Below, one piece after another: positions 1 to 64,000 of a stretch of 64,000 nucleotides of DNA. The stretch lies in the NCBI RefSeq assembly GCF_018918325.1, contig NZ_JAHLQH010000053.1, positions 1 through 64,000 on the forward strand, given 5' to 3'. This stretch comes from Clostridium sp. MSJ-8. GTDB lineage: Bacteria > Bacillota > Clostridia > Clostridiales > Clostridiaceae. A program made the translations under genes and the position numbers. Numbering within the stretch: the stretch's first letter is position 1; the number at the start of each line of letters is the position of its first letter. The notes beneath the pieces are model-generated. The model was not told the origin of the DNA, made no database searches, and saw only the letters and a program-made list of their open reading frames with translations.

Positions 1-77
1 TTATCTTCTAATATATCAACAACTTTTAATTGATTCTTAGGAAAGAAATTTTGTAAATCTATTGATGATTTTGACAT
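1..77 (-). CDS. Hypothetical protein, N-terminus only (cut by window start)
   Basis: Reading leftwards from the ATG at 77, an open frame runs 25 codons to the window edge, beginning MSKSSIDLQNFFPKNQ. A GAGGT ribosome binding site lies about 5 bases upstream of the ATG, which supports a real start. The visible part has no motif or membrane segment, and I do not recognise it. It is divergent from the plus-strand cluster that begins near position 342. Confidence 0.5.
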   Translation of the reverse strand, partial: MSKSSIDLQNFFPKNQLKVVDILED

Positions 78-122
78 ATAATACCTCGCATAATTTTTAT
101 TTATATATTTATTATATCATAA

Positions 123-329
123 ATACGGATAATTGAGGAAGAACCAAAATTATTTCAATATGCAAAAGAAGAAGGCATAAAACGAGGTATTAAAAAAGTC
201 AGAATAGAAGTGAGAAATGATAATACTCATGCAATTGAATTATATAAAAAGGTAGGATTGAAGATTAGCTCAAAAGCAAGTGAGAGTTCAGTATATATGA
301 CAATGGATTTTTCTGATTTTATGGCATAA
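123..329 (+). pseudogene. GNAT N-acetyltransferase, 5'-truncated remnant
   Basis: The frame ending at the TAA at 327-329 gives about 69 residues that read like the C-terminal half of a GNAT acetyltransferase. A helix rich in Lys and Glu is followed by the family pattern VRIEVRNDNTHAIELYKKVG, in which a beta strand leads to Asn, Ala-Ile and LYxKxG of the acetyl-CoA fold. There is an in-frame stop just upstream (120-122), no start codon with a ribosome binding site, and no N-terminal half. I infer a decayed fragment at the border of the glycan cluster. A complete gene with a sequencing frameshift is less likely because the preceding bases are non-coding AT-rich sequence. Confidence 0.6.
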
Positions 330-341
330 TAGGTGATTGAT

Positions 342-1454
342 ATGGAAAAGAATATATTTGTTACACAAGCATTTTTACCACCATTAGAAGAATATATAGA
401 TATGATAAAACCAATATGGGATAGTCATATTATGACTAATATGGGTAGGTTATATAGTGAATTTGAAAATAAAATAAGAGATTTTTTAGAAGTTTCTTAT
501 GCAAGTCTTGCTTTAAATGGGTATATGTCTTTAGAGATGTTGATACAAGCAATGAATTTAAAAGGTGAAATTATTACTACTCCTTTTACTTTTGCTGCAA
601 CTACCCATGCTATAGTGAGAAATGGGGCAAAACCTGTTTTCTGTGATATTAGTGAAGAGGATTGTAATATAGATGTTAATAAGATAGAGGAATTAATTAC
701 AGACAGAACATCTGCTATTCTTGCAGTTCATGTTTTTGGTAACCCTTGTAATGTTGATGAAATACAAAAAATAGCAGATAAATATGGGCTTAAAGTTGTA
801 TATGATGCTGCACATGCCTTTGGAGTAAAGGTTAATGGCAAAGGTATAGGAAACTTTGGAGATGGATCAATATTTAGTTTTCATGCAACAAAACCATTTA
901 ACTCTATAGAAGGAGGGACTGCTGTATTCAAAGAAAAGAGTTTATATGATAAATTATATAAACTTAAAAACTTTGGAATTGTAGATGAAGAAACTGTAGA
1001 TGCGGTAGGAGCAAATGCGAAGTTAAATGAATTTCAAGCAGCTATGGGGTTGTGTAATCTTAAATATTATGAACAAATAAGAGAAGGTAGGAAAAAAATT
1101 TCTGAATTATATAGAGAAAAATTAAAAAATGTTCCTGGTATAAAAATTCAAAAAGAAAAAAATGACATTTTGTATAATTATGCTTATTTTCCTATTATGG
1201 TTAATGAAAAAGAATACGGATATACTAGAAATGAGTTATATGATAGATTGAGGGAAGAAGGAATATATACTAGGAAATACTTTTATCCTCTAATTACTGA
1301 TTATGATTGTTATAAAGATGAATATGATTCAAGTGATACTCCGGTAGCACTACATATTTCTAAGAGAATATTAGCTTTACCTATATATGATTCGCTTACT
1401 GAAGAGGATGTTTATAGAATATGTGATATTATATTAGGCGTTAATAAGGAGTAA
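342..1454 (+). CDS. DegT/DnrJ/EryC1/StrS-family PLP aminotransferase
   Basis: This 370-aa protein belongs to the sugar aminotransferase family that installs amino groups on nucleotide-linked keto-sugars using pyridoxal phosphate. The PLP lysine is visible in SFHATKPFNSIEGG at about residue 184, preceded by the usual DAAHAFG acidic/aromatic patch at 155-161. The ATG at 342 is preferred over an upstream GTG at 333 because AGGTG sits 7-8 bases before it. The next gene, an ABC exporter, starts 4 bases after the stop, so the two are probably co-transcribed. The neighbours (glycosyltransferase, WbqC-like) point to surface glycan or glycolipid synthesis. The exact sugar substrate cannot be read from sequence. 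Confidence 0.85.
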   Translation: MEKNIFVTQAFLPPLEEYIDMIKPIWDSHIMTNMGRLYSEFENKIRDFLEVSYASLALNGYMSLEMLIQAMNLKGEIITTPFTFAATTHAIVRNGAKPVFCDISEEDCNIDVNKIEELITDRTSAILAVHVFGNPCNVDEIQKIADKYGLKVVYDAAHAFGVKVNGKGIGNFGDGSIFSFHATKPFNSIEGGTAVFKEKSLYDKLYKLKNFGIVDEETVDAVGANAKLNEFQAAMGLCNLKYYEQIREGRKKISELYREKLKNVPGIKIQKEKNDILYNYAYFPIMVNEKEYGYTRNELYDRLREEGIYTRKYFYPLITDYDCYKDEYDSSDTPVALHISKRILALPIYDSLTEEDVYRICDIILGVNKE

Positions 1455-1458
1455 GTAT

Positions 1459-3222
1459 ATGAAAACATTTATTAAAGTAATAAATAAAGTAAAAGAAGGT
1501 TTCTTAAAGGATATATTTAATGAAACAATATGGATATATCAATTAATCAAGAGATATTCAATGAAGGTAGTTATGTATACAGTTCTAAGTTTGATATCTC
1601 TAGCAATAACAATGTTTGTAACTGTAAAAATAGGTGATATAGTGGATTCTTTAGTTTCTAGTAATTTAAGATCTATTATTAGAGCTGGAAGTTTGTATGT
1701 TATATTTGGGCTTATTAATGTCATTATTAATATGATAATACAAAGAGTATCATGTACTATTAACCTTAATGTAAAAACAGAAATAAGGATAGAAGTTTTT
1801 GATAAGATTATGATTGCAGATTGGGAAGAACTTAAGAACTATCATTCTGGAGATTTATTATCTCGAATTAATGATGATGTAAATAATGTATCTGAAAGTA
1901 TTATTGGGTGGATTCCAACTTTTATCATAAAGGGATGCCAATTAGTAGTTACTTTAGCTATGATAGTATATTATGATTATTCCTTAGTTTTAGTAATATT
2001 AATATGTATACCTATTGTTTTGATTGGATCAAGGATATTCTTACCTAAAATGTATGATAAGAATAAAATGATGCGAGAAATTGATAGTGAAGTTATGTCA
2101 TTTGATAAGGAGGCTTTTCATAATATACAATCTATAAAATCCTTTGGAGTAGTTAAAGAATTTTGTTATAAGATGAGAGAGCTTCAAAAGAAGTATATTA
2201 ATATTAACTTGGAATACAATAAGTATTCTATTCTTTCTTCAGGTATAATGTATGTTTCAGGACAGCTTTCAGCTATGATATGTTTAGGTTTTGTAATATA
2301 TCACGTACATATAGGAAGAATATCTATAGGTACCATGGCATTGTTCATAATGCTAGCAAAATATGCATCAGAAGCATTTCAATCACTTAGTGATTTAGTG
2401 CCTAAGGTTATTTCAACTATTGCTTCTAGTGGCAGATTAAGAAAACTTATTAATCTTACAAATGAAGAAAATGACACAATTGATATTAAAGAACTTCGTA
2501 GAGAAGTAAATCAAGAAGGAGCAATAATAAAAGTTGAAAATATGAGTTTTACCTATAAGAATGGAATAAATGTATTTGAAGATGTTTCTATAGAAGCTAA
2601 GTCAGGCGAAATAATAGCATTAGTCGGTCCTTCTGGGGAAGGAAAGACAACTATGTTAAGGATACTACTAGGATTAATTAAGGTTACAAATGGAGAAGCA
2701 TATATAACATCTAGAAAGGGTAACTTCAATAAAGTTAATATAAGCCCTAGCACAAGAAAGCTTATAGCATATGTACCCCAAGGAAATACTATGATGGCAG
2801 GTACTATAGCTGACAATATGCGAATAATTAATAAATATGCTACAGACGAAGAGATAATAGAAGCTTTAAAGAAGGCTTGTGCTTATGATTTTGTTTCATC
2901 ATTACCAGATAATATCAACCATAAAATAGGAGAATCAGGTATAGGTTTCTCTGAAGGACAAAACCAAAGATTATCAATAGCTAGAGCATTGCTTAGTGAT
3001 GCACCAATACTTTTGTTAGATGAAGCAACATCAGCATTAGATGTAGCTACTGAGCGTAAGATAATAAATAACATAATGGTTCATGATGAAAAGCATATAT
3101 GTATATTAACAACTCATAGACCTACTGTATTATCATTATGTGATAGAGTGTACAAGATATCTAATAAGAAGATAAAAGTAATAGATGATGAAGAGGTATC
3201 TGAACTTATAGAGGAATTCTAA
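1459..3222 (+). CDS. ABC transporter, fused permease and ATPase (exporter type)
   Basis: This 587-aa half-transporter has an N-terminal membrane domain (about residues 30-320, several hydrophobic helices) followed by a nucleotide-binding domain. The Walker A is GPSGEGKTT near residue 389, the signature loop is the variant FSEGQNQRLS near 497, and the Walker B is ILLLDEATSAL near 517. Members of this class export lipids, lipid-linked glycans, peptides or drugs as homodimers or heterodimers. No second ABC gene is adjacent, so a homodimer is likely. Its place between an aminotransferase and a GT2 glycosyltransferase suggests export of a lipid-linked sugar, but this is inference from context. The signature Ser-Glu-Gly-Gln departs slightly from the usual Ser-Gly-Gly-Gln. 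Confidence 0.88.
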   Translation: MKTFIKVINKVKEGFLKDIFNETIWIYQLIKRYSMKVVMYTVLSLISLAITMFVTVKIGDIVDSLVSSNLRSIIRAGSLYVIFGLINVIINMIIQRVSCTINLNVKTEIRIEVFDKIMIADWEELKNYHSGDLLSRINDDVNNVSESIIGWIPTFIIKGCQLVVTLAMIVYYDYSLVLVILICIPIVLIGSRIFLPKMYDKNKMMREIDSEVMSFDKEAFHNIQSIKSFGVVKEFCYKMRELQKKYININLEYNKYSILSSGIMYVSGQLSAMICLGFVIYHVHIGRISIGTMALFIMLAKYASEAFQSLSDLVPKVISTIASSGRLRKLINLTNEENDTIDIKELRREVNQEGAIIKVENMSFTYKNGINVFEDVSIEAKSGEIIALVGPSGEGKTTMLRILLGLIKVTNGEAYITSRKGNFNKVNISPSTRKLIAYVPQGNTMMAGTIADNMRIINKYATDEEIIEALKKACAYDFVSSLPDNINHKIGESGIGFSEGQNQRLSIARALLSDAPILLLDEATSALDVATERKIINNIMVHDEKHICILTTHRPTVLSLCDRVYKISNKKIKVIDDEEVSELIEEF

Positions 3223-3232
3223 GGAGATTATT

Positions 3233-4162
3233 ATGAAAAAAAAAGTTAGTGTAATTATGATTACATATAATCATGAAAGATTTATAAAAAAAGCTATTGA
3301 TAGTGTGCTTATGCAAAAGGTGAATTTTTCATATGAACTTATAATAGCAGATGATTGTTCTCCAGATAATACTCAAGATATTATAAGAGAATATATGAAA
3401 AGTAATGATAATATTGTTCCTATTCTTAGAAAAAAGAATATAGGTATTTCTCTAAATGTTCTAGATGCAATAGAGCATGCAACAGGAGAATACATAGCTT
3501 TTTTAGAAGGTGATGATTATTGGATTGGTGAGAATAAGCTACAGAAACAGATTGATTTTTTAGATAATAATAGAGAGTATGTTTCAATATCAGCTGAAAG
3601 TACGGTTGTTAATCAGTATGATGAAGTTACAGATGAAAAGGCATGGAGATTTACTATAGATGAAAATGAATATAAGATAAGTAATCTTGAGAAACTACAA
3701 TTACCAGGGCAGATGTCTACTATGGTTATGAAGAATTATAAAGCAGATATAAAAGAAGCAGTTAATAAAGTTAAGAAGTGCAGATTTTGTCCATTAGATA
3801 CAGTATTACCATTATTATTATTATCAAAGGGAAAAATGTATGTAATGAAAGAAATTTTAAGTGCATATAGACATTTTGTTGAAGAGAATGGAACAAGTTG
3901 GTCATCAAATAATGATTTAAATAGAACAAATAATTTTATATTTTTCTTTTTAATAATTAAAGATGTTGAAAGATGTGGAAGAATATTAGGATATTCACTT
4001 AATTTTTTAGATGAAAAGGTTAAATATTATAATATGGCCTATGATGCAATAAAGAAGTATCATTCAGAGAAAGCAATACTTATGTGCTTGGCAATGTTTG
4101 TTTTAGAAAAACATAGAATAAAACTTTTAAGAGCCGCAAGGGATAGAAGAAGGAGGTTGTAA
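3233..4162 (+). CDS. Family 2 glycosyltransferase (GT-A fold)
   Basis: The 309-aa product starts VSVIMITYNHERFIKKAIDS, the nucleotide-sugar-binding beta strand and helix of GT2 enzymes. It then shows IIADDCSPDNTQDI (acidic motif near residues 40-50) and FLEGDDYW near residue 95, equivalent to the DxD and acceptor region. It has no predicted membrane segment, so it probably acts at the inner face of the membrane. AAGGAGA lies 7 bases upstream of the ATG and the gene follows the ABC transporter by 10 bases. It would add a sugar to a glycan intermediate; donor and acceptor are unknown. Confidence 0.85.
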   Translation: MKKKVSVIMITYNHERFIKKAIDSVLMQKVNFSYELIIADDCSPDNTQDIIREYMKSNDNIVPILRKKNIGISLNVLDAIEHATGEYIAFLEGDDYWIGENKLQKQIDFLDNNREYVSISAESTVVNQYDEVTDEKAWRFTIDENEYKISNLEKLQLPGQMSTMVMKNYKADIKEAVNKVKKCRFCPLDTVLPLLLLSKGKMYVMKEILSAYRHFVEENGTSWSSNNDLNRTNNFIFFFLIIKDVERCGRILGYSLNFLDEKVKYYNMAYDAIKKYHSEKAILMCLAMFVLEKHRIKLLRAARDRRRRL

Positions 4163-4169
4163 ATTATAG

Positions 4170-4868
4170 ATGATAGTTGGAATTATGCAACCATATTTTA
4201 TGCCATATATAGGATACTTTCAATTAATAAATGCAGTAGATGTATATGTTATATATGATGATGTAAATTATATAAAAGGTGGTTATGTAAATAGAAATAG
4301 TATATTGGTAGAAAATAAACCAGCATATATTAATGTGGAGTTAAAAAAAGCTAGTCAGAATAAACATATAAATGAAATAGAAATAACTAATAATATTAAA
4401 CATAAGAAGAAGTTAATTAAAACTATTGAAAGGAGCTATAAAAAAGCTCCTTATTATAAAATAGTTTATAAAATGTTTTGCGATATTATAAATAGAGAAT
4501 ATAGCAATTTAGCCGAAATAAATGTATATTCTATAAAAAGAGTATGCGAATATTTAGGAATAAAAACAAAAATAATATTATCTTCAGATTTAGATAAGGA
4601 TAATAGTTTAAGAGCACAAGAAAAGATTATAGACATATGTAAAAGATTAGATGCAGATAAGTATTATAATGCAATAGGGGGAAGAAAGTTATACAATGAA
4701 GATGAGTTCTTAAAAAATGGTATAGAATTAAAATTTATTAAGACTAAGGAGATTATCTATAAACAGTATAAAGATGAATTTATAAATAATCTATCTATAC
4801 TAGATGTGATGATGTTTAATTCACCTAAGCAGATAAAAGAATATTTGAATATGTATGATTTAGTGTAA
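4170..4868 (+). CDS. WbqC-like family protein
   Basis: The 232-aa product begins MIVGIMQPYFMPYIGYFQLI, followed by VYVIYDDVNYIKGGYVNRN. This is the recognisable N-terminus of WbqC-like proteins found in O-antigen and other glycan clusters. The family is thought to act in sugar modification, but its reaction is not firmly established. It lies 7 bases after the glycosyltransferase and is the last gene of the cluster, which ends at a strong bidirectional terminator. An internal GGAGC/GCTCC hairpin near 4434 is coding sequence, not a terminator. Confidence 0.8.
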   Translation: MIVGIMQPYFMPYIGYFQLINAVDVYVIYDDVNYIKGGYVNRNSILVENKPAYINVELKKASQNKHINEIEITNNIKHKKKLIKTIERSYKKAPYYKIVYKMFCDIINREYSNLAEINVYSIKRVCEYLGIKTKIILSSDLDKDNSLRAQEKIIDICKRLDADKYYNAIGGRKLYNEDEFLKNGIELKFIKTKEIIYKQYKDEFINNLSILDVMMFNSPKQIKEYLNMYDLV

Positions 4869-4891
4869 TTATTTTAGTTTTTATTAAGAAT

Positions 4892-4935
4892 AAAAATCCA
4901 ATGTTTTTTGTTTTGTCAAATAACATTGGATTTTT
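4892..4935. terminator. Bidirectional intrinsic terminator
   Basis: A perfect 14-bp inverted repeat pairs AAAAATCCAATGTT (4892-4905) with AACATTGGATTTTT (4922-4935). The T-run is on one side and the A-run on the other, so it can end both the plus-strand glycan cluster and the minus-strand ygiQ-type gene that converge here. Confidence 0.85.
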
Positions 4936-4953
4936 CATTTAATAAATTACATT

Positions 4954-6855
4954 TTAATTTTTGTTCTTGTAATTAGAATGTGATTTATTCTTAGATAATT
5001 TTTTATTATATGAATTATTAGAGTTATTATGCTTATTGTGTTTATTATTTCTAGGCGGATAAGGCGGAATTAAGCATTCCTTAGAAGTTCCAATTAGGTC
5101 TTGTCTTCCAGCCTTTAGTAATGCCTTTTTTACAATTTCATAATTTTTTGGTACAGCAAATTGAATAAGTGCACGTTGCATATTTTTTTCTTCTTGAGTT
5201 TTAGGTGTATATATCTTCTCTCCTGTTAATGGGTTGAAACCAGTATAATATATAGTAGTAGATAAGCTACCTGGTGTAGGATAGAAATCTTGCACTTGTT
5301 CAGGTGTATATCCCATCTTTTTTACATATTGAGCTAATTCTATAGCAGCATTTAAATCTGATCCAGGATGAGATGACATAAGGTAAGGTACTAAGTATTG
5401 ATTCATCCCAAGTTTTTTGTTTATTGCAAAATATTTATTTACAAACTTATCATAAACTTCACGAGTTGGTTTTCCCATTTGTGCTAGTACTTTAGGAGAT
5501 ACATGTTCTGGAGCTACTTTTAATTGTCCACTTATATGGTGTTTACATAAATCATAGAAAAATGATTCATTTTTATCATGTATCAAATAATCATACCTTA
5601 TTCCTGAACGAATAAATACCTTTTTTATACCTTTAATATTTCTAACTCTCTTAAGAACATTATTATATTCAGTATGATCAATAATAAGATTTTTACAAGG
5701 TTTAGGGAACATGCATTGTTTATTTTTACATGTACCAAACTCAATTTGTTTCTTACATGCTCTATGCCTGAAATTAGCAGTAGGCCCTCCTATATCATGG
5801 ATATATCCCTTGAAGTCAGGAAAAGTTGTAAGTAGTTTTGCTTCATCAACAATCGAATCTGCGTTCCTAGTTTGAATAGTTCTTCCTTGATGAAATGTAA
5901 GAGCACAGAAAGAACATGATCCATAACATCCTCTATGACTAGTAATAGAAAATCTTACTTCTTTTATTGCAGGAATACCACCATCAGCTTCATATATAGG
6001 ATGATATGTTCTCATAAAAGGTAAATTGTATGTAAAATCCATCTCTTCATTGCTTAATGGTAATTGTTGAGGATTTTGCACTAAATATCTATCGCCATGT
6101 TTTTGAATTATGCCTTTACCTACTATAGGATCTTGTTCGTAATATTCATTCTTATAAGCTTCTCCATAAGCTTTAGTATCACTAGCAACTTCTTCATATG
6201 AAGGGACTTCTATATAATCAGTTAAATTACTTATATCTTTAGTAATGTAACAAGTTCCACGTAGAGTAGTCATCTTATCTATAGATGAACCATATCTAAA
6301 TAATTCTGCAAGTTGAATTATAGTTTTTTCTCCCATTCCGTACATAAGTAAGTCTGCTTTTGAATCAAATAAAATACTACGTCTAACTTTATTAGACCAA
6401 TAATCATAGTGAGCAAATCTTCTTAAACTAGCTTCTATACCACCTATGGCTATAGGGATATCCTTATAAGCTTCTCTTATTTTGTTACAATATACTATTA
6501 CAGCTCTATCTGGTCTATATCCTGATTTTCCTCCAGGAGAATACAAGTCATCATGACGTCTTTTTTTAGCAGCAGTATAATGATTAACCATGGAATCTAT
6601 ATTTCCTGAGTTAACAAGAAAAGCATATTTAGGAGCACCTAATTTCATGAAATCTTTAGTATTATTCCAATTAGGTTGAGCTATTATTCCAACAGTAAAT
6701 CCTTGTGATTCAAGTGTTCTACCAATAATTGCAGTACCAAACGAAGGGTGATCAACATAAGCATCACCAGTAACAATTATAAAGTCTAGTTGTTTAATAT
6801 TTCTTTTATCTAAATCAGCTTTGCAAATAGGCATAAAATCTTTTGCTAAATTCAT
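4954..6855 (-). CDS. YgiQ family radical SAM protein
   Basis: This 633-aa protein matches the YgiQ/UPF0313 family, long radical SAM proteins of unresolved function. Key features are the early [17 protein letters not shown] segment (about 30-46), a B12-binding-like N-terminal half, and the cluster motif [12 protein letters not shown] with cysteines at 310, 314 and 317. The C-terminus is a low-complexity Asn/Lys/His-rich tail after about residue 600. The ATG at 6853-6855 (read on minus) is preceded by GGAG. It is a single-gene unit, convergent with the glycan cluster and divergent from the MgtE_N-type gene. Confidence 0.9.
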
Positions 6856-6993
6856 CTACATATACTCCATTCATTATAAAATATAATCTATCTTAACATA
6901 GTAATTATAACATTACTATATTAAGAATATATATGTTTTAGTTTAAAGAATAAATTAACAATTTTATTAAGGAATATTGCCAATAAAAAAATG

Positions 6994-7021
6994 TTTACTT
7001 TTTAATATAGTATAATATAAT
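6994..7021 (+). promoter_or_regulatory. Promoter for the leader ORF / MgtE_N-CBS unit
   Basis: A TTTACT hexamer (6994-6999) is followed after 16 bases by TATAAT (7016-7021). This is the best housekeeping-type promoter in the 383-base divergent gap between ygiQ and the MgtE_N gene. It would place the transcript start near 7028, leaving a leader of about 210 nt that contains the small ORF and switch described separately. Confidence 0.5.
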
Positions 7022-7113
7022 GATAGTATAGAAGTGGATGATAAATGTAGGAATTCTACGCTTATTATTCACTTTTAGATGTGTAAAAAAATAATAAAGG
7101 TGGTGCAAAGATA

Positions 7114-7194
7114 ATGGAGGATGGACCTCATAGTAGTACTGATAAAACAAAACTGAATAATCTTCTAAGAGGGATTCTTTTATTATCTTATTAA
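7114..7194 (+). CDS. Small leader ORF (26 aa) upstream of MgtE_N-CBS gene
   Basis: The ATG at 7114 follows AAAGGTGG (7097-7104) and opens 26 codons (MEDGPHSSTDKTKLNNLLRG and six more, ending Ser-Tyr). The last ten codons overlap the 5' arm of a 15-bp hairpin immediately upstream of the SD of the next gene. I do not recognise the peptide. Position and overlap suggest a regulatory leader whose translation sets the fold of the downstream RNA. It could also be a chance ORF, and no homologue is known to me. Confidence 0.45.
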   Translation: MEDGPHSSTDKTKLNNLLRGILLLSY

Positions 7195-7230
7195 TATATA
7201 AATAATCCTTCTTAGAAGCGTAAGGAGGAT
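7162..7230 (+). promoter_or_regulatory. Mutually exclusive hairpins controlling the SD of the MgtE_N-CBS gene
   Basis: Arm 1 (7162-7176, CTTCTAAGAGGGATT) pairs with arm 2 (7204-7218, AATCCTTCTTAGAAG) with one G-U pair. Arm 2 can instead pair with the SD region: ATCCTTCTT (7205-7213) against AAGGAGGAT (7222-7230), 9 bp with one G-U and an 8-nt loop. The two helices share arm 2 and cannot form together. Arm 1 lies inside the leader ORF, so a ribosome there would free arm 2 to mask the SD. There is no T-run after the first hairpin, which argues against simple termination. Confidence 0.55.
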
Positions 7231-7238
7231 GCATAAAA

Positions 7239-8489
7239 ATGAAGAAGCTATCAGTATTCCTATATACAGATATATTAGGCAAGAAAGTATATGATGAATT
7301 TGGTGATGTATTAGGAGATTTAAGAGACATATATGTTACAACAGATGATGGATATCCAAGAGCGATAGGATATAAGGTAAAGAGAGGTAGCTCAATATAT
7401 AATTATGAATTTAGAATAATTAATTTTTTTGATGATAATGGCAAGATTATTATTAAGACAAAAGGCAGCAGAGAGATACTTACGAGAAGATATTCTTATT
7501 TATTATCTGAGAATTTGATGAATAAGAAGATAGTAGATATTAATGGTAAACAGGTTGTCAAGGTAAAAGACTTAAAAGTTGTAGAAATTGCAGGAGAATA
7601 CAAGGTCGTTGCAGTAGAAGCTGGTAATCTTGGAAGGTTTAAATCACGTAGGTTATCTCAAATTAGTAAGATGTTATATAAGGCATTAGGTAAGGAATAT
7701 GAAGACAAGATAATACCGTGGGAAGACGTAGAATCATTAGATCTTAAAAATAATAATCTTCAATTATCTAATTCATATAAAAAGATTTCATCATTGCATC
7801 CAGCTGATATTGCGGATATATTAGAGGATCTAGATGAGGGTGAAAGAAAGAAAGTATTTGAATCATTAGATGAAGATTTAGCAGCAGATACATTTGAAGA
7901 AATCGATGATGAATATAAGAGTAGTATTATAAAGGAACTATCAGAAAGCAAAACAGCAGAATTATTAGAGAATATGGATAATGATGAAATTGCAGACCTT
8001 TTAGATGGATTAGAAGAAGAAGAAAAAGAAAAAATTCTTGTTAACCTAGAAAAAGATGATGCAGAAGAAGTTCAAGAATTAATGAAATATGAAGATGAAA
8101 CTGTTGGTAGTATTATGTCTAAGGAATTTGTATCTTTTAATGTAGATGTTTCAATAGAAGATACAATAGATATAATAAAAGAAATGGATGTAGATGAAGA
8201 AGCATTATATTGCATATTTGTAGTAGATGAAGTAGAGAAAGTAAAAGGAACAGTTAAAATACAAGATTTATTACTTAAAGATAAAAAATTATTATTAAAG
8301 GATGTAATGGATGATAAAGTAATAGCAGTTAACCATTCAGAAGCTATAGCAGAAGCTATAGAACAGATAGCTAAGTATGATTTGTTATTAACACCAGTTG
8401 TTGATGATGAAGAAAAGTTAGTAGGAGTGGTACTTATTCATGATATTATAGATGAATATTTATATCCTTTATGGAAGAAAAAGAATTAA
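7239..8489 (+). CDS. PRC-barrel / MgtE N-domain / CBS-domain soluble protein
   Basis: The 416-aa protein has PRC-barrel-like repeats in about residues 1-165 (TDILGKKVYDEFGDVLGDLR and a second copy near 90). An MgtE intracellular N-domain follows at about 180-285, with its Asp/Glu-rich helical repeats (LHPADIADILEDLDEGERKK, then LLENMDNDEIADLLDGLEEE). CBS domains span about 290-410, starting SIMSKEFVSFNVD. The membrane channel domain of MgtE is absent and no hydrophobic helix is seen. In MgtE these cytosolic parts sense Mg2+ and gate the channel, so a free-standing copy may sense divalent metal for a partner protein; that role is inferred. A TAAGGAGG site sits 10 bases before the ATG and is embedded in the leader switch. 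Confidence 0.85.
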   Translation: MKKLSVFLYTDILGKKVYDEFGDVLGDLRDIYVTTDDGYPRAIGYKVKRGSSIYNYEFRIINFFDDNGKIIIKTKGSREILTRRYSYLLSENLMNKKIVDINGKQVVKVKDLKVVEIAGEYKVVAVEAGNLGRFKSRRLSQISKMLYKALGKEYEDKIIPWEDVESLDLKNNNLQLSNSYKKISSLHPADIADILEDLDEGERKKVFESLDEDLAADTFEEIDDEYKSSIIKELSESKTAELLENMDNDEIADLLDGLEEEEKEKILVNLEKDDAEEVQELMKYEDETVGSIMSKEFVSFNVDVSIEDTIDIIKEMDVDEEALYCIFVVDEVEKVKGTVKIQDLLLKDKKLLLKDVMDDKVIAVNHSEAIAEAIEQIAKYDLLLTPVVDDEEKLVGVVLIHDIIDEYLYPLWKKKN

Positions 8490-8517
8490 AAATACATTTA
8501 TTTGATAAAATAACATG

Positions 8518-8545
8518 TTGACAAAATATACTAAGGGAATATAAT
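8518..8545 (+). promoter_or_regulatory. Promoter of the T-box/cysK/cysE unit
   Basis: Consensus TTGACA (8518-8523) and TATAAT (8540-8545) are separated by 16 bases just upstream of the T-box leader. Transcription should start near 8552. Confidence 0.85.
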
Positions 8546-8551
8546 AATAGT

Positions 8552-8850
8552 ATAAACCTTAGTAAAACAGTAGGAATTAAAACGGTGAAGAAGGAAAGTA
8601 ATATTAAGGAAGATTTCAGAGAGAAGAGGATGCTGAGAACTCTTTATCGGAACTAATATGAAGTGCCCTTTGGAGTTAGAACCTGAAATTATAATTTTAT
8701 TTATAATAGTAGGGGTATCGGGTTCACCCGTTATAGTGATATATGACATATGTGTGTCTGATAGAAGAGTGGGATTTATTATTAAATCCAATTAGAGTGG
8801 AATCACGGATATTAACTTCGTCTCTATTATATAGAGATGGAGTTTTTTTA
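8552..8850 (+). ncRNA. Cysteine T-box riboswitch with terminator
   Basis: This roughly 300-nt leader precedes cysK. The T-box core AGAGTGGAATCACGG (8794-8808) matches the family consensus that pairs with the uncharged tRNA acceptor end. Stem I material lies at about 8600-8670, with GAGGATGCTGAGAAC (TGC at 8630-8632) as the likely specifier loop, a Cys codon. The terminator is a 14-bp stem (8814-8827 with 8831-8844, three wobble or bulge-free G-U pairs) ending in seven T residues. Uncharged tRNA-Cys should stabilise the antiterminator and turn on cysteine synthesis. The specifier agrees with the function of the two genes downstream. Confidence 0.92.
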
Positions 8851-8966
8851 TCTTATAGGAAAATATAATAAATTTAATATCTAAAAAGGTGCGAGTTTTT
8901 ATCTGTATTAATTTATATAAGTACAAGGTTTATAAATATAAATGTAATTATTAGGAGGATGTAAAT

Positions 8967-9875
8967 ATGATATACAACAATGTTATAGAAATGATAGGAA
9001 ATACACCATTATTAAAGCTTAATAGATTAGTAGATGAAAATAGTGCTGATGTATATATGAAATTAGAAAAAGGAAATCCAGGGGGAAGTATAAAGGATAG
9101 AGCTGCTTTAGGAATGATAGAAAGAGCTGAAAAAGAAGGTAAGTTAAGAAAAGGAATGACTATAATAGAACCAACTAGTGGAAATACTGGTATAGGACTT
9201 GCTATGATTGGTAAATATAAAGGTTACAAGGTAAGGATTGTTATGCCAGAAACTATGAGTAAAGAAAGAAGAGATTTGATAAAGGCATATGGTGCAGAAC
9301 TTATATTAACAGAAGGATCAAAAGGAATGAAAGGTGCTATAGAGAAGGCAAATGAATATGCTAATTCAGACGAATATTTCATACCACAACAATTTGAAAA
9401 TTTAGCAAATTCACAAAAACATTATGAAACTACAGCAGAAGAAATTTTAAAAGATGTACCAGATGTAGATTATTTTATAGCTGGAGTTGGAAGTGGCGGA
9501 ACTCTATCAGGAGTTGGTAAAAAATTAAAGGAAAATAAAGAAGATGTAAAGGTAGTTGCAGTAGAACCAGCTTCTTCACCAGTTTTAAGTGGTGGTAATC
9601 CAGGAGCTCATAAGATACAAGGAATTGGAGCTGGATTTGTACCAGGAAACTATAATAAAGACGTTGTTGATGAAATTTTCGAGGTATCAGATGATGATGC
9701 AATTGAGTATGCTAGAAAAATAGCTCAAGAAGAGGGCGTTCTAGTAGGAATATCTTCAGGCGCAGCTGTATATGCAGCAATTCAAATTGCAAAGAAATTA
9801 GGTAAGGGCAAGAAGGTAGTAGCTGTAGCTCCAGATGGTGGAGAAAAATATATATCAATGGGAATTTATGACTAA
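8967..9875 (+). CDS. cysK: Cysteine synthase (O-acetylserine thiol-lyase)
   Basis: The 302-aa PLP enzyme forms L-cysteine from O-acetylserine and sulfide. The PLP lysine is K43 in [14 protein letters not shown], the phosphate/substrate loop is TSGNTG at 70-75, and a glycine-rich [13 protein letters not shown] binds the cofactor phosphate near 172-184. AGGAGG lies 7 bases before the ATG. It heads a two-gene operon with cysE, whose product supplies O-acetylserine and usually forms the cysteine synthase complex with CysK. Expression should be controlled by the upstream Cys T-box. Confidence 0.95.
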
Positions 9876-9902
9876 GGTATTGTTTATGAAGGAGTGAAAT
9901 CT

Positions 9903-10487
9903 TTGTTTAATAAATTAAGATATGATTTGGGTAAAGTTGTAGAGAACGACCCAGCGGCTAGAAATAAGTTAGAGGTATTATTATTATATCCATGTGTTCA
10001 TGCACTTATTGCTTATAGAATAGCACATTTTTTCTATAAGCATAAATTTTTCTTTATAGCAAGGTTGATATCTCAATTATCAAGATTTTTTACAGGAATA
10101 GAGATACATCCAGGAGCTAAAATAGGTAGAGGATTAGTTATTGATCATGGTATGGGTGTTGTTATAGGAGAAACAGCAGAAGTAGGAGATAATGTTCTTA
10201 TATATCATGGTGTTACATTAGGGGGAACAGGAAAGGATAAAGGTAAGAGACATCCTACTGTTGGTAATAATGTAGTTATAGGATCAGGAGCTAAAATATT
10301 AGGACCTATAAAGATAGGTGATAATTCTAAGATTGGAGCTAATGCTGTTGTATTAAAAGAAGTTCCTGAAGGAGCTACTGCAGTAGGTATACCAGCAAAA
10401 ATAATTGTTAGAAGTAAGGCAAAAATTATAGAAATAAAAGATTTAACAGGTAACAAGAAGAAGATATTTAATGATATGGTTATATAG
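9903..10487 (+). CDS. cysE: Serine O-acetyltransferase
   Basis: The 194-aa product is a short-form serine acetyltransferase that makes O-acetylserine from serine and acetyl-CoA. After an N-terminal helical region (about 1-60) it has the left-handed beta-helix hexapeptide repeats. The catalytic segment includes [20 protein letters not shown] near 80-100 and [20 protein letters not shown] near 101-121. I chose the TTG at 9903 because AAGGAG (9889-9894) lies 8 bases upstream; a GTG at 9894 overlaps that site. It follows cysK by 27 bases and shares its T-box control. Confidence 0.93.
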
Positions 10488-10543
10488 AAAATTAAATATT
10501 ATATGTTCATAGTTTCATTAAGTATTTACTAATATAATAAAAG

Positions 10544-10614
10544 AGTAAAGATCCCTAGATGTTATAAACTCACTAAAGTTCAGATAGTATAGCATTTTTA
10601 ACGGTATCTTTACT
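10544..10614 (+). ncRNA. 71-nt structured repeat element, copy A
   Basis: A 71-nt element follows cysE and has an equally long relative at 42513-42583 (59 of 71 positions identical by eye). The outer helix pairs AGTAAAGAT (10544-10552) with ATCTTTACT (10606-10614) and is followed by six T residues, so it can terminate the cysE transcript. An inner helix pairs ATGTT with AGCAT. Inside that, AACT/AGTT forms a hairpin whose loop can pair with TAGT downstream, giving a pseudoknot. A TATAAT hexamer lies at 10533-10538, so an independent small RNA is also possible. I do not recognise the family. Confidence 0.6.
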
Positions 10615-10749
10615 TTTTTATTATAAGAAATACTAAATTCTATTATAGATAATTTACTTAAATCAATAATTTGATATTGATAACAGCTAAGAAAATTATG
10701 CTATTTTAATTTTAAATTTTATGTATTACAATAAATTTATAAGGAGATG

Positions 10750-10800
10750 ATGGTGGTGAAGCTTTGCATTGTAGTAATCCGAATGGCACAAATAAAATAA
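10750..10800 (+). CDS. Leader peptide of the Vat/CatB-like gene
   Basis: AAGGAG (10741-10746) precedes a short frame that can start at ATG 10750 or GTG 10753 and ends at TAA 10798-10800, encoding [16 protein letters not shown]. Codons 10-13 overlap the 5' arm of the hairpin that occludes the SD of the acetyltransferase. Arrangement and size match leader peptides of inducible cat/erm/vat-type resistance genes. Function is inferred from geometry only. Confidence 0.6.
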
Positions 10801-10819
10801 AAAAATAACCATTCGGAGG
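10778..10819 (+). promoter_or_regulatory. SD-occluding hairpin (translation attenuator)
   Basis: TCCGAATGG (10778-10786) pairs perfectly with CCATTCGGA (10809-10817), and the 3' arm includes the first bases of the GGAGG SD (10815-10819) of the gene starting at 10829. With the hairpin formed, the SD is partly hidden. A ribosome paused on the leader peptide codons at 10777-10786 would open it. Confidence 0.65.
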
Positions 10820-10828
10820 TATAAAAAT

Positions 10829-11467
10829 ATGATTCCAAGTTGGAAAATCTATCCCCGTTCTCAAGGGCATAGTACAGTTTATTTAAAAAATATTATTACT
10901 TCACCAATGATTGAAGTTGGTGAATATACAATTTATGATGATTTTGTAAATGATCCAAGGGATTTTGAACGAAATAATGTTCTCTATCATTATCCAGAGT
11001 GTAATAATGATAAATTAAAAATAGGTAAGTTTTGCTCAATTGCATGTGGGGCAAAGTTCTTATTTAATGCTGCAAACCATACTATAAACAGTTTATCAAC
11101 ATATCCATTTCCTATCTTTTTTGAGGAGTGGAATCTTGATACAGATACAACTTCAATTGCAAAAGCTTGGGATAATAAAGGAGATATTATAATAGGTAAT
11201 GACGTGTGGATTGGATACGAAGCAGTTATTCTTGCAGGAGTTACAATTGGAGATGGTGCAATTATTGCAAGCCGTGCAGTTGTAACAAAAGATGTACCAC
11301 CATACACAATTGTAGGTGGAGTTCCAGCAAAGATAATAAAAAAACGATTTGATGAAAGAACGATTGATAAGCTTATAGAATTACGTTGGTGGGATTGGAG
11401 CAAAGAAGATATTCGTAGGAATATTAATGCAATACAAAGTGGCAATCTAGATGATATTCAAGTGTAA
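10829..11467 (+). CDS. Vat/CatB-type xenobiotic O-acetyltransferase
   Basis: The 212-aa hexapeptide-repeat protein matches the xenobiotic acetyltransferase family that acetylates streptogramin A or chloramphenicol. It shows the N-terminal [20 protein letters not shown] stretch, in which the conserved His (ANHTIN, near residue 88) is the expected catalytic base. The active-site insertion [13 protein letters not shown] follows, then the C-terminal beta-helix [20 protein letters not shown]. Six of its nine arginines use CGN codons, unlike the AGA-rich neighbours, which suggests horizontal transfer. It is a single gene with its own attenuator-like leader and a downstream terminator. The drug specificity cannot be decided by eye. 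Confidence 0.88.
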
Positions 11468-11491
11468 CCTATAATAAATTTTAATTATGAG

Positions 11492-11540
11492 GAACAACTT
11501 GTGCAGAGTATGTACAAGTTGTTCTATTCTATTTTTATTT
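11492..11540 (+). terminator. Intrinsic terminator after the acetyltransferase gene
   Basis: GAACAACTTGT (11492-11502) pairs perfectly with ACAAGTTGTTC (11514-11524), followed by a T-rich tail. Confidence 0.8.
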
Positions 11541-11649
11541 TAGTTCTAAGTTCAAAGAGGTTTTGTTTCAAAATTTGAGAATAGACATTTAGTGTTAACA
11601 ACGATATAATTATTATGTTAAAAGAGAAAGGGAAGGTGAATAGGTAGAA

Positions 11650-12354
11650 ATGTTATCACCATTTGCAGTAAAACTAATTGATATTTTACCATATAAACTT
11701 GTATTGGTACTAGGAAAAAGGATACTTAATAATTATTTAAAGAAGAATGCTAATATAACAATAGAAGGCTTTGAAAAAATTGAACAAGCTAATAAGCCAA
11801 TTATATTTGTATGTAATCACTTAAGTAATTCTGATGGAGTTATATTATCTAATATACTAAAAGAAAAATATGATCCAGTATTTGTTGCAGGAGTTAAATT
11901 GGGTACAGATCCTATAACTAGAGTTGGAATGGATACATTAAAAACAGTACCGATAAAGCCAGATAGTGCAGATAAAGATGCAATAAATCAGATAGTTAAG
12001 TTAGTAAAGGGCGGTGAAAACTTATTTATTTTTCCCGAAGGAACAAGAAGCAGAACTGGTGGAATGATTGAAGGAAAAAAGGGAATAATATTAATAGCAA
12101 GATTAACTAAGGCTACAATTGTACCAATAGGATTATCAGGAACAGATATATTACTTCCTGTAGCAAAAGACGGAGATATGGGAGGAGAAACATGGCATCA
12201 TGCAGATGTACATATTAAGTTTGGAGATCCTGTAGAAATGCCTAAAAAAGATAAAGAAGAAACTAAACATGAATATTCAGATAGATGTTTAGATACTATT
12301 ATGAGATCTATAGCGAACTTGCTACCAGAATCATATAGAGGAGTTTATAAGTAA
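11650..12354 (+). CDS. plsC: 1-acyl-sn-glycerol-3-phosphate acyltransferase (PlsC family)
   Basis: The 234-aa product carries the acyltransferase HX4D motif in CNHLSNSDG (about residues 56-64) and the glycerophosphate-binding FPEGTRSRTGG motif near 131-141. It would acylate lysophosphatidic acid to phosphatidic acid at the membrane in phospholipid synthesis. It starts with ATG at 11650, downstream of AAGGTGA, and ends 2 bases before nth, so the two genes are transcribed together. It is of normal length for a clostridial PlsC. Confidence 0.9.
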   Translation: MLSPFAVKLIDILPYKLVLVLGKRILNNYLKKNANITIEGFEKIEQANKPIIFVCNHLSNSDGVILSNILKEKYDPVFVAGVKLGTDPITRVGMDTLKTVPIKPDSADKDAINQIVKLVKGGENLFIFPEGTRSRTGGMIEGKKGIILIARLTKATIVPIGLSGTDILLPVAKDGDMGGETWHHADVHIKFGDPVEMPKKDKEETKHEYSDRCLDTIMRSIANLLPESYRGVYK

Positions 12355-12356
12355 TA

Positions 12357-12977
12357 ATGAAGCAGAGAACTAAGAAGATTCTAGATATTTTAAAAGAAAC
12401 ATATCCAGATGCAAAGTGCGAACTTAATTATAAGACACCTTTTCAGTTACTAATAGCAACTGTTTTATCTGCTCAAACAACAGATAAAAAAGTAAACAAG
12501 GTTACAGAAGTATTATTCGATAAATACCCTGATTTAGAGGCGTTTTTAACATTAGACAATGAGCAATTAGAAGATATAATTAAGGAATTAGGATTATACA
12601 AAAATAAATCTAAAAATATAATAATGCTATGCAATAGACTACATCAATGTTTCAATGATACAGTTCCAGATAATATGGAAGATTTGATTACACTTGCTGG
12701 TGTAGGAAGAAAAACAGCTAATGTAGTATTATCTAATGCATTTGGAGTTCCATCTATAGCAGTTGATACTCATGTTTTTAGAGTAGCTAATAGACTAGAG
12801 CTTGCTAGTTCAGATAATGTTAATGAAGTGGAAGAACAACTAAAAAAAGAATTACCAAAAAAAGAATGGTCTCATACTCACCATTTACTTATATTTCATG
12901 GTAGAAGATGTTGTATAGCAAGAAAACCGAAGTGCTCTGAATGTTCACTAAAAAGTTTATGTCATTATAATGCTTGA
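12357..12977 (+). CDS. nth: Endonuclease III (DNA glycosylase/AP lyase)
   Basis: The 206-aa protein has the helix-hairpin-helix LAGVGRKTANVVLSNAFG with the catalytic lysine at 119, the catalytic aspartate at 137 in IAVDTHV, and the C-terminal [4Fe-4S] motif C186-x6-C193-x2-C196-x5-C202. It removes oxidised pyrimidines in base excision repair. The complete set of catalytic and cluster residues argues for an active enzyme. It overlaps closely with plsC (2-base gap) and ends before a strong terminator. Confidence 0.96.
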   Translation: MKQRTKKILDILKETYPDAKCELNYKTPFQLLIATVLSAQTTDKKVNKVTEVLFDKYPDLEAFLTLDNEQLEDIIKELGLYKNKSKNIIMLCNRLHQCFNDTVPDNMEDLITLAGVGRKTANVVLSNAFGVPSIAVDTHVFRVANRLELASSDNVNEVEEQLKKELPKKEWSHTHHLLIFHGRRCCIARKPKCSECSLKSLCHYNA

Positions 12978-12993
12978 TTTATATGAATATATT

Positions 12994-13047
12994 AACTCAG
13001 TTATATTTTAGTAACTATAATATTACTAGGATATAACTGAGTTTTTT
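12994..13047 (+). terminator. Intrinsic terminator after plsC-nth
   Basis: AACTCAGTTATAT (12994-13006) pairs perfectly with ATATAACTGAGTT (13031-13043), followed by a T-run. Confidence 0.85.
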
Positions 13048-13208
13048 ACATCTAGGAAGTTACATCAAATCAATATAATAGACAATATTCAATATTATTG
13101 AATTATTAACAAAAAAGACACAGTAAGTTTCTGTATCATATAATAGACAGTTGGTATAATTATAATATAGAAAAATTACTAGATTAGTACTAACTGGAGG
13201 TGAGCATC

Positions 13209-13913
13209 ATGTGCCCTAAGTATAAAAAGATAGTGTCAGAAATAGAAAAAGATATTACTAGTGGTATATATAATGATAATAAAAAGTTGCCTACTGAAGA
13301 TTCATTTGTGAAAAGGTTTAATGTGAGTAGGACAACGGTAAGAAAAGCAATAAACATATTGGTTCAAAAAGGATACATATATCAGATTCAAGGTAGTGGA
13401 ATTTTTTTAAAGGAATCAGCATTAAAAAATTACATAAACCTAGAAAATACTTATGGTGGAATTATAAAGGATACTGATGACTGTATTGATAGTAAATCTA
13501 TTAAAATAGAAATTGAAAAAGCTTCAGAAAATGTTGCACAGAAGCTTCAATGTGAACAAGGTGCTGATCTTTATTATGTAGAAAGAGTTAATTATGTTAA
13601 TAATATTCCTATGAGTATTCAGTATTCATATTTTAACAAAGATATAGTACCTTATCTTAATAATGATATAGTGGAAGCTTCTATAAAAAACTATATATTA
13701 AATGATTTAAAACAAAACATTGGATATTTAGATAGGGTAATTTATGCAGATAAATTAAATTATGAACAGGCAAAGGTGTTAAAGCTAAAAAAAGATGATC
13801 CTTCATTAATTATTGAAAGTATAGTTTCATTAAGTAATGGTACAATTTTTGAATGGTCTATAGATGTTTATAATTATAAAGAAGCAAGATTTTTGAAGAC
13901 AGTCAATTGTTGA
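13209..13913 (+). CDS. GntR/HutC-family transcriptional regulator
   Basis: The 234-aa product has an N-terminal winged helix (PTEDSFVKRFNVSRTTVRKA near residues 28-47, then the wing QGSGIF) followed by a UTRA effector-binding domain from about residue 85 (LQCEQGADLYYVERVNYVNN). HutC-type regulators usually bind a sugar phosphate or other small molecule. I chose ATG 13209 because GGAGG (13196-13200) is 8 bases upstream; a GTG at 13200 overlaps that site. The next gene is manA, so control of mannose/fructose phosphate metabolism is a reasonable guess. Confidence 0.88.
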   Translation: MCPKYKKIVSEIEKDITSGIYNDNKKLPTEDSFVKRFNVSRTTVRKAINILVQKGYIYQIQGSGIFLKESALKNYINLENTYGGIIKDTDDCIDSKSIKIEIEKASENVAQKLQCEQGADLYYVERVNYVNNIPMSIQYSYFNKDIVPYLNNDIVEASIKNYILNDLKQNIGYLDRVIYADKLNYEQAKVLKLKKDDPSLIIESIVSLSNGTIFEWSIDVYNYKEARFLKTVNC

Positions 13914-13945
13914 AATTATATAAATTTATAATATTATAAAGAAAT

Positions 13946-13994
13946 ATATCATATCCTTATATTGTAAAAAAACATAAGGATATGATATTTTATT
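13946..13994 (+). promoter_or_regulatory. 15-bp hairpin directly before manA (terminator or SD-masking)
   Basis: ATATCATATCCTTAT (13946-13960) pairs perfectly with ATAAGGATATGATAT (13974-13988), followed by TTTATTTT. The 3' arm contains AAGGA, the only SD-like sequence before the TTG at 13995. The structure could terminate the GntR transcript, mask the manA SD, or do both. Confidence 0.6.
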
Positions 13995-14798
13995 TTGAGA
14001 AAAATTATAAAATTAAATCCATACTATGAGAAAAAAATATGGGGGTATGAAAAGTGGTGTTTATCAACTTATGATAATAAAAATTCTAAAGTTGCACATA
14101 ATGATGAAGAATTAGAAAAATATATAGGAAAAAAGTTAAATATACTCATAAAGATAATTAAGGCAAATGATAACTTATCTGTTCAAATTCATCCAGACAA
14201 TGATTATGCAAGAAAACATGAAAATGAATCAGGAAAGAATGAGTGTTGGTATATTCTAGATGCACAGGAGAATTCAAGTATAGTATGTGGAGTTAAAGAA
14301 GGATTAAATAGAAATAAAATTAATCAATGTATAAAAGAAAATAAATTAGTAGAAAATCTTTTGATAATTCCTATAAATAAATCAGATATAATCAATATAC
14401 CTGCAGGTACAGTGCATTCGTTAAGTGGTGGTATAAAAGTGCTAGAAATACAACAAAATAGTGATATTACATATAGATTATATGATTATAATAGAGGTAG
14501 AAAGTTAGACATAGAGAAGGCATTAGATGTAATTAATTATACTAATTATAATAGTGGTAAAGTTTATGGAGATGAGTTAGAGACTGATTATTTTAAATTA
14601 AAGAGATATTCAGTAAATACTAATATTGTATTAGATATAGTAAGTGATGCAGCTATTTTTGTTGTAAGTGGAAATTTAGAGATTAAGTCTTTAAGTGAAA
14701 GAATGTTATTATTTCCTAATGATTTAATATATGTTATGCAGCCTAGTAAATATATTGTTGAAGGAAAGGGAGAATTAATATTAGTAACAATATTATAA
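13995..14798 (+). CDS. manA: Class I mannose-6-phosphate isomerase
   Basis: The 267-aa cupin interconverts mannose-6-phosphate and fructose-6-phosphate with one zinc ion. Zinc-site and active-site segments are NLSVQIHPDNDYA (about 57-69), KNECWYIL (about 78-85) and PAGTVHSLSGG (about 135-145), followed by the conserved QQNSDITYRLYDY. It is shorter than the usual roughly 315-aa bacillar enzyme, mainly at the C-terminal domain. The start is uncertain. TTG at 13995 is the first usual start codon in frame, and its only SD candidate is about 14 bases away, inside a hairpin stem. It is convergent with the permease gene. Confidence 0.88.
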   Translation: MRKIIKLNPYYEKKIWGYEKWCLSTYDNKNSKVAHNDEELEKYIGKKLNILIKIIKANDNLSVQIHPDNDYARKHENESGKNECWYILDAQENSSIVCGVKEGLNRNKINQCIKENKLVENLLIIPINKSDIINIPAGTVHSLSGGIKVLEIQQNSDITYRLYDYNRGRKLDIEKALDVINYTNYNSGKVYGDELETDYFKLKRYSVNTNIVLDIVSDAAIFVVSGNLEIKSLSERMLLFPNDLIYVMQPSKYIVEGKGELILVTIL

Positions 14799-14834
14799 AC
14801 AAAAAAGTTATTTAAAGATTTATTGTTAGATAAT

Positions 14835-15932
14835 TTACTTAAATAAAATAATAAGGTACATTATTGGAGTTAAAACTAACAATCCTATACCATTATATAG
14901 GGTGAATTTTTTTATATAGTTAGATGGAATAGATTTATTTTCTTTTATGTATAATTTATAAGATATTAAGCTTGCAAGAGAAGCTATAAGTGTACCTAAA
15001 CCACCTATATTTACACCAAGAAGTAATTCTTTAGAATGAGTGGTAAAGCTTGATAATAATATAGTTGCTGGAACGTTGCTTATTACTTGACTAGACATTA
15101 TGGATATTAGATAAGTATGAATACTATCGTTTAACATAGAAGACATAAAGCTTACAATAGGTTTTATAGAGGAAATATTGCCTATGAATATGAAGAATGC
15201 TATAAATGTTAATAATAATGAATAATCAACTTTAAGAAGTAGTCTTCTATCACAGGCAATAATTACTGTTATAGTTATTAAAAAGGCATAAATATAATTT
15301 ATAATATTGAAAACTGATAGCAATATTATTAACAATACTATTGAGTATAATACACATCTTTTTTTATCAGTTAGTATAGGCTTAGCTAAAGAAACTGATA
15401 TTTTTTTAGTATTTTCTTTGCTCATAATAATTAGTATGAATATAAGAGAAACTAACATAAGAGGGAAGGTTATACTGAAGAATTCAGATAGCTTCATATT
15501 AAAATGTGAATAGATATAGAGATTTTGGGGATTGCCCATAGGAGTAAGGGTACTACCTAGATTAGCAGCTAATGTTTCAAGTATTATTATTTTCATGTTG
15601 TTTATATTACTTTTTTTACAAATTATTATTGTAAGTGGAACAAAAGTAAGAAGTGATACGTCATTTGTAACAAGCATTGCTGAAAAAAAAGTTATAAGCA
15701 CTAAGGTATATGTAAGACTTTTTTCTGTTTTACACTTAGATAATAAACTAGTAGCAATATAATCAAGTACCTTTAGTTCCTTAAAAGCAGCTATTATTAT
15801 CATGAGATTAAACAATAATATAAGAACTTTGAAGTTTATATAACTTATTTTTGGAATAGATATAAATGAACTTATTATTGCCAATATAGATGCTACAAAC
15901 AAAACTATTTCTTTTTTGATAAAATTTTTCAT
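14835..15932 (-). CDS. ArsB/NhaD/CitMHS-superfamily permease
   Basis: This 365-aa protein is almost entirely hydrophobic, with about ten membrane helices, and fits the ion transporter superfamily that includes ArsB, NhaD and citrate carriers. The conserved centre FVTNDVSLLTFVPL-like stretch (here LVTNDVSLLTFVPLTIIICK, near 87-106) and ANLGSTLTPMGNPQNLYIYS (near 124-143) are typical of the family. On the minus strand the ATG is preceded by AAGGAAGG. The transported ion is not readable; an anion or Na+/H+ role are both possible. It stands alone, convergent with manA. Confidence 0.8.
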   Translation of the reverse strand: MKNFIKKEIVLFVASILAIISSFISIPKISYINFKVLILLFNLMIIIAAFKELKVLDYIATSLLSKCKTEKSLTYTLVLITFFSAMLVTNDVSLLTFVPLTIIICKKSNINNMKIIILETLAANLGSTLTPMGNPQNLYIYSHFNMKLSEFFSITFPLMLVSLIFILIIMSKENTKKISVSLAKPILTDKKRCVLYSIVLLIILLSVFNIINYIYAFLITITVIIACDRRLLLKVDYSLLLTFIAFFIFIGNISSIKPIVSFMSSMLNDSIHTYLISIMSSQVISNVPATILLSSFTTHSKELLLGVNIGGLGTLIASLASLISYKLYIKENKSIPSNYIKKFTLYNGIGLLVLTPIMYLIILFK

Positions 15933-16131
15933 AATTATAAACCTTCCTTAATATACAAATATCTACAGGAAATTGTATACTAAAAAGTTATATTAGTCTA
16001 TAGAAAAAATATTTTAACCACTGTGTATTTAATATTCAATTTGTGTGGTACTTAATAATATTTTTTTTATAGAATATAATACAATTAAGATAAATAAGAA
16101 TTAGTAGATATGATTGACGGAGGTTTTTTAT

Positions 16132-17058
16132 ATGAAAATAGGCGTTATAATGGGAGGTATTTCTTCAGAAAGAGAAATATCATTACAAAGTGGAGAATCA
16201 ATAATAGAAAATATAGATAAGACAAAATATGATGTTGTACCAGTTGTTATAGATAAAAAAGAAGATATATTAGAGAAAGCAAAAGGGTTAGATTTCGCTT
16301 TATTAGCATTACATGGTCAATATGGAGAAGATGGAACAGTACAATCAGTATTACAAACAATGGGAATACCTTATTCTGGTTGTGGTCCATTAAGTAGTGC
16401 AGCTTGTATGGATAAAGATATGACTAAGAGTTTATTAAAGGCAGCAGGTATAAGAACAGCACCTTGGATAAATGTAAAAAAAGGTGAAGAGATAGATTAT
16501 GATGCAATAAAAGAAATGGGATATCCGGTATTTGTTAAGCCAACACATGGAGGTTCTAGTGTAGCTACATTTATGATAAAGGAAGAAAAAGACATAAAGG
16601 CTGCAGTTGAAGAAGGATATAACTGGGATGATGAAGTTATGATAGAAAAATTCATAAAAGGAGACGAAATAACTTGTCCAATACTTGCAGATGAGATGTA
16701 TCCAGTTGTAGCAATAAAACCAAGTGCAGAATTTGAATTTTTCGATTATACAGCAAAATATGCTGATGGAGGAGCTCAAGAAGTAGTAGTAAATCTAGAA
16801 GAAAAACTTCATAAAGAAGTAGAAAAGTTAGCCTTAGCTACTTATAAAGCATTAAAATGTGAGGTTTATGCAAGAGTAGATATGATAGTAACAGAAGAAG
16901 GTATACCATATATATTAGAGGTTAATACATTACCAGGAATGACAAAGGCTAGTTTATTCCCTAAGAGTGCAGCAGGTAAGAATATTAGTTTTACAGAATT
17001 ATTAGATCTTATAATTAAGGAATCGCTTAAAGTATCTAGAGATCATATGAAAAAATAA
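16132..17058 (+). CDS. ddl: D-alanine--D-alanine ligase
   Basis: The 308-aa ATP-grasp enzyme joins two D-alanines for peptidoglycan precursors. It starts [20 protein letters not shown] (P-loop-like N-terminal domain), has [16 protein letters not shown] near 67-82, the ATP-grasp [15 protein letters not shown] near 136-150, and the magnesium-binding end [13 protein letters not shown] near 265-277. I moved the start from TTG 16114 to ATG 16132 because GGAGG (16119-16123) is 8 bases upstream. The Tyr/Phe residue that separates D-Ala-D-Ala from D-Ala-D-lactate ligases was not assigned. Confidence 0.94.
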
Positions 17059-17174
17059 TAATTATATTTTTTGATTAATGTTTATTCCTTTTGTATAATA
17101 TGATATGAAAATGTAGATAATAATTTAAAGCTATGATAAAGTATTTTGATGCAGTTATTAGGAAGGAAAAACAT

Positions 17175-19469
17175 ATGTTAGAAAAATTTAAAAATATATT
17201 TAGTGCAAGTGAATTGCTTAAGGGAAAGTTTGGATTAGAGAGAGAAGGATTACGAGTAGATAGTAAATGTAATCTATCAGATAGAAAACATCCTGAAGTT
17301 TTTGGAGAGCAATCTAAGAATCCATATATAACTACAGATTTTTCAGAGAGCCAGTTGGAACTTATTACTCCTATATGTGACAATGTGGAGCAAGTGTATA
17401 ATTATGTTAATGCATTATATGATATAGTAGCATTAGAGATAGGAGATGAATATATATGGCCACAATCTATGCCATGTAATACTCCGGATGATGATAATAT
17501 TCCAGTTGCATTATATAATGATAATTCTAGTGAGAGAGAATATAGAGAGAGATTGCTTAACAAGTATGGTGGAAAGAAGCAACTTATATCAGGGATACAT
17601 TTCAATTTCTCTTTTTCAGATAATTTTCTTATGAAACTTTATAGAGAATATAATGTTGACAAGAGTTTTAAAGAATTTAAAAATAATATATATTTGAAGA
17701 TGGCTAGAAACTATCTTAGATATAGATGGCTTATGGTATACCTATTTGGAAGTACTACAGCTATGCATGAGAGTTATGTGAAGGAATGTGTAGATAGATT
17801 AACTAAAGTAGCAGATGAGAGCTATTCTAATGATGGAGCTTTGTCTTATAGAAATGGATGTTGTGGTTATAGGAATAAGACAGAACTATTTCCATCTTAT
17901 AGTTCAGTTGATAAATATATTGCAAGTATACAATCATTTATTAATGATGGAGTTATTTTGAGTCATAAAGAATTATATAGTCAAGTAAGATTAAAGGCAC
18001 AAGATAATAAGAATTATTTCGAATCCTTATCTAGAGAGGGAATTAATTATCTTGAGTATAGAACTATAGATATTAATCCTTTTGAAAAAGGTGGAATAAG
18101 TCTTGAGGATTTAAAGTTTATGCAAATATTTAACTTGTACTTACTAATTAAAGAAGAAAATTCTTATAAGCTATGGCAAGAAGAAGCTACTCATAATCAA
18201 TTCATAATAGCTTCACATGGGCAAAATGACATAATACTTAAGAGAGACGGAGAAGATATAAGTAGAATTGATTGGTCTATAGAGATTATTAATGAGATAA
18301 GAGATATAAATGTTAATTTAAAACTTAAATTAGATAATGTAATAGATCATATTTCAAATAAAATAAAAGATAGTAAATTAACTTATGCACATAGAATATC
18401 AGAATTAATTAATGAAAAAGGTTATATAGATGCACATTTAGAATTAGCACAGAAATATAAAAAACAGGCATATAATAATAGGTTTAAACTAGAAGGGTAT
18501 GAAGAACTTGAATTATCTACACAGATACTCATGAAAGAAGCTATAAAGAGAGGTATTAAGGTAGAAGTATTAGATAGAAGTGAAAACTTTATATCTTTGA
18601 GTAAAGGAAACAAGATAGAATATGTTAAACAAGCTACAAAGACATCAGTAGATAGTTATAGTACAGTACTTATTATGGAGAATAAACTTGTTACCAAGAA
18701 GATTTTAAGAAAAAGTAATATAAGAGTTCCTAGAGGTTATGAATTTACTTCGTTTGAAGATGCCATTAATAATCTTTCACTATTTACTAATAAACCTATA
18801 GTTATAAAACCTAAGTCAACTAATTTTGGACTTGGTATAAGTATATTTCCAAAAGGAACAACAGAAGAGGACTTAATAAAAGCATTAAATATTGCATTTA
18901 AGAACGATAATACTGTGTTAGTGGAAGAATTTGTATCTGGAAAGGAATATAGATTCTTAGTTATAGGTGATAAAGTGGCAGGTATATTACATAGAGTACC
19001 AGCTAATGTAATTGGAGATGGACAAAAAACAATTAGAGAGTTAGTAGAAGAAAAAAATCAAGATCCTCTTAGAGGGTATCATTATAGGACTCCATTAGAG
19101 AAGATTAAATTAGGAGAAAATGAGGAATTATTTTTAAAGCAACAGAATAAGAATTTTAATTATAAACCTAAAAAAGGTGAAATAGTATATTTGCGTGAAA
19201 ACTCTAATATAAGTACTGGAGGAGATAGCATAGATTATACAGATGAAATGCCTGAAAGATACAAAAATATAGCACTAGAAGGGGCAAAATCTGTAGGAGC
19301 AACTATATGTGGGGTAGATATGATGATAGAAGATTATAGAGATGAAAATTCTAGTTATGCAATAATAGAATTAAACTTTAATCCAGCGATACATATACAT
19401 TCTTTTCCATACAAGGGAACTGAGAGAAATATTGCTATAGAGATTTTGAAGGTTTTAGGATTTTTATAA
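17175..19469 (+). CDS. gshF: Bifunctional glutathione synthase (glutamate-cysteine ligase + ATP-grasp)
   Basis: The 764-aa fusion makes glutathione in one polypeptide. Residues about 1-450 are the glutamate-cysteine ligase part: GLEREGLRVD near 19-28, FSESQLELITP near 56-66, and LEYRTIDINPF near 290. Residues about 480-764 are the ATP-grasp glutathione synthetase part: PIVIKPKSTNFGLGISIF near 540, VLVEEFVSGKEYRFLVIGDK near 580, and IIELNFNPAIHIHSFPYKGT near the end. ATG 17175 has AGGAAGG 8 bases upstream, better than ATG 17133. GshF is typical of some Gram-positives and of scattered clostridia. Upstream is ddl, another ATP-grasp ligase, but the functions differ. Confidence 0.95.
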   Translation: MLEKFKNIFSASELLKGKFGLEREGLRVDSKCNLSDRKHPEVFGEQSKNPYITTDFSESQLELITPICDNVEQVYNYVNALYDIVALEIGDEYIWPQSMPCNTPDDDNIPVALYNDNSSEREYRERLLNKYGGKKQLISGIHFNFSFSDNFLMKLYREYNVDKSFKEFKNNIYLKMARNYLRYRWLMVYLFGSTTAMHESYVKECVDRLTKVADESYSNDGALSYRNGCCGYRNKTELFPSYSSVDKYIASIQSFINDGVILSHKELYSQVRLKAQDNKNYFESLSREGINYLEYRTIDINPFEKGGISLEDLKFMQIFNLYLLIKEENSYKLWQEEATHNQFIIASHGQNDIILKRDGEDISRIDWSIEIINEIRDINVNLKLKLDNVIDHISNKIKDSKLTYAHRISELINEKGYIDAHLELAQKYKKQAYNNRFKLEGYEELELSTQILMKEAIKRGIKVEVLDRSENFISLSKGNKIEYVKQATKTSVDSYSTVLIMENKLVTKKILRKSNIRVPRGYEFTSFEDAINNLSLFTNKPIVIKPKSTNFGLGISIFPKGTTEEDLIKALNIAFKNDNTVLVEEFVSGKEYRFLVIGDKVAGILHRVPANVIGDGQKTIRELVEEKNQDPLRGYHYRTPLEKIKLGENEELFLKQQNKNFNYKPKKGEIVYLRENSNISTGGDSIDYTDEMPERYKNIALEGAKSVGATICGVDMMIEDYRDENSSYAIIELNFNPAIHIHSFPYKGTERNIAIEILKVLGFL

Positions 19470-19480
19470 TATAAAAAATG

Positions 19481-19536
19481 AAACTTATTCAATAGGGATA
19501 TGAATAGAATATTCTTATTGGATAAGTTTTGTTTTT
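19481..19536 (+). terminator. Intrinsic terminator after gshF
   Basis: AAACTTATTCAATA (19481-19494) pairs with TATTGGATAAGTTT (19516-19529), one G-U pair, followed by TGTTTTT. Confidence 0.8.
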
Positions 19537-19651
19537 AAGAAAATATTAAGATTATATATGTTTCCTTATTAAGAAGTAAAAAGTAAAATAACAATATAGT
19601 AACTTGTATATATAGTGATTAATTAGAAAATGTGTATAGAGGTGTTTAATT

Positions 19652-20356
19652 GTGGAAAAAATACTAATTGTAGATGATGAAAAAGAAATAAGAGATTTAG
19701 TTGAAATATACCTAAAAGGCGAAGGATTTAAAACAGTTAAAGCTGGAGATGGAGAAGAAGCATTGAAGATATTAGAAGAGGAAGAAGATGTAGACCTTAT
19801 AATATTAGATTTAATGATGCCGAAGTTAAATGGAATAGAAGCGTGTTTGAAGATAAGAGAGCAGAGAGATATGCCCATAATAATGTTGTCTGCGAAGTCT
19901 GAAGATGTTGATAAGATATTAGGACTTAATATGGGAGCAGATGATTATTTAACTAAACCATTCAATCCATTAGAATTAGTTGCTAGGGTTAAATCTCAGC
20001 TTAGAAGATATCACAAGTTTAATTCTAGTAAGAATAGCGATATAGAAGAAGATAAAGACAAGATAATAATAGATGATTTATTAATAGACTTGAATACTCA
20101 TTCAGTATATGTAGAGGATAGAGAGATAAAATTAACACCAACAGAATTTGATATATTGGTTTTATTAGCACAAAATAGAGGCAAAATATTCTCAATAGAA
20201 AATATTTATGAAAGTGTATGGAATCAAGAATTTATGGAATCAGATAATACTGTAATGGTTCATATAAGAAGAATAAGAGAGAAAATAGAAGAAAATTCAC
20301 GTAAACCTAAATACATCAAAACTGTATGGGGAGTTGGATATAAAATTGATAAATGA
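19652..20356 (+). CDS. OmpR/PhoB-family response regulator
   Basis: The 234-aa protein has a receiver domain starting EKILIVDDEKEIRDL, with the phospho-acceptor aspartate in DLIILDLMMPKLNG near residue 54 and the switch lysine in DDYLTKPFNPLELV near 104. A C-terminal winged helix starts at about 135 and contains LTPTEFDILVLLAQNRG and VMVHIRRIREKI. The GTG start is preceded by AGAGGTG. It overlaps the histidine kinase gene, so the pair forms one operon. Cell-wall genes (ddl upstream, GH25 lysozyme and VanW downstream) suggest an envelope-related role, which is inference. Confidence 0.93.
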   Translation: MEKILIVDDEKEIRDLVEIYLKGEGFKTVKAGDGEEALKILEEEEDVDLIILDLMMPKLNGIEACLKIREQRDMPIIMLSAKSEDVDKILGLNMGADDYLTKPFNPLELVARVKSQLRRYHKFNSSKNSDIEEDKDKIIIDDLLIDLNTHSVYVEDREIKLTPTEFDILVLLAQNRGKIFSIENIYESVWNQEFMESDNTVMVHIRRIREKIEENSRKPKYIKTVWGVGYKIDK

Positions 20357-21836
20357 TAAATTACACAAAATATTAAAAAAAATATATAATTTTAAGATAT
20401 TCAATCCTATAAGAAAATATATAGATAAGCTGTGGGAGAAAATAGAAAAAAGTATTAGATTTGAATTGATGGCTGTAATTGCTGTATGTTTTGCGTGTTC
20501 TGCTTTATTTTATATAATTGCTAATGATAGTTTTTCTAAAAGAGAAGAAGTAGCGGATGTTACTTATGATTATGAATCAATTGAAAGTGAAGCAAAGGAC
20601 ATAATAAGTGAAATAAATCAAGATGTAACAGGTGGTTCGGATTTTTTACAATCAAAATGTAATGAGGCTTATGATTATTATAATGCAAAAGCTTTTATTA
20701 CTGATCTTGATGGAAAAATATTATACAAGTCAGAAAATGTTGAAGAGGATACTGTAGATATATTTTTATTATTAGCTAATAATGCTAATGTAGATGTAAA
20801 TAATGGGCAAGAGAAAAGATATATATTTCCATTAACAATTGGAGAAAATAGATATTATTTTATATATTCAGATGTACCTACTGCATCTATAAAATATAAT
20901 TATTATACAAAAGAAAATTCTATATTAGCTATCTTATTATCATTAGTAGTATTTGCAATATTATTTATAAGTATTACTAATGCCAAGATGAAATATTTAG
21001 ATGAAATAGCTGATGGACTTAAGAAAATTGCAAATGATGACTTACATTACAGAATAAGAGAAGATGGTAGAGATGAGATACGTAATTTAGCATCTAATAT
21101 TAATTATATGGCAGATGAGATAAATAGAAAAATTATCGCAGAAAGGCAATCAGAACAAGCTAAATCAGATCTTATTACTAATGTTTCACATGATTTAAGA
21201 ACCCCTCTAACTTCTATTATGGGTTATATAGGTCTAGTTAAAGAAGGCAAGTATGATGACGAAGATGAGATGAAAGAATATCTGAATATAGCATTTAGTA
21301 AGGCAGAGAAGTTAAAAGTCCTTATTAATGATTTGTTTGAATATACAAAGCTAAGTAGTGAAGGAATTAAAATTAATAAAGTTAGAGTTAATCTAATAGA
21401 ATTTTTATCACAATTATCAGAAGAATTAATGCCTTTATTTGAACAAAATAATCTAGAGCTTGTAAGTTATTATGGCAAAGAAGAAGGTATTCAAGTAGAT
21501 ATTGATCCAGATAAAATGGTTAGGGTATTTGATAATTTATTTACCAATGCTATAAAGTATTCATATAAACCTGGAGTTATTTCTGTAGATGTTGTGAAAG
21601 ACCAAGGATATGTGACTGTAGTAATAAGAAATAGAGGAGAAAATATTCCTAAAGAAAAGATAGAAAAATTATTTGATAGATTTTATAGAGTTGAAGAATC
21701 AAGAAATACACAAACAGGAGGAACTGGACTAGGATTAGCTATATCAAAGAATATAGTTGAATTACATGGTGGAAACATATGGGCTGAATGTTTTGGAGCA
21801 GAAATTAGTTTTTTTGTTAAACTTAGAGGTATATAG
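20346..21836 (+). CDS. Sensor histidine kinase (VanS/PhoR-like)
   Basis: This roughly 496-aa membrane kinase has a first membrane helix (ELMAVIAVCFACSALFYIIA, near 40-60) and an extracellular sensor of about 130 residues. A second helix (LAILLSLVVFAILFISIT) leads to a HAMP linker, the H-box SHDLRTPLTSIMGY near 280, and an ATPase domain with NLFTNAIKYS and GTGLGLAISKNIVELHGG. It overlaps the response regulator. The start is uncertain: TTG 20346 has GGGGAG about 12 bases upstream, while TTG 20334 sits directly on it. Confidence 0.92.
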   Translation: MINDKLHKILKKIYNFKIFNPIRKYIDKLWEKIEKSIRFELMAVIAVCFACSALFYIIANDSFSKREEVADVTYDYESIESEAKDIISEINQDVTGGSDFLQSKCNEAYDYYNAKAFITDLDGKILYKSENVEEDTVDIFLLLANNANVDVNNGQEKRYIFPLTIGENRYYFIYSDVPTASIKYNYYTKENSILAILLSLVVFAILFISITNAKMKYLDEIADGLKKIANDDLHYRIREDGRDEIRNLASNINYMADEINRKIIAERQSEQAKSDLITNVSHDLRTPLTSIMGYIGLVKEGKYDDEDEMKEYLNIAFSKAEKLKVLINDLFEYTKLSSEGIKINKVRVNLIEFLSQLSEELMPLFEQNNLELVSYYGKEEGIQVDIDPDKMVRVFDNLFTNAIKYSYKPGVISVDVVKDQGYVTVVIRNRGENIPKEKIEKLFDRFYRVEESRNTQTGGTGLGLAISKNIVELHGGNIWAECFGAEISFFVKLRGI

Positions 21837-21905
21837 TTATTTTGTGGAAACTTTTTTGAGATAATAAATAAAATAATAAAGTAAGTTATTATTCAGGAGA
21901 AAAAT

Positions 21906-22847
21906 ATGCAAAATAAAAATAATAAAAGTCTATTTGGAATAGACATTAATGAGTATAGCCAAGATGTCCAGTTTGAAGTATTAGCTACAACTATTGATTT
22001 TTTATACTTACGTTCTTCTGGATCTGGAAGTGGCAGATTTAGAGTTGATAAAAAGTTTTTAGAATATGTAATAAAAGCTAGAGAGTATAATATACCTGTT
22101 GGTGCATATCATTATGCTGTTCCATCATATGATTTAAATACAGCAGATAGTCAATGCGATGATTTTATTAATGTGCTTCAACAAGGTTTTGGCTACAAAG
22201 ATTATGGGGATTTATTTCCAGTTGTAGATGTGGAAACACCTGTTGAGAATAAAATAAGTACAGAAGCACTTATAAATTGGATAGATAGATTTAGAAAAAG
22301 ATTTGAGAAGAAGACTAGAAGAAGACTTATGCTATATACAGGATCATTTTTTATAGAGATATATAATAATTTCTATATACCAGGAAGAGGTTATCCACTA
22401 AAAAATATGCCGCTATGGATAGCTATGTATACAGATATACCTAATAATCCCCCTTATCCTGAAAATCAGGGAGGATGGACTAGATGGAGGATATGGCAAT
22501 TTAGGGAAAATCTAACGGTAAAAGGGGTTGGAAATACTGTAGATGCTAATTGGGGTCCTGATAATATAGAACTTCTTATGCAACCTAGTATAATCCAGAA
22601 TTTAAGGGTTATAGACCAAGGAAGTCAACTAAAAATAACATGGGATAGAGTAAATGATGTTGATTTATTAGGATATAATTTATTTGAAAATAATTATTGG
22701 ATAGGTACTGTTGATGCAAAGGATACAGAGTTTATAGTGAATAAAAATGAACTTCCAGTACCATTTAGAAAAGGAATAAAAATATCAATTGAAGCTTTTG
22801 ATTATGATGGAGAGACATCTAAGAAAAGAGCAAGAATTGAGGTATAA
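21906..22847 (+). CDS. Glycoside hydrolase family 25 lysozyme-like protein
   Basis: The 313-aa protein opens with FGIDINEYSQDVQFEVLATT and contains IPVGAYHYAVPS and FPVVDVETPVENK, the GH25 barrel with the catalytic Asp-x-Glu near 112-114. LPLWIA and WRIWQF-type strands follow. The last 80 residues (from about 232, IIQNLRVIDQGSQLKITWDR) look like a fibronectin-type domain. No signal peptide is seen, so secretion would need another route or the protein is cytoplasmic until lysis. It follows the two-component system by 69 bases and may be in its regulon. Confidence 0.85.
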   Translation: MQNKNNKSLFGIDINEYSQDVQFEVLATTIDFLYLRSSGSGSGRFRVDKKFLEYVIKAREYNIPVGAYHYAVPSYDLNTADSQCDDFINVLQQGFGYKDYGDLFPVVDVETPVENKISTEALINWIDRFRKRFEKKTRRRLMLYTGSFFIEIYNNFYIPGRGYPLKNMPLWIAMYTDIPNNPPYPENQGGWTRWRIWQFRENLTVKGVGNTVDANWGPDNIELLMQPSIIQNLRVIDQGSQLKITWDRVNDVDLLGYNLFENNYWIGTVDAKDTEFIVNKNELPVPFRKGIKISIEAFDYDGETSKKRARIEV

Positions 22848-22858
22848 ATGCTAATAAT

Positions 22859-22912
22859 AGAGAAGTAATTTAAGATGGAATTTTTATCTTAAATATACTT
22901 CTCTATTTAGAT
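22859..22912 (+). terminator. Intrinsic terminator after the GH25 gene
   Basis: AGAGAAGTA with TTTAAGAT (22859-22876) pairs with ATCTTAAA and TACTTCTCT (22886-22904) with one unpaired base. The tail is short and mixed (ATTTAGATT), so termination may be moderate. Confidence 0.65.
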
Positions 22913-23006
22913 TAAATAAAATAATTAAATTGTATTATTTATCTTATCATTTTACATAAGATAATATATAATAGTTAAAGAGTTTAATATTTATTAAAGG
23001 AGAGTC

Positions 23007-24473
23007 TTGGAATTGAAAAGGAAGAGATTGTTATTAACGAGTTTAATTGGAATTGTTCTAATTATAGGTATTACATATCTTATTTGTATTAATGTGCAAG
23101 TAAGTAAGTATAAGAATAAGATTTATAAAGGTATAACTATTGAAGGGGTAGATGTAAGTGGTATGACCCAAAAAGAAGCCATTAAAGCACTTAATAAAGA
23201 ACTTCATTTAGATGAAGCGAAAAAACCCTTGAAGATAGCTGTTGGTGATAAAGTTAATACTTATGATTATAATGATATAGAATTATCTTGTGATTTAAAC
23301 AAAGCTGTAAATAAAGCTATTAGATATGGAAAAGAAAAAAACATATTTAAAAGAAGTTCTATGATATCAAAAGGATGTAAGAAAGAGATTGATGTTTCAA
23401 TAACATATAATGGCGCAAAATTAAAAGAATTAGAAGCTAAGATTATGGAAGATGTCAATATAGAGGCTACTAATGCTAAAATAACAATTAATAATGGAAA
23501 TATCACAATTACTCCAGAACAAGTAGGATATAAAATAAGTGCAAAAAAACTGCATGACGAATTAATTACTAAATTAACAAAACATATGAATAGTTCAGTA
23601 ATGAAAATAAGTTTAAAGAAGACTAACCCTACAGTTAAAGAAGCAGATTTAAAGAAGATAAAATCTACACCTATGTCAACATATACAACATATTATGGTG
23701 CTTCTACAGCTGATAGAGCTGAAAATGTACAAATAGCTGCATCATTAGTAAATGGAACAGTACTTATGCCTAATGAAGAATTTAGTTATAGTGAAGTTTC
23801 ACAAAGAGGAAGAGGACAGTATAAAAATGCTGCAGTATATGTTAATAATAAAGTTGAACAAGCAGAAGCAGGAGGAATATGTCAAGTATCTTCAACCTTA
23901 TATAATGCTGTTATGAGAGCTAACATAAGGTCTACTCAAAGAACTAATCACTCACTTCCAGTTTCTTATGTGCCTAAAGGCTTAGATGCTACTGTTTCAT
24001 GGGGATATTTAGATTATAAATTTAAAAATCCATATGATTTTCCTGTATATTTAGAAGCAATTGCATCAGGTGGAGCTTTAACAATAAATGTTTATGGAGA
24101 TATTTCAGCATTAAAAGGAATAACATATGATTTAACTAGTAATGTATTAGAAACAATACAGCCAGAAACAGTATATGAAGATGATGCAAATTTAAATGAA
24201 GGAGTAGAGGTAGTAGAACAAGGTGGACAAGTAGGATATAAAGTTGAATCTTATATAATAGGGTATAAAGATGGAAAGGAAGTATCAAAAGAGCTTATAG
24301 CAAATGATACATATGCTGTTACTAATCAAATAGTTAAGAGAGGAACTAGAAAACCAGAAGTAACTACTAAAGAAGAGCAAGCAGTACCGGAAGACAATAC
24401 TTCAGAGAAAACAGAAGAAAATAATGATTCAAATGAACAGAAGCCGCAAGAAGAATCAGAAAATGAGCAATAA
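23007..24473 (+). CDS. VanW family protein with peptidoglycan-binding-like and G5 domains
   Basis: The 488-aa protein has an N-terminal membrane anchor (LLLTSLIGIVLIIGITYLIC, about 8-27). A PG_binding_4-type region follows at about 40-200 (KGITIEGVDVSGMTQKEAIK). The VanW domain spans about 225-365 and includes the hallmark QAEAGGICQVSSTLYNAVMR. A G5-like segment (about 375-450) and an acidic Glu/Asn-rich tail complete it. VanW proteins occur in vancomycin-resistance loci and are common in clostridia, but their biochemical role is unknown. Two TTG starts are possible (23007, 23013), both behind AAGGAG. Confidence 0.88.
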   Translation: MELKRKRLLLTSLIGIVLIIGITYLICINVQVSKYKNKIYKGITIEGVDVSGMTQKEAIKALNKELHLDEAKKPLKIAVGDKVNTYDYNDIELSCDLNKAVNKAIRYGKEKNIFKRSSMISKGCKKEIDVSITYNGAKLKELEAKIMEDVNIEATNAKITINNGNITITPEQVGYKISAKKLHDELITKLTKHMNSSVMKISLKKTNPTVKEADLKKIKSTPMSTYTTYYGASTADRAENVQIAASLVNGTVLMPNEEFSYSEVSQRGRGQYKNAAVYVNNKVEQAEAGGICQVSSTLYNAVMRANIRSTQRTNHSLPVSYVPKGLDATVSWGYLDYKFKNPYDFPVYLEAIASGGALTINVYGDISALKGITYDLTSNVLETIQPETVYEDDANLNEGVEVVEQGGQVGYKVESYIIGYKDGKEVSKELIANDTYAVTNQIVKRGTRKPEVTTKEEQAVPEDNTSEKTEENNDSNEQKPQEESENEQ

Positions 24474-24572
24474 ATGTAACAAAGCATTTTTTATAGATAT
24501 TTATTTTTTATCTGAAATGTAGTATTATTTTTAGTAATGAATTTATGTCTATATACAATGGAGGCTGGAAAA

Positions 24573-25034
24573 ATGAATTTTAATATAGTTTTATATCAAC
24601 CAGAGATACCACAGAATACTGGCAATATAGCTAGAACTTGTGTATTAACTGATTGCAAATTGCATCTTATAAAACCATTAGGATTTGAATTAGATGAAAA
24701 ACATTTAAAAAGAGCAGGGTTAGATTATTGGAAATATCTTGATCTTGAAGTTCATGAAAGCTATGAAGATTTTATGAAAAAATACGGAAACAATAAGATA
24801 TATCTAGCATCTACTCATGGCAGTGAGTTCTATGATGAGATAGAATTTAAACAAGGCGACTTTATAATGTTTGGTAGAGAAACATGTGGTGTTCCAGAAG
24901 ATGTACATAATGCTTGTGAAAACATGAGAGTTCCTATGATTAAGAGCAGTGATAGAAGTCTTAATTTATCTAATACGGTAGCAATTATAGCTTATGAAGC
25001 ATTAAAGCAAATAGGATTTCCTAATATGAAGTAA
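24573..25034 (+). CDS. trmL: tRNA (cytidine/uridine-34 2'-O)-methyltransferase
   Basis: The 153-aa SPOUT methyltransferase starts MNFNIVLYQPEIPQNTGNIA and contains LIKPLGFELDEKHLKRAGLD, the knot motif FGRETCGVPE near 102-111 and LNLSNTVAIIAYEAL near 132-146. It would methylate the wobble ribose of tRNA-Leu isoacceptors. I placed the start at ATG 24573, 8 bases after GGAGG; an upstream ATG at 24537 has no such site. Confidence 0.93.
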   Translation: MNFNIVLYQPEIPQNTGNIARTCVLTDCKLHLIKPLGFELDEKHLKRAGLDYWKYLDLEVHESYEDFMKKYGNNKIYLASTHGSEFYDEIEFKQGDFIMFGRETCGVPEDVHNACENMRVPMIKSSDRSLNLSNTVAIIAYEALKQIGFPNMK

Positions 25035-25054
25035 TCAGGAATAGGATGGTGAAT

Positions 25055-25897
25055 ATGGAAAAGATCAAGATAATAACAGATAGTTCAGCAGATATGCCTA
25101 AAGAAATATTTAGAGAACTGGATATAGAGGTATTACCACTTTTGATAAATTTTGGCGAGAAGAGCTATCTAGATGGAGTAGATATAACTATAGATGAATT
25201 ATTTAAGAGAATAGATGAAGGAGATGTATTCCCCAATACTTCACAAGTAACACCAGTTAGATTTCAAGAGGCATTCAAAAAATATTTAGATGAAGGATAT
25301 AAGATTATATCTATACATTTATCATCAAATATGAGTGGAACATATCAATCAGCATGTATGGCAAAAGAACTTCTAGAAAGTGATGATATATATGTTATAG
25401 ATTCACAAACAGTAACAGCAGGGTTAGCACTTCTAGCTTATAGAGCAGCTAAATTAAGAGATAAAGGCATGAGTATAGAAGAGATAGTTAGTGATTTAGA
25501 AGAGATGAAAGGAAAAATATCTGAATCATTATGTTTTGAATCATTAGATAATCTTATAAAAGGTGGAAGAATATCTAAGACTGTAGGTGTAGTTACAGGA
25601 ATGCTTGGGATAAAACTCATATTATATGTAAAAGATGGTTTAATGGCTGTAAAAGATAAAGTAAGAGGAAATAAGAAAGCAGTTAAGAGGATAATAAAAG
25701 ATATAGAAGATTTAGTTCCTATTGAGGATATGCCTGTTGTATTAATAAATGTTAATTATGATGAAGTATGCAACGAATTAAGAAAATATCTACAAGACAA
25801 CAATATTTTTACTATAGAAACGAAGGTTGGATGCACTGTCGGGATTCATTCTGGAAATAATGCTACAGGAGTATTTTTCTTTGCTAAAAATATGTGA
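25055..25897 (+). CDS. DegV family fatty-acid-binding protein
   Basis: The 280-aa product starts EKIKIITDSSADMPKEIFRE, the DegV N-terminal motif, with TSQVTPVRFQEAFKKYLDEG near 60 and ISIHLSSNMSGTYQSA near 87, which line the fatty-acid site. DegV/FakB proteins bind fatty acids and present them to the FakA kinase, but paralogue specificity is not readable here. The ATG at 25055 is favoured over 25046 because AGGATGG lies about 5-6 bases before it. It follows trmL by 20 bases and is probably co-transcribed. Confidence 0.88.
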   Translation: MEKIKIITDSSADMPKEIFRELDIEVLPLLINFGEKSYLDGVDITIDELFKRIDEGDVFPNTSQVTPVRFQEAFKKYLDEGYKIISIHLSSNMSGTYQSACMAKELLESDDIYVIDSQTVTAGLALLAYRAAKLRDKGMSIEEIVSDLEEMKGKISESLCFESLDNLIKGGRISKTVGVVTGMLGIKLILYVKDGLMAVKDKVRGNKKAVKRIIKDIEDLVPIEDMPVVLINVNYDEVCNELRKYLQDNNIFTIETKVGCTVGIHSGNNATGVFFFAKNM

Positions 25898-25911
25898 AAA
25901 TTGAGAATTTA

Positions 25912-25973
25912 AAATTGAGAATTGAGAATTTAGAAGGTATAATTTTAAATTTTTAATTCTCAATTCTTAATTT
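25912..25973. repeat. AT-rich inverted/direct repeat, terminator-like
   Basis: AATTGAGAATTGAGAATTTA (25914-25933) is followed by its near inverse, TAATTCTCAATTCTTAATTT, at about 25954-25973. In addition, the short block TTTAGAAGGTATAAT recurs as TTTAAAAGGTATAAT. It lies between degV and the cggR promoter and can form a long AT hairpin. Similar AATTGAGAATT runs are frequent in clostridial intergenic DNA, which is recall, not a search. Confidence 0.5.
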
Positions 25974-26096
25974 AAAAGGTATAATATAAAATAAGTACAT
26001 GAATAAAAATAACAGAAAGTAGGAACAATATTTGTGTATTTGAATAAAAAATAAAAAAAAATTATAGAAACACTTTAAAAGTTATAAAATCTGTTT

Positions 26097-26139
26097 TATA
26101 ATAATAGATGTGGGACATTTAGAGATTTAGTGGGACATT
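26097..26139 (+). promoter_or_regulatory. cggR promoter -10 and tandem CggR-type operator
   Basis: TATAAT (26097-26102) is followed by two exact copies of GTGGGACATT (26110-26119 and 26130-26139). Their starts are 20 bases apart, about two helical turns. The repeats resemble the GGGAC-containing tandem operator of CggR, and their position just downstream of the -10 and upstream of cggR suits autorepression relieved by fructose-1,6-bisphosphate. Confidence 0.85.
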
Positions 26140-26163
26140 GTTAGACCAAAGGGGTGTTTAAAC

Positions 26164-27201
26164 TTGCAGGAAATATTAAAACTAGAAATGAAGATAGTTC
26201 CTGAACTTATAGAGTTATTAGATAAGAGGTATAACATTCTAAGGACTATTTATTATAAGCAACCTATAGGAAGACGTGTATTAGCTACTGATCTTAATTT
26301 AGGTGAGAGAATAGTTAGAACAGAGATTAACTTTCTTAAGTCTCAAGGTCTTATACAGATTAATACGCCAGGTATGACAGTAACTGAGAGTGGAGAAGAA
26401 TTAGTTAATAGTCTAAGGGGCTTTATATATGAAATAAAAGGCCTTTCAGATATGGAACACAAGGTTAAAGAATTACTTAACATTGAAAAAGTAATAATAG
26501 TACCGGGAGATGCAGACGAGAATCCCACAATATTAAAAGACTTAGGCAAGGCTTGTGCGAATTACCTTAAAGATGTTATTAGAGATAAAGATATAATAGC
26601 TATAACAGGTGGAAGTACACTTAAGGAAGTTGTAGAAGCTTTTAAACCTAATAATAGTTATCAAGATATCCTTGTAGTACCAGCAAGAGGTGGTATGGGG
26701 AGAAAAGTAGAAACACAAGCTAATACTTTAGCAGCTTCTTTTGCAAAGAAGTTAAAAGGTAACTATAAGATGCTTCATATACCAGATAATTTATCTTTGG
26801 ATTTAATAGATACTTTGATTAAACAAAAAGATATAAAAGAGGTTATTGACTATATTCATAAATCTGATATATTAATTTATGGAATAGGTAATGCTCTTAA
26901 GATGGCAGAGAAGAGGGGAGCATCAAGAGAAGAAGTAGAGAGACTTGTTGAATTACATGCTGTTGGAGAAGCTTTTGGATGTTATTTCAATAAGGATTCA
27001 GAAGTGGTTTCACAGAATGCAGCTATAGGTATAAACTTCTTAGAAGCAAAAAATATAAGAAGACAAGTAGCTGTAGCAGGAGGAATGAGCAAGGCAGATG
27101 CAGTTATTTCTACTCAACTTAATAATACACATGGTGTCTTAGTAACAGATGAAGCTATAGGTAGAGAAATAATTTCTAGATTATCTAAAGACACTAATTA
27201 A
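26164..27201 (+). CDS. cggR: Central glycolytic genes regulator (SorC/DeoR family)
   Basis: The 345-aa regulator has an N-terminal helix-turn-helix (IGRRVLATDLNLGERIVRTE near 37-56) and a C-terminal sugar-phosphate-binding domain (TGGSTLKEVVEAF near 149, VVPARGGMGRKVETQANTLA near 169, IGINFLEAKNIRRQVAVAGG near 295). It represses the glycolytic operon and is released by fructose-1,6-bisphosphate in related bacteria. The TTG start follows AAGGGGTG. It is first in the cggR-gap-pgk-tpiA order and lies just downstream of the tandem GGGAC operator. Confidence 0.95.
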   Translation: MQEILKLEMKIVPELIELLDKRYNILRTIYYKQPIGRRVLATDLNLGERIVRTEINFLKSQGLIQINTPGMTVTESGEELVNSLRGFIYEIKGLSDMEHKVKELLNIEKVIIVPGDADENPTILKDLGKACANYLKDVIRDKDIIAITGGSTLKEVVEAFKPNNSYQDILVVPARGGMGRKVETQANTLAASFAKKLKGNYKMLHIPDNLSLDLIDTLIKQKDIKEVIDYIHKSDILIYGIGNALKMAEKRGASREEVERLVELHAVGEAFGCYFNKDSEVVSQNAAIGINFLEAKNIRRQVAVAGGMSKADAVISTQLNNTHGVLVTDEAIGREIISRLSKDTN

Positions 27202-27268
27202 TTAATTTCGTTATAAAATTTATTTTTATAAAATAAAAAACAACTATCTTTTTAGGAGGTAATTATTA

Positions 27269-28285
27269 ATGGCAAATGTAAAAGTAGCAATTAATGGTTT
27301 TGGACGTATAGGACGTCTAGCATTCAGACAAATGTTCGGAGCAGAAGGTTATGAAGTAGTTGCAATCAACGACTTAACAAGCCCTAAGATGTTAGCTCAC
27401 TTATTAAAATATGATTCAGCTCAAGGTAAATATGCTTTAGCTGACAAAGTAACAGCTGGTGAAGATTCAATCACAGTTGATGGAAAAGAAATCAAGATTT
27501 ATGCAAAAGCTGACGCTAAGGAACTTCCATGGGGAGAAATCGGAGTAGACGTAGTATTAGAATGTACTGGATTCTACACTTCAAAAGCAAAAGCTGAAGC
27601 TCATATAGCTGCAGGTGCTAAGAAAGTTGTTATTTCAGCTCCAGCTGGAAATGACCTTCCAACAATTGTTTACAGCGTAAATGAAAATACATTAAAAGCA
27701 ACTGATACAGTTATCTCAGCTGCATCATGTACAACTAACTGTTTAGCTCCAATGGCTAACACATTAAACAACTTAGCTAAGATCAAGAAAGGATACATGA
27801 CTACTATCCATGCTTACACTGGAGATCAAATGACTCTTGATGGACCTCAAAGAAAAGGTGATTTAAGAAGAGCTAGAGCTGCAGCTGTTAACATAGTACC
27901 AAACTCAACTGGTGCTGCAAAAGCTATCGGATTAGTTATCCCTGAATTAAAAGGTGTATTAGACGGATGTGCTCAAAGAGTTCCAGTTCCAACTGGTTCA
28001 TTAACTCAATTAGTAGCTGTTGTTGATGGAAAAGTTACAGAAGAACAAGTTAACGCTGCTATGAAAGCTGCTGCTTCTGATTCATTCGGATACACTGAAG
28101 AAGAATTAGTTTCTTCAGATATCGTAGGAATTACTTACGGTTCATTATTCGATGCAACTCAAACAAAAGTTATGGATATGGGAGATGGAACAACTTTAGT
28201 TAAAGTTGTATCATGGTACGACAACGAAAATTCATACACTAGCCAAATGGTTAGAACTATAAAATACTTCGCTGAATTAGCTTAA
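27269..28285 (+). CDS. gap: Glyceraldehyde-3-phosphate dehydrogenase
   Basis: The 338-aa enzyme oxidises glyceraldehyde-3-phosphate with NAD and phosphate. The NAD fold [14 protein letters not shown] (9-22) and catalytic C154 in [12 protein letters not shown] are clear, with the partner His in [10 protein letters not shown] near 181 and the C-terminal [14 protein letters not shown]. Codon use is strikingly biased to C-ending codons (AAC, GAC, TTC, ATC, TAC) compared with its AT-rich neighbours, which fits very high expression. AGGAGG precedes the ATG by about 7 bases. Confidence 0.98.
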
Positions 28286-28351
28286 TTTAGTGAATTGGAT
28301 TTTGATTGCTTTAATATATTTTAGCAGTCTTATAAGATCCTAAAGGAAGAA

Positions 28352-28395
28352 GGGTCTGGTCTCTAAGGCATACTTATAAGACCGGGCTCTTTTTT
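28352..28395 (+). terminator. Hairpin terminator/attenuator between gap and pgk
   Basis: GGGTCTGGTCT (28352-28362) pairs with AGACCGGGCTC (28379-28389) with three G-U pairs, then T6. It sits inside the glycolytic operon and may reduce read-through, so that gap outnumbers pgk, or stabilise the gap mRNA end. Confidence 0.8.
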
Positions 28396-28426
28396 GTAAA
28401 ATAATTAAATTTTTGAGGTGAAAAGA

Positions 28427-29620
28427 ATGGGCTATAATAAAAAGACTATAGAAGATATAGATGTTAAAGGTAAAAGAGTTTTAGTTAGATGCGATTTTAA
28501 CGTTCCATTAAAAGATGGAGTTATAACTGATATAAACAGATTAAACGGTGCTCTACCAACTATTCAATATTTAATTAAGAATGGAGCAAAAGTTATATTA
28601 TGTTCACATATGGGTAAACCAAAGGGTGAACCAAAGCCAGAATTATCTTTAGCACCAGTTGCAAAGAAATTAAGCGAAATGTTAGGAAAAGAAGTAGTTT
28701 TTGCTGCAGATGATAATGTTGTAGGAGAAAATGCTAAAAAAGCTGTTGCTGCTATGAAAGATGGAGATGTAGTATTATTAGAAAATACTAGATACAGAAA
28801 AGAAGAAACTAAGAATGGAGAAGAATTCTCTAAAGAATTAGCTTCACTTGCTGAGGTATTTGTAAATGATGCATTTGGTACTGCTCACAGAGCTCACTGT
28901 TCAACAGTAGGTGTTACAAATTACTTAGATACAGCTGCATGTGGATACTTAATTCAAAAAGAATTAAAATTCTTAGGAGAAGCTGTAAACAATCCAGTTA
29001 GACCTTTCGTTGCAATATTAGGTGGATCAAAAGTATCTGATAAGATCAACGTTATTAACAACTTATTAGAAAAAGTTGATACATTAATAATCGGTGGTGG
29101 AATGGCTTATACATTCTTAAAGGCTCAAGGATATGAAATAGGAACTTCATTATGTGAAGATGACAAGATGGATTATGCTAAAGAAATGATGGCAAAGGCT
29201 AAAGAAAAAGGAGTTAAGTTCTTATTACCAGTAGATCACAGAGTTGCTGCTGAATTCAAAGATGTAGCTGCTACAGTTACTGATGATGAAAATATTCCAG
29301 CTGGAAACATGGGATTAGATATCGGACCAAAGACAGAAAAATTATATGCTGATGCTGTTAAAGAAGCTAAGACTGTTATCTGGAATGGACCAATGGGAGT
29401 ATTCGAATTCGAAAACTTCAACAAAGGAACTATTGCAGTAGCAAAAGCTATGGCTGATTCTGATGCTACAACAGTTATCGGTGGAGGAGACTCAGCTGCT
29501 GCTGTTAATACATTAGGATTTGGAGACAAGATGACTCACATCTCAACTGGTGGTGGAGCTTCACTTGAATTCTTAGAAGGTAAAGTATTACCAGGTATAG
29601 ATGCATTAAATGATAAATAA
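28427..29620 (+). CDS. pgk: Phosphoglycerate kinase
   Basis: The 397-aa enzyme makes ATP from 1,3-bisphosphoglycerate. It shows [16 protein letters not shown] near 16-31, [20 protein letters not shown] near 58-77, the hinge region, and the C-terminal ATP-loop [15 protein letters not shown] near 350. ATG 28427 lies 6 bases after GAGGTG, so I prefer it to the GTG at 28418. tpiA follows after 20 bases. Confidence 0.97.
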
Positions 29621-29640
29621 TTTATAGAGGTGAATTAATA

Positions 29641-30390
29641 ATGACAAGAAGAGCTGTTATTGCTGGAAACTGGAAAATGAATAAAACTCCAGAAGAAGCT
29701 GCTAAAGTAATAAATGAATTAAAACCATTAGTAAAGGATGCTACTTGTGAAGTAGTTATTTGTCCTACATTTGTATGTTTAGATGCTGCTATAAAAGCTG
29801 CTGCTGGTTCTAACATAAAAATAGGTGCTCAAAATATGCACTTTGAAGAAAGTGGAGCATTTACAGGAGAAGTTGCTCCAGGAATGTTAGAAGCTATGGG
29901 AGTAGATTATGTTGTATTAGGACATAGTGAAAGAAGAGAATACTTCAACGAAACAGATGAAGCATTAAATAAAAAAGTAAAGAAAGCTTTTGAACACAAC
30001 CTAATTCCTATATTATGTTGTGGAGAAACTCTTGAAGAAAGAGAAAATGGAACAACTAATCAAAAAGTTGGTTACCAAATAAAATCAGATTTATTCGGAT
30101 TAACTAAAGAACAAGCAGAAAAAGTTATTATAGCTTATGAACCAATCTGGGCTATAGGAACTGGAAAAACTGCTACTAAAGAACAAGCAAACGAAACAAT
30201 AGCTGCTATAAGAAGCGTTGTTGCTGAAATGTTTGGTCAAGAAGTAGCTGATAAAGTAAGAATCCAATATGGTGGATCAGTTAAACCTAATACAATAGCT
30301 GATCAAATGGCTATGTCTGATATAGATGGAGCATTAGTTGGAGGAGCTAGTTTAGTAGCTGATGACTTCTCTAAAATAGTAAATTACTAG
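29641..30390 (+). CDS. tpiA: Triosephosphate isomerase
   Basis: The 249-aa TIM barrel shows the substrate lysine in GNWKMNKT (about 9-16), the catalytic His in LGHSERREY near 96, the catalytic Glu in [16 protein letters not shown] near 166-181 (which includes the mobile loop), and the C-terminal YGGSVKP phosphate loop near 212. Length is normal. It ends the operon at a clear terminator; no gpmI or eno follows, unlike the longer operon of some Firmicutes. Confidence 0.97.
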
Positions 30391-30410
30391 AATTAATATA
30401 ATTTAAGATT

Positions 30411-30456
30411 AAAGGTGTATATCTATTATTGTATATGGATATACATCTTTTTTTTA
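30411..30456 (+). terminator. Intrinsic terminator of the glycolytic operon
   Basis: AAAGGTGTATATC (30411-30423) pairs with GATATACATCTTT (30438-30450) with one G-U, followed by T-rich sequence. Confidence 0.85.
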
Positions 30457-30544
30457 TCTTCAGCAAATTATATTTTGTTCTTATTGAACTTTCGAAATAA
30501 TATATTTTAAAGAGGTTTTAGAAAAATATAAAAGAGGTGCTAGA

Positions 30545-31216
30545 TTGAGATATACCAGGTATGATTATAATAAGAGTAGAAAGTTTAATAAAGGAGTATT
30601 ACAAATGATAATGGTTTTTATTATGGCAGTAGTTATTGGAGTAGTATTATTCAAATTTTTTTCAAGTGAAATTGAAGGTACTATATTAGTAAATAACAAT
30701 ATTAATGAAAATCAAAAAATAGATAAATCTTCATTGATGATAAAATCTTTTCAATGTGGAGTATATTCTACTGAGGATAGTGCAAAAATTGCAAGAGAAG
30801 CTATTCCTCAAAGTATAAATTCAATGATAATTCATGAAGATAATTATTATAAAATAATAGTTGGATTTTATGAAGAAAATAGTGATATAGAGAAAAAACT
30901 TCAAGAACATAAGATAGACAATTATGAGATAGAATATGAATTACCAATGAAAAAAGAAACAGATAAGAAGAGAAATGAAGTAGTAAAAGCATATATGAAG
31001 ATTATTGAAAAAATATCTCAGGATAATGTAGAAGATATAGATTCAACAGAATTAAAAAAATGGATAAAAGATAATTGTAATGGATATGAAGATGAAGTCG
31101 ATATTGTTAAGTTGGAGAAGTTTACAGATGAATTACCTGATAAGATAAAAAAGGATAATATACCACAAATAATGACTAATATATATAATTGTTTACAAAA
31201 GTTCAAAAAAAATTAA
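30545..31216 (+). CDS. SPOR-domain membrane protein
   Basis: The 223-aa protein has a basic N-terminus, one membrane helix (MIMVFIMAVVIGVVLFKFF, about 21-40), and then an external SPOR-like domain (about 68-135: FQCGVYSTEDSAKIAREAI, then YYKIIVGFYEENSD). SPOR domains bind denuded peptidoglycan at division or sporulation septa. The remaining C-terminal 85 residues are charged helices that I do not recognise. It lies just before the maf-mre block. The TTG start has AGAGGTG about 6 bases upstream. Confidence 0.75.
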   Translation: MRYTRYDYNKSRKFNKGVLQMIMVFIMAVVIGVVLFKFFSSEIEGTILVNNNINENQKIDKSSLMIKSFQCGVYSTEDSAKIAREAIPQSINSMIIHEDNYYKIIVGFYEENSDIEKKLQEHKIDNYEIEYELPMKKETDKKRNEVVKAYMKIIEKISQDNVEDIDSTELKKWIKDNCNGYEDEVDIVKLEKFTDELPDKIKKDNIPQIMTNIYNCLQKFKKN

Positions 31217-31270
31217 TTCTTAAAAATTAATTAAAAAAAGATATAATTGTTTAAAGCAACTTGTTTAAGA

Positions 31271-31328
31271 CATTATTTAATGATAAACTATATTAGGTAT
31301 GAAAAATATAGTTTATCATTAAATGATG
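31271..31328. repeat. 24-bp near-perfect hairpin before maf
   Basis: Bases 31271-31294 pair with 31305-31328 over 24 bp with a single G-U and a 10-nt loop. No T-run follows, so it is not a standard intrinsic terminator. The core pairs TTTAATGATAAACTATATT with AATATAGTTTATCATTAAA. It may be an RNA processing or stability hairpin or a relic of a small palindromic mobile sequence. Confidence 0.6.
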
Positions 31329-31404
31329 TTATTAGACAGCTATTATTTGATTTTAATATAATATTATTTAATGAATTTATAAAACCTTATAGGTAGGATG
31401 TGAT

Positions 31405-31980
31405 GTGTTGAATTGTATTTTAGCTTCAGCGTCGCCTAGAAGAAAAGAATTGCTTAAGAGAATTATAGATGAATTTCAAGTTGTTACAAGCGATTTTGAT
31501 GAGAAGTCAGTTCGATTTGATTCATCTGTTGAAGAATATGTAGAAGAATTAGCTTATGGAAAGGCTAGAAATGTATTAAGTAAGGCAACGGAAGATTCAA
31601 TAATAATAGCAGCAGATACTATAGTAGTTATAGAGGGTAAGATATTGGGTAAACCTAAAGACGATTTAGATGCATATAAAATGCTACAATTACTTAGTGA
31701 CAATGTTCATGAGGTATATACAGGTATTGTTGTGATAAATACGTATAATAATAAAGTGCTTAAATCGGTAGAGAAAACAAAAGTTAAGTTTTCCAAGTTA
31801 AATGAAGAAGATATAAGAGGATATATAGAAACAGGCGAACCAATGGACAAAGCGGCAGCATACGGAATACAAGGTAAAGGTGGCGTTTTTGTAGAAAAGA
31901 TAGAAGGATGCTTCTATAATGTTGTTGGATTACCATTAAACAGATTAAGAAAAATGTTATTAGAGATAGTAGAAGATTAG
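31405..31980 (+). CDS. maf: Maf-like nucleoside triphosphate pyrophosphatase
   Basis: The 191-aa protein begins LNCILASASPRRKELLKRI, contains IIIAADTIVVIEGKILGKPKD near 67-87 and ends with AAAYGIQGKGGVFVEKIEGC, the Maf signature. Maf proteins hydrolyse non-canonical or dTTP/UTP nucleotides and are linked to septum control. Either GTG 31405 or TTG 31408 may be the start, both behind AGGATG. In clostridia maf commonly precedes mreB, as here; no radC lies between them. Confidence 0.92.
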   Translation: MLNCILASASPRRKELLKRIIDEFQVVTSDFDEKSVRFDSSVEEYVEELAYGKARNVLSKATEDSIIIAADTIVVIEGKILGKPKDDLDAYKMLQLLSDNVHEVYTGIVVINTYNNKVLKSVEKTKVKFSKLNEEDIRGYIETGEPMDKAAAYGIQGKGGVFVEKIEGCFYNVVGLPLNRLRKMLLEIVED

Positions 31981-31989
31981 TTTTATTAA

Positions 31990-33045
<1,056 letters not shown>

Positions 33046-33047
33046 TA

Positions 33048-33893
33048 ATGAAGTTTTTTAAGAATAAACTGACAGTAACTGTAATAGTTCTGTCAGTTAC
33101 ATTTTTAGTTTTAATAGGTATTTCTGCTAGCAGGAATATAAAAGGACTAGAAGGAAGTGCAGGCAACGCTTTAAGTCCTATTCAGAAGGTGGCTTATGGA
33201 ATTAACAGAGGAGTAAAAGATTTTGTTGATTTCTTCTTGAATTTTTCTAGTGTAAGAGATGAAAATCAAGATTTAAAAGAAGAAAATAATGAATTAAAAG
33301 ATAAACTTTCTGAGTACTCAGATTTAGCACAAGAAAATGAAAAGTTAAAAGCTTTATTAGATTTTCAGGAACAAAGATCAGAATATAATTATATATCGAC
33401 TAATATTATAGGTACTAGAGGCAGTATACTAGAGGGATATATATTAGATAAAGGTTCTAAAGATGGTGTTAAGAAGGATATGGTAGTTGTATCAGCTGAA
33501 GGATTAGTAGGAAAGATAACTAGTGTAGCTAAGAATTGGTGTGTAGTAGAATGTATAATTAATGAAAATATTGCGGTAAGTGTTATGCCTGAATCTACAA
33601 GAGAAAAGACAGGTATATTACAAGGATATACAGATAGTAACACTAATGAAAACTTAACTAAAATTAATTATTTACCAATGGATTCGAAGATAAAAAAAGG
33701 AGATGTAATTCTTACATCTGGATTAGGTGCAGTATATCCAAAAGAGATAAGAGTTGGCGAAGTAGTATCAGTTGAAGAAGATAAAGTTCAATTTATGAAG
33801 ACTGCAATTGTAAAGCCTTATGTTGATTTTGATACATTAGAAGATTTAATGATAATTGTACCAAAAGATACTAGAGAAATTGAATATAATTAG
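33048..33893 (+). CDS. mreC: Rod-shape protein MreC
   Basis: The 281-aa protein has an N-terminal membrane helix (LTVTVIVLSVTFLVLIGISA, about 8-27), a coiled coil (about 65-105, DENQDLKEENNELKDKLSEY), and the beta-domain with LDKGSKDGVKKDMVVVSAEG near 133 and GDVILTSGLGAVYPKEIRVG near 218. MreC links the MreB filament to PBP2 and RodA outside the membrane. It sits between mreB and mreD. Confidence 0.95.
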   Translation: MKFFKNKLTVTVIVLSVTFLVLIGISASRNIKGLEGSAGNALSPIQKVAYGINRGVKDFVDFFLNFSSVRDENQDLKEENNELKDKLSEYSDLAQENEKLKALLDFQEQRSEYNYISTNIIGTRGSILEGYILDKGSKDGVKKDMVVVSAEGLVGKITSVAKNWCVVECIINENIAVSVMPESTREKTGILQGYTDSNTNENLTKINYLPMDSKIKKGDVILTSGLGAVYPKEIRVGEVVSVEEDKVQFMKTAIVKPYVDFDTLEDLMIIVPKDTREIEYN

Positions 33894-33903
33894 AGGTGTT
33901 AAT

Positions 33904-34404
33904 ATGAAAAAAAGATATATAGTTATAATATCAATAATACTTCTTATATTAGATACTTCTTTATGCCCATTTATTAGTATAAAGGGTGCTTATCCTAGTT
34001 TGCTATTTGTTTTTGCTGTTTCATATGCAGTTATAAATGGACCAACAAAAGGAATTGGAATTGGAATATTTTCTGGTGCGCTACAAGATATATTTTTTAG
34101 TCAAAGCTTTGGAATTAATATATTAACTAACCTTATAATATGTTACATCGTTGGAGTAATTGGGGAAGGTATATTGAGAGAGAAGAAACTAATTCCATTG
34201 ATTTCGGTTTTGGTAAGTAGCATTGTTAAGGTTTTACTTGTATATGTAATTATGAGATCTTTATTTGATTATAATAATGATCTTGGAGTAGCGATACCTT
34301 ATGCAATATATAATTCAGTAATTACATTGCTTATATATAATAAGATATACCAACTGTGTAATGAAAAAGAAGATAAGTATTCATGGAAATTTGGCAAGAA
34401 TTAA
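33904..34404 (+). CDS. mreD: Rod-shape protein MreD
   Basis: The 166-aa protein has about five membrane helices, starts MKKRYIVIISIILLILDTSL and contains GPTKGIGIGIFSGALQDIFF near 47-66, the best conserved MreD segment. ATG 33904 is 5-6 bases after GAGGTG; an earlier frame opening at 33856 overlaps mreC and lacks a site. It completes MreBCD. Confidence 0.93.
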   Translation: MKKRYIVIISIILLILDTSLCPFISIKGAYPSLLFVFAVSYAVINGPTKGIGIGIFSGALQDIFFSQSFGINILTNLIICYIVGVIGEGILREKKLIPLISVLVSSIVKVLLVYVIMRSLFDYNNDLGVAIPYAIYNSVITLLIYNKIYQLCNEKEDKYSWKFGKN

Positions 34405-34433
34405 TATGTGCAATTGATGGGAGATATTAAAAA

Positions 34434-37268
34434 ATGATAGTTAACAAGCCTAAAAAAAAGAAAAAGATATCAAGATATTCTATATTATTAGGTATCATGG
34501 TAGCTGTTTTTACAATAATATCATTAAAATTAATATACATACAGATTTATAAACACGATGATTATGAGCAAAAGGCTAACAATACAGCTACAAAATTTGT
34601 TTCTGAAAAAGCTCCAAGAGGAGAGATATTAGATCAAAATGGCAATGTATTAGCAACTAATGAGCAAACATATGCATTGACATATACAAAAACTGATGAA
34701 GCAGATAAAGCTTTTTATGACACTATGGATATAATATTTTCTATTTTAAATGAAAATGGAGAAAGTGTCGAAGATGATTTAAAATTAAAAATAGATGAAA
34801 ATAATAATTGGTATATTGATTATGATAATACTGATGCTGACTTAATTAAAAGTGAAGATATACGTTTCAAGAGAGATAGAGGTTTAAACGAACAAGTTGA
34901 AAAAAAACTTAAGTATAACACTGAAAATGAAGATTTGACAGATGAACAAATTGATAAAGTTAATGATAAATTATATGAAATTACACCAGAAGAAGTGTTC
35001 TACTATTTAGTAAAATCGTATAACATAATAGATGTAATTAAACCTTCGGAAAAGGAAGCTAAACAGTATGCAAAAATGAGTGGAAAAAAATTAACTCAAA
35101 TTTTGTTAGATAAAGGATATACATACCAGAAATTAAGAGATTATATAGTTATAAAAGATGCCTTAAAAATGAAGAGCTTTCAAGGTTATAAGTCTGTAAC
35201 TATAAAGAAAAACTTAAATAAAGATGCAGCAGATATAATTCTTCAAAAGCTTAATAACCTTCCAGGAATAGATGTTACACTTGAACCTACAAGAAAATAT
35301 CCATATGGAACATTAGCTTCATCGGTTATTGGATATTTATCATCAATTAGTGAGACTAATAAAGAGGAATATGAACTTAGAGGATATGATGCATCTACAG
35401 ATACTGTTGGTGTAGCGGGAATAGAAAGCGCTTTTGAAGAACAATTAAGAGGAGTTACAGGTGGTACAACTGTAAAAGTTAATTCATCTGGTAGAGTTAC
35501 TCAAGAATTGTTTAAGTTAGAAGCATATCCGGGCAATAATATTAACTTAACAATAGATAAAAATTTACAATATGTTGCCACAACAGCTCTTCAAAATACA
35601 ATGAATGATATTGTATCAGCTGGAGAGTACAAAAATGCTAATAGAGGTGCAGTTGTTGTAATGGAAGTTAATACTGGAAGAATATTGGCGTTAGTTTCAT
35701 TACCAGAATATGATCCAAATAATTTTTCAGTAGAAGGAAAAATATCAGATGAAGAGAAGAAAGCATATTTTTCTCCTGATTTAGAGACATTTGGAACACA
35801 ATTTATTCAATCTAGAGGCTTAAATAAAACAATAGATGATTTATTCCCTAAAGATGAGAATGGTAACAGAGAAGATATATATGATATATACCCAAGACCA
35901 TTTTATAATTATGCAACACAAGGTTTGATTCCACCAGGTTCAACATTTAAACCATTAACTGCAATAGCAGGACTTGAGAGTGGTGTTGTTACACCTAGTG
36001 AAACTATTTATGATACTGGTGTATTTGATATACATCCAGAGTTATTTACAACTGAAACAGCACCAAAGTATCATGTGGCATATGGAAATGTTGACGTAGC
36101 TAGAGCAATAGAAGTATCTTGTAACTTCTTCTTCTACGAAGTAGCATATAGAATGTATCAACAAGCACCAGATAAAGTAGAAGGATTAAATGCACTTGCA
36201 AGTTTTGCATGGAGATTTGGATTAGGAGTTGATCCAAATGGAGATCAAAGGGCAAGTACAGGAATAGAAATATCAGAAAACTTTGGTCAAGTTTACAACT
36301 ATACATCTTATAAGAATACAATGGCAAGTTTAGTTAAGTATAATTTAAACTCATATTTAGAGAGTGGTTCATTAAGAGGATATTCATTTGTTCCATTTGA
36401 TTTTTCTGCTAGAGATGATGATTCAGAAGAATTAAAAGATGCTAAGGTATCATTGAAGGATAAGATAATTAATAGATTAAAGAGTGTTGATCCTAATAAT
36501 GTTTCAGCATTAGGAAATAGTGATGAATTTGCAAAAAAATTAATATCAGATATAAAAAAAATAATGGATAATTCAGAGTTATATAAGCAAAATGTATCTG
36601 AATATGAATCTTCACATAATACAAAAGTAGATCTAGACAATGAAGCTACAAAGATAGCAAATGCTATTGCATTATATGTGGTTTATGATGTAACTTCAGA
36701 AATGACTTCTGCAGCTCAAGAAGTTTATGCTGCTATAGGACAGGGTACAAATACTTTTACGCCACTTCAATTAGCTCAATATGTTTCTACATTAGCTAAT
36801 GGAGGAACTAGATATAAAGCACATTTAGTTGATAAAATAACAAACCCTGAAGGAGAAGTTATTCAAGAGTATGGAAGTGAAGTACTAGATAAAATTGATT
36901 TAGATGAAAACAATCTAAAAGCTGTAATAGAAGGTATGAAACGAGTTACACAAGATGATTCAGGTACAGCCTTCACTACATTTAGTAATTTTCCAATTAC
37001 AATAGCTGGTAAAACAGGTACAGCCGATTTTAAAGATGAACAGTATGATTTGGGAAGAGCACCATATGCAACATTTATAAGTTTTGCACCAGCAGATGAT
37101 CCTAAGATAGCAGTAGCAACTGTTGTTTATGATGGAGGACATGGTGGAAGTGCTGCTCCAGTAGCAAAAGCAGTATATGAGTATTATTTCAAGGATCAGA
37201 TATTAGAAGCTAATCCAGGATATCAATTTTATGATTATGTACTTAATACTCCTGCAGATAATAAATAG
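34434..37268 (+). CDS. mrdA: Penicillin-binding protein 2 (elongasome transpeptidase)
   Basis: The 944-aa class B PBP has one membrane helix (SILLGIMVAVFTIISLKLIY, about 16-35), a dimerisation/pedestal part with insertions, and the transpeptidase domain. The active-site serine is in PPGSTFKPLTAIAG near 503, the SxN motif is SCN in VSCNFFFYE near 563, and KTG lies in AGKTGTADF near 861. At 944 aa it is much longer than E. coli PBP2 (about 630), with inserts at about 85-220 and 635-745, a trait seen in clostridial PBP2. It follows mreD and ends at a terminator. Confidence 0.95.
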   Translation: MIVNKPKKKKKISRYSILLGIMVAVFTIISLKLIYIQIYKHDDYEQKANNTATKFVSEKAPRGEILDQNGNVLATNEQTYALTYTKTDEADKAFYDTMDIIFSILNENGESVEDDLKLKIDENNNWYIDYDNTDADLIKSEDIRFKRDRGLNEQVEKKLKYNTENEDLTDEQIDKVNDKLYEITPEEVFYYLVKSYNIIDVIKPSEKEAKQYAKMSGKKLTQILLDKGYTYQKLRDYIVIKDALKMKSFQGYKSVTIKKNLNKDAADIILQKLNNLPGIDVTLEPTRKYPYGTLASSVIGYLSSISETNKEEYELRGYDASTDTVGVAGIESAFEEQLRGVTGGTTVKVNSSGRVTQELFKLEAYPGNNINLTIDKNLQYVATTALQNTMNDIVSAGEYKNANRGAVVVMEVNTGRILALVSLPEYDPNNFSVEGKISDEEKKAYFSPDLETFGTQFIQSRGLNKTIDDLFPKDENGNREDIYDIYPRPFYNYATQGLIPPGSTFKPLTAIAGLESGVVTPSETIYDTGVFDIHPELFTTETAPKYHVAYGNVDVARAIEVSCNFFFYEVAYRMYQQAPDKVEGLNALASFAWRFGLGVDPNGDQRASTGIEISENFGQVYNYTSYKNTMASLVKYNLNSYLESGSLRGYSFVPFDFSARDDDSEELKDAKVSLKDKIINRLKSVDPNNVSALGNSDEFAKKLISDIKKIMDNSELYKQNVSEYESSHNTKVDLDNEATKIANAIALYVVYDVTSEMTSAAQEVYAAIGQGTNTFTPLQLAQYVSTLANGGTRYKAHLVDKITNPEGEVIQEYGSEVLDKIDLDENNLKAVIEGMKRVTQDDSGTAFTTFSNFPITIAGKTGTADFKDEQYDLGRAPYATFISFAPADDPKIAVATVVYDGGHGGSAAPVAKAVYEYYFKDQILEANPGYQFYDYVLNTPADNK

Positions 37269-37274
37269 TTAATG

Positions 37275-37330
37275 AAAAGCAATATTATTATTTATAAAGG
37301 TTAATCTTTATAGATAAATATTGCTTTTTA
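37275..37330 (+). terminator. Intrinsic terminator after mrdA
   Basis: AAAAGCAATATT (37275-37286) pairs perfectly with AATATTGCTTTT (37317-37328), and T residues follow. Confidence 0.8.
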
Positions 37331-37431
37331 CTTTTTTAATGTAAGGTTTAATGGTATAATTGTAAAGAAAAGTCTGATTTAATGTATAAATTTTTAAAAA
37401 AAGTATAAAGGGTTGGTGAGGGGGAATCCCA

Positions 37432-38079
37432 ATGAAGGATAAAGGTATAATTATAAAAGGCAATAAGGATGGGGTAAATATTCTTATTGATATGGATAAA
37501 TATAACAGTTTTGATGATATGTTAATTATATTAATCCAGAAGTTATCAAGAAGTAAGACATTCTATGAGGAATCAACTATATACATAACTACAAGATTAT
37601 CTGAATTTTTAAAGGAAGATATTGAACGATTAAGAACAGTATTGTTTGAAGACATAAAAGTCAAAGAGATTATATTTGAAGATGTTGATTCAAATGATGA
37701 ACAAGAAGTCAGCGAAAATACAGGTTTTTCTGGAATTAATGAAGGTAGAACAAAATTTATAAGAAAAACTATTAGGGGTGGACAAAAAATACAATATTCA
37801 GGTAACCTAGTAATAATAGGCGATATAAATAGTGGCGCAGAAGTGTATGCAGGTGGTAATATTATTGTATTAGGGAATATAAAAGGCAACGTATTTGCAG
37901 GAGTTGAGAATAATAGGGAAGCTATTGTAGCAGCATTTTCTTTGCAACCAGAGATACTTAAGATTGGTGATATTATAACTATGTCACCAGATGCAGAGAA
38001 ACCTTTGTATCCAGAAGTTGCAAAGGTAAAGGATAATGTTATAATTGTAGAACCTTATCTAAATAATAAATATATATAA
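37432..38079 (+). CDS. minC: Septum site-determining protein MinC
   Basis: The 215-aa protein has an N-terminal FtsZ-inhibiting domain (about 1-95) and a C-terminal beta-helix (about 103-205) with IRGGQKIQYSGNLVIIGDIN near 113-132 and GNIIVLGNIKGNVFAG near 142-157, the MinC hallmark. It works with MinD to block polar Z-rings. It heads minC-minD-minE. Confidence 0.93.
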   Translation: MKDKGIIIKGNKDGVNILIDMDKYNSFDDMLIILIQKLSRSKTFYEESTIYITTRLSEFLKEDIERLRTVLFEDIKVKEIIFEDVDSNDEQEVSENTGFSGINEGRTKFIRKTIRGGQKIQYSGNLVIIGDINSGAEVYAGGNIIVLGNIKGNVFAGVENNREAIVAAFSLQPEILKIGDIITMSPDAEKPLYPEVAKVKDNVIIVEPYLNNKYI

Positions 38080-38102
38080 AAAAATTGGAGGTATTCAGAA
38101 AA

Positions 38103-38900
38103 ATGGGTGTGTCTATTGTTATTACGTCAGGAAAAGGTGGAGTTGGTAAAACAACTACAACAGCAAATATAGGAACTGCTTTAGCAGCATTAGGAAATAA
38201 GGTAGTAGTTATAGATGGTGATACAGGATTAAGAAACTTAGATGTTTTAATGGGATTAGAAAATAGAATTATATATACTATTTTCGATGTTGTGGAAGGT
38301 AGATGTAGACTTAAACAAGCTTTAATAAAGGACAAGAAATTCCAAAATCTATGTTTATTACCTACTGCACAAACAAAGGATAAAGATGATTTAAGTGCAG
38401 AGGATATGTTGAAAATAGTAAATGAATTAAAAGAAGAATTTGATTACGTATTAATAGATTGTCCTGCTGGTATTGAACAAGGATTTGAGAATTCTGTAGC
38501 AGGTGCAGATAGAGCTCTTGTTGTGGTAAATCCAGAAATAACATCAGTAAGAGATGCAGATAGAGTTATAGGTAAGCTTGATGCAAAAGGTTTAGATGAT
38601 CATGCAGTAATAGTTAACAGATTAAATTATGAAATGACTCAAAGTGGAGATATGTTAGATGTAAATGATATAATAGAAACTTTATCTGTAAAACTTATAG
38701 GGGTTGTACCTCAAGATAATAATGTAACTGTATGTACAAATAAAGGAGAACCTATAGTTTTAGAAGAGGATGCATATGCAGGAAAGGCATTTAGAAATAT
38801 AGCAAAAAGAATTACAGGAGAAGAAGTTCCATTTATGGATTTAAGCACAAATTCAGGTGGATTTATAAATTCAATTAAGAAGTTATTTGGCCGCAAATAA
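38103..38900 (+). CDS. minD: Septum site-determining ATPase MinD
   Basis: The 265-aa ParA-family ATPase has the deviant Walker A SGKGGVGKTTTTANIG (about 9-24), ATPase switch sequences IDGDTGLRNLDVLMGLENRI near 38-57 and LIDCPAGIEQGF near 117-128, and a C-terminal amphipathic membrane-targeting helix (FINSIKKLFGRK). ATG 38103 follows GGAGG by about 11 bases. It recruits MinC and responds to MinE. Confidence 0.97.
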   Translation: MGVSIVITSGKGGVGKTTTTANIGTALAALGNKVVVIDGDTGLRNLDVLMGLENRIIYTIFDVVEGRCRLKQALIKDKKFQNLCLLPTAQTKDKDDLSAEDMLKIVNELKEEFDYVLIDCPAGIEQGFENSVAGADRALVVVNPEITSVRDADRVIGKLDAKGLDDHAVIVNRLNYEMTQSGDMLDVNDIIETLSVKLIGVVPQDNNVTVCTNKGEPIVLEEDAYAGKAFRNIAKRITGEEVPFMDLSTNSGGFINSIKKLFGRK

Positions 38901-38914
38901 GGGGGAGAGTATTT

Positions 38915-39181
38915 ATGGGATTTTTTAATTTTGGTGGTAAACCAAAACCAAAGGATGTAGCAAAAGATAGATTAAGATTAATACTTATCAATGATAGAGG
39001 CGATATTCCACCCGAGACAGTAGATAAGATTAGAGAGGAGATATTGCAGGTAATATCTAAATATATAGAGATATCAGATGATGATGTTGAGATATCAGTT
39101 ACTAAAAGTGAAGAAATGCAGGGAGATGCTAATTCTGCAATATCATGCAACATACCTATAAAAGGTGTAAAAGGAAGATAA
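38915..39181 (+). CDS. minE: Cell division topological factor MinE
   Basis: The 88-aa protein fits MinE: an N-terminal amphipathic segment and MinD-contact helix (KDVAKDRLRLILINDRGDIP, about 14-33), then the dimerisation domain ending with VEISVTKSEEMQGDANSAI and IPIKGVKGR. MinE drives MinD oscillation. Its presence indicates an E. coli-type Min system in place of, or in addition to, DivIVA. A terminator-like hairpin follows. Confidence 0.95.
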   Translation: MGFFNFGGKPKPKDVAKDRLRLILINDRGDIPPETVDKIREEILQVISKYIEISDDDVEISVTKSEEMQGDANSAISCNIPIKGVKGR

Positions 39182-39183
39182 CG

Positions 39184-39236
39184 ATAAGCTGTTTTAAGAT
39201 AAATTAAATTTTATTTTAAGCAGCTTATTTTATGGA
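39184..39236 (+). terminator. Imperfect terminator after minE
   Basis: ATAAGCTG (39184-39191) pairs with CAGCTTAT (39223-39230), extended by an imperfect A/T stem and a T-rich tail. Confidence 0.6.
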
Positions 39237-39329
39237 ATATAGTTATTAAGAATTTCTTATTATATGTTTTATAATATGGTGAAATAATTTTGTATAATAT
39301 ATAATAAAGAGAGTATAGGAGGTGATTTT

Positions 39330-40481
39330 TTGCTTAAGAATCTTAAAATAGAAAATAAATTATTAAAAGAGATGGACAGTGGTTTAATAGTTACTATGGT
39401 TCTTATAATCTTTTATGGAATTTTAAATATATATATTGCAACAAAAGGTGGAGCTAGTGATTATGGTAGTTTTTACTTTGTAAAAAAACAAGTAGGAGCT
39501 TTTGTGTTGTCAATGATTGTATTTTATATATTTATAGCAATAGATTATCATACAATTATGAGATATGTTCCTATAGTATATTGGCTTTCTATTGTATTGC
39601 TTATTACAGTATGGATTCCAGGAATTGGAGTTAGGGTAAATGGCGCAAGAGGATGGATTAATCTTAGAGTTATGTATTTCCAACCGGCAGAACTTGCAAA
39701 GTTTGGGATAATTCTTATGTTGGCCAAAATTATCAATGAAATGGAAGAAGAAGAAAATATTAATACAATAAAAAACTTAGGTAAATTATTATTCTATGCA
39801 GCTATTCCTATGATTTTAATTGTTATTCAACCAGATATGGGAATGACTATGGTATGTTTCTTCATAGTACTAGGAATTCTATACATAGCAGGACTTGATA
39901 GAAGAATAATAATAGGTGGTGTTGTAACACTTGCAGTAGCAATTGTTATAGCGTGGAATACAGGAATAATTCAACCTTATCAGAAAGCAAGAATTATATC
40001 TATATTTAATCCAGATGAAACTGATACTACAGATGCTTATCAATTGAATCAATCACTTATAGGGATAGGTTCTGGTGGATTATCAGGAATAAGAGTATCA
40101 CTTGAAGAAAGTGTTTCACCTGGATATGCAGGAACTCATGTACCAGAAGTACAAACAGATTTCATATTTGCAGCTATAGCAGAGCAATGGGGACTTATAG
40201 GATCTATACTCCTTCTTGTTTTATATGGAATACTTATTAAGAAGATGATAAATATTGCAAAGAAAGCAAGAGATAGGTTTGGGTCTCTTATATGTGTAGG
40301 AATGATTGCATACTTTATATTTGCAATTGCTCAAAATATTGGCATGACTATAGGTCTTATGCCTATTACAGGTATTACATTACCACTAGTAAGTTATGGA
40401 GGTAGTTCTCTTCTAACAACAGTTATGGCAGTAGCTTTAGTTGTTAATATAGGAATGAGAAAGCAAAGGATATTTTTCTAG
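39330..40481 (+). CDS. rodA: SEDS peptidoglycan glycosyltransferase RodA
   Basis: The 383-aa polytopic protein (about ten membrane helices) is a SEDS-family polymerase. It shows GVRVNGARGWINLRVMYFQP near 102-121 and AELAKFGIILMLAK near 122-135. The long extracellular loop has GTHVPEVQTDFIFAAIAEQW near 269-288, with GLIGSIL after it, and the end has LPLVSYGGSSLLTTVMA. RodA polymerises glycan strands with PBP2. The TTG start follows AGGAGG by about 8 bases. The location beside mre/mrdA/min favours RodA over FtsW. Confidence 0.93.
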   Translation: MLKNLKIENKLLKEMDSGLIVTMVLIIFYGILNIYIATKGGASDYGSFYFVKKQVGAFVLSMIVFYIFIAIDYHTIMRYVPIVYWLSIVLLITVWIPGIGVRVNGARGWINLRVMYFQPAELAKFGIILMLAKIINEMEEEENINTIKNLGKLLFYAAIPMILIVIQPDMGMTMVCFFIVLGILYIAGLDRRIIIGGVVTLAVAIVIAWNTGIIQPYQKARIISIFNPDETDTTDAYQLNQSLIGIGSGGLSGIRVSLEESVSPGYAGTHVPEVQTDFIFAAIAEQWGLIGSILLLVLYGILIKKMINIAKKARDRFGSLICVGMIAYFIFAIAQNIGMTIGLMPITGITLPLVSYGGSSLLTTVMAVALVVNIGMRKQRIFF

Positions 40482-40496
40482 AGAATGTATATTAAA

Positions 40497-40550
40497 AATC
40501 AGTTTATCCAAAAGCAATAAATTGCATTTGGATAAACTGATTCTTTTTTT
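40497..40550 (+). terminator. Strong intrinsic terminator after rodA
   Basis: AATCAGTTTATCCAAA (40497-40512) pairs perfectly with TTTGGATAAACTGATT (40527-40542), followed by C and seven T residues. Confidence 0.9.
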
Positions 40551-40608
40551 GAATAAAAATATATATGATTTAATATAATTAATTGTAATAATTAATGGAG
40601 CGATTATA

Positions 40609-41343
40609 ATGGGAAGTTATAGAGAACAATATGAAAAATACTATAATAATATAACTAGAAATCCACAATATAATAGAAATAAGCTTATACAAAATAGTAA
40701 TAATAAATATAAAGAAGAACCACATAAGCCTAATGGCAAAATATCTAAGCAATTAGTTGGGGCTATAGTTTTAATTGGTGCATTAAAGATATTAGGAACA
40801 GTAAAGATAGAAGGGGCACAAGGCATATATGTAGCGACAAAAGAGATGGTTGAGAGTAATTTGGAAATTGTAGAAACAATGGCTTCAGTAGATGATGGAA
40901 ATGTGACAAGTATAAAAGAGAAGACAATAGATGCAATAGATAAAGCTAAAGTAAAGGTAATAGGTGGAAAGACTCTAAAACAAATTATCAAAGAAGAATA
41001 TATATTACCTATATCTGGAGGAGAGTATTCGAATTTGCCAGATAATAAAGAAGGCATAATTATAAGAACTACAGGAGTGACAGATGTAATTGCTAGTTTT
41101 AATGGAATAGTAACAGATGTAGATAAGTCTGATGACGGTTATCACATAATACTAAAACATAATAATGGTGTTGAGACATATTATGGATTATTGTCAGAGG
41201 TAAGTTTAAATGAAGGTGATAAAGTTGATAAAGGAGAAATTATTGGTAAAACAAGTGATATAGGAAATAATAGCTATGGAATTGTTTTTAAAATTATATA
41301 TATGGGAATAGAAAAAAATCCAATAAGCCTTATGAGTTGTTAG
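40609..41343 (+). CDS. LytM/M23-like membrane protein, degenerate (SpoIVFA-like)
   Basis: The 244-aa protein has a membrane helix at about 45-65 (QLVGAIVLIGALKILGTVKI) and an external C-terminal LytM-type domain at about 150-240 (VIASFNGIVTDVDKSDDGYH, then YGLLSEVSLNEGDKVDKGEI). The zinc ligands of active M23 peptidases (HxxxD and HxH) are not present: the final position reads YGIVFKI. It is therefore probably non-catalytic. It ends 3 bases before an M50 protease, the same arrangement as SpoIVFA-SpoIVFB, where the degenerate LytM protein holds the protease in check. I infer a SpoIVFA-like role. Confidence 0.78.
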   Translation: MGSYREQYEKYYNNITRNPQYNRNKLIQNSNNKYKEEPHKPNGKISKQLVGAIVLIGALKILGTVKIEGAQGIYVATKEMVESNLEIVETMASVDDGNVTSIKEKTIDAIDKAKVKVIGGKTLKQIIKEEYILPISGGEYSNLPDNKEGIIIRTTGVTDVIASFNGIVTDVDKSDDGYHIILKHNNGVETYYGLLSEVSLNEGDKVDKGEIIGKTSDIGNNSYGIVFKIIYMGIEKNPISLMSC

Positions 41344-41346
41344 ATT

Positions 41347-42210
41347 ATGAAGAAGAAAATTATTATAATATTAGAACTTATGATAATGGTAGTTATATGT
41401 ACATGGCATAAAAACTTACTTATAGGAATTATGTGGATTATACTACATGAATTTGCACATATATTGATGTGTAAAAAATATAAAGTTAAGATATATGCTA
41501 TGAAATTGTATGTTACTGGGACAAAAGCAGAGATATATGGAATAGATGAGATCACGGATAATCAAAAAATTTTAATATATATAATTGGTCCAACACTTAA
41601 TTTTGTCCTTTCAATAATATTATGGTTTATATCAAATAAGACTCAAAACATATATATAATACAAAGTATTTACATTAATCTTGGAATAGGAATATGTAAT
41701 CTTATACCAGCATATCCCTTGGATGGAGCAAAAATATATGAGATTTTATTGAATAAAAAATATCTATATAAAAAATCAAAAAATATATTGATAAATATTA
41801 GTTATGGCGTATCTATTGTGCTATTAGTTTTATTTATTATAACAGTTTATATACATAATTTGAATATAAGTTTATTATTCACATCTATTCTTATTTTTTA
41901 TTCTACATTTTTGGAAAAGAAAAATATTATGTACATTATAATAAGTAATATATTTAGTAAGAAAAGAAGATTGCAGAATAGAGAATATATAGAAAATAGG
42001 AATATTTCTATATATTATAAAATATCTTTAGTAAAAGCTTTGAGTTTGTTAGATAAGAATAGATTCAATTTTTTTTATGTTTTAGATGAGAACTTAAAAG
42101 TTATTTCTGTAGTATATGAAAATGAACTTATTGATATACTTGGACAATATGGAAATATTACTTTTTATGAATATTTTCAAAAAGAGAACCTTTTAAGAAA
42201 AAGAGAATAA
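41347..42210 (+). CDS. M50-family site-2 protease (SpoIVFB-like)
   Basis: The 287-aa membrane protein has the zinc motif HEFAH (residues 34-38) in a hydrophobic helix and the second ligand motif in AYPLDGAKIYEIL near 120-132, the equivalent of NPDG. The C-terminal about 70 residues (LVKALSLLDKNRFNFFYVLD) look like a CBS-like domain, which in SpoIVFB binds ATP and controls activity. SpoIVFB cleaves pro-sigma-K during sporulation; whether this protein does so is inferred from family and its M23-like partner. The normal downstream neighbour in clostridia (TIGR03960) lies 8.5 kb away here. Confidence 0.88.
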   Translation: MKKKIIIILELMIMVVICTWHKNLLIGIMWIILHEFAHILMCKKYKVKIYAMKLYVTGTKAEIYGIDEITDNQKILIYIIGPTLNFVLSIILWFISNKTQNIYIIQSIYINLGIGICNLIPAYPLDGAKIYEILLNKKYLYKKSKNILINISYGVSIVLLVLFIITVYIHNLNISLLFTSILIFYSTFLEKKNIMYIIISNIFSKKRRLQNREYIENRNISIYYKISLVKALSLLDKNRFNFFYVLDENLKVISVVYENELIDILGQYGNITFYEYFQKENLLRKRE

Positions 42211-42249
42211 AATAAAATGAAGAGCTAAAATAGATTGGGAGATTAATAT

Positions 42250-42483
42250 ATGGCAAATCCTTATGAATTAATTGCTAAGATTCAACAAAGAATGCAAGAT
42301 CCTGTATTCGCATCTCAGTTTAATTCCTTAATTCAAAAGTTAAATAGTATTCCTGGATTACAACAAGAAGTTATGAGAATAGCAAAGATAGAGGATCCTA
42401 ATAAAAGGCAGAAAGCTATTAATAGACTTCCACCTAAGGTAAAATCAACAGTAGAAGAAATGATGAGATTACTTAATAGCTAA
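42250..42483 (+). CDS. Conserved-looking 77-aa helical protein, function unknown
   Basis: The 77-aa product (starting MANPYELIAKIQQRMQDPVF) is predicted to be helical, with a central NSIPGLQQEVMRIAKIEDPN and a basic KRQKAINRLPPKVKS. No Cys, signal or membrane segment is present. I do not recognise it. AGATTGGGAG precedes the start and it lies 39 bases after the M50 gene. It may be co-transcribed with that gene, ending at the 71-nt element copy B. Confidence 0.7.
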   Translation: MANPYELIAKIQQRMQDPVFASQFNSLIQKLNSIPGLQQEVMRIAKIEDPNKRQKAINRLPPKVKSTVEEMMRLLNS

Positions 42484-42512
42484 ATTAAGTACTTCTAATT
42501 GTTATAAAAATA

Positions 42513-42583
42513 AGTAAAGATCCATAAATGCTATAAACTTGCTATAGTTTAGATAGCAGAGCATTTTTGATGGAATCTTTACT
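42513..42583 (+). ncRNA. 71-nt structured repeat element, copy B
   Basis: This copy has exactly the same length as copy A (10544-10614), and 59 of 71 positions match. The outer helix AGTAAAGAT/ATCTTTACT is unchanged and is followed by a T-rich run. The inner helix is ATGCT/AGCAT. The apical hairpin AAACT/AGTTT has a loop TGCTAT that can pair fully with ATAGCA (42553-42558), making an H-type pseudoknot. Relative to copy A, position 29/45 changes from A-T to G-C, a compensatory change, and 19/49 changes from T-G to C-G. A TATAAA lies 4 bases upstream (42503-42508). Confidence 0.6.
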
Positions 42584-42650
42584 ATTTTTTATAAAAAATA
42601 GTCTGACTTAACATAATAAATTAAAGGAATATTTACGTTTACATATTTTG

Positions 42651-42679
42651 TTGACATATGTAGTCTATTGGATTAAAAT
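42651..42679 (+). promoter_or_regulatory. Promoter of the RiPP precursor genes
   Basis: Consensus TTGACA (42651-42656) and TAAAAT (42674-42679) are separated by an ideal 17 bases, placing the transcript start about 55-60 bases before the first precursor ATG. Confidence 0.8.
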
Positions 42680-42742
42680 GAGGTTAGTGAGAATAATGGA
42701 TAAAATTGTATTAATGCGTATTATCGAAAGGGGGTGAGAATA

Positions 42743-42889
42743 ATGGAAAAAGATGAAAAGATAATAGATGAGTTATTTGAGGAATTAACAGAAGAAACTC
42801 AATTAGCTTCAGATGCATCATGTGGAGGCGGAATATGTTCTGCATGTCATTGCAATTTTACAACTCCTTGGAGCAGCTATGGATGGTAA
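42743..42889 (+). CDS. RiPP precursor peptide, copy 1 (48 aa)
   Basis: GGGGGTGA lies 5-6 bases before the ATG. The 48-aa peptide has an acidic leader (MEKDEKIIDELFEELTEETQ, then LASDAS) and a Cys/Gly-rich core from residue 27. Its cysteines are at 27, 32, 35 and 37 (pattern C-x4-C-x2-C-x-C), followed by NFTTPWSSYGW. The peptide is followed by a second identical copy, four radical SAM enzymes and a C39-type exporter, so it is very likely the substrate. Thioether (sactipeptide/ranthipeptide) bonds from the four cysteines are the leading possibility. No obvious immunity protein is encoded nearby. Confidence 0.85.
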   Translation: MEKDEKIIDELFEELTEETQLASDASCGGGICSACHCNFTTPWSSYGW

Positions 42890-42929
42890 AGGGTACATAG
42901 ATGAAAGGATTGAAAAGAGGTGAAAATAT

Positions 42930-43076
42930 ATGGAAAAGGACGAAAAAATAATAGACGAGCTATTTGAGGAATTAACAGAAGAAACTCAATTAGCTTCAGA
43001 TGCATCATGTGGAGGCGGAATATGTTCTGCATGTCATTGCAATTTTACAACTCCTTGGAGTAGTTATGGTTGGTAA
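42930..43076 (+). CDS. RiPP precursor peptide, copy 2 (48 aa, identical product)
   Basis: AAGAGGTGA lies about 6 bases before the ATG at 42930. The product is identical in all 48 residues to copy 1, although the genes differ at eight positions, all synonymous (codons 3, 4, 6, 9, 11, 44, 45 and 47). Codons 12-43 are identical at nucleotide level. The duplicated cassette likely raises precursor dosage. It lies 40 bases after copy 1 and just upstream of a hairpin that separates precursors from the enzymes. Confidence 0.85.
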   Translation: MEKDEKIIDELFEELTEETQLASDASCGGGICSACHCNFTTPWSSYGW

Positions 43077-43101
43077 TAAGTAATACCAAATAAATAAAAT
43101 G

Positions 43102-43146
43102 GGTTATTATAAAATTTTATTGAAAATAAGTTTTATAATAACCTTT
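43102..43146 (+). terminator. Attenuating hairpin between precursors and maturation genes
   Basis: GGTTATTATAAAA (43102-43114) pairs perfectly with TTTTATAATAACC (43131-43143) around a 16-nt loop. Only a short T-rich stretch follows, so partial termination is likely. This would give more precursor than enzyme mRNA, a common RiPP arrangement. Confidence 0.7.
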
Positions 43147-43196
43147 AATTTAAGTTAGTAATAGTATTTTTTTAGGAAGTGTTAAAGAGGTATTTT

Positions 43197-44414
43197 ATGA
43201 TTGAAGTATATAACAATTTCATACATTATACAGATAAAAAAAATAATAGATTTGTTATTAAAAAAGAAAATTATAAGGATGTTTTAAATTATATTAGTAA
43301 GGGATTTTATAGTCCTTATATAGAAGAGTTAAAAAAAATAAATGTAAATATACAAGATGAAATTTTTAGAGATAAAAGTAAGTTAATTAAAGCAATGAAA
43401 TTGTCACTTGATTGTATAGAATATTCGTTACCAATACCTAATACTTTTAATATTGAATTAACTACTAAATGTCCCTTAAGATGTCCACAATGTTATTGTT
43501 ATCTTGATTGTGGTAAAAATATAGACTTAGAAATTGCAAAAAAGTATATTATTGAAGCAGGAAAATTGGGAATTAATTATGTTAATTTAAGTGGAGGAGA
43601 AACTTTAGCATATCCCTATTTAAAAGAGATAATTGCTTGTTGTAAGGAAAATGAGGTAAAACCTTCAATTGCTATAAGTGGGTGGAACTTTTCAAAAGAA
43701 TTATTAAGTGAATTGATTGATAATGGAATTGAATATATATTTGTATCACTTAATGGATCTACAGAAGAAATAAATTCTAAGAGCAGAGATGGATATGGAT
43801 ATGCCATTAATGCATTAAAGATATTAAAAAACAGTAATTTTCATGGATATTTTATAAATTGGGTTGCGCATAATGATAATATAAAGGATTTTCATAATAT
43901 GGTTAGACTGGCTAAATATTATAGAGCTAAGGGGATATGTATATTAAGTGCCAAACCTGATTCAAATGACGAAATGAAAACTAAACCTACAATTGATAAT
44001 TTTAAAGCGTTAGGAGATTATATAAAAACGTTTAAAGATGATAGTTTAGAGCTTTCAATAGAAAATTGTTATAGTTCATTAAGGTTTTATGTTTATGGAG
44101 ATAAGATAATTAGAAGTAGCTGCTTAGCTGGAAAGACTAATTTTTCTATATCTGTAAATGGAAGATTTACAGCATGTAGGCATATTGAGCATGAGGAAGA
44201 GTTTGATAGTATAAAAGATTATTGGAAAAATTCAAGTTTCTTATATAAGTTAAGAAGAAGTTTTGCAAATCCAAAAGAACCGTGTTTAAGTTGTGAATAT
44301 AATAAGAAATGCACTCCGTGTGCTGCTGTAAATTATAGAATATACAAGAAACTATTTAAGGGAAATGAATTTTGCTATGTTAGTAAATTAAAGATGGAGG
44401 CACCAAATGAATAA
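43197..44414 (+). CDS. Radical SAM/SPASM peptide maturase 1
   Basis: The 405-aa protein has the radical SAM motif C92-x3-C96-x2-C99 (TTKCPLRCPQCYC), followed by LSGGETLAYPYL, and a C-terminal SPASM-like cysteine set ending CLSCEYNKKCTPCAAVNY. The first about 80 residues (MIEVYNNFIHYTDKKNNRFV and on) precede the barrel and might be a leader-binding domain. I chose ATG 43197 because AAAGAGG lies 6 bases upstream; the earlier GTG at 43179 has none. Its last bases overlap the next enzyme gene. It differs clearly from the other three maturases, so a different modification or a different residue is likely. Confidence 0.85.
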   Translation: MIEVYNNFIHYTDKKNNRFVIKKENYKDVLNYISKGFYSPYIEELKKINVNIQDEIFRDKSKLIKAMKLSLDCIEYSLPIPNTFNIELTTKCPLRCPQCYCYLDCGKNIDLEIAKKYIIEAGKLGINYVNLSGGETLAYPYLKEIIACCKENEVKPSIAISGWNFSKELLSELIDNGIEYIFVSLNGSTEEINSKSRDGYGYAINALKILKNSNFHGYFINWVAHNDNIKDFHNMVRLAKYYRAKGICILSAKPDSNDEMKTKPTIDNFKALGDYIKTFKDDSLELSIENCYSSLRFYVYGDKIIRSSCLAGKTNFSISVNGRFTACRHIEHEEEFDSIKDYWKNSSFLYKLRRSFANPKEPCLSCEYNKKCTPCAAVNYRIYKKLFKGNEFCYVSKLKMEAPNE

Positions 44415-45483
44415 AATAGTTACATGTAATGAGAATACATCTGGAATTGCGTTACAATTACACATAACTGGAAGATGTAATCAAAAATGCAAACATTGTT
44501 ATCATAATGAATATTTAAATGAACCTATGAAATTAGAAGATATTAGATTAATTATTGAACAATATAAAGAATTAATTTCTAAGTATAATGACAATAAAAA
44601 AATTAAAGAAATAGGACATATAAGTGTAACAGGTGGGGAACCTTTTATTAGAAATGATTTTATGGATATACTAAAAATATTTTGCGACAATAGAGAATAT
44701 TTTAAATTTTCAATTTTGACAAATGGCAGTTTTATTACAGAAGAAGTAGCTAAGAAATTAATATCATATGGAGTTAATGATGTTCAAGTTAGTATTGATG
44801 GTAGTATGAAAACACATGATTTTATTAGAGGAGAAGGAAATTTTAATCAAACATTTAAAGCAATTGATATTTTAGTTAAGTATAAAATTCCTACTATAGT
44901 TTCATTTACAGCTAATAAGTTTAATTATATGGAATTTGAAGAAGTGGCTAGATGTTGTGAAAAACATAGAGTTAATATATTGTGGTCAGATAGATTAGTA
45001 CCTATAGGCAACGGAAAGAAAATGTATGATCAGTGTTTATCACCAACGGAAACATTAGAATATTTTAAAATTATGAAAAAAGTTCAAGATGATTTTAGAA
45101 AAAGAAAATCATTAACATACATCTCTATTGATAGGGCACTTCAGTTTATTGTTACAAAACAAATCCCTCATAGATGCGTAGCAGGGGATTCCTTAATAAC
45201 TATAGATGAATTTGGGAACTTATTGCCATGTAGAAGAATGCCAATAAAATGTGGAAATGTATTAAAAGATAATTTATCTAATTTATATTTCAATAGTGAA
45301 ATAATGAATGAATTAAGAACAAGAAAAGTTTCGAGCGAGTGTTCAAAGTGTAGATTTCAGAAGACATGTAATGGTGGTGCTAAGTGCATTTCTTATGCAA
45401 TAAATAATGATTTTAACAAAGCAGAACCGTTTTGTCCATTAATATATTATAAAAGAAATAATAATATTAGAAATTTACAATAA
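44407..45483 (+). CDS. Radical SAM/SPASM peptide maturase 2
   Basis: The 358-aa protein has C24-x3-C28-x2-C31 (TGRCNQKCKHCYHNEY), SVTGGEPFIRNDF near 75-87, and a SPASM-type C-terminus with LPCRRMPIKCGN and CSKCRFQKTCNGGAKC. It begins inside the end of the preceding gene (8-bp overlap) behind GGAGG, so the two are translationally coupled. It is a close tandem paralogue of maturase 3; the two share most of their motif blocks. The auxiliary clusters suggest C-S or C-C bond formation on the Cys-rich core. Confidence 0.87.
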   Translation: MNKIVTCNENTSGIALQLHITGRCNQKCKHCYHNEYLNEPMKLEDIRLIIEQYKELISKYNDNKKIKEIGHISVTGGEPFIRNDFMDILKIFCDNREYFKFSILTNGSFITEEVAKKLISYGVNDVQVSIDGSMKTHDFIRGEGNFNQTFKAIDILVKYKIPTIVSFTANKFNYMEFEEVARCCEKHRVNILWSDRLVPIGNGKKMYDQCLSPTETLEYFKIMKKVQDDFRKRKSLTYISIDRALQFIVTKQIPHRCVAGDSLITIDEFGNLLPCRRMPIKCGNVLKDNLSNLYFNSEIMNELRTRKVSSECSKCRFQKTCNGGAKCISYAINNDFNKAEPFCPLIYYKRNNNIRNLQ

Positions 45484-45515
45484 GAATAAGCTATATAAAG
45501 TTATGGAGGATAAAT

Positions 45516-46574
45516 ATGAATAAAACTGTAATAACTAGTTTAAAGTCACAGTTATTGATGCAATTACATGTGACAGGACGCTGTAATCAAAAGTGTAAGC
45601 ACTGTTATCATAATGAATATGTTGATGAGCCTTTAACATTGGATAGTATAAGAAATATAATAAATCAATATGTAGAATTGCTAGATAAGTATAATAAAGT
45701 AAAGAATATTAATTGTATGGGGCATATTAATGTAACTGGAGGAGAACCTTTTGTTAGAAAAGATTTTTTCGATATTTTAGAAATGTTTTATGAAAATAGA
45801 AGATACTTTTCTTTTGGAGTATTAACAAATGGAAGTTATATAACAGATGAAAATGCAAAATTGTTAAAAGAGTTAGGTGTTAGTAATGTTCAAGTTAGTA
45901 TTGATGGTGACAAGGAAATTCATGATTATATAAGAGGTCAAGGAAACTATGATCAGACATTTGAAGCTGTAGATAAATTAAGAAAAAACAATATAAGAAC
46001 TACTGTTTCATTTACAGCTAGTAAATTAAATTACAAGAAGTTCCCAGATGTTGCTAAGGCTTGTAAAGAACATGATGTCTCAAGGCTATGGTCAGATAGG
46101 ATTGTACCCATAGGTAATGGAAGTATGCTGAAAGAGCAATGTCTAAGTGCACCAGAGTGTTTAGAATTATTTAAGATTATGAAGGAAGAACAAGACAAAG
46201 CTCTTGCTGAAAATTCTAATACAGAAATATTTATAAAGAGGGCTTTACAATTTATTGTGACTAAAAAAGATATATATGGTTGTAGTGCAGGTGATACAGC
46301 ACTTACAATAGATGAATATGGTAATATTCTTCCATGTAGAAGAATGCCAATAAAATGTGGCAATGTGTTAAAAGAAAATTTAAGCGATGTTTATTTTAAT
46401 AGTGAAATTATGAATGATTTAAGAAAAAAAGAAGTATGCAAAGAATGCGAACAATGTAGATTTAGAAATAATTGTAATGGAGGAGCAAAATGTATTTCTT
46501 ATGCAATTAATAAAGATTATAAAATAGCAGATCCATTTTGTCCTTTAATTTTTTATAGAAGAAATAAAAATTAG
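45516..46574 (+). CDS. Radical SAM/SPASM peptide maturase 3 (paralogue of 2)
   Basis: The 352-aa protein has C23-x3-C27-x2-C30 in TGRCNQKCKHCYHNEY, exactly as in maturase 2, then NVTGGEPFVRKDFF, and the SPASM end CEQCRFRNNCNGGAKC. The match continues through DGDKEIHDYIRGQGNYDQTF, VSFTASKLNY and AGDTALTIDEYGNILPCRRM. The pair therefore arose by tandem duplication. GGAGG precedes the ATG. Since both precursor genes encode the same peptide, the paralogues more likely act on different positions or form a complex than serve different substrates. Confidence 0.87.
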   Translation: MNKTVITSLKSQLLMQLHVTGRCNQKCKHCYHNEYVDEPLTLDSIRNIINQYVELLDKYNKVKNINCMGHINVTGGEPFVRKDFFDILEMFYENRRYFSFGVLTNGSYITDENAKLLKELGVSNVQVSIDGDKEIHDYIRGQGNYDQTFEAVDKLRKNNIRTTVSFTASKLNYKKFPDVAKACKEHDVSRLWSDRIVPIGNGSMLKEQCLSAPECLELFKIMKEEQDKALAENSNTEIFIKRALQFIVTKKDIYGCSAGDTALTIDEYGNILPCRRMPIKCGNVLKENLSDVYFNSEIMNDLRKKEVCKECEQCRFRNNCNGGAKCISYAINKDYKIADPFCPLIFYRRNKN

Positions 46575-46583
46575 GAGGAAAAT

Positions 46584-48350
46584 ATGTTTACTGTTAATGT
46601 TTTGGAGAGAAGAGATAATAAAATTTTATATATTAAAGAAATTAATAATAGTATATTGATCAATAAAGATGAAAAATTAAAAGAAGGAATATATCAATTA
46701 TCAGTTGATGAAATATTAGAAATAATAAAAAGAAATGCTAGTGCTGAATATGATAAATTTAATAAAATAATAATGAATTATATTTCTAAAAGTAATATCA
46801 AAATGGATACACCTCCAAAGGATTATTCAGTATATATTTTATGTATGCATCCATCAAGAAATTGTAATTTGTCATGTAAATATTGTTTCGCAAAAGAAGG
46901 AGAAAAATATTTACCTAAAGAAGGCATAGATATTAAAACTGCCCAGAAAGCTATAGATTTTTTAGTTGATGATTATGGAAGAAAAGGTATAAAGTATCAA
47001 GTAGATATATCAGGTTCAGGAGAACCATTATTGAAATTTGATTTTATAAAGAAATTAGAAGAATATTGTGAAGAGAAAAGTAATGAAACGGGAAAAGAAA
47101 TAAAAATAACATTTCCAACTAATGCTACATTATTAAATGATGAAATGGTTAATTATTTTAATAATGAGTCTAATATTCTAATAGGAATAAGTTTAGATGG
47201 TAATGCAAGACAATCTGCTAATAGACTTCTTCAAGATGGACGTGATGCTTATAGTAGTATAGTAAAAGGTGCAAAATTATTAAATAGACCTTTTGGTATT
47301 GCTGTTACAATAACACACATAAATGAAGATGTTGATGAAGTGTATGATCATTTGTATAATGAATTTCCTAAAGCAGATTCTATAAGCATGCAATTTGTTA
47401 GAAATTATGATCTAGATTCAAACATATCTTTTTATAAGATAGACATAGATAACGTAATATATCATTATGAAAAATTAGTAGATAGATTGTTTATGAAAAT
47501 TAATAATTCTGATTATGAGTATGTATTGAAATTATTAAGAGGTGCAGATACATTTGGAAAATATATTTATAGATGTTTAAATAGGGGAGTTATAAGAAAT
47601 CAGAGATGTGGAGCAGGAAAAGGAACAATATGTGTTGATGATAATGGAGATATATATTCATGTAGTGTAGCAAATGGTGATGAATATTTCAAAATAGGTA
47701 GCATACAAGAAGGAATTGATGAGGAAAAACAATTAAAATTTAAAAAAGCAAATGTTAATGAAAGTGTATCTTGTAGAAAGTGTTGGGGAGCATACATTTG
47801 TGGAGGAGAATGTTTAGTAAAAGCATATTTAAGTAATAAAAATATATATGAACCTAATAAAAAAATATGTGAACTTAAGTTAAGATTAATTGAAATTGCA
47901 GTATACTTTGTTGAAAAACTAAAGCATGATAATATTGAAGCGTATAATTATTTGAGAAAGTTTAAAGTTGATAGCACTAGAGACGACACAAGCTTATGGG
48001 TTATTCATAAGTATTTAAAAAGCAGGAATATATATGTTACTTATAAGGAATTAATGAATAATGCCAAAAGAACATCATATGGATTTAGAGCTAATGACTT
48101 AGTTGACTATGTGAAAAAATATGATGAAAATTTACATGTAATAAAAATTAATAATGTAGATGAATATTCTAATATTACATATCCAGCAATAGCATATGTT
48201 AATAAAAATAAATATTACTATCAGTATTTATTTATAAATGATATGAGAGATGGAAATATAGAATTAATAGATATAAAAAATGATAATGTAATAAAAGTTC
48301 CAATTAAATATTTTTGTGAGGAAATTTCTAACATTATTATGTTTAGTTAG
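46584..48350 (+). CDS. Radical SAM/SPASM maturase 4 with C-terminal C39-like domain
   Basis: This 588-aa protein has three parts. Residues about 1-80 resemble the N-terminal leader-binding region of SCIFF/ranthipeptide-type maturases. The radical SAM domain has C94-x3-C98-x2-C101 (RNCNLSCKYCF), and the SPASM part ends CRKCWGAYICGGEC. Residues about 461-588 align by eye with the C39 peptidase domain of the adjacent exporter, but the catalytic Cys and His positions read Asp and Tyr, and only the Asp is kept (near 563). I infer an inactive C39-like domain, possibly binding the leader. It may relate to clostridial Cys-rich peptide maturases (CcpM type), from memory only. AGGAGG lies 6 bases before the ATG. 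Confidence 0.82.
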   Translation: MFTVNVLERRDNKILYIKEINNSILINKDEKLKEGIYQLSVDEILEIIKRNASAEYDKFNKIIMNYISKSNIKMDTPPKDYSVYILCMHPSRNCNLSCKYCFAKEGEKYLPKEGIDIKTAQKAIDFLVDDYGRKGIKYQVDISGSGEPLLKFDFIKKLEEYCEEKSNETGKEIKITFPTNATLLNDEMVNYFNNESNILIGISLDGNARQSANRLLQDGRDAYSSIVKGAKLLNRPFGIAVTITHINEDVDEVYDHLYNEFPKADSISMQFVRNYDLDSNISFYKIDIDNVIYHYEKLVDRLFMKINNSDYEYVLKLLRGADTFGKYIYRCLNRGVIRNQRCGAGKGTICVDDNGDIYSCSVANGDEYFKIGSIQEGIDEEKQLKFKKANVNESVSCRKCWGAYICGGECLVKAYLSNKNIYEPNKKICELKLRLIEIAVYFVEKLKHDNIEAYNYLRKFKVDSTRDDTSLWVIHKYLKSRNIYVTYKELMNNAKRTSYGFRANDLVDYVKKYDENLHVIKINNVDEYSNITYPAIAYVNKNKYYYQYLFINDMRDGNIELIDIKNDNVIKVPIKYFCEEISNIIMFS

Positions 48351-48392
48351 TTTTTTTACTACAAATACAAATTAATTTAAAGGTGAAGAATA

Positions 48393-50546
48393 ATGAAATT
48401 ATCTAAAAAATATCCATATGTTAAACAAATGGATGATAATGATTGTGGGCCAGCATGTTTAGCAACAGTCTTGAAGTATTATAAGTATAAAATATCTATA
48501 ACAAGACTAAGAGAAATATGCAAAACAGATATTAACGGTACAACTATGTTAGGCTTAATTAAAGCAGCGCAAAAGTTAGGCTTTTCTGCAAAGGGGGTTA
48601 ATGGAAAAGGGATAAAAGCATTAAAAAGTAATTTTCCAAAGCCCGCTATAGCACATGTTATATATGGTGATGGAGTAAGGCATTATGTTGTTTTGTATGA
48701 AGTAACAGATAGTAAAGTTATAGTTGCTGATACTGGCAGAGGTATTATTACTTATAGCATAGAGGAATTCTTAAAAATATGGAGTGGTAAACTAATATTT
48801 TTAATTCCTCCAAGTGAATTTAAAGAGAATGAATATAAAAATCCGTATATAAGATTTGTAAAGCTGATAAGTATGCAGAAGAAATTAATTATATCAATTT
48901 TTTTTGCATCTTTATTTATAGCTATACTGGGTATTTTAGGGAGTTTTTATTATAAGATATTAATAGATAATGTTATACCTAATAATTTATATAATAAGTT
49001 AAAATTTGTTTCTATAACTATGATATGTATTGTATCGCTAAAGACAATTATTGAATTATTACGTAATATACTACTATTATTTATTTCCAAGAATATAGAT
49101 GTTCAATTATTATTAGGATATTATAGCCATATATTAAAATTACCTATGGAATTCTTTGAATCAAGAGATGTAGGAAGCATAATTTCAAGGTTTAATGATG
49201 GTGTAAAAATAAGAGATGCAATAAGTTCAACTGCTGTAACTGTATTTCTTGATACTCTTATGGCTGTTGTAGGAGGAATAATATTATATAGGTTGAGCGG
49301 AATAATGTTCTTTGTTTGTTTTATACCGATAGTAATTTATTTGTTCCTAGTTGTTAAATTCAAATCTAAAATAGAAGAAAGCAATAGAGATGTTATGGAA
49401 AATAATTCAAAAGTAACTTCTTATTTAGTGGAATCCATTGAAGGAGTTGAAGTTATTAAATCCTATAATTCAGAAGAATATAATGTAAGAAAATTTAAAA
49501 AAAGATTTAATTACTATATGGAGTCTTTGTTTAAAAATGGTTTTATTCTAAACATTCTAGAATCCTTAAAGGGAATAACAAAAGTTGTATTTGGAATTTG
49601 TATACTATGGTTAGGAGCATATTTAACTCTTAAAGGTCAGGTAACAGTAGGAACATTTATTAGTTTTAATGCTTTATTGGCATATTTTATTGAGCCTATA
49701 GAAAGAGTAATTAATTTGCAATCTCAGATACAAAGTGCAATGGTAGCTGCTGATAGATTAGGGCAAATATTAGATTTACAAATTGAAAGTTATAAAAATG
49801 ATAGGAAGAGTTTGTCTTTGGCAGGAGATATTATTTTTGAAAATATTACATTTAGATATGGATTTAGAAGAATTATTTTACAAGATTTCAATTTACATAT
49901 AAAGAATAAAGAAAGAATAGCACTAGTTGGGGAAAGTGGTTCTGGAAAAACTACCATAGTAAAAATTCTTATGAAATTTTATGAAATTGAAAAAGGTAAA
50001 ATTACAATAAATTCTAATGATTTAGTGGATATTTCACCAAGACAATTACGAAATCGAATTGCATATATATCTCAAGAATCTTATTTTTTCTCTGGAACAA
50101 TTAGAGAAAATTTATTAATAGGAAATAATGATGCTAGTGAAGAAGATATGGTAAATATATGCAAGAAGGTATTTATTCATGATTATATTATGAGTCTTCC
50201 AAAAAAATATGATAATGTTTTATCAGAAAAAGCTATGAACTTATCAGGGGGACAAAGACAAAGACTAGCTATTGCAAGAGCTTTGTTGAAAAAACCTGAT
50301 ATATTGATTATGGATGAGGCTACATCAAATTTAGATTCTATAACAGAGAAGGCTTTAGAAAAAACTATTAATGAATGTACTAATGGTATAACAACAATAA
50401 TAATAGCACATAGATTAAGTACAATAAAAAATTGTGACAGAATCTTTGTAATTGAAGATGGACAAATTATAGAAGAAGGATCTCATGAAGAGTTATTAAA
50501 TAATAAAGGTGAATATTGCTATATGTGGAATAAGCAATTTTCATAA
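48393..50546 (+). CDS. C39 peptidase-containing ABC exporter (bacteriocin type)
   Basis: The 717-aa protein combines a C39 leader peptidase domain (about 1-140; Cys18 in NDCGPAC, His97 in VRHYVVL, Asp113 in VADTG), a six-helix membrane domain (about 155-440) and an ATPase domain. The ATPase motifs are Walker A VGESGSGKTT near 511, signature LSGGQRQRLAIARAL near 614, Walker B ILIMDEATSNLD near 633 and H-loop IAHRLS near 668. Such proteins cut the leader, often after Gly-Gly or a similar small pair, and export the core. It is the last gene of the cluster and fits export of the modified precursor. Confidence 0.93.
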   Translation: MKLSKKYPYVKQMDDNDCGPACLATVLKYYKYKISITRLREICKTDINGTTMLGLIKAAQKLGFSAKGVNGKGIKALKSNFPKPAIAHVIYGDGVRHYVVLYEVTDSKVIVADTGRGIITYSIEEFLKIWSGKLIFLIPPSEFKENEYKNPYIRFVKLISMQKKLIISIFFASLFIAILGILGSFYYKILIDNVIPNNLYNKLKFVSITMICIVSLKTIIELLRNILLLFISKNIDVQLLLGYYSHILKLPMEFFESRDVGSIISRFNDGVKIRDAISSTAVTVFLDTLMAVVGGIILYRLSGIMFFVCFIPIVIYLFLVVKFKSKIEESNRDVMENNSKVTSYLVESIEGVEVIKSYNSEEYNVRKFKKRFNYYMESLFKNGFILNILESLKGITKVVFGICILWLGAYLTLKGQVTVGTFISFNALLAYFIEPIERVINLQSQIQSAMVAADRLGQILDLQIESYKNDRKSLSLAGDIIFENITFRYGFRRIILQDFNLHIKNKERIALVGESGSGKTTIVKILMKFYEIEKGKITINSNDLVDISPRQLRNRIAYISQESYFFSGTIRENLLIGNNDASEEDMVNICKKVFIHDYIMSLPKKYDNVLSEKAMNLSGGQRQRLAIARALLKKPDILIMDEATSNLDSITEKALEKTINECTNGITTIIIAHRLSTIKNCDRIFVIEDGQIIEEGSHEELLNNKGEYCYMWNKQFS

Positions 50547-50598
50547 AATAATAACGTTTTAAAGAAATAATATCATTCTATTTTAAATGTATTTTTTA

Positions 50599-50710
50599 CT
50601 GACATAATTTATTTGATATGATAAAATGTAATGATGAAATATTAGAAATAAAATTATGAAGGGAGATTACTTAGATAGTAGACATTTCACATTATTATAT
50701 GTAATGTGAA
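50599..50710 (+). promoter_or_regulatory. Promoter and leader hairpin upstream of TIGR03960 gene
   Basis: CTGACA (50599-50604) and TAAAAT (50622-50627) are 17 bases apart. In the leader, TTCACATTA (50686-50694) pairs perfectly with TAATGTGAA (50702-50710) around a 7-nt loop. There is no T-run, so a regulatory or mRNA-stabilising hairpin is possible. Confidence 0.5.
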
Positions 50711-50738
50711 TTTATCTATGTTTAGGTAGCAGATTTTT

Positions 50739-52607
50739 ATGAATAAAATAACAGATGATATTTTGTGTAGAGTAGAGAAACCTTCTAGGTATATAGGTGG
50801 AGAGCTTAATGAAGTAATCAAGGACATGGGTTCAGTTGACGTTAGATATGCTTTTTGTTTCCCAGATGTATATGAAGTAGGAATGTCACATTTAGGAACT
50901 AGAATTTTATATCATACGATTAATCAGAGAGATGATGCGTATTGCGAGAGAGTGTTTGCACCATGGCCTGATATGGAAAAAGAACTTAGAGATAATAATA
51001 TATCATTATATTCATTAGAAACTAAGACTCCCCTTAATGAGTTTGATATGATAGGATTTACATTACAATATGAGATGAGTTATACAAATATATTGAACAT
51101 GTTAGATATGTCAGGAATCAAAATAAGAGCTAAGGATAGAGGAAATGACGATCCTATAATTATGGCAGGAGGCCCTTGTGCATATAATCCAGAACCTTTA
51201 TATGGAGTTATAGACTTCTTTCAATTAGGTGAAGGAGAAGAGATGATGAATGATGTCATCGATGTTTATATTAAACATAAAAAAAGTGGCAAATGGAATA
51301 AAGAAGCATACCTTAGAGAAATATCACATATAAGAGGTATATATGTTCCATCATTATATGATGTTTCTTATAATGATGATGGTACTATTAAGGAATTTAA
51401 ACCCAAATATGATGATGTACCTCAAAAGGTAAGAAAGAGAATAATAGAGAATTTTGATCAAGTTGATTTTCCAACTGATATTATAGTTCCTTATACTGAT
51501 ATAGTACATGATAGAGTTGTATTAGAAACATTTAGAGGATGTACTAATGGATGTAGATTCTGTCAAGCAGGAATGATATATAGACCAGTTAGAGAAAAGT
51601 CAAGAGAAACTCTTGTTAAGCAAGCTAGAGAAATGATAAATAATTCAGGATATCAAGAAATATCATTATCATCATTAAGTACATGTGATTATTCTGATAT
51701 ACAAGGCCTTATTAAGGATCTTATGGAAGAGCATAGTGCAAATAAAGTAGCTGTAGCTTTGCCATCAATAAGAGTAGATGCTTTTTCAGTAGATTTAATT
51801 AAGGAAATTCAGAAAGTAAAGAAAACTGGATTAACATTTGCACCAGAAGCAGGATCTCAAAGAATGAGAGATATAATTAATAAAGGATTAACAGAAGAAA
51901 GAATATTAGAAGCAGCTAAAAGTGCATTTGAAGCAGGATGGAGTACAATTAAATTATACTTTATTATAGGACTTCCATATGAAGAATTATCTGATTGTAG
52001 TGCTATAGGTGAATTAGCACATAAGATTCAAGATCAATATTTTGAAACACCTAAAAATATACGTAAAAAAGGATTAAAGATTACAGTTAGTACTTCTATA
52101 TTAGTTCCAAAACCATTTACACCATTCCAATGGGCGAAGATGACTAGAATAGATGAAGTTGATGATAAGATAAATGCAGTAAAAGAATCGATTCATTCAA
52201 GAAGTATTATATATAACTATCATGAACAAAAAACCTCATATATGGAAGCTGTTTTTGCAAGAGGAGATAGAAAATTATGTGATGTGTTAATAAAAGCTTT
52301 TGAAAAAGGCGCAAAATTTGACGGATGGTCAGAATATTTTGATTTTGATATATGGAGAGAAGCGTTAGAAGAATGTAATGTTTCAGGAGATTTCTATGCA
52401 TATAGAGAAAGAGATTATGATGAGATACTTCCATGGGACTTTATAGATATAGGAGTTAATAGAAAGTATCTTCAGAATGAAAATGAAAAAGCTAAAAGGG
52501 CAGAATTAACACAAAATTGTCGTAAGGGATGTACAGGATGCGGCATAAACGTTAACTTTAAGGAGGCAAAATGTTTTGAAGGTGCGATACTTAATCAAAT
52601 TCACTAA
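50739..52607 (+). CDS. TIGR03960-type B12-binding-like radical SAM protein
   Basis: The 622-aa protein has an N-terminal B12-binding-like half (VDVRYAFCFPDVYEVGMSHL near 28-47) and a radical SAM motif FRGCTNGCRFCQAG near 266-279. The C-terminus is Cys-rich and contains CRKGCTGCGIN. This is the family that sits immediately before TIGR03936 and rng in many clostridia. The reaction is unknown. The next gene starts within its last 32 bases, so the two are translationally coupled. Confidence 0.9.
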   Translation: MNKITDDILCRVEKPSRYIGGELNEVIKDMGSVDVRYAFCFPDVYEVGMSHLGTRILYHTINQRDDAYCERVFAPWPDMEKELRDNNISLYSLETKTPLNEFDMIGFTLQYEMSYTNILNMLDMSGIKIRAKDRGNDDPIIMAGGPCAYNPEPLYGVIDFFQLGEGEEMMNDVIDVYIKHKKSGKWNKEAYLREISHIRGIYVPSLYDVSYNDDGTIKEFKPKYDDVPQKVRKRIIENFDQVDFPTDIIVPYTDIVHDRVVLETFRGCTNGCRFCQAGMIYRPVREKSRETLVKQAREMINNSGYQEISLSSLSTCDYSDIQGLIKDLMEEHSANKVAVALPSIRVDAFSVDLIKEIQKVKKTGLTFAPEAGSQRMRDIINKGLTEERILEAAKSAFEAGWSTIKLYFIIGLPYEELSDCSAIGELAHKIQDQYFETPKNIRKKGLKITVSTSILVPKPFTPFQWAKMTRIDEVDDKINAVKESIHSRSIIYNYHEQKTSYMEAVFARGDRKLCDVLIKAFEKGAKFDGWSEYFDFDIWREALEECNVSGDFYAYRERDYDEILPWDFIDIGVNRKYLQNENEKAKRAELTQNCRKGCTGCGINVNFKEAKCFEGAILNQIH

Positions 52608-53283
52608 AGAAAGTAATATCAAATTCATAGCACATCTTGATTTGATGAGAACAATACAAAAAGTAATAAGAAGAACAGATCTTCCTGTTGAATATTCAAA
52701 GGGATTTAATCCACATATAGAAATGTCTATAGCACAACCTCTATCAGTAGGGGTATACTCTTCAGGAGAATATATGGATTTGATTTTAGAAGAGGATATT
52801 AATGAACAAGAAGTAATAGATAAGTTAAATGCTAAGACAGCATCAGGAATCAAATTCTTGTTAGCAAAGAAATTCTATATAATAGAGAATGAGAGAAGAT
52901 TACCACAATCTATGGCATTGATAGATGCTTGCAGATATACAATTATGATAAAATATGAAAATGTAGATAATCTAGAAGATCAGATGGAGGAATTATTAAA
53001 TAACCCTGATTGGACTACTATAAAGAAGAGTAAGAAAGGTGAAAGAGAATTAAATATTAGACCTTTAATATTTGATTTTAAGTATTGGATTAAAGACAAT
53101 AATTTGGTAATTAACACTCAATTAAGATCTGGAAGTAAGGAACATTTATCAGCAGATGTAGTTGTTAGATATATAAAAGAAAAAACTACTAATGTAAATA
53201 ATAAAGCTTTTGTAGATATAAGAAGAGAAGAAATGTATTTTTATAAAGAGGATAAATTATTACCATTATATGAGATAAAGTAG
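52576..53283 (+). CDS. TIGR03936/DUF2344 radical SAM-associated protein
   Basis: The 235-aa product contains FTKESNIKFIAHLDLMRTIQ near 9-28 and LPVEYSKGFNPHIEMSIAQP near 36-55, hallmarks of the radical SAM-associated family that partners TIGR03960. It has no cluster motif of its own. The TTG start at 52576 lies 9 bases after AGGAGG and overlaps the preceding gene by 32 bases. It probably serves as a partner or substrate-binding subunit, which is inference from invariant pairing. Confidence 0.88.
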   Translation: MKVRYLIKFTKESNIKFIAHLDLMRTIQKVIRRTDLPVEYSKGFNPHIEMSIAQPLSVGVYSSGEYMDLILEEDINEQEVIDKLNAKTASGIKFLLAKKFYIIENERRLPQSMALIDACRYTIMIKYENVDNLEDQMEELLNNPDWTTIKKSKKGERELNIRPLIFDFKYWIKDNNLVINTQLRSGSKEHLSADVVVRYIKEKTTNVNNKAFVDIRREEMYFYKEDKLLPLYEIK

Positions 53284-53295
53284 GTGTATTCTTAA

Positions 53296-54732
53296 ATGAG
53301 GGAAATAATAGTTGAGAGAAGTTCAGAGATACTTAGAATAGCAATTAGACATAAAGGAAAGCTTCAAGAGATAATAGTTGAAGAAGAAAAAAATGGCCCT
53401 ATAGCTGGAGAGATATATAAAGGAAGAATAAGAAATATAGTAGGAGCTACTAATTCTGTGTTTGTAGATATAGGTTCAGACAAAGATGTATATCTATATT
53501 ATAGCAATGAACTAAAGAAACAGAATATAAAAAAAGGCGATGAAGTAATAGCAGAAATAGTCAAAGAACCCTTAGGAGAAAAAGGTGCTAAGGCTACTAC
53601 AAATTATGCTCTTCCATCAAAAAATTTAATATTAGAAAGCAAAGGGCAAGGAATAGAATTCTCTAAAAGATTCAAAGATGAAGTAAAAAAAGAGATAATA
53701 TCTGCAGAATTAGGTGAAATAGATGGTGCTAAGCTTATAGTAAGAACTAATGCATCAGATGTAAGTATAGATGAATTGTTGTATGAAAGAAAGATTCTTG
53801 AAGAGGAATATTTAGAAATTAAGAGAAAAGAAAAATATTCTGGTAAGATAGGAAAGGTATATGGAGATAATCTTGCATTAAGTAAGGTCTTAAGAGATAA
53901 GATAGATTTAGAGCCTACAAGAGTTATTGTTGATACTGAAGAGGATTATGAATTTGCAAGAGCATATCTTAAGAATCAAGATAATGTAAAGATAGTATTA
54001 TTTGATGAAGAAATAGGTATATTTGATAATTATGATATTGATAGAGAATTAATTAAACTAAGACATAATAAGGTAGTTCTTCCTTGTGGTGGGTCAATTA
54101 TAATTGAAAAAACTGAAGCGATGTATGTAATAGATGTAAATAGTGGAAGAAATATAAAGGAACGTAATTTTGAAAAAACTATTTTAGAAACTAATTTAGA
54201 AGCAGCAAGAGAAATAGGAAAACAGATATTATTGCGTAATCTTAGTGGAATAATTGTTATAGATTTCATAGATCCAAGAGAAAAAGCACATAAAGCGCAA
54301 ATAATGCGTGAATTAAAAGAATCATTACAAGATGATATTGGGAATATAATGATATTTCCATTTACTGATTTAAATTTAGTTCAGATATCTAGAAAAAGAA
54401 GAGGTAAGAGTATATATGAGTATATGGAAGAAGAATGTCCATTATGTAAAGGCAATAGTAGACTTCTTAAATTATCTTATATAGAAGAACTTATTTGTAA
54501 TGAGATAAAAAAATATTCTAGTCAAAATGGTATTAATAAATTCCTTATAGAGCTAGAAGAGTGTTATGAGGAAAGAGTTAAAGGTGATATAGTATTATTT
54601 CTTCAGAATATAGATGCTTTAGATAAAGAAATATACATCAATTATATAAGAGGTGTAGATGGGTATAGAGTGGAGCCTCTTATATTTCAAAACCAACAGA
54701 AAAATATAGAAAAGTACAAAATAATTTTATAA
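53296..54732 (+). CDS. rng: Ribonuclease G/E family endoribonuclease
   Basis: The 478-aa protein has an S1 RNA-binding segment (about 35-110, GPIAGEIYKGRIRNIVGATN), a central RNase H-like fold, and the catalytic acidic residues in MYVIDVNSGRNIKER near 276-290 and IIVIDFIDPREKAHK near 317-331. A zinc-link pair lies in ECPLCKGNSRLL near 378. It cleaves single-stranded AU-rich RNA and matures rRNA 5' ends. rplU, the usual downstream gene, is absent; a sulfotransferase gene follows. Confidence 0.94.
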   Translation: MREIIVERSSEILRIAIRHKGKLQEIIVEEEKNGPIAGEIYKGRIRNIVGATNSVFVDIGSDKDVYLYYSNELKKQNIKKGDEVIAEIVKEPLGEKGAKATTNYALPSKNLILESKGQGIEFSKRFKDEVKKEIISAELGEIDGAKLIVRTNASDVSIDELLYERKILEEEYLEIKRKEKYSGKIGKVYGDNLALSKVLRDKIDLEPTRVIVDTEEDYEFARAYLKNQDNVKIVLFDEEIGIFDNYDIDRELIKLRHNKVVLPCGGSIIIEKTEAMYVIDVNSGRNIKERNFEKTILETNLEAAREIGKQILLRNLSGIIVIDFIDPREKAHKAQIMRELKESLQDDIGNIMIFPFTDLNLVQISRKRRGKSIYEYMEEECPLCKGNSRLLKLSYIEELICNEIKKYSSQNGINKFLIELEECYEERVKGDIVLFLQNIDALDKEIYINYIRGVDGYRVEPLIFQNQQKNIEKYKIIL

Positions 54733-54828
54733 TTCTATTTTAATTTATTAAGCTACCTTTAAGGTTCGTTTTATATTATATGTACAATAAACATTATTGT
54801 GATAGAAATATAGAGGATGTGATATAAA

Positions 54829-56445
54829 TTGAAACGAAAAAGGGTACTTATAGTAATATTATTTATAGGATTAATTACAGCTATATTAGGAACAATTTGT
54901 TATAGTAAATTAAAAAAGGATACTAAGCTAGAAGAGACAATTAACATAAAAGAAGAACGTGCAAGAATAAAGGAAATTTATACAGAAGAATATCAACAAA
55001 CAGTTAGTAACAAGTTAGATAAAGAAAAAAGTATAGGAGATTTCGATGAAGAAAATATGTTCATTGTTTCTAATCCATATGGAACTAATACTTTATCACT
55101 TTATGTGTATTTCAAAACAGATGTAGCTGCAATGATATCTTATAAAGTATCTGTAGAGGATGAGGATATAGCAGATTTTGAAGCTATACCAACAGGTGAA
55201 GATACTGCTACAAATGAACATGAATTTCAAGTTATTGGACTTGTACCTAATTGTACCAATAAAGTAACATTTACAATCAAGTACAAAGACGGAAGCAAAA
55301 AAATTAGCACTTATAATTATAATCCTGGGTCAACACTTGGTGATGAAGAAACTAAACTTTCGGTGACAGAGGTTCAGAAAAATTGTGAAGAAGAATTAAG
55401 TGATGGATTATATGTTATTTTGGGAAATGACAGTGATGATTTAGATTTTATGTACTACTATGACAATAATGGTGTCTTAAGAGGTGAGATACCTATTATA
55501 GGGTATCGTAGTCATAGAATTCTGTTTCAAGATAACATGATGTATTATAGTATTTCCACTACAAAGATTGCAGCTGTTGATGGTCTAGGAAAGGTACAAA
55601 AAGTCTATGATACAGGAAAATATAAATTACATCATGATTATTCATTTGATGATGATGGCAATATTGTGGTATTAGCAACAGATACTGAAAGCGATACTGT
55701 AGAAGATAGAATTATTCGTATAGATAAGGATACAGAAGAAATAATAGATGTTTTTGATTTAGCTGAGGTATTTGGAGAATACAAAGAAAAATTTACAGAT
55801 TCAGATACAGATGATTTAGATTGGATGCATATAAATACATTACAGTGGATTGGAAATGAAACAGTAATATTAAGTTCAAGAGAGACATCCTCTATTATTA
55901 AAATCTCTAATTTATTTACAGAGCCAAAGATTGATTATATAATTGGAGAAGAAAATTTCTGGAATACAACTGGATATGAAGAACTAGTTCTTAAAAAAGA
56001 TGAAAGTAAAGGAGATTTTTCGGGAACAGGTGGACAACATACTGTTACTTATGAAGAATCTGATGAATTATCAGAAAATCAATATTATTTATATATGTTT
56101 GATAATAATTTAGGAATTAGTGAATCAAGAAGTTATGATTGGACTCAAATTGAGGGCATTGCTACATCAATAACTGAAGATTCTAATTCATATTATTATA
56201 AATATTTAGTAGATGAAAATAAAAAAACATATACATTAGTAGAGTCATTTTCAGTTCCATTTTCACCATATGTAAGTAGTGCACAAGAATATGAAGGTAA
56301 TATAATAATTGATTCAGGAATGCAAGGTATATTTGGAGAATATGATAATAATGGTAATTTATTAAGACAGTATAGTATGAAATTATCTGATCGTTTTATA
56401 TATAGAGTTTATAAATATGATTTTAAAGGAATACTGTTTAGCTAG
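54829..56445 (+). CDS. Arylsulfate sulfotransferase (ASST) family protein, membrane-anchored
   Basis: The 538-aa protein has an N-terminal membrane anchor (LIVILFIGLITAILGTICYS, about 7-26), then a beta-propeller body. It has the ASST hallmarks: HHDYSFDDDGNIVVLATD near 265-282, LDWMHINTLQWIGNETVILS near 327-346 and GTGGQHTVTYEES near 400-412. ASST transfers sulfate between phenolic compounds by a sulfohistidine intermediate, with no PAPS needed. Three His-containing motifs are conserved in position, so activity is plausible. The TTG start follows GAGGATGTGA. Confidence 0.85.
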   Translation: MKRKRVLIVILFIGLITAILGTICYSKLKKDTKLEETINIKEERARIKEIYTEEYQQTVSNKLDKEKSIGDFDEENMFIVSNPYGTNTLSLYVYFKTDVAAMISYKVSVEDEDIADFEAIPTGEDTATNEHEFQVIGLVPNCTNKVTFTIKYKDGSKKISTYNYNPGSTLGDEETKLSVTEVQKNCEEELSDGLYVILGNDSDDLDFMYYYDNNGVLRGEIPIIGYRSHRILFQDNMMYYSISTTKIAAVDGLGKVQKVYDTGKYKLHHDYSFDDDGNIVVLATDTESDTVEDRIIRIDKDTEEIIDVFDLAEVFGEYKEKFTDSDTDDLDWMHINTLQWIGNETVILSSRETSSIIKISNLFTEPKIDYIIGEENFWNTTGYEELVLKKDESKGDFSGTGGQHTVTYEESDELSENQYYLYMFDNNLGISESRSYDWTQIEGIATSITEDSNSYYYKYLVDENKKTYTLVESFSVPFSPYVSSAQEYEGNIIIDSGMQGIFGEYDNNGNLLRQYSMKLSDRFIYRVYKYDFKGILFS

Positions 56446-56450
56446 TTTAG

Positions 56451-56497
56451 AAAAAATATTTTATAATCTTTAATTTAAAGATTATAAAATATTTTTT
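56451..56497 (+). terminator. Long intrinsic terminator after the ASST gene
   Basis: A nearly perfect palindrome of about 23 bp per arm (56451-56473 with 56475-56497) includes ATAATCTTTAA/TTAAAGATTAT and ends in six T residues. Confidence 0.85.
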
Positions 56498-56587
56498 AAC
56501 GTATAGGAAAGTTTATAGAATTCAAAACTGTGGATAAGTAGCTTAAACCTAGCATTTATTTTAAATATTAATAAAAATAGAAAAATA

Positions 56588-56616
56588 TTGACATAATATA
56601 AGAACTGAGGTATAAC
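56588..56616 (+). promoter_or_regulatory. Promoter of the Rrf2-family gene
   Basis: TTGACA (56588-56593) and TATAAC (56611-56616) are separated by 17 bases. The sequence overlapping the -10 (ACTGAGGTATAACTTAA) is AT-rich and could be a site for autoregulation. Confidence 0.75.
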
Positions 56617-56721
56617 TTAAACATAGTATTTTAGTAGGAAAACAGTAAAATATAATAATATTGCTTGAAATTCCAATTAATATATACATTTTATATAATA
56701 TACACAGGCGGTGAGAGTAGA

Positions 56722-57159
56722 ATGAAGATATCAACTAAGGGGAGATATGCTTTAAGACTAATGCTAGATTTAGCAGAAGGAAATCCAGATGAATATATCA
56801 AAATAAAAGATATATCGAAGAGACAAGGAATATCAGATAAATATTTGGAACAAATTGTAACTGTACTAAGTAGAGCGGGATATGTTAGAAGCGTTAGAGG
56901 GGCAAATGGTGGATATAAACTTGCCAAAGATCCTAAGGATTATACAGTTGGGATGATTTTAAGATTAACAGAAGGAAGCTTAGCACCTGTTGATTGTTTG
57001 AAGTATGATGACAATGATTGTAGTAGATTTGATACTTGTGCAACAGTAGAAGTGTGGAGAAAGATGGATGAAGCTATATCTAATGTTATAGATAGCTATA
57101 CACTTGAAGATTTGGTTAGTATTCAAAAGAACAAAGAAAAACTAAAAATAGTAAAGTAA
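56722..57159 (+). CDS. Rrf2-family transcriptional regulator (IscR-like Cys set)
   Basis: The 145-aa regulator has a winged helix (MKISTKGRYALRLMLDLAEG at 1-20, then KDISKRQGISDKYLEQIVTV and VRGANGGYKLAKDP). A three-cysteine stretch, CLKYDDNDCSRFDTC (about 91-105), is the ligand pattern that holds an [Fe-S] cluster in IscR-type proteins. CymR-type sulfur regulators usually lack it. ATG 56722 follows a GGCGGTGAGAG site; an upstream ATG at 56665 lacks one. No iscS/iscU genes are adjacent, so its target is not visible here. Confidence 0.9.
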   Translation: MKISTKGRYALRLMLDLAEGNPDEYIKIKDISKRQGISDKYLEQIVTVLSRAGYVRSVRGANGGYKLAKDPKDYTVGMILRLTEGSLAPVDCLKYDDNDCSRFDTCATVEVWRKMDEAISNVIDSYTLEDLVSIQKNKEKLKIVK

Positions 57160-57184
57160 TTGTATAATTATTATGTTAAAGTAG

Positions 57185-57221
57185 AAGTTACTAAGATAAC
57201 ATTATCTTAGTAACTTTTTTA
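57185..57221 (+). terminator. Intrinsic terminator after the Rrf2 gene
   Basis: AAGTTACTAAGATAA (57185-57199) pairs perfectly with TTATCTTAGTAACTT (57202-57216), followed by T residues. Confidence 0.88.
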
Positions 57222-57358
57222 CTCTTTAGGAAATTATATTTTGTTTGTAGTTGATAGATATAGAGATAAATAATGTTAGAGCATACTACCTAGTATCATT
57301 CTATTTTAATTTTATTCTTTCAGTGGTATAGTATAATGTGAATAAGTAGGTGGAAATG

Positions 57359-60046
57359 ATGAAAAAACTAAAATTAATAATTATATTTATAGTAATTATA
57401 ATATTACTTACTATTGGAGCTTTTTTTGGTATTAAAATATTTCAAAATAATGATGAAAAAGTTACATTAAGGACTAAAAATGATTGTGTTACTGTTAATG
57501 TTGATGAATATATGAATAAAGACAAATTTTTAAAATCTATTAAGATAATAGAGAAAGATCAAAAAGGAAAAGAAAAGGAATTTACCTTAGAGGATTGTGA
57601 TATAGATTTTGAATCATATGGATGGATTACTGTAAATAATAATAAATTGTGCATTAATAAGAAAGGCATACATAAGTTAAGGGCAACAAAAGATGGAGGT
57701 TTTGTAGAAGTAATATTTTTATCGAAAAAATTGTCTGAAAAAAATTATGTAATATATGAAGAAAATTTTGATGAAGTGCAAGAGGGGTTATTACCAAACG
57801 GGTGGAGTAAGTTTAAAAATACTATGACATATAGTGCTTATGTATCTAATGGAGAATTTATACTAAATAGTTTGGGATTAAATGAGGCAAAAGGAATATC
57901 TCTTCCTAGTTATTTAAGTTATTTTAGTAATTATTCTATAACAGCTGATGTGACTATGGAGGAAGCTGATGAAGGTTCTAAATGGTTTGGAGTTATGTTT
58001 AGAGTTAAGGATTTTTATAAAAAACAATATTATCAAATGACTGTTAGGAAAGATTTGTCGCTAAATAATGGTATTGAATTTGCTTCTTGTTCAAAAGATA
58101 AATGGAATATAATTGATTATGATTCTTATAATATGAAACTTGATAATGATAAAAAGCATAAAATAACAATAAAAGCTTATAATAATTGCATTCAAGAGTA
58201 TATTGATGGAGAACTTATCATTAATTATAATAATGCACAAGTTTATAATAAAGGTGGAATAGGAATTCAATGTAAAGGTGCAAAGATAAAATTAGATAAT
58301 ATAAAGGTTATATATCAAGGAGAAAAATTATCTAAAAAAGATTCTGATAAATATGTAGATGTTCAAGAAATAACAGATAAGATAAGTACTGCACCAACAA
58401 GTTGTATAGAAGTTAAGCATAAAGAAGATATGGAAATATTGATAGAAGACTTACTTCCAGCTAACATATTAGCTAATATAAATAATAATTGTAAAGTTGT
58501 TGATGAAGATGGAAATGAAATATATACATTAGATGAATTTTTTAACGCTATATCAAATAAGATAATTCCAGTTTTATCAATTAATGATATGGGGGCAGCA
58601 CAAGCTGTTATAAATTATTTACAGGAAAATAAAATAACTGATGTTACAATAATGTCTGAAGATTCTAATATAATTAAATATATTAGAGATGAGTATCCTA
58701 TTATAAGAGGTATGCTTAAAATTAATGACAGCCAAAAATTATCTCAAGCTAGAAGAAAAGAGATATTGATGAATGCAAATGAATGTAATGCAAAAATTAT
58801 ATATTTTAATGAAGAAGTATTAGATAAAGATACAGTTACATATTTTCAAAAAAGATTAGCTACTGTATGGGTGAATACTACAAATGATGCGACATTAGAA
58901 GATGATATATATAAACTTATTAGCATTGGAGTAAATGGAATTAAAACATGTGATTTTAATACATTAGTAAAGTGTTATAACAATTATGATGAAGATACAT
59001 TGGTTAGAACACCATTTATAATAGGTCATAGAGGAATTCCGTCTATTGCTCCTGAAAATACATTAGATAGTTTTAGATTAGCATATGAAAATGGTGCAGA
59101 TATAATCGAAAGCGATGTGTATATAACAAGAGATAATCAAATAGTTATAATGCATGATGATACATTAACTAGAACTACTGATGGAACTGGGTATGTAGAA
59201 AATTATACACTAGCAGAACTTAGGAAGCTTAATGCTAATATGCAGTTTATAGATCAATATCCTAAAGAAAAAATTCCTACATTAAAGGAGTATCTTGAGG
59301 AATTTAAAGATAAAGACGTAGTTCATTTCATTGAAATTAAAAGTGAAAGACCAGAAATAATAATAAAATTAAAGCAAATGATAAAAGAAGAAGGAATGGA
59401 AGATCAAGTTGTTCTAATATCTTTTGATAAAACTCAACTACAGAGAGTTAATAAATTAATGCCGTGGGCTTCAGTTGGAATATTAAGTCGTATACTTGCA
59501 AGTACTGACATAGGGCAATCATTATACTATATATTTACTACAACTCAAGCTATAAGTTCTACATTTAATCCTAGTTTTAGTTGTATGAACTCAGAAACAT
59601 TAGAAGCATTAAAACATAGAGGAATGACTGTATGGCCATGGACATATAATAACTATGCGGATTTTAAAAAACATTTTAAAATGGGTATATATGGAATGAC
59701 CACTAATTATTCTAATTGGGCAAAGGATTTTATAAGATATGTGCCAATTACAGATAAAGAAATAGATATAAATGTATGGGAAGAAAAGAAAATAGATGCT
59801 AAAGGAATTAATTATTTAGGTGAGAGTGTAAATATTGATTATGATATAATTCCAATACAGAAAAAGAATACTATATTGATTGATGGAAATGTTATAACTG
59901 GATATAGTAAAGGTGATATAAGGGTTATGATAAGAGCTAAAGTTAAATTTGATAAGAAGTATGATTCTCATGATGCAAAAGAAGATAATTTTTATTATAT
60001 ATATAGTGAACCTATTATTATTCATGTTCATGATAATCAAAATTAA
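57359..60046 (+). CDS. Membrane-anchored multidomain glycerophosphodiester phosphodiesterase
   Basis: The 895-aa protein starts with a membrane helix (about 4-24, LKLIIIFIVIIILLTIGAFF), then a beta-rich part and a LamG/concanavalin-like domain (about 140-320, EGLLPNGWSKFKN to GGIGIQCKGAKIKLDNIK). A region at about 345-545 reads like a degenerate GDPD barrel. The active GDPD domain starts IIGHRGIPSIAPENTLDSF near 555, with ADIIESDVYITRDN and VIMHDDTLTRTTDGTG, holding the HRG, ExD and H catalytic set. A final about 90 residues are beta-like. It would hydrolyse glycerophosphodiesters outside the membrane. The start is the second of two adjacent ATGs, chosen for spacing to AGGTGG. Confidence 0.87.
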   Translation: MKKLKLIIIFIVIIILLTIGAFFGIKIFQNNDEKVTLRTKNDCVTVNVDEYMNKDKFLKSIKIIEKDQKGKEKEFTLEDCDIDFESYGWITVNNNKLCINKKGIHKLRATKDGGFVEVIFLSKKLSEKNYVIYEENFDEVQEGLLPNGWSKFKNTMTYSAYVSNGEFILNSLGLNEAKGISLPSYLSYFSNYSITADVTMEEADEGSKWFGVMFRVKDFYKKQYYQMTVRKDLSLNNGIEFASCSKDKWNIIDYDSYNMKLDNDKKHKITIKAYNNCIQEYIDGELIINYNNAQVYNKGGIGIQCKGAKIKLDNIKVIYQGEKLSKKDSDKYVDVQEITDKISTAPTSCIEVKHKEDMEILIEDLLPANILANINNNCKVVDEDGNEIYTLDEFFNAISNKIIPVLSINDMGAAQAVINYLQENKITDVTIMSEDSNIIKYIRDEYPIIRGMLKINDSQKLSQARRKEILMNANECNAKIIYFNEEVLDKDTVTYFQKRLATVWVNTTNDATLEDDIYKLISIGVNGIKTCDFNTLVKCYNNYDEDTLVRTPFIIGHRGIPSIAPENTLDSFRLAYENGADIIESDVYITRDNQIVIMHDDTLTRTTDGTGYVENYTLAELRKLNANMQFIDQYPKEKIPTLKEYLEEFKDKDVVHFIEIKSERPEIIIKLKQMIKEEGMEDQVVLISFDKTQLQRVNKLMPWASVGILSRILASTDIGQSLYYIFTTTQAISSTFNPSFSCMNSETLEALKHRGMTVWPWTYNNYADFKKHFKMGIYGMTTNYSNWAKDFIRYVPITDKEIDINVWEEKKIDAKGINYLGESVNIDYDIIPIQKKNTILIDGNVITGYSKGDIRVMIRAKVKFDKKYDSHDAKEDNFYYIYSEPIIIHVHDNQN

Positions 60047-60153
60047 AAAAGATTTAATAAGCTTGTTTTAAAAAAGTATTGCAATAATTTAATAAAATAA
60101 ATATTATAATTATAGTTCAATACGTATATACAATAAAGATAAGGAGACAATTG

Positions 60154-61296
60154 ATGAAAGATAGATATTATTATGAAAAAGAGATAGAAAGATGTTATTT
60201 TGAATACATTGAAGAACAATTTATAAAGGTAAAAGAAGATATAGACTACACATCAATTAGAGAATTAGTATCAACATTAAAAAAAGAAATAATAATAGAT
60301 ATGTGTAAGCAACTAGAAATAAAGGGATATTCAAAATTAACAAAAGACAAACTTATAGACTTTTTAGTTGATGGAATATGTAATAATAAAGAAAAAATAC
60401 TAAAGAGATTATCATATAAGGAATTATTATTTTTAGATGATATTATCAAATATGAAAAAAATAAATTTGAATTTGACTTGGAAAAATTATCTGTAATTGG
60501 CTCATTAGCATCGCTTGGAATAGTGTATAGGATAAAAGATAAAGATAATAAATATATTGTAGTGCCTAATGAATTAAAATCAGCTATAAAAAATATATTG
60601 CAAGATAAAGAATATATTGAATATATTAGAGAAGTATCTGAGGGTACTTATTATTTAGATGGTTTAATGGCTCATTATGGTGTTATATCTGGTAGTGATA
60701 TATATAAAATATTAGATGAAGTAAAGCCTAAGGTATTAAAAGAAGGATATATGGAATTCTATTGTGATTATATATTTAGAAGTTATGAAGTTTTTACAGA
60801 TGCAGGATATTTAATACATCCTTATGCATTTGCACCAGAAGATATTATAAGTGAGATTCATGTGAGAAAGAATATAAATTATGATTTTAATAATATTGAT
60901 TATTTTGTATCTTTAGGAAAAGATTATTCGTTTGAATATAGAGAGAAAGTTACAGATGTATCTAGACTTCTTAAAGCTAAAAATGTAGATGACGATAGAA
61001 TATGTAATATAATTAAGAAATTAGTTTATTATATTAAGAATGATATGGGTGCTATGTCATTAGTTGAGATGTTACAAAATAACAATATAGAGATAGGGGA
61101 ATCGGAAGATGAACTAGTAAATGCTATTGCTGGTGTAATTAATAATACACCTATGTGGATATTAAAAGGATTAACTAGCATTGAATTGGATCGAATGAGA
61201 AAGACAACAATAGTTAAAGAAAAGACTCCAGGTAGAAATGAACCATGTCCATGTGGAAGTGGCAAGAAATATAAAAAATGTTGTGGTAAAAATTAA
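60154..61296 (+). CDS. SEC-C metal-binding motif protein, otherwise uncharacterised
   Basis: The 380-aa protein has a C-terminal SEC-C motif, [20 protein letters not shown] (residues about 361-380), a zinc-binding tail first known from SecA. The rest is charged and helical; a segment at about 35-75 ([20 protein letters not shown]) resembles a SAP/Rho-N-like helix-extended loop. No membrane helix is seen. I do not recognise a function; SEC-C tails often occur on proteins that meet ribosomes or other partners. ATG 60154 lies 7 bases after AAGGAG. Confidence 0.8.
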
Positions 61297-61323
61297 ATAG
61301 TATAAAAAAACATATAAAAAAGC

Positions 61324-61361
61324 AATCTATTCTTTTCTACAAGGATAGATTCTTTTTTTTA
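61324..61361 (+). terminator. Intrinsic terminator after the SEC-C gene
   Basis: AATCTATTC (61324-61332) pairs with GGATAGATT (61343-61351) with one G-U, followed by C and eight T residues. Confidence 0.85.
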
Positions 61362-61741
61362 CATTTATACAATAAAATATTTAACGTGAATATCAAATTT
61401 CTCTAAAAATAGTCTATAAAATTAGAATTCAAAAAAAATAAACAAAATTAAGTCGAATGTGAAGGAAATGTGAATTGAAAAAGAAGAGGAAATATATTTT
61501 TTTTTGAAAACATTTTTAGAAATAAACTTGTAAGAATGTTGGATAATTAAGGGATAGAACATAATGAAGTTATAGAATGATTTAAAAAGAAAAAAGTTTA
61601 CAGTAAGAAATTGTAAAGAAATTATTGAAAAAATATGAATATGATGTTAATATATTTATATAAAATAAATAAGGGAAAATATTCTATGAAATAATATATT
61701 TGGATTTATATAATAACTAATTTTTGAAAGGGGAATTTAGA
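61362..61741 (+). other. 380-base AT-rich intergenic region upstream of the surface-protein gene
   Basis: No convincing ORF, riboswitch consensus or tRNA was seen. The sequence is very A-rich, with several T/A runs. AAAGGGG at 61727-61733 is the ribosome binding site of the following gene. A long untranslated leader is possible, but no promoter hexamer pair stands out with confidence. Confidence 0.5.
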
Positions 61742-64000
61742 ATGGGCAAGAAATCTGAAGGTATAAAAAAAGAATGTAGCAGAGCCAAATTATATGTTGG
61801 TATATTTTTATCTGTTATGCTTATTGCTATGTTAGCTATAGAATTTATTCCAAGGGGTGTAGTTGCACATAGTGAAAGTACAATAGTTAAAGATGATAGT
61901 GGTAAAGAGATGTTTACTGTTCCGGCAACATTTTATGATTATAGAAGCGATAGTGAATTATATAGTAGTGATGGAAAGATAAATAATTGTGAGAATGATA
62001 AATTTGATCATTATGCATTTGAGGAGTTTAATGAATATATTGCTGATTATTATAAGAATAATAATATGAGTGTTCCATTATATTTTGGGGATTTTTGCAA
62101 TTATGATGAAGATAATAAAGGTGCCGACTTAACAAAAGGAGTACCAGGTTCAGCAACTTATGATTTTAAGTGGGTAGCCAATAGAGCTAATAGAAATGAT
62201 TATTCAGCAGCTGTTGCAGGATTAGTTGATAGTAACTTAACTAATGGAAATATATCTAAAGATGGCGTTGCATTACCATATTTTAATGAAGAATATTTAA
62301 CATCAACTAAGGTAAATGGTCGTTCAATAGGTACTGCTGTAACATCAGTAATGCCATTTAGATTAACAGAAGATAATGGTGTTCAATATTATGAATTTAA
62401 CAGTAATGGTGGGAAAGATAACATATGGTTTGATAATGGACAATTAAAATATTCAAGTAATGCTGATAAACATGGCGTATGGAATGCTATATATGCAATG
62501 ACTGGACAAGGAAAGGCTCAAGGAGTAACAGATGGTATTGGTTTCTTCCCATTTAATAATAGAGAAGTAGAAGGAACTAATGATGATAGAAGTTTATTGA
62601 ATTTTGGATTTGGGGTAAAGATGGATATAAACTTCAAAGTTCCTAGAGGTGGAGTTGTAAAAGATAACAATGGCAATAGTCAAGATGTAGTATTTGATTT
62701 TGAAGGTGATGACGATGTTTGGGTATTCGTTGATGGTAAGCTTGTACTAGACCTTGGAGGTCAACATAAAGGTAGTAAAGGTAGTATTAATTTCAATAGT
62801 AACAAACTATATAGTATTGCAAATTCTGTAATTACTAATGTAAATGATGACTTAAATCAAGGTGCTACTTATAATAAACAAGTTAGTTTATCAGATTTAG
62901 GATTAGATTTTACTGATCCTACTGAAGAACATAAAATAACAATGTATTATATGGAACGTGGTATGATTGAGTCTAATATGAAGGTTAAATTTAACTTTAT
63001 TAACACAGATACATTAGCATTAGAGAAGAATGTTGATACATCAAATGTTAATAGTGCATTAGTAAACGAAGTAAAAGATATAGCTTCAAATGATGACTTT
63101 GATTTTACTATAGAAAAGAAAGAAGGTAGTGAATTAAAGCCTGTTGCTAACAAAAATTATATTATGAGTGGAAGTGAAAACTCTGATAATTTAATAACAG
63201 ATGCTAATGGTAAGCTTACATTAAAGGATGGGCAACAAGCAGAATTTATAGCAGAGTTTAAGAAAAATGATATTTTAAGAATTTGTGAGGGGGACAATGA
63301 TAAATATACAACTAATGCAGTTATATATAGTGGTGATAATGTAATAAAAACAATAGATGGTAAAGATACAGGAGAATTTACATTCTCAACAGATAATGCT
63401 AGGGATGTATTTAAGAAGATAATATATACAAACAAAATAAATACTGGATCAATAAATATTAATAAGAAACTTTCACAATATGCAGAAGATAATATTAATG
63501 GTTCAGGTGATGTGGTCTTCTCTTTCCAAGTTAAGCTTAAAAATATTTGGGGAAATAACAATGGAAGTGAGTATACAGCTTATCCAGTTAAATATACAGT
63601 GGGTGGAAAGACTAAGACTGCAAAAGATGGAATAGTAAAGATTAAAGCAGGTGAAACAGCAAGTATTACAGGAATTCCAGTTGGTACAAGCTATACAATA
63701 GAAGAAATAAATATACCAGAAGGATATGAACTTGCAGAAAGTAATAATACTGAAGGAACTGTAACAGCAGATAGTAGTAGTAAGAATGTAATGTTTTTAA
63801 ATGGAACTACTAAATACAACCTAATATTACAGAAAACTATAGACAATAAATACTATAAATCAGATGATAAATTTAGTAACAATGAAACATACGAAGATTT
63901 AACTAGTTGTAATCAAAGTTTCTTGTTTACTATTAACCAATATGATTTAAGCGGTAATTATGTAAAGACATTCTATGAAGTAATAAGCTTCGATAAGAAT
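61742..64000 (+). CDS. Fibro-slime domain surface protein with SpaA/Cna_B-like repeats (3' end outside window)
   Basis: From ATG 61742 (AAAGGGG 8 bases upstream) the frame stays open for all 753 codons to the window edge. A membrane/signal helix spans about 19-41 (YVGIFLSVMLIAMLAIEF). A fibro-slime (PA14-like) domain ends with the hallmark GDDDVWVFVDGKLVLDLGG near 321-339 and HKITMYYMERGMIESNM near 397-413. After this come beta repeats of the SpaA/Cna_B type (SINIKKLSQ-like NKKLSQYAEDNINGSGDVVF near 577, and ITGIPVGTSYTIEEINIPEG near 640). I infer an exported adhesin or pilus/matrix-like protein. The sorting signal would be beyond the window. Confidence 0.85.
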   Translation, partial: MGKKSEGIKKECSRAKLYVGIFLSVMLIAMLAIEFIPRGVVAHSESTIVKDDSGKEMFTVPATFYDYRSDSELYSSDGKINNCENDKFDHYAFEEFNEYIADYYKNNNMSVPLYFGDFCNYDEDNKGADLTKGVPGSATYDFKWVANRANRNDYSAAVAGLVDSNLTNGNISKDGVALPYFNEEYLTSTKVNGRSIGTAVTSVMPFRLTEDNGVQYYEFNSNGGKDNIWFDNGQLKYSSNADKHGVWNAIYAMTGQGKAQGVTDGIGFFPFNNREVEGTNDDRSLLNFGFGVKMDINFKVPRGGVVKDNNGNSQDVVFDFEGDDDVWVFVDGKLVLDLGGQHKGSKGSINFNSNKLYSIANSVITNVNDDLNQGATYNKQVSLSDLGLDFTDPTEEHKITMYYMERGMIESNMKVKFNFINTDTLALEKNVDTSNVNSALVNEVKDIASNDDFDFTIEKKEGSELKPVANKNYIMSGSENSDNLITDANGKLTLKDGQQAEFIAEFKKNDILRICEGDNDKYTTNAVIYSGDNVIKTIDGKDTGEFTFSTDNARDVFKKIIYTNKINTGSININKKLSQYAEDNINGSGDVVFSFQVKLKNIWGNNNGSEYTAYPVKYTVGGKTKTAKDGIVKIKAGETASITGIPVGTSYTIEEINIPEGYELAESNNTEGTVTADSSSKNVMFLNGTTKYNLILQKTIDNKYYKSDDKFSNNETYEDLTSCNQSFLFTINQYDLSGNYVKTFYEVISFDKN

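Follow-up and report, generated by a model that had tools for sequence, protein, structure and literature searches.

Which chemistry could require four radical SAM (rSAM) enzymes for one small peptide is the question raised by a gene cluster of Clostridium sp. MSJ-8, found at positions 42651–50546 of the window, i.e., of the 64,000-nucleotide stretch of DNA analysed here. According to the ORF list and the DNA, all genes lie on the + strand and encode two 48-aa precursors, four rSAM proteins and one C39-ABC exporter, arranged as follows:

42651–42679, + strand: promoter-like site, TTGACA-17-TAAAAT, agreeing at 11 of 12 consensus positions (consensus match only).
42743–42889, + strand: precursor copy 1, 48 aa, with a conserved leader-like helix, IIDELFEELTEE, followed by DASCGGGICSACHCNFTTPWSSYGW (ORF; relative in the second cluster, L004).
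42930–43076, + strand: precursor copy 2, the same protein, with 8 synonymous differences (ORF; comparison of copies).
43101–43144, + strand: 17-bp hairpin, a possible partial terminator or processing stem (folding against shuffled sequences; similar stem in L004).
43197–44414, + strand: rSAM1, 405 aa, with an N-terminal extension of about 80 aa, a radical SAM domain and SPASM-like C-terminal Cys.
44407–45483, + strand: rSAM2, 358 aa, radical SAM and SPASM, without N-terminal extension, of the group with Cys-tailed neighbours.
45516–46574, + strand: rSAM3, 352 aa, a paralogue of rSAM2 (62% identical).
46584–48350, + strand: rSAM4, 588 aa, with an N-terminal extension, radical SAM and SPASM, and a C-terminal C39-like domain.
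47985–48347, + strand: C39-peptidase-like domain of rSAM4, residues 468–588, without catalytic Cys and His (PF03412, alignment, predicted fold).
48393–50546, + strand: C39-ABC peptide exporter, 717 aa, with DCGPAC, HYVV, VAD and ABC motifs.

The answer to which we give an even chance is a RiPP cassette in which rSAM4 would grip the leader by its C39-like domain, rSAM2 and rSAM3 would act as a pair on a Cys-Gly-Gly segment, thioethers would be formed, and the product would be exported.

Both precursor ORFs start with ATG and have Cys at positions 27, 32, 35 and 37; that they specify the same peptide and that its Cys fall within an 11-residue span agrees with a preliminary description of this DNA. 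The four rSAM proteins and the C39-ABC exporter running in one direction, also claimed there, are borne out by family scores: all four rSAMs pass the Pfam Radical_SAM cut-off of 29.5 bits (54–87 bits), and the exporter passes TIGR01193 (658.4 bits, cut-off 523.85), with DCGPAC, HYVV and VAD conserved in the exporters of the window and of L004, as in C39-ABC proteins. A precursor gene beside maturase and exporter genes, kept across two genomes, supports assignment to RiPPs of the radical SAM type, comprising four candidate maturases for a single type of peptide; all four rSAM genes are retained in the second genome. The precursor gives no NCBIfam or Pfam match at cut-off, in agreement with the earlier remark that its core is no exact match to a familiar RiPP core. 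The C39-ABC protein would export the modified peptide and may also cut it, and antibacterial or signalling use of the product may be envisaged. The C39-like domain of rSAM4, the kinship of rSAM2 and rSAM3, and the hairpin after the precursors go beyond that description.

The second cluster, L004, is present on a MAG contig having the same ORFs as contig C69 of genome G036, and contains one precursor followed by rSAM1–rSAM4 and the exporter in the order found in the window. Identities between the two are 58% for rSAM1, 65% for rSAM2, 68% for rSAM3, 63% for rSAM4, 64% for the first 155 aa of the exporter and 63% over aligned columns for the precursor. Conservation of the set across genomes rests on this one comparison (n = 2 clusters). 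The cluster is rare: searches with the precursor and rSAM4 found it in 2 of 206 genomes of the family, its own and G036. The same two alone were recovered with rSAM4 at 1e-70 among 225 genomes of the order, and only its own at 1e-55 among 391 genomes of the class, a sample without G036. rSAM4 was also compared with 84,980 species genomes through short exact peptide patterns, which reach near relatives only, and one locus, L004, resulted. Viral contigs yielded no relative of rSAM1, rSAM4 or the precursor, and of the 454 plasmid records that match rSAM4 none does so over 80% of the protein.

The two cassettes occupy different sites. Genes presumably encoding a SpoIVFB-like protein, a 77-aa protein and a TIGR03960-like protein flank the cassette in the window, and in L004 it is flanked by genes for what we take to be a chemoreceptor and an IlvC-like protein. 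Among 13 relatives' loci at the TIGR03960-like gene, exporter or rSAM1 occurs in none; spoIVFB lies at most 1.5 kb upstream of that gene in eight of them, and was not seen there in five. The spoIVFB–77 aa–TIGR03960 junction of G036 is empty, its last two genes being 156 bp apart. The differing sites and the empty junction therefore point either to gain of the cassette at a separate place in each genome or to its movement as a block.

Of the 147 bases of the precursor ORF, 8 differ between the copies, all of them synonymously, for which the chance is about 2e-6 to 5e-5, depending on transition bias, if changes fall randomly on the ORF. Together with the L004 gene order around a diverged precursor, this indicates that the cluster is more than a chance assembly. 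Within 42743–43076, the middle 100 bases of the two genes are identical, with differences only near the ends; gene conversion or recent copying of that part may be responsible. The precursors of the window and L004 have in common LFEEL-EE-QLA-DASC, then GGIC--C, and a Trp at the end. Four core Cys are present in the window and three in L004 (CGGICKMC), of which three are common to both, and the spacing is CX4CX2C in the window vs. CX3CX2C in L004.

The maturases would hold the precursor by its N-terminal helix IIDELFEELTEE. In rSAM1 and rSAM4 the first cluster motif is preceded by an N-terminal extension of some 80 residues, which rSAM2 and rSAM3 lack. Such extensions are often leader-binding RRE domains. 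The grip of rSAM4 would in part be provided by its C39-like domain. PF03412 is matched by the rSAM4 C-terminus with 32.4 bits in the window and 32.0 bits in L004 (gathering cut-off 22), and in the alignment of both orthologues CGPAC is deleted and no His stands at the HYVV position, so that the catalytic Cys and His are both lost. The predicted fold resembles the C39 domains of ComA, PCAT1 and HlyB (3zua), with a best Foldseek E-value of 1.7e-3 and none under 1e-3; the best PDB phmmer E-value is 0.06, and hhalign against the exporter C39 domain, with thin two-sequence profiles, gives a probability of 5.6%. These data lend moderate support to a C39-like domain on rSAM4. The full-length rSAM4 model, built from two sequences, had a pLDDT of 47 and was set aside from the fold search, and the VIA-align rows that rank below the C39 domains (CdiA-CT toxin, YopQ, deubiquitinases and others) were read as members of a broader papain-like fold.

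In HlyB, ComA and PCAT1 the C39 domain is N-terminal on an ABC exporter, whereas here it is C-terminal on an rSAM enzyme. The C39-like domain of HlyB is not a protease and holds the substrate. The domain of rSAM4 is probably a leader-holding module likewise, judging from its sequence and predicted fold, and a double-glycine-protease fold would thereby have come to serve leader binding in a radical SAM enzyme. It may instead serve in exporter docking or rSAM pairing, or be a fusion remnant, which we consider unlikely. That reading draws on the precursor itself. In double-glycine leaders, GG, GA or GS is accompanied by hydrophobic residues, which occupy -4, -7 and -12 (PMC10885120). This canonical C39 register is missing at the precursor GG: if the cut follows it, at most one of positions -4, -7, -12 and -15 is hydrophobic (0 or 1). 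The leader helix instead has a hydrophobic register ahead of Glu-Glu, at three of four positions in the window and four of four in L004, which bears on cleavage by the exporter as well. Against a role other than leader binding, the domain is kept in both orthologues, with DTSLW, YPAIAY and KYYY in common, at 41% identity vs. 63% for the whole of rSAM4. A profile of the rSAM4 C-terminus detected nothing beyond its own genome among 274 genomes of the class at E 0.001; as it missed C39 exporters too, its sensitivity is too low for a claim that no other such fusion exists. No description of an rSAM-C39 fusion was found in the openly licensed literature, which covers few subscription journals. If leader holding by this domain is true, rSAM maturases would have a second way to hold a precursor, taken from the exporter's own protease.

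rSAM2 and rSAM3 have TIGR04340 of the ACGX system as their best NCBIfam family, with 147.5 and 149.9 bits (cut-off 400). A profile built from the four copies in the two clusters was used to collect their relatives from 391 genomes of the class, with E at most 1e-60; it gave one match each in seven other genomes and, in the own genome, a further copy besides rSAM2 and rSAM3. The resulting eight neighbourhoods, from which a weaker own-genome match on contig C22 (E 2.5e-24) is left out, each contain exactly one ORF of at least 100 aa with Cys-Gly/Ser triplets in its last 45 residues, e.g., CGGCGGCGG or CSSCSSCSS. These make 8 among 102 non-overlapping ORFs, compared with 0 of 133 in 17 other loci (51 in the window, 15 in L004, 11 in L051, 8 in L052, 48 in L035–L047), by a search expression that was composed after the tails had been seen and required a second alternative for L028. 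The tail ORF is directly upstream of the rSAM gene or overlaps it in seven of the eight; in L028 the tail protein has 129 aa and is encoded 1.6 kb upstream. Of the tail proteins scanned, two match DUF2207 N- or C-terminal models above cut-off, one matches TIGR04222, and the rest belong to no family among the models used.

In the own genome, the gene of a 524-aa DUF2207 protein with a Cys-Ser-Ser tail, ending CSSCSSCSSCSSCSSCGGGGAD (L033:6453-8027), abuts an rSAM2/3-related gene (L033:8027-9010), both on contig C7. The 129-aa protein of L028, which contains CGSSCSGCS and a run of Asn, is flanked by a 582-aa rSAM protein, a channel-like protein and a protein of the rSAM2/3 type (L028:3464-8213). 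For the own-genome relative L022, with one TGA reported, a selenocysteine was considered but dropped, as its 327-aa frame is open.

In the tree, rSAM2 and rSAM3 group with the rSAMs that stand beside DUF2207/TIGR04222-like Cys-Gly/Ser-tailed proteins (L026–L033): the four cluster copies from the window and L004 form one clade (99/97), joined with L026–L028 (98/96). Window and L004 rSAM2 pair with support of 80/82, a weak indication that the duplication came before the split of the two clusters; in L004, rSAM2 resembles rSAM3 (70.7%) more closely than either resembles its window orthologue. The kinship suggests that rSAM2 and rSAM3 were probably recruited for the Cys-Gly-Gly segment of the precursor. 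Having no N-terminal extension of their own, they would work on this segment as a pair, and their chemistry would be that of the relatives on Cys-Gly/Ser-rich tails of other proteins. Compared with ACGX and Cys-tailed systems, the target here would be a short peptide that is exported and carries a single Cys-Gly-Gly in place of a repeat tail. If this holds, a small soluble substrate with one or two Cys-Gly-Gly/CxxC units would be available for the chemistry of the Cys-tail rSAMs of Clostridia. Neither an rSAM beside DUF2207, nor chemistry on Cys-Gly/Ser tails, nor maturases akin to Cys-tail rSAMs were found described in the openly licensed literature, with its few subscription journals.

In other phyla, MNIO enzymes, whose bufferin products bind copper, are proposed to act on TIGR04222 proteins with Cys-rich tails (PMC12452194). 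The one tail protein of this kind found here has an rSAM neighbour, unlike the MNIO pairing elsewhere. Such proposals bring up a metal-binding peptide, whose Cys in CX4CX2C (window) or CX3CX2C (L004) would hold an iron-sulfur cluster or copper, with the rSAMs adjusting it, a reading that we rate as very unlikely. The precursor at 42743–42886 has a weak match to Pfam Fer2, the 2Fe-2S ferredoxin model, of 20.1 bits (cut-off 21) through its CX4CX2C spacing; however, the Cys spacing differs between the two precursors, and that of L004 has no Pfam match. Metal storage is, to our knowledge, not usually accompanied by C39-ABC export and four rSAMs, which also counts against it.

In the lists of the best 25 NCBIfam families for each of the four rSAMs, no score attains the cut-off of a curated maturase family. 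rSAM4 scores best with SCIFF (TIGR03974, 187.3 bits, cut-off 425) and PapB (NF047865, 184.7 bits, cut-off 340); its SPASM core would most likely form thioether crosslinks from the CxxC cysteines. rSAM2 scores 78.6 bits with StsB (NF045574, cut-off 625) and 66.6 bits with AlbA (NF012164, cut-off 850). For rSAM1, with ATG 43197 as the likeliest start, in agreement with the L004 protein, the nearest are PqqE (76 bits, cut-off 381) and the mycofactocin maturases (67 bits, cut-off 265); it would add a third change to the peptide. Distant rSAM1 homologues in two genomes (L049 and L050, E 1e-60) stand in settings that differ from the cluster, with no visible precursor around them, and therefore say nothing on its role. 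Both have a conserved 382-aa protein as neighbour, encoded after the rSAM1 homologue at L051:6286-8676 and at L052:4293-6662.

NCBIfam scores and the tree place the four rSAMs in three unlike groups, rSAM1, rSAM2/3 and rSAM4, all of which may act on this peptide. Several distinct modifications, as had been proposed, are plausible on this ground, but counting four enzymes may overstate the number of activities, as the paralogous rSAM2 and rSAM3 could work together. The sactipeptide/ranthipeptide label fits loosely, through the SCIFF and PapB proximity of rSAM4, which is far below cut-off, while rSAM2 and rSAM3 group elsewhere. SCIFF/PapB ranthipeptide clusters likewise combine a small Cys-rich precursor with an rSAM/SPASM maturase, but differ from the present one, where there are three further rSAMs and a C39-like domain on rSAM4.

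Several rSAMs for one peptide are unusual, but not new, in view of two described systems. Network cluster 115, like the present cluster, combines 3–5 rSAMs with a precursor in which three or more Cys are conserved, and several thioethers are predicted for it (PMC9062424); it also has a peptidase, a hydrolase and an Asp-Cys motif, whereas neither an Asp-Cys motif nor a hydrolase gene is present here, the two being compared by description only. In thuricin CD, two rSAMs, TrnC and TrnD, act on the same Cys-rich peptides and form a tight complex in which only one activity is strictly essential (PMC12093266). Thuricin CD has two different precursors and two rSAMs, vs. one peptide type and four rSAMs here, and TrnC and TrnD are said to meet via N-terminal extensions, which rSAM2 and rSAM3 lack (PMC12093266). 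Both precedents, like the SCIFF/PapB proximity of rSAM4, favour an ordinary multi-enzyme sacti- or ranthipeptide cluster, in which all rSAMs would form Cys thioethers and some would be partners without distinct chemistry. We hold this to be possible though rather doubtful, given the three unlike rSAM groups and cores having only three Cys in common. The fuller form of the cassette reading, in which a dead C39 gripper and a borrowed Cys-tail rSAM pair lead to at least three radical modifications, including an undescribed Cys-Gly-Gly change, is offered tentatively, as somewhat improbable.

Stretches 21–28% identical to rSAM2 and rSAM3 are encoded on five viral contigs (L008–L012).

The single strong promoter of the preliminary description is represented by one well-placed 11/12 consensus match, but overall such sites are no more frequent in the window than in shuffled sequences (69 vs. 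71.3, sd 8.4), and one other 11/12 site falls within rSAM3. The 17-bp hairpin separates the precursors from rSAM1, and L004 has a counterpart at the same place, both ending TATAATAACCTT. In the window the stem is unexceptional for its composition (z -1.5; 14 of 200 shuffles fold as well), and in L004 its z is -3.7, with 0 of 200 shuffles as good. The hairpin may hold expression of the enzymes below that of the precursors.
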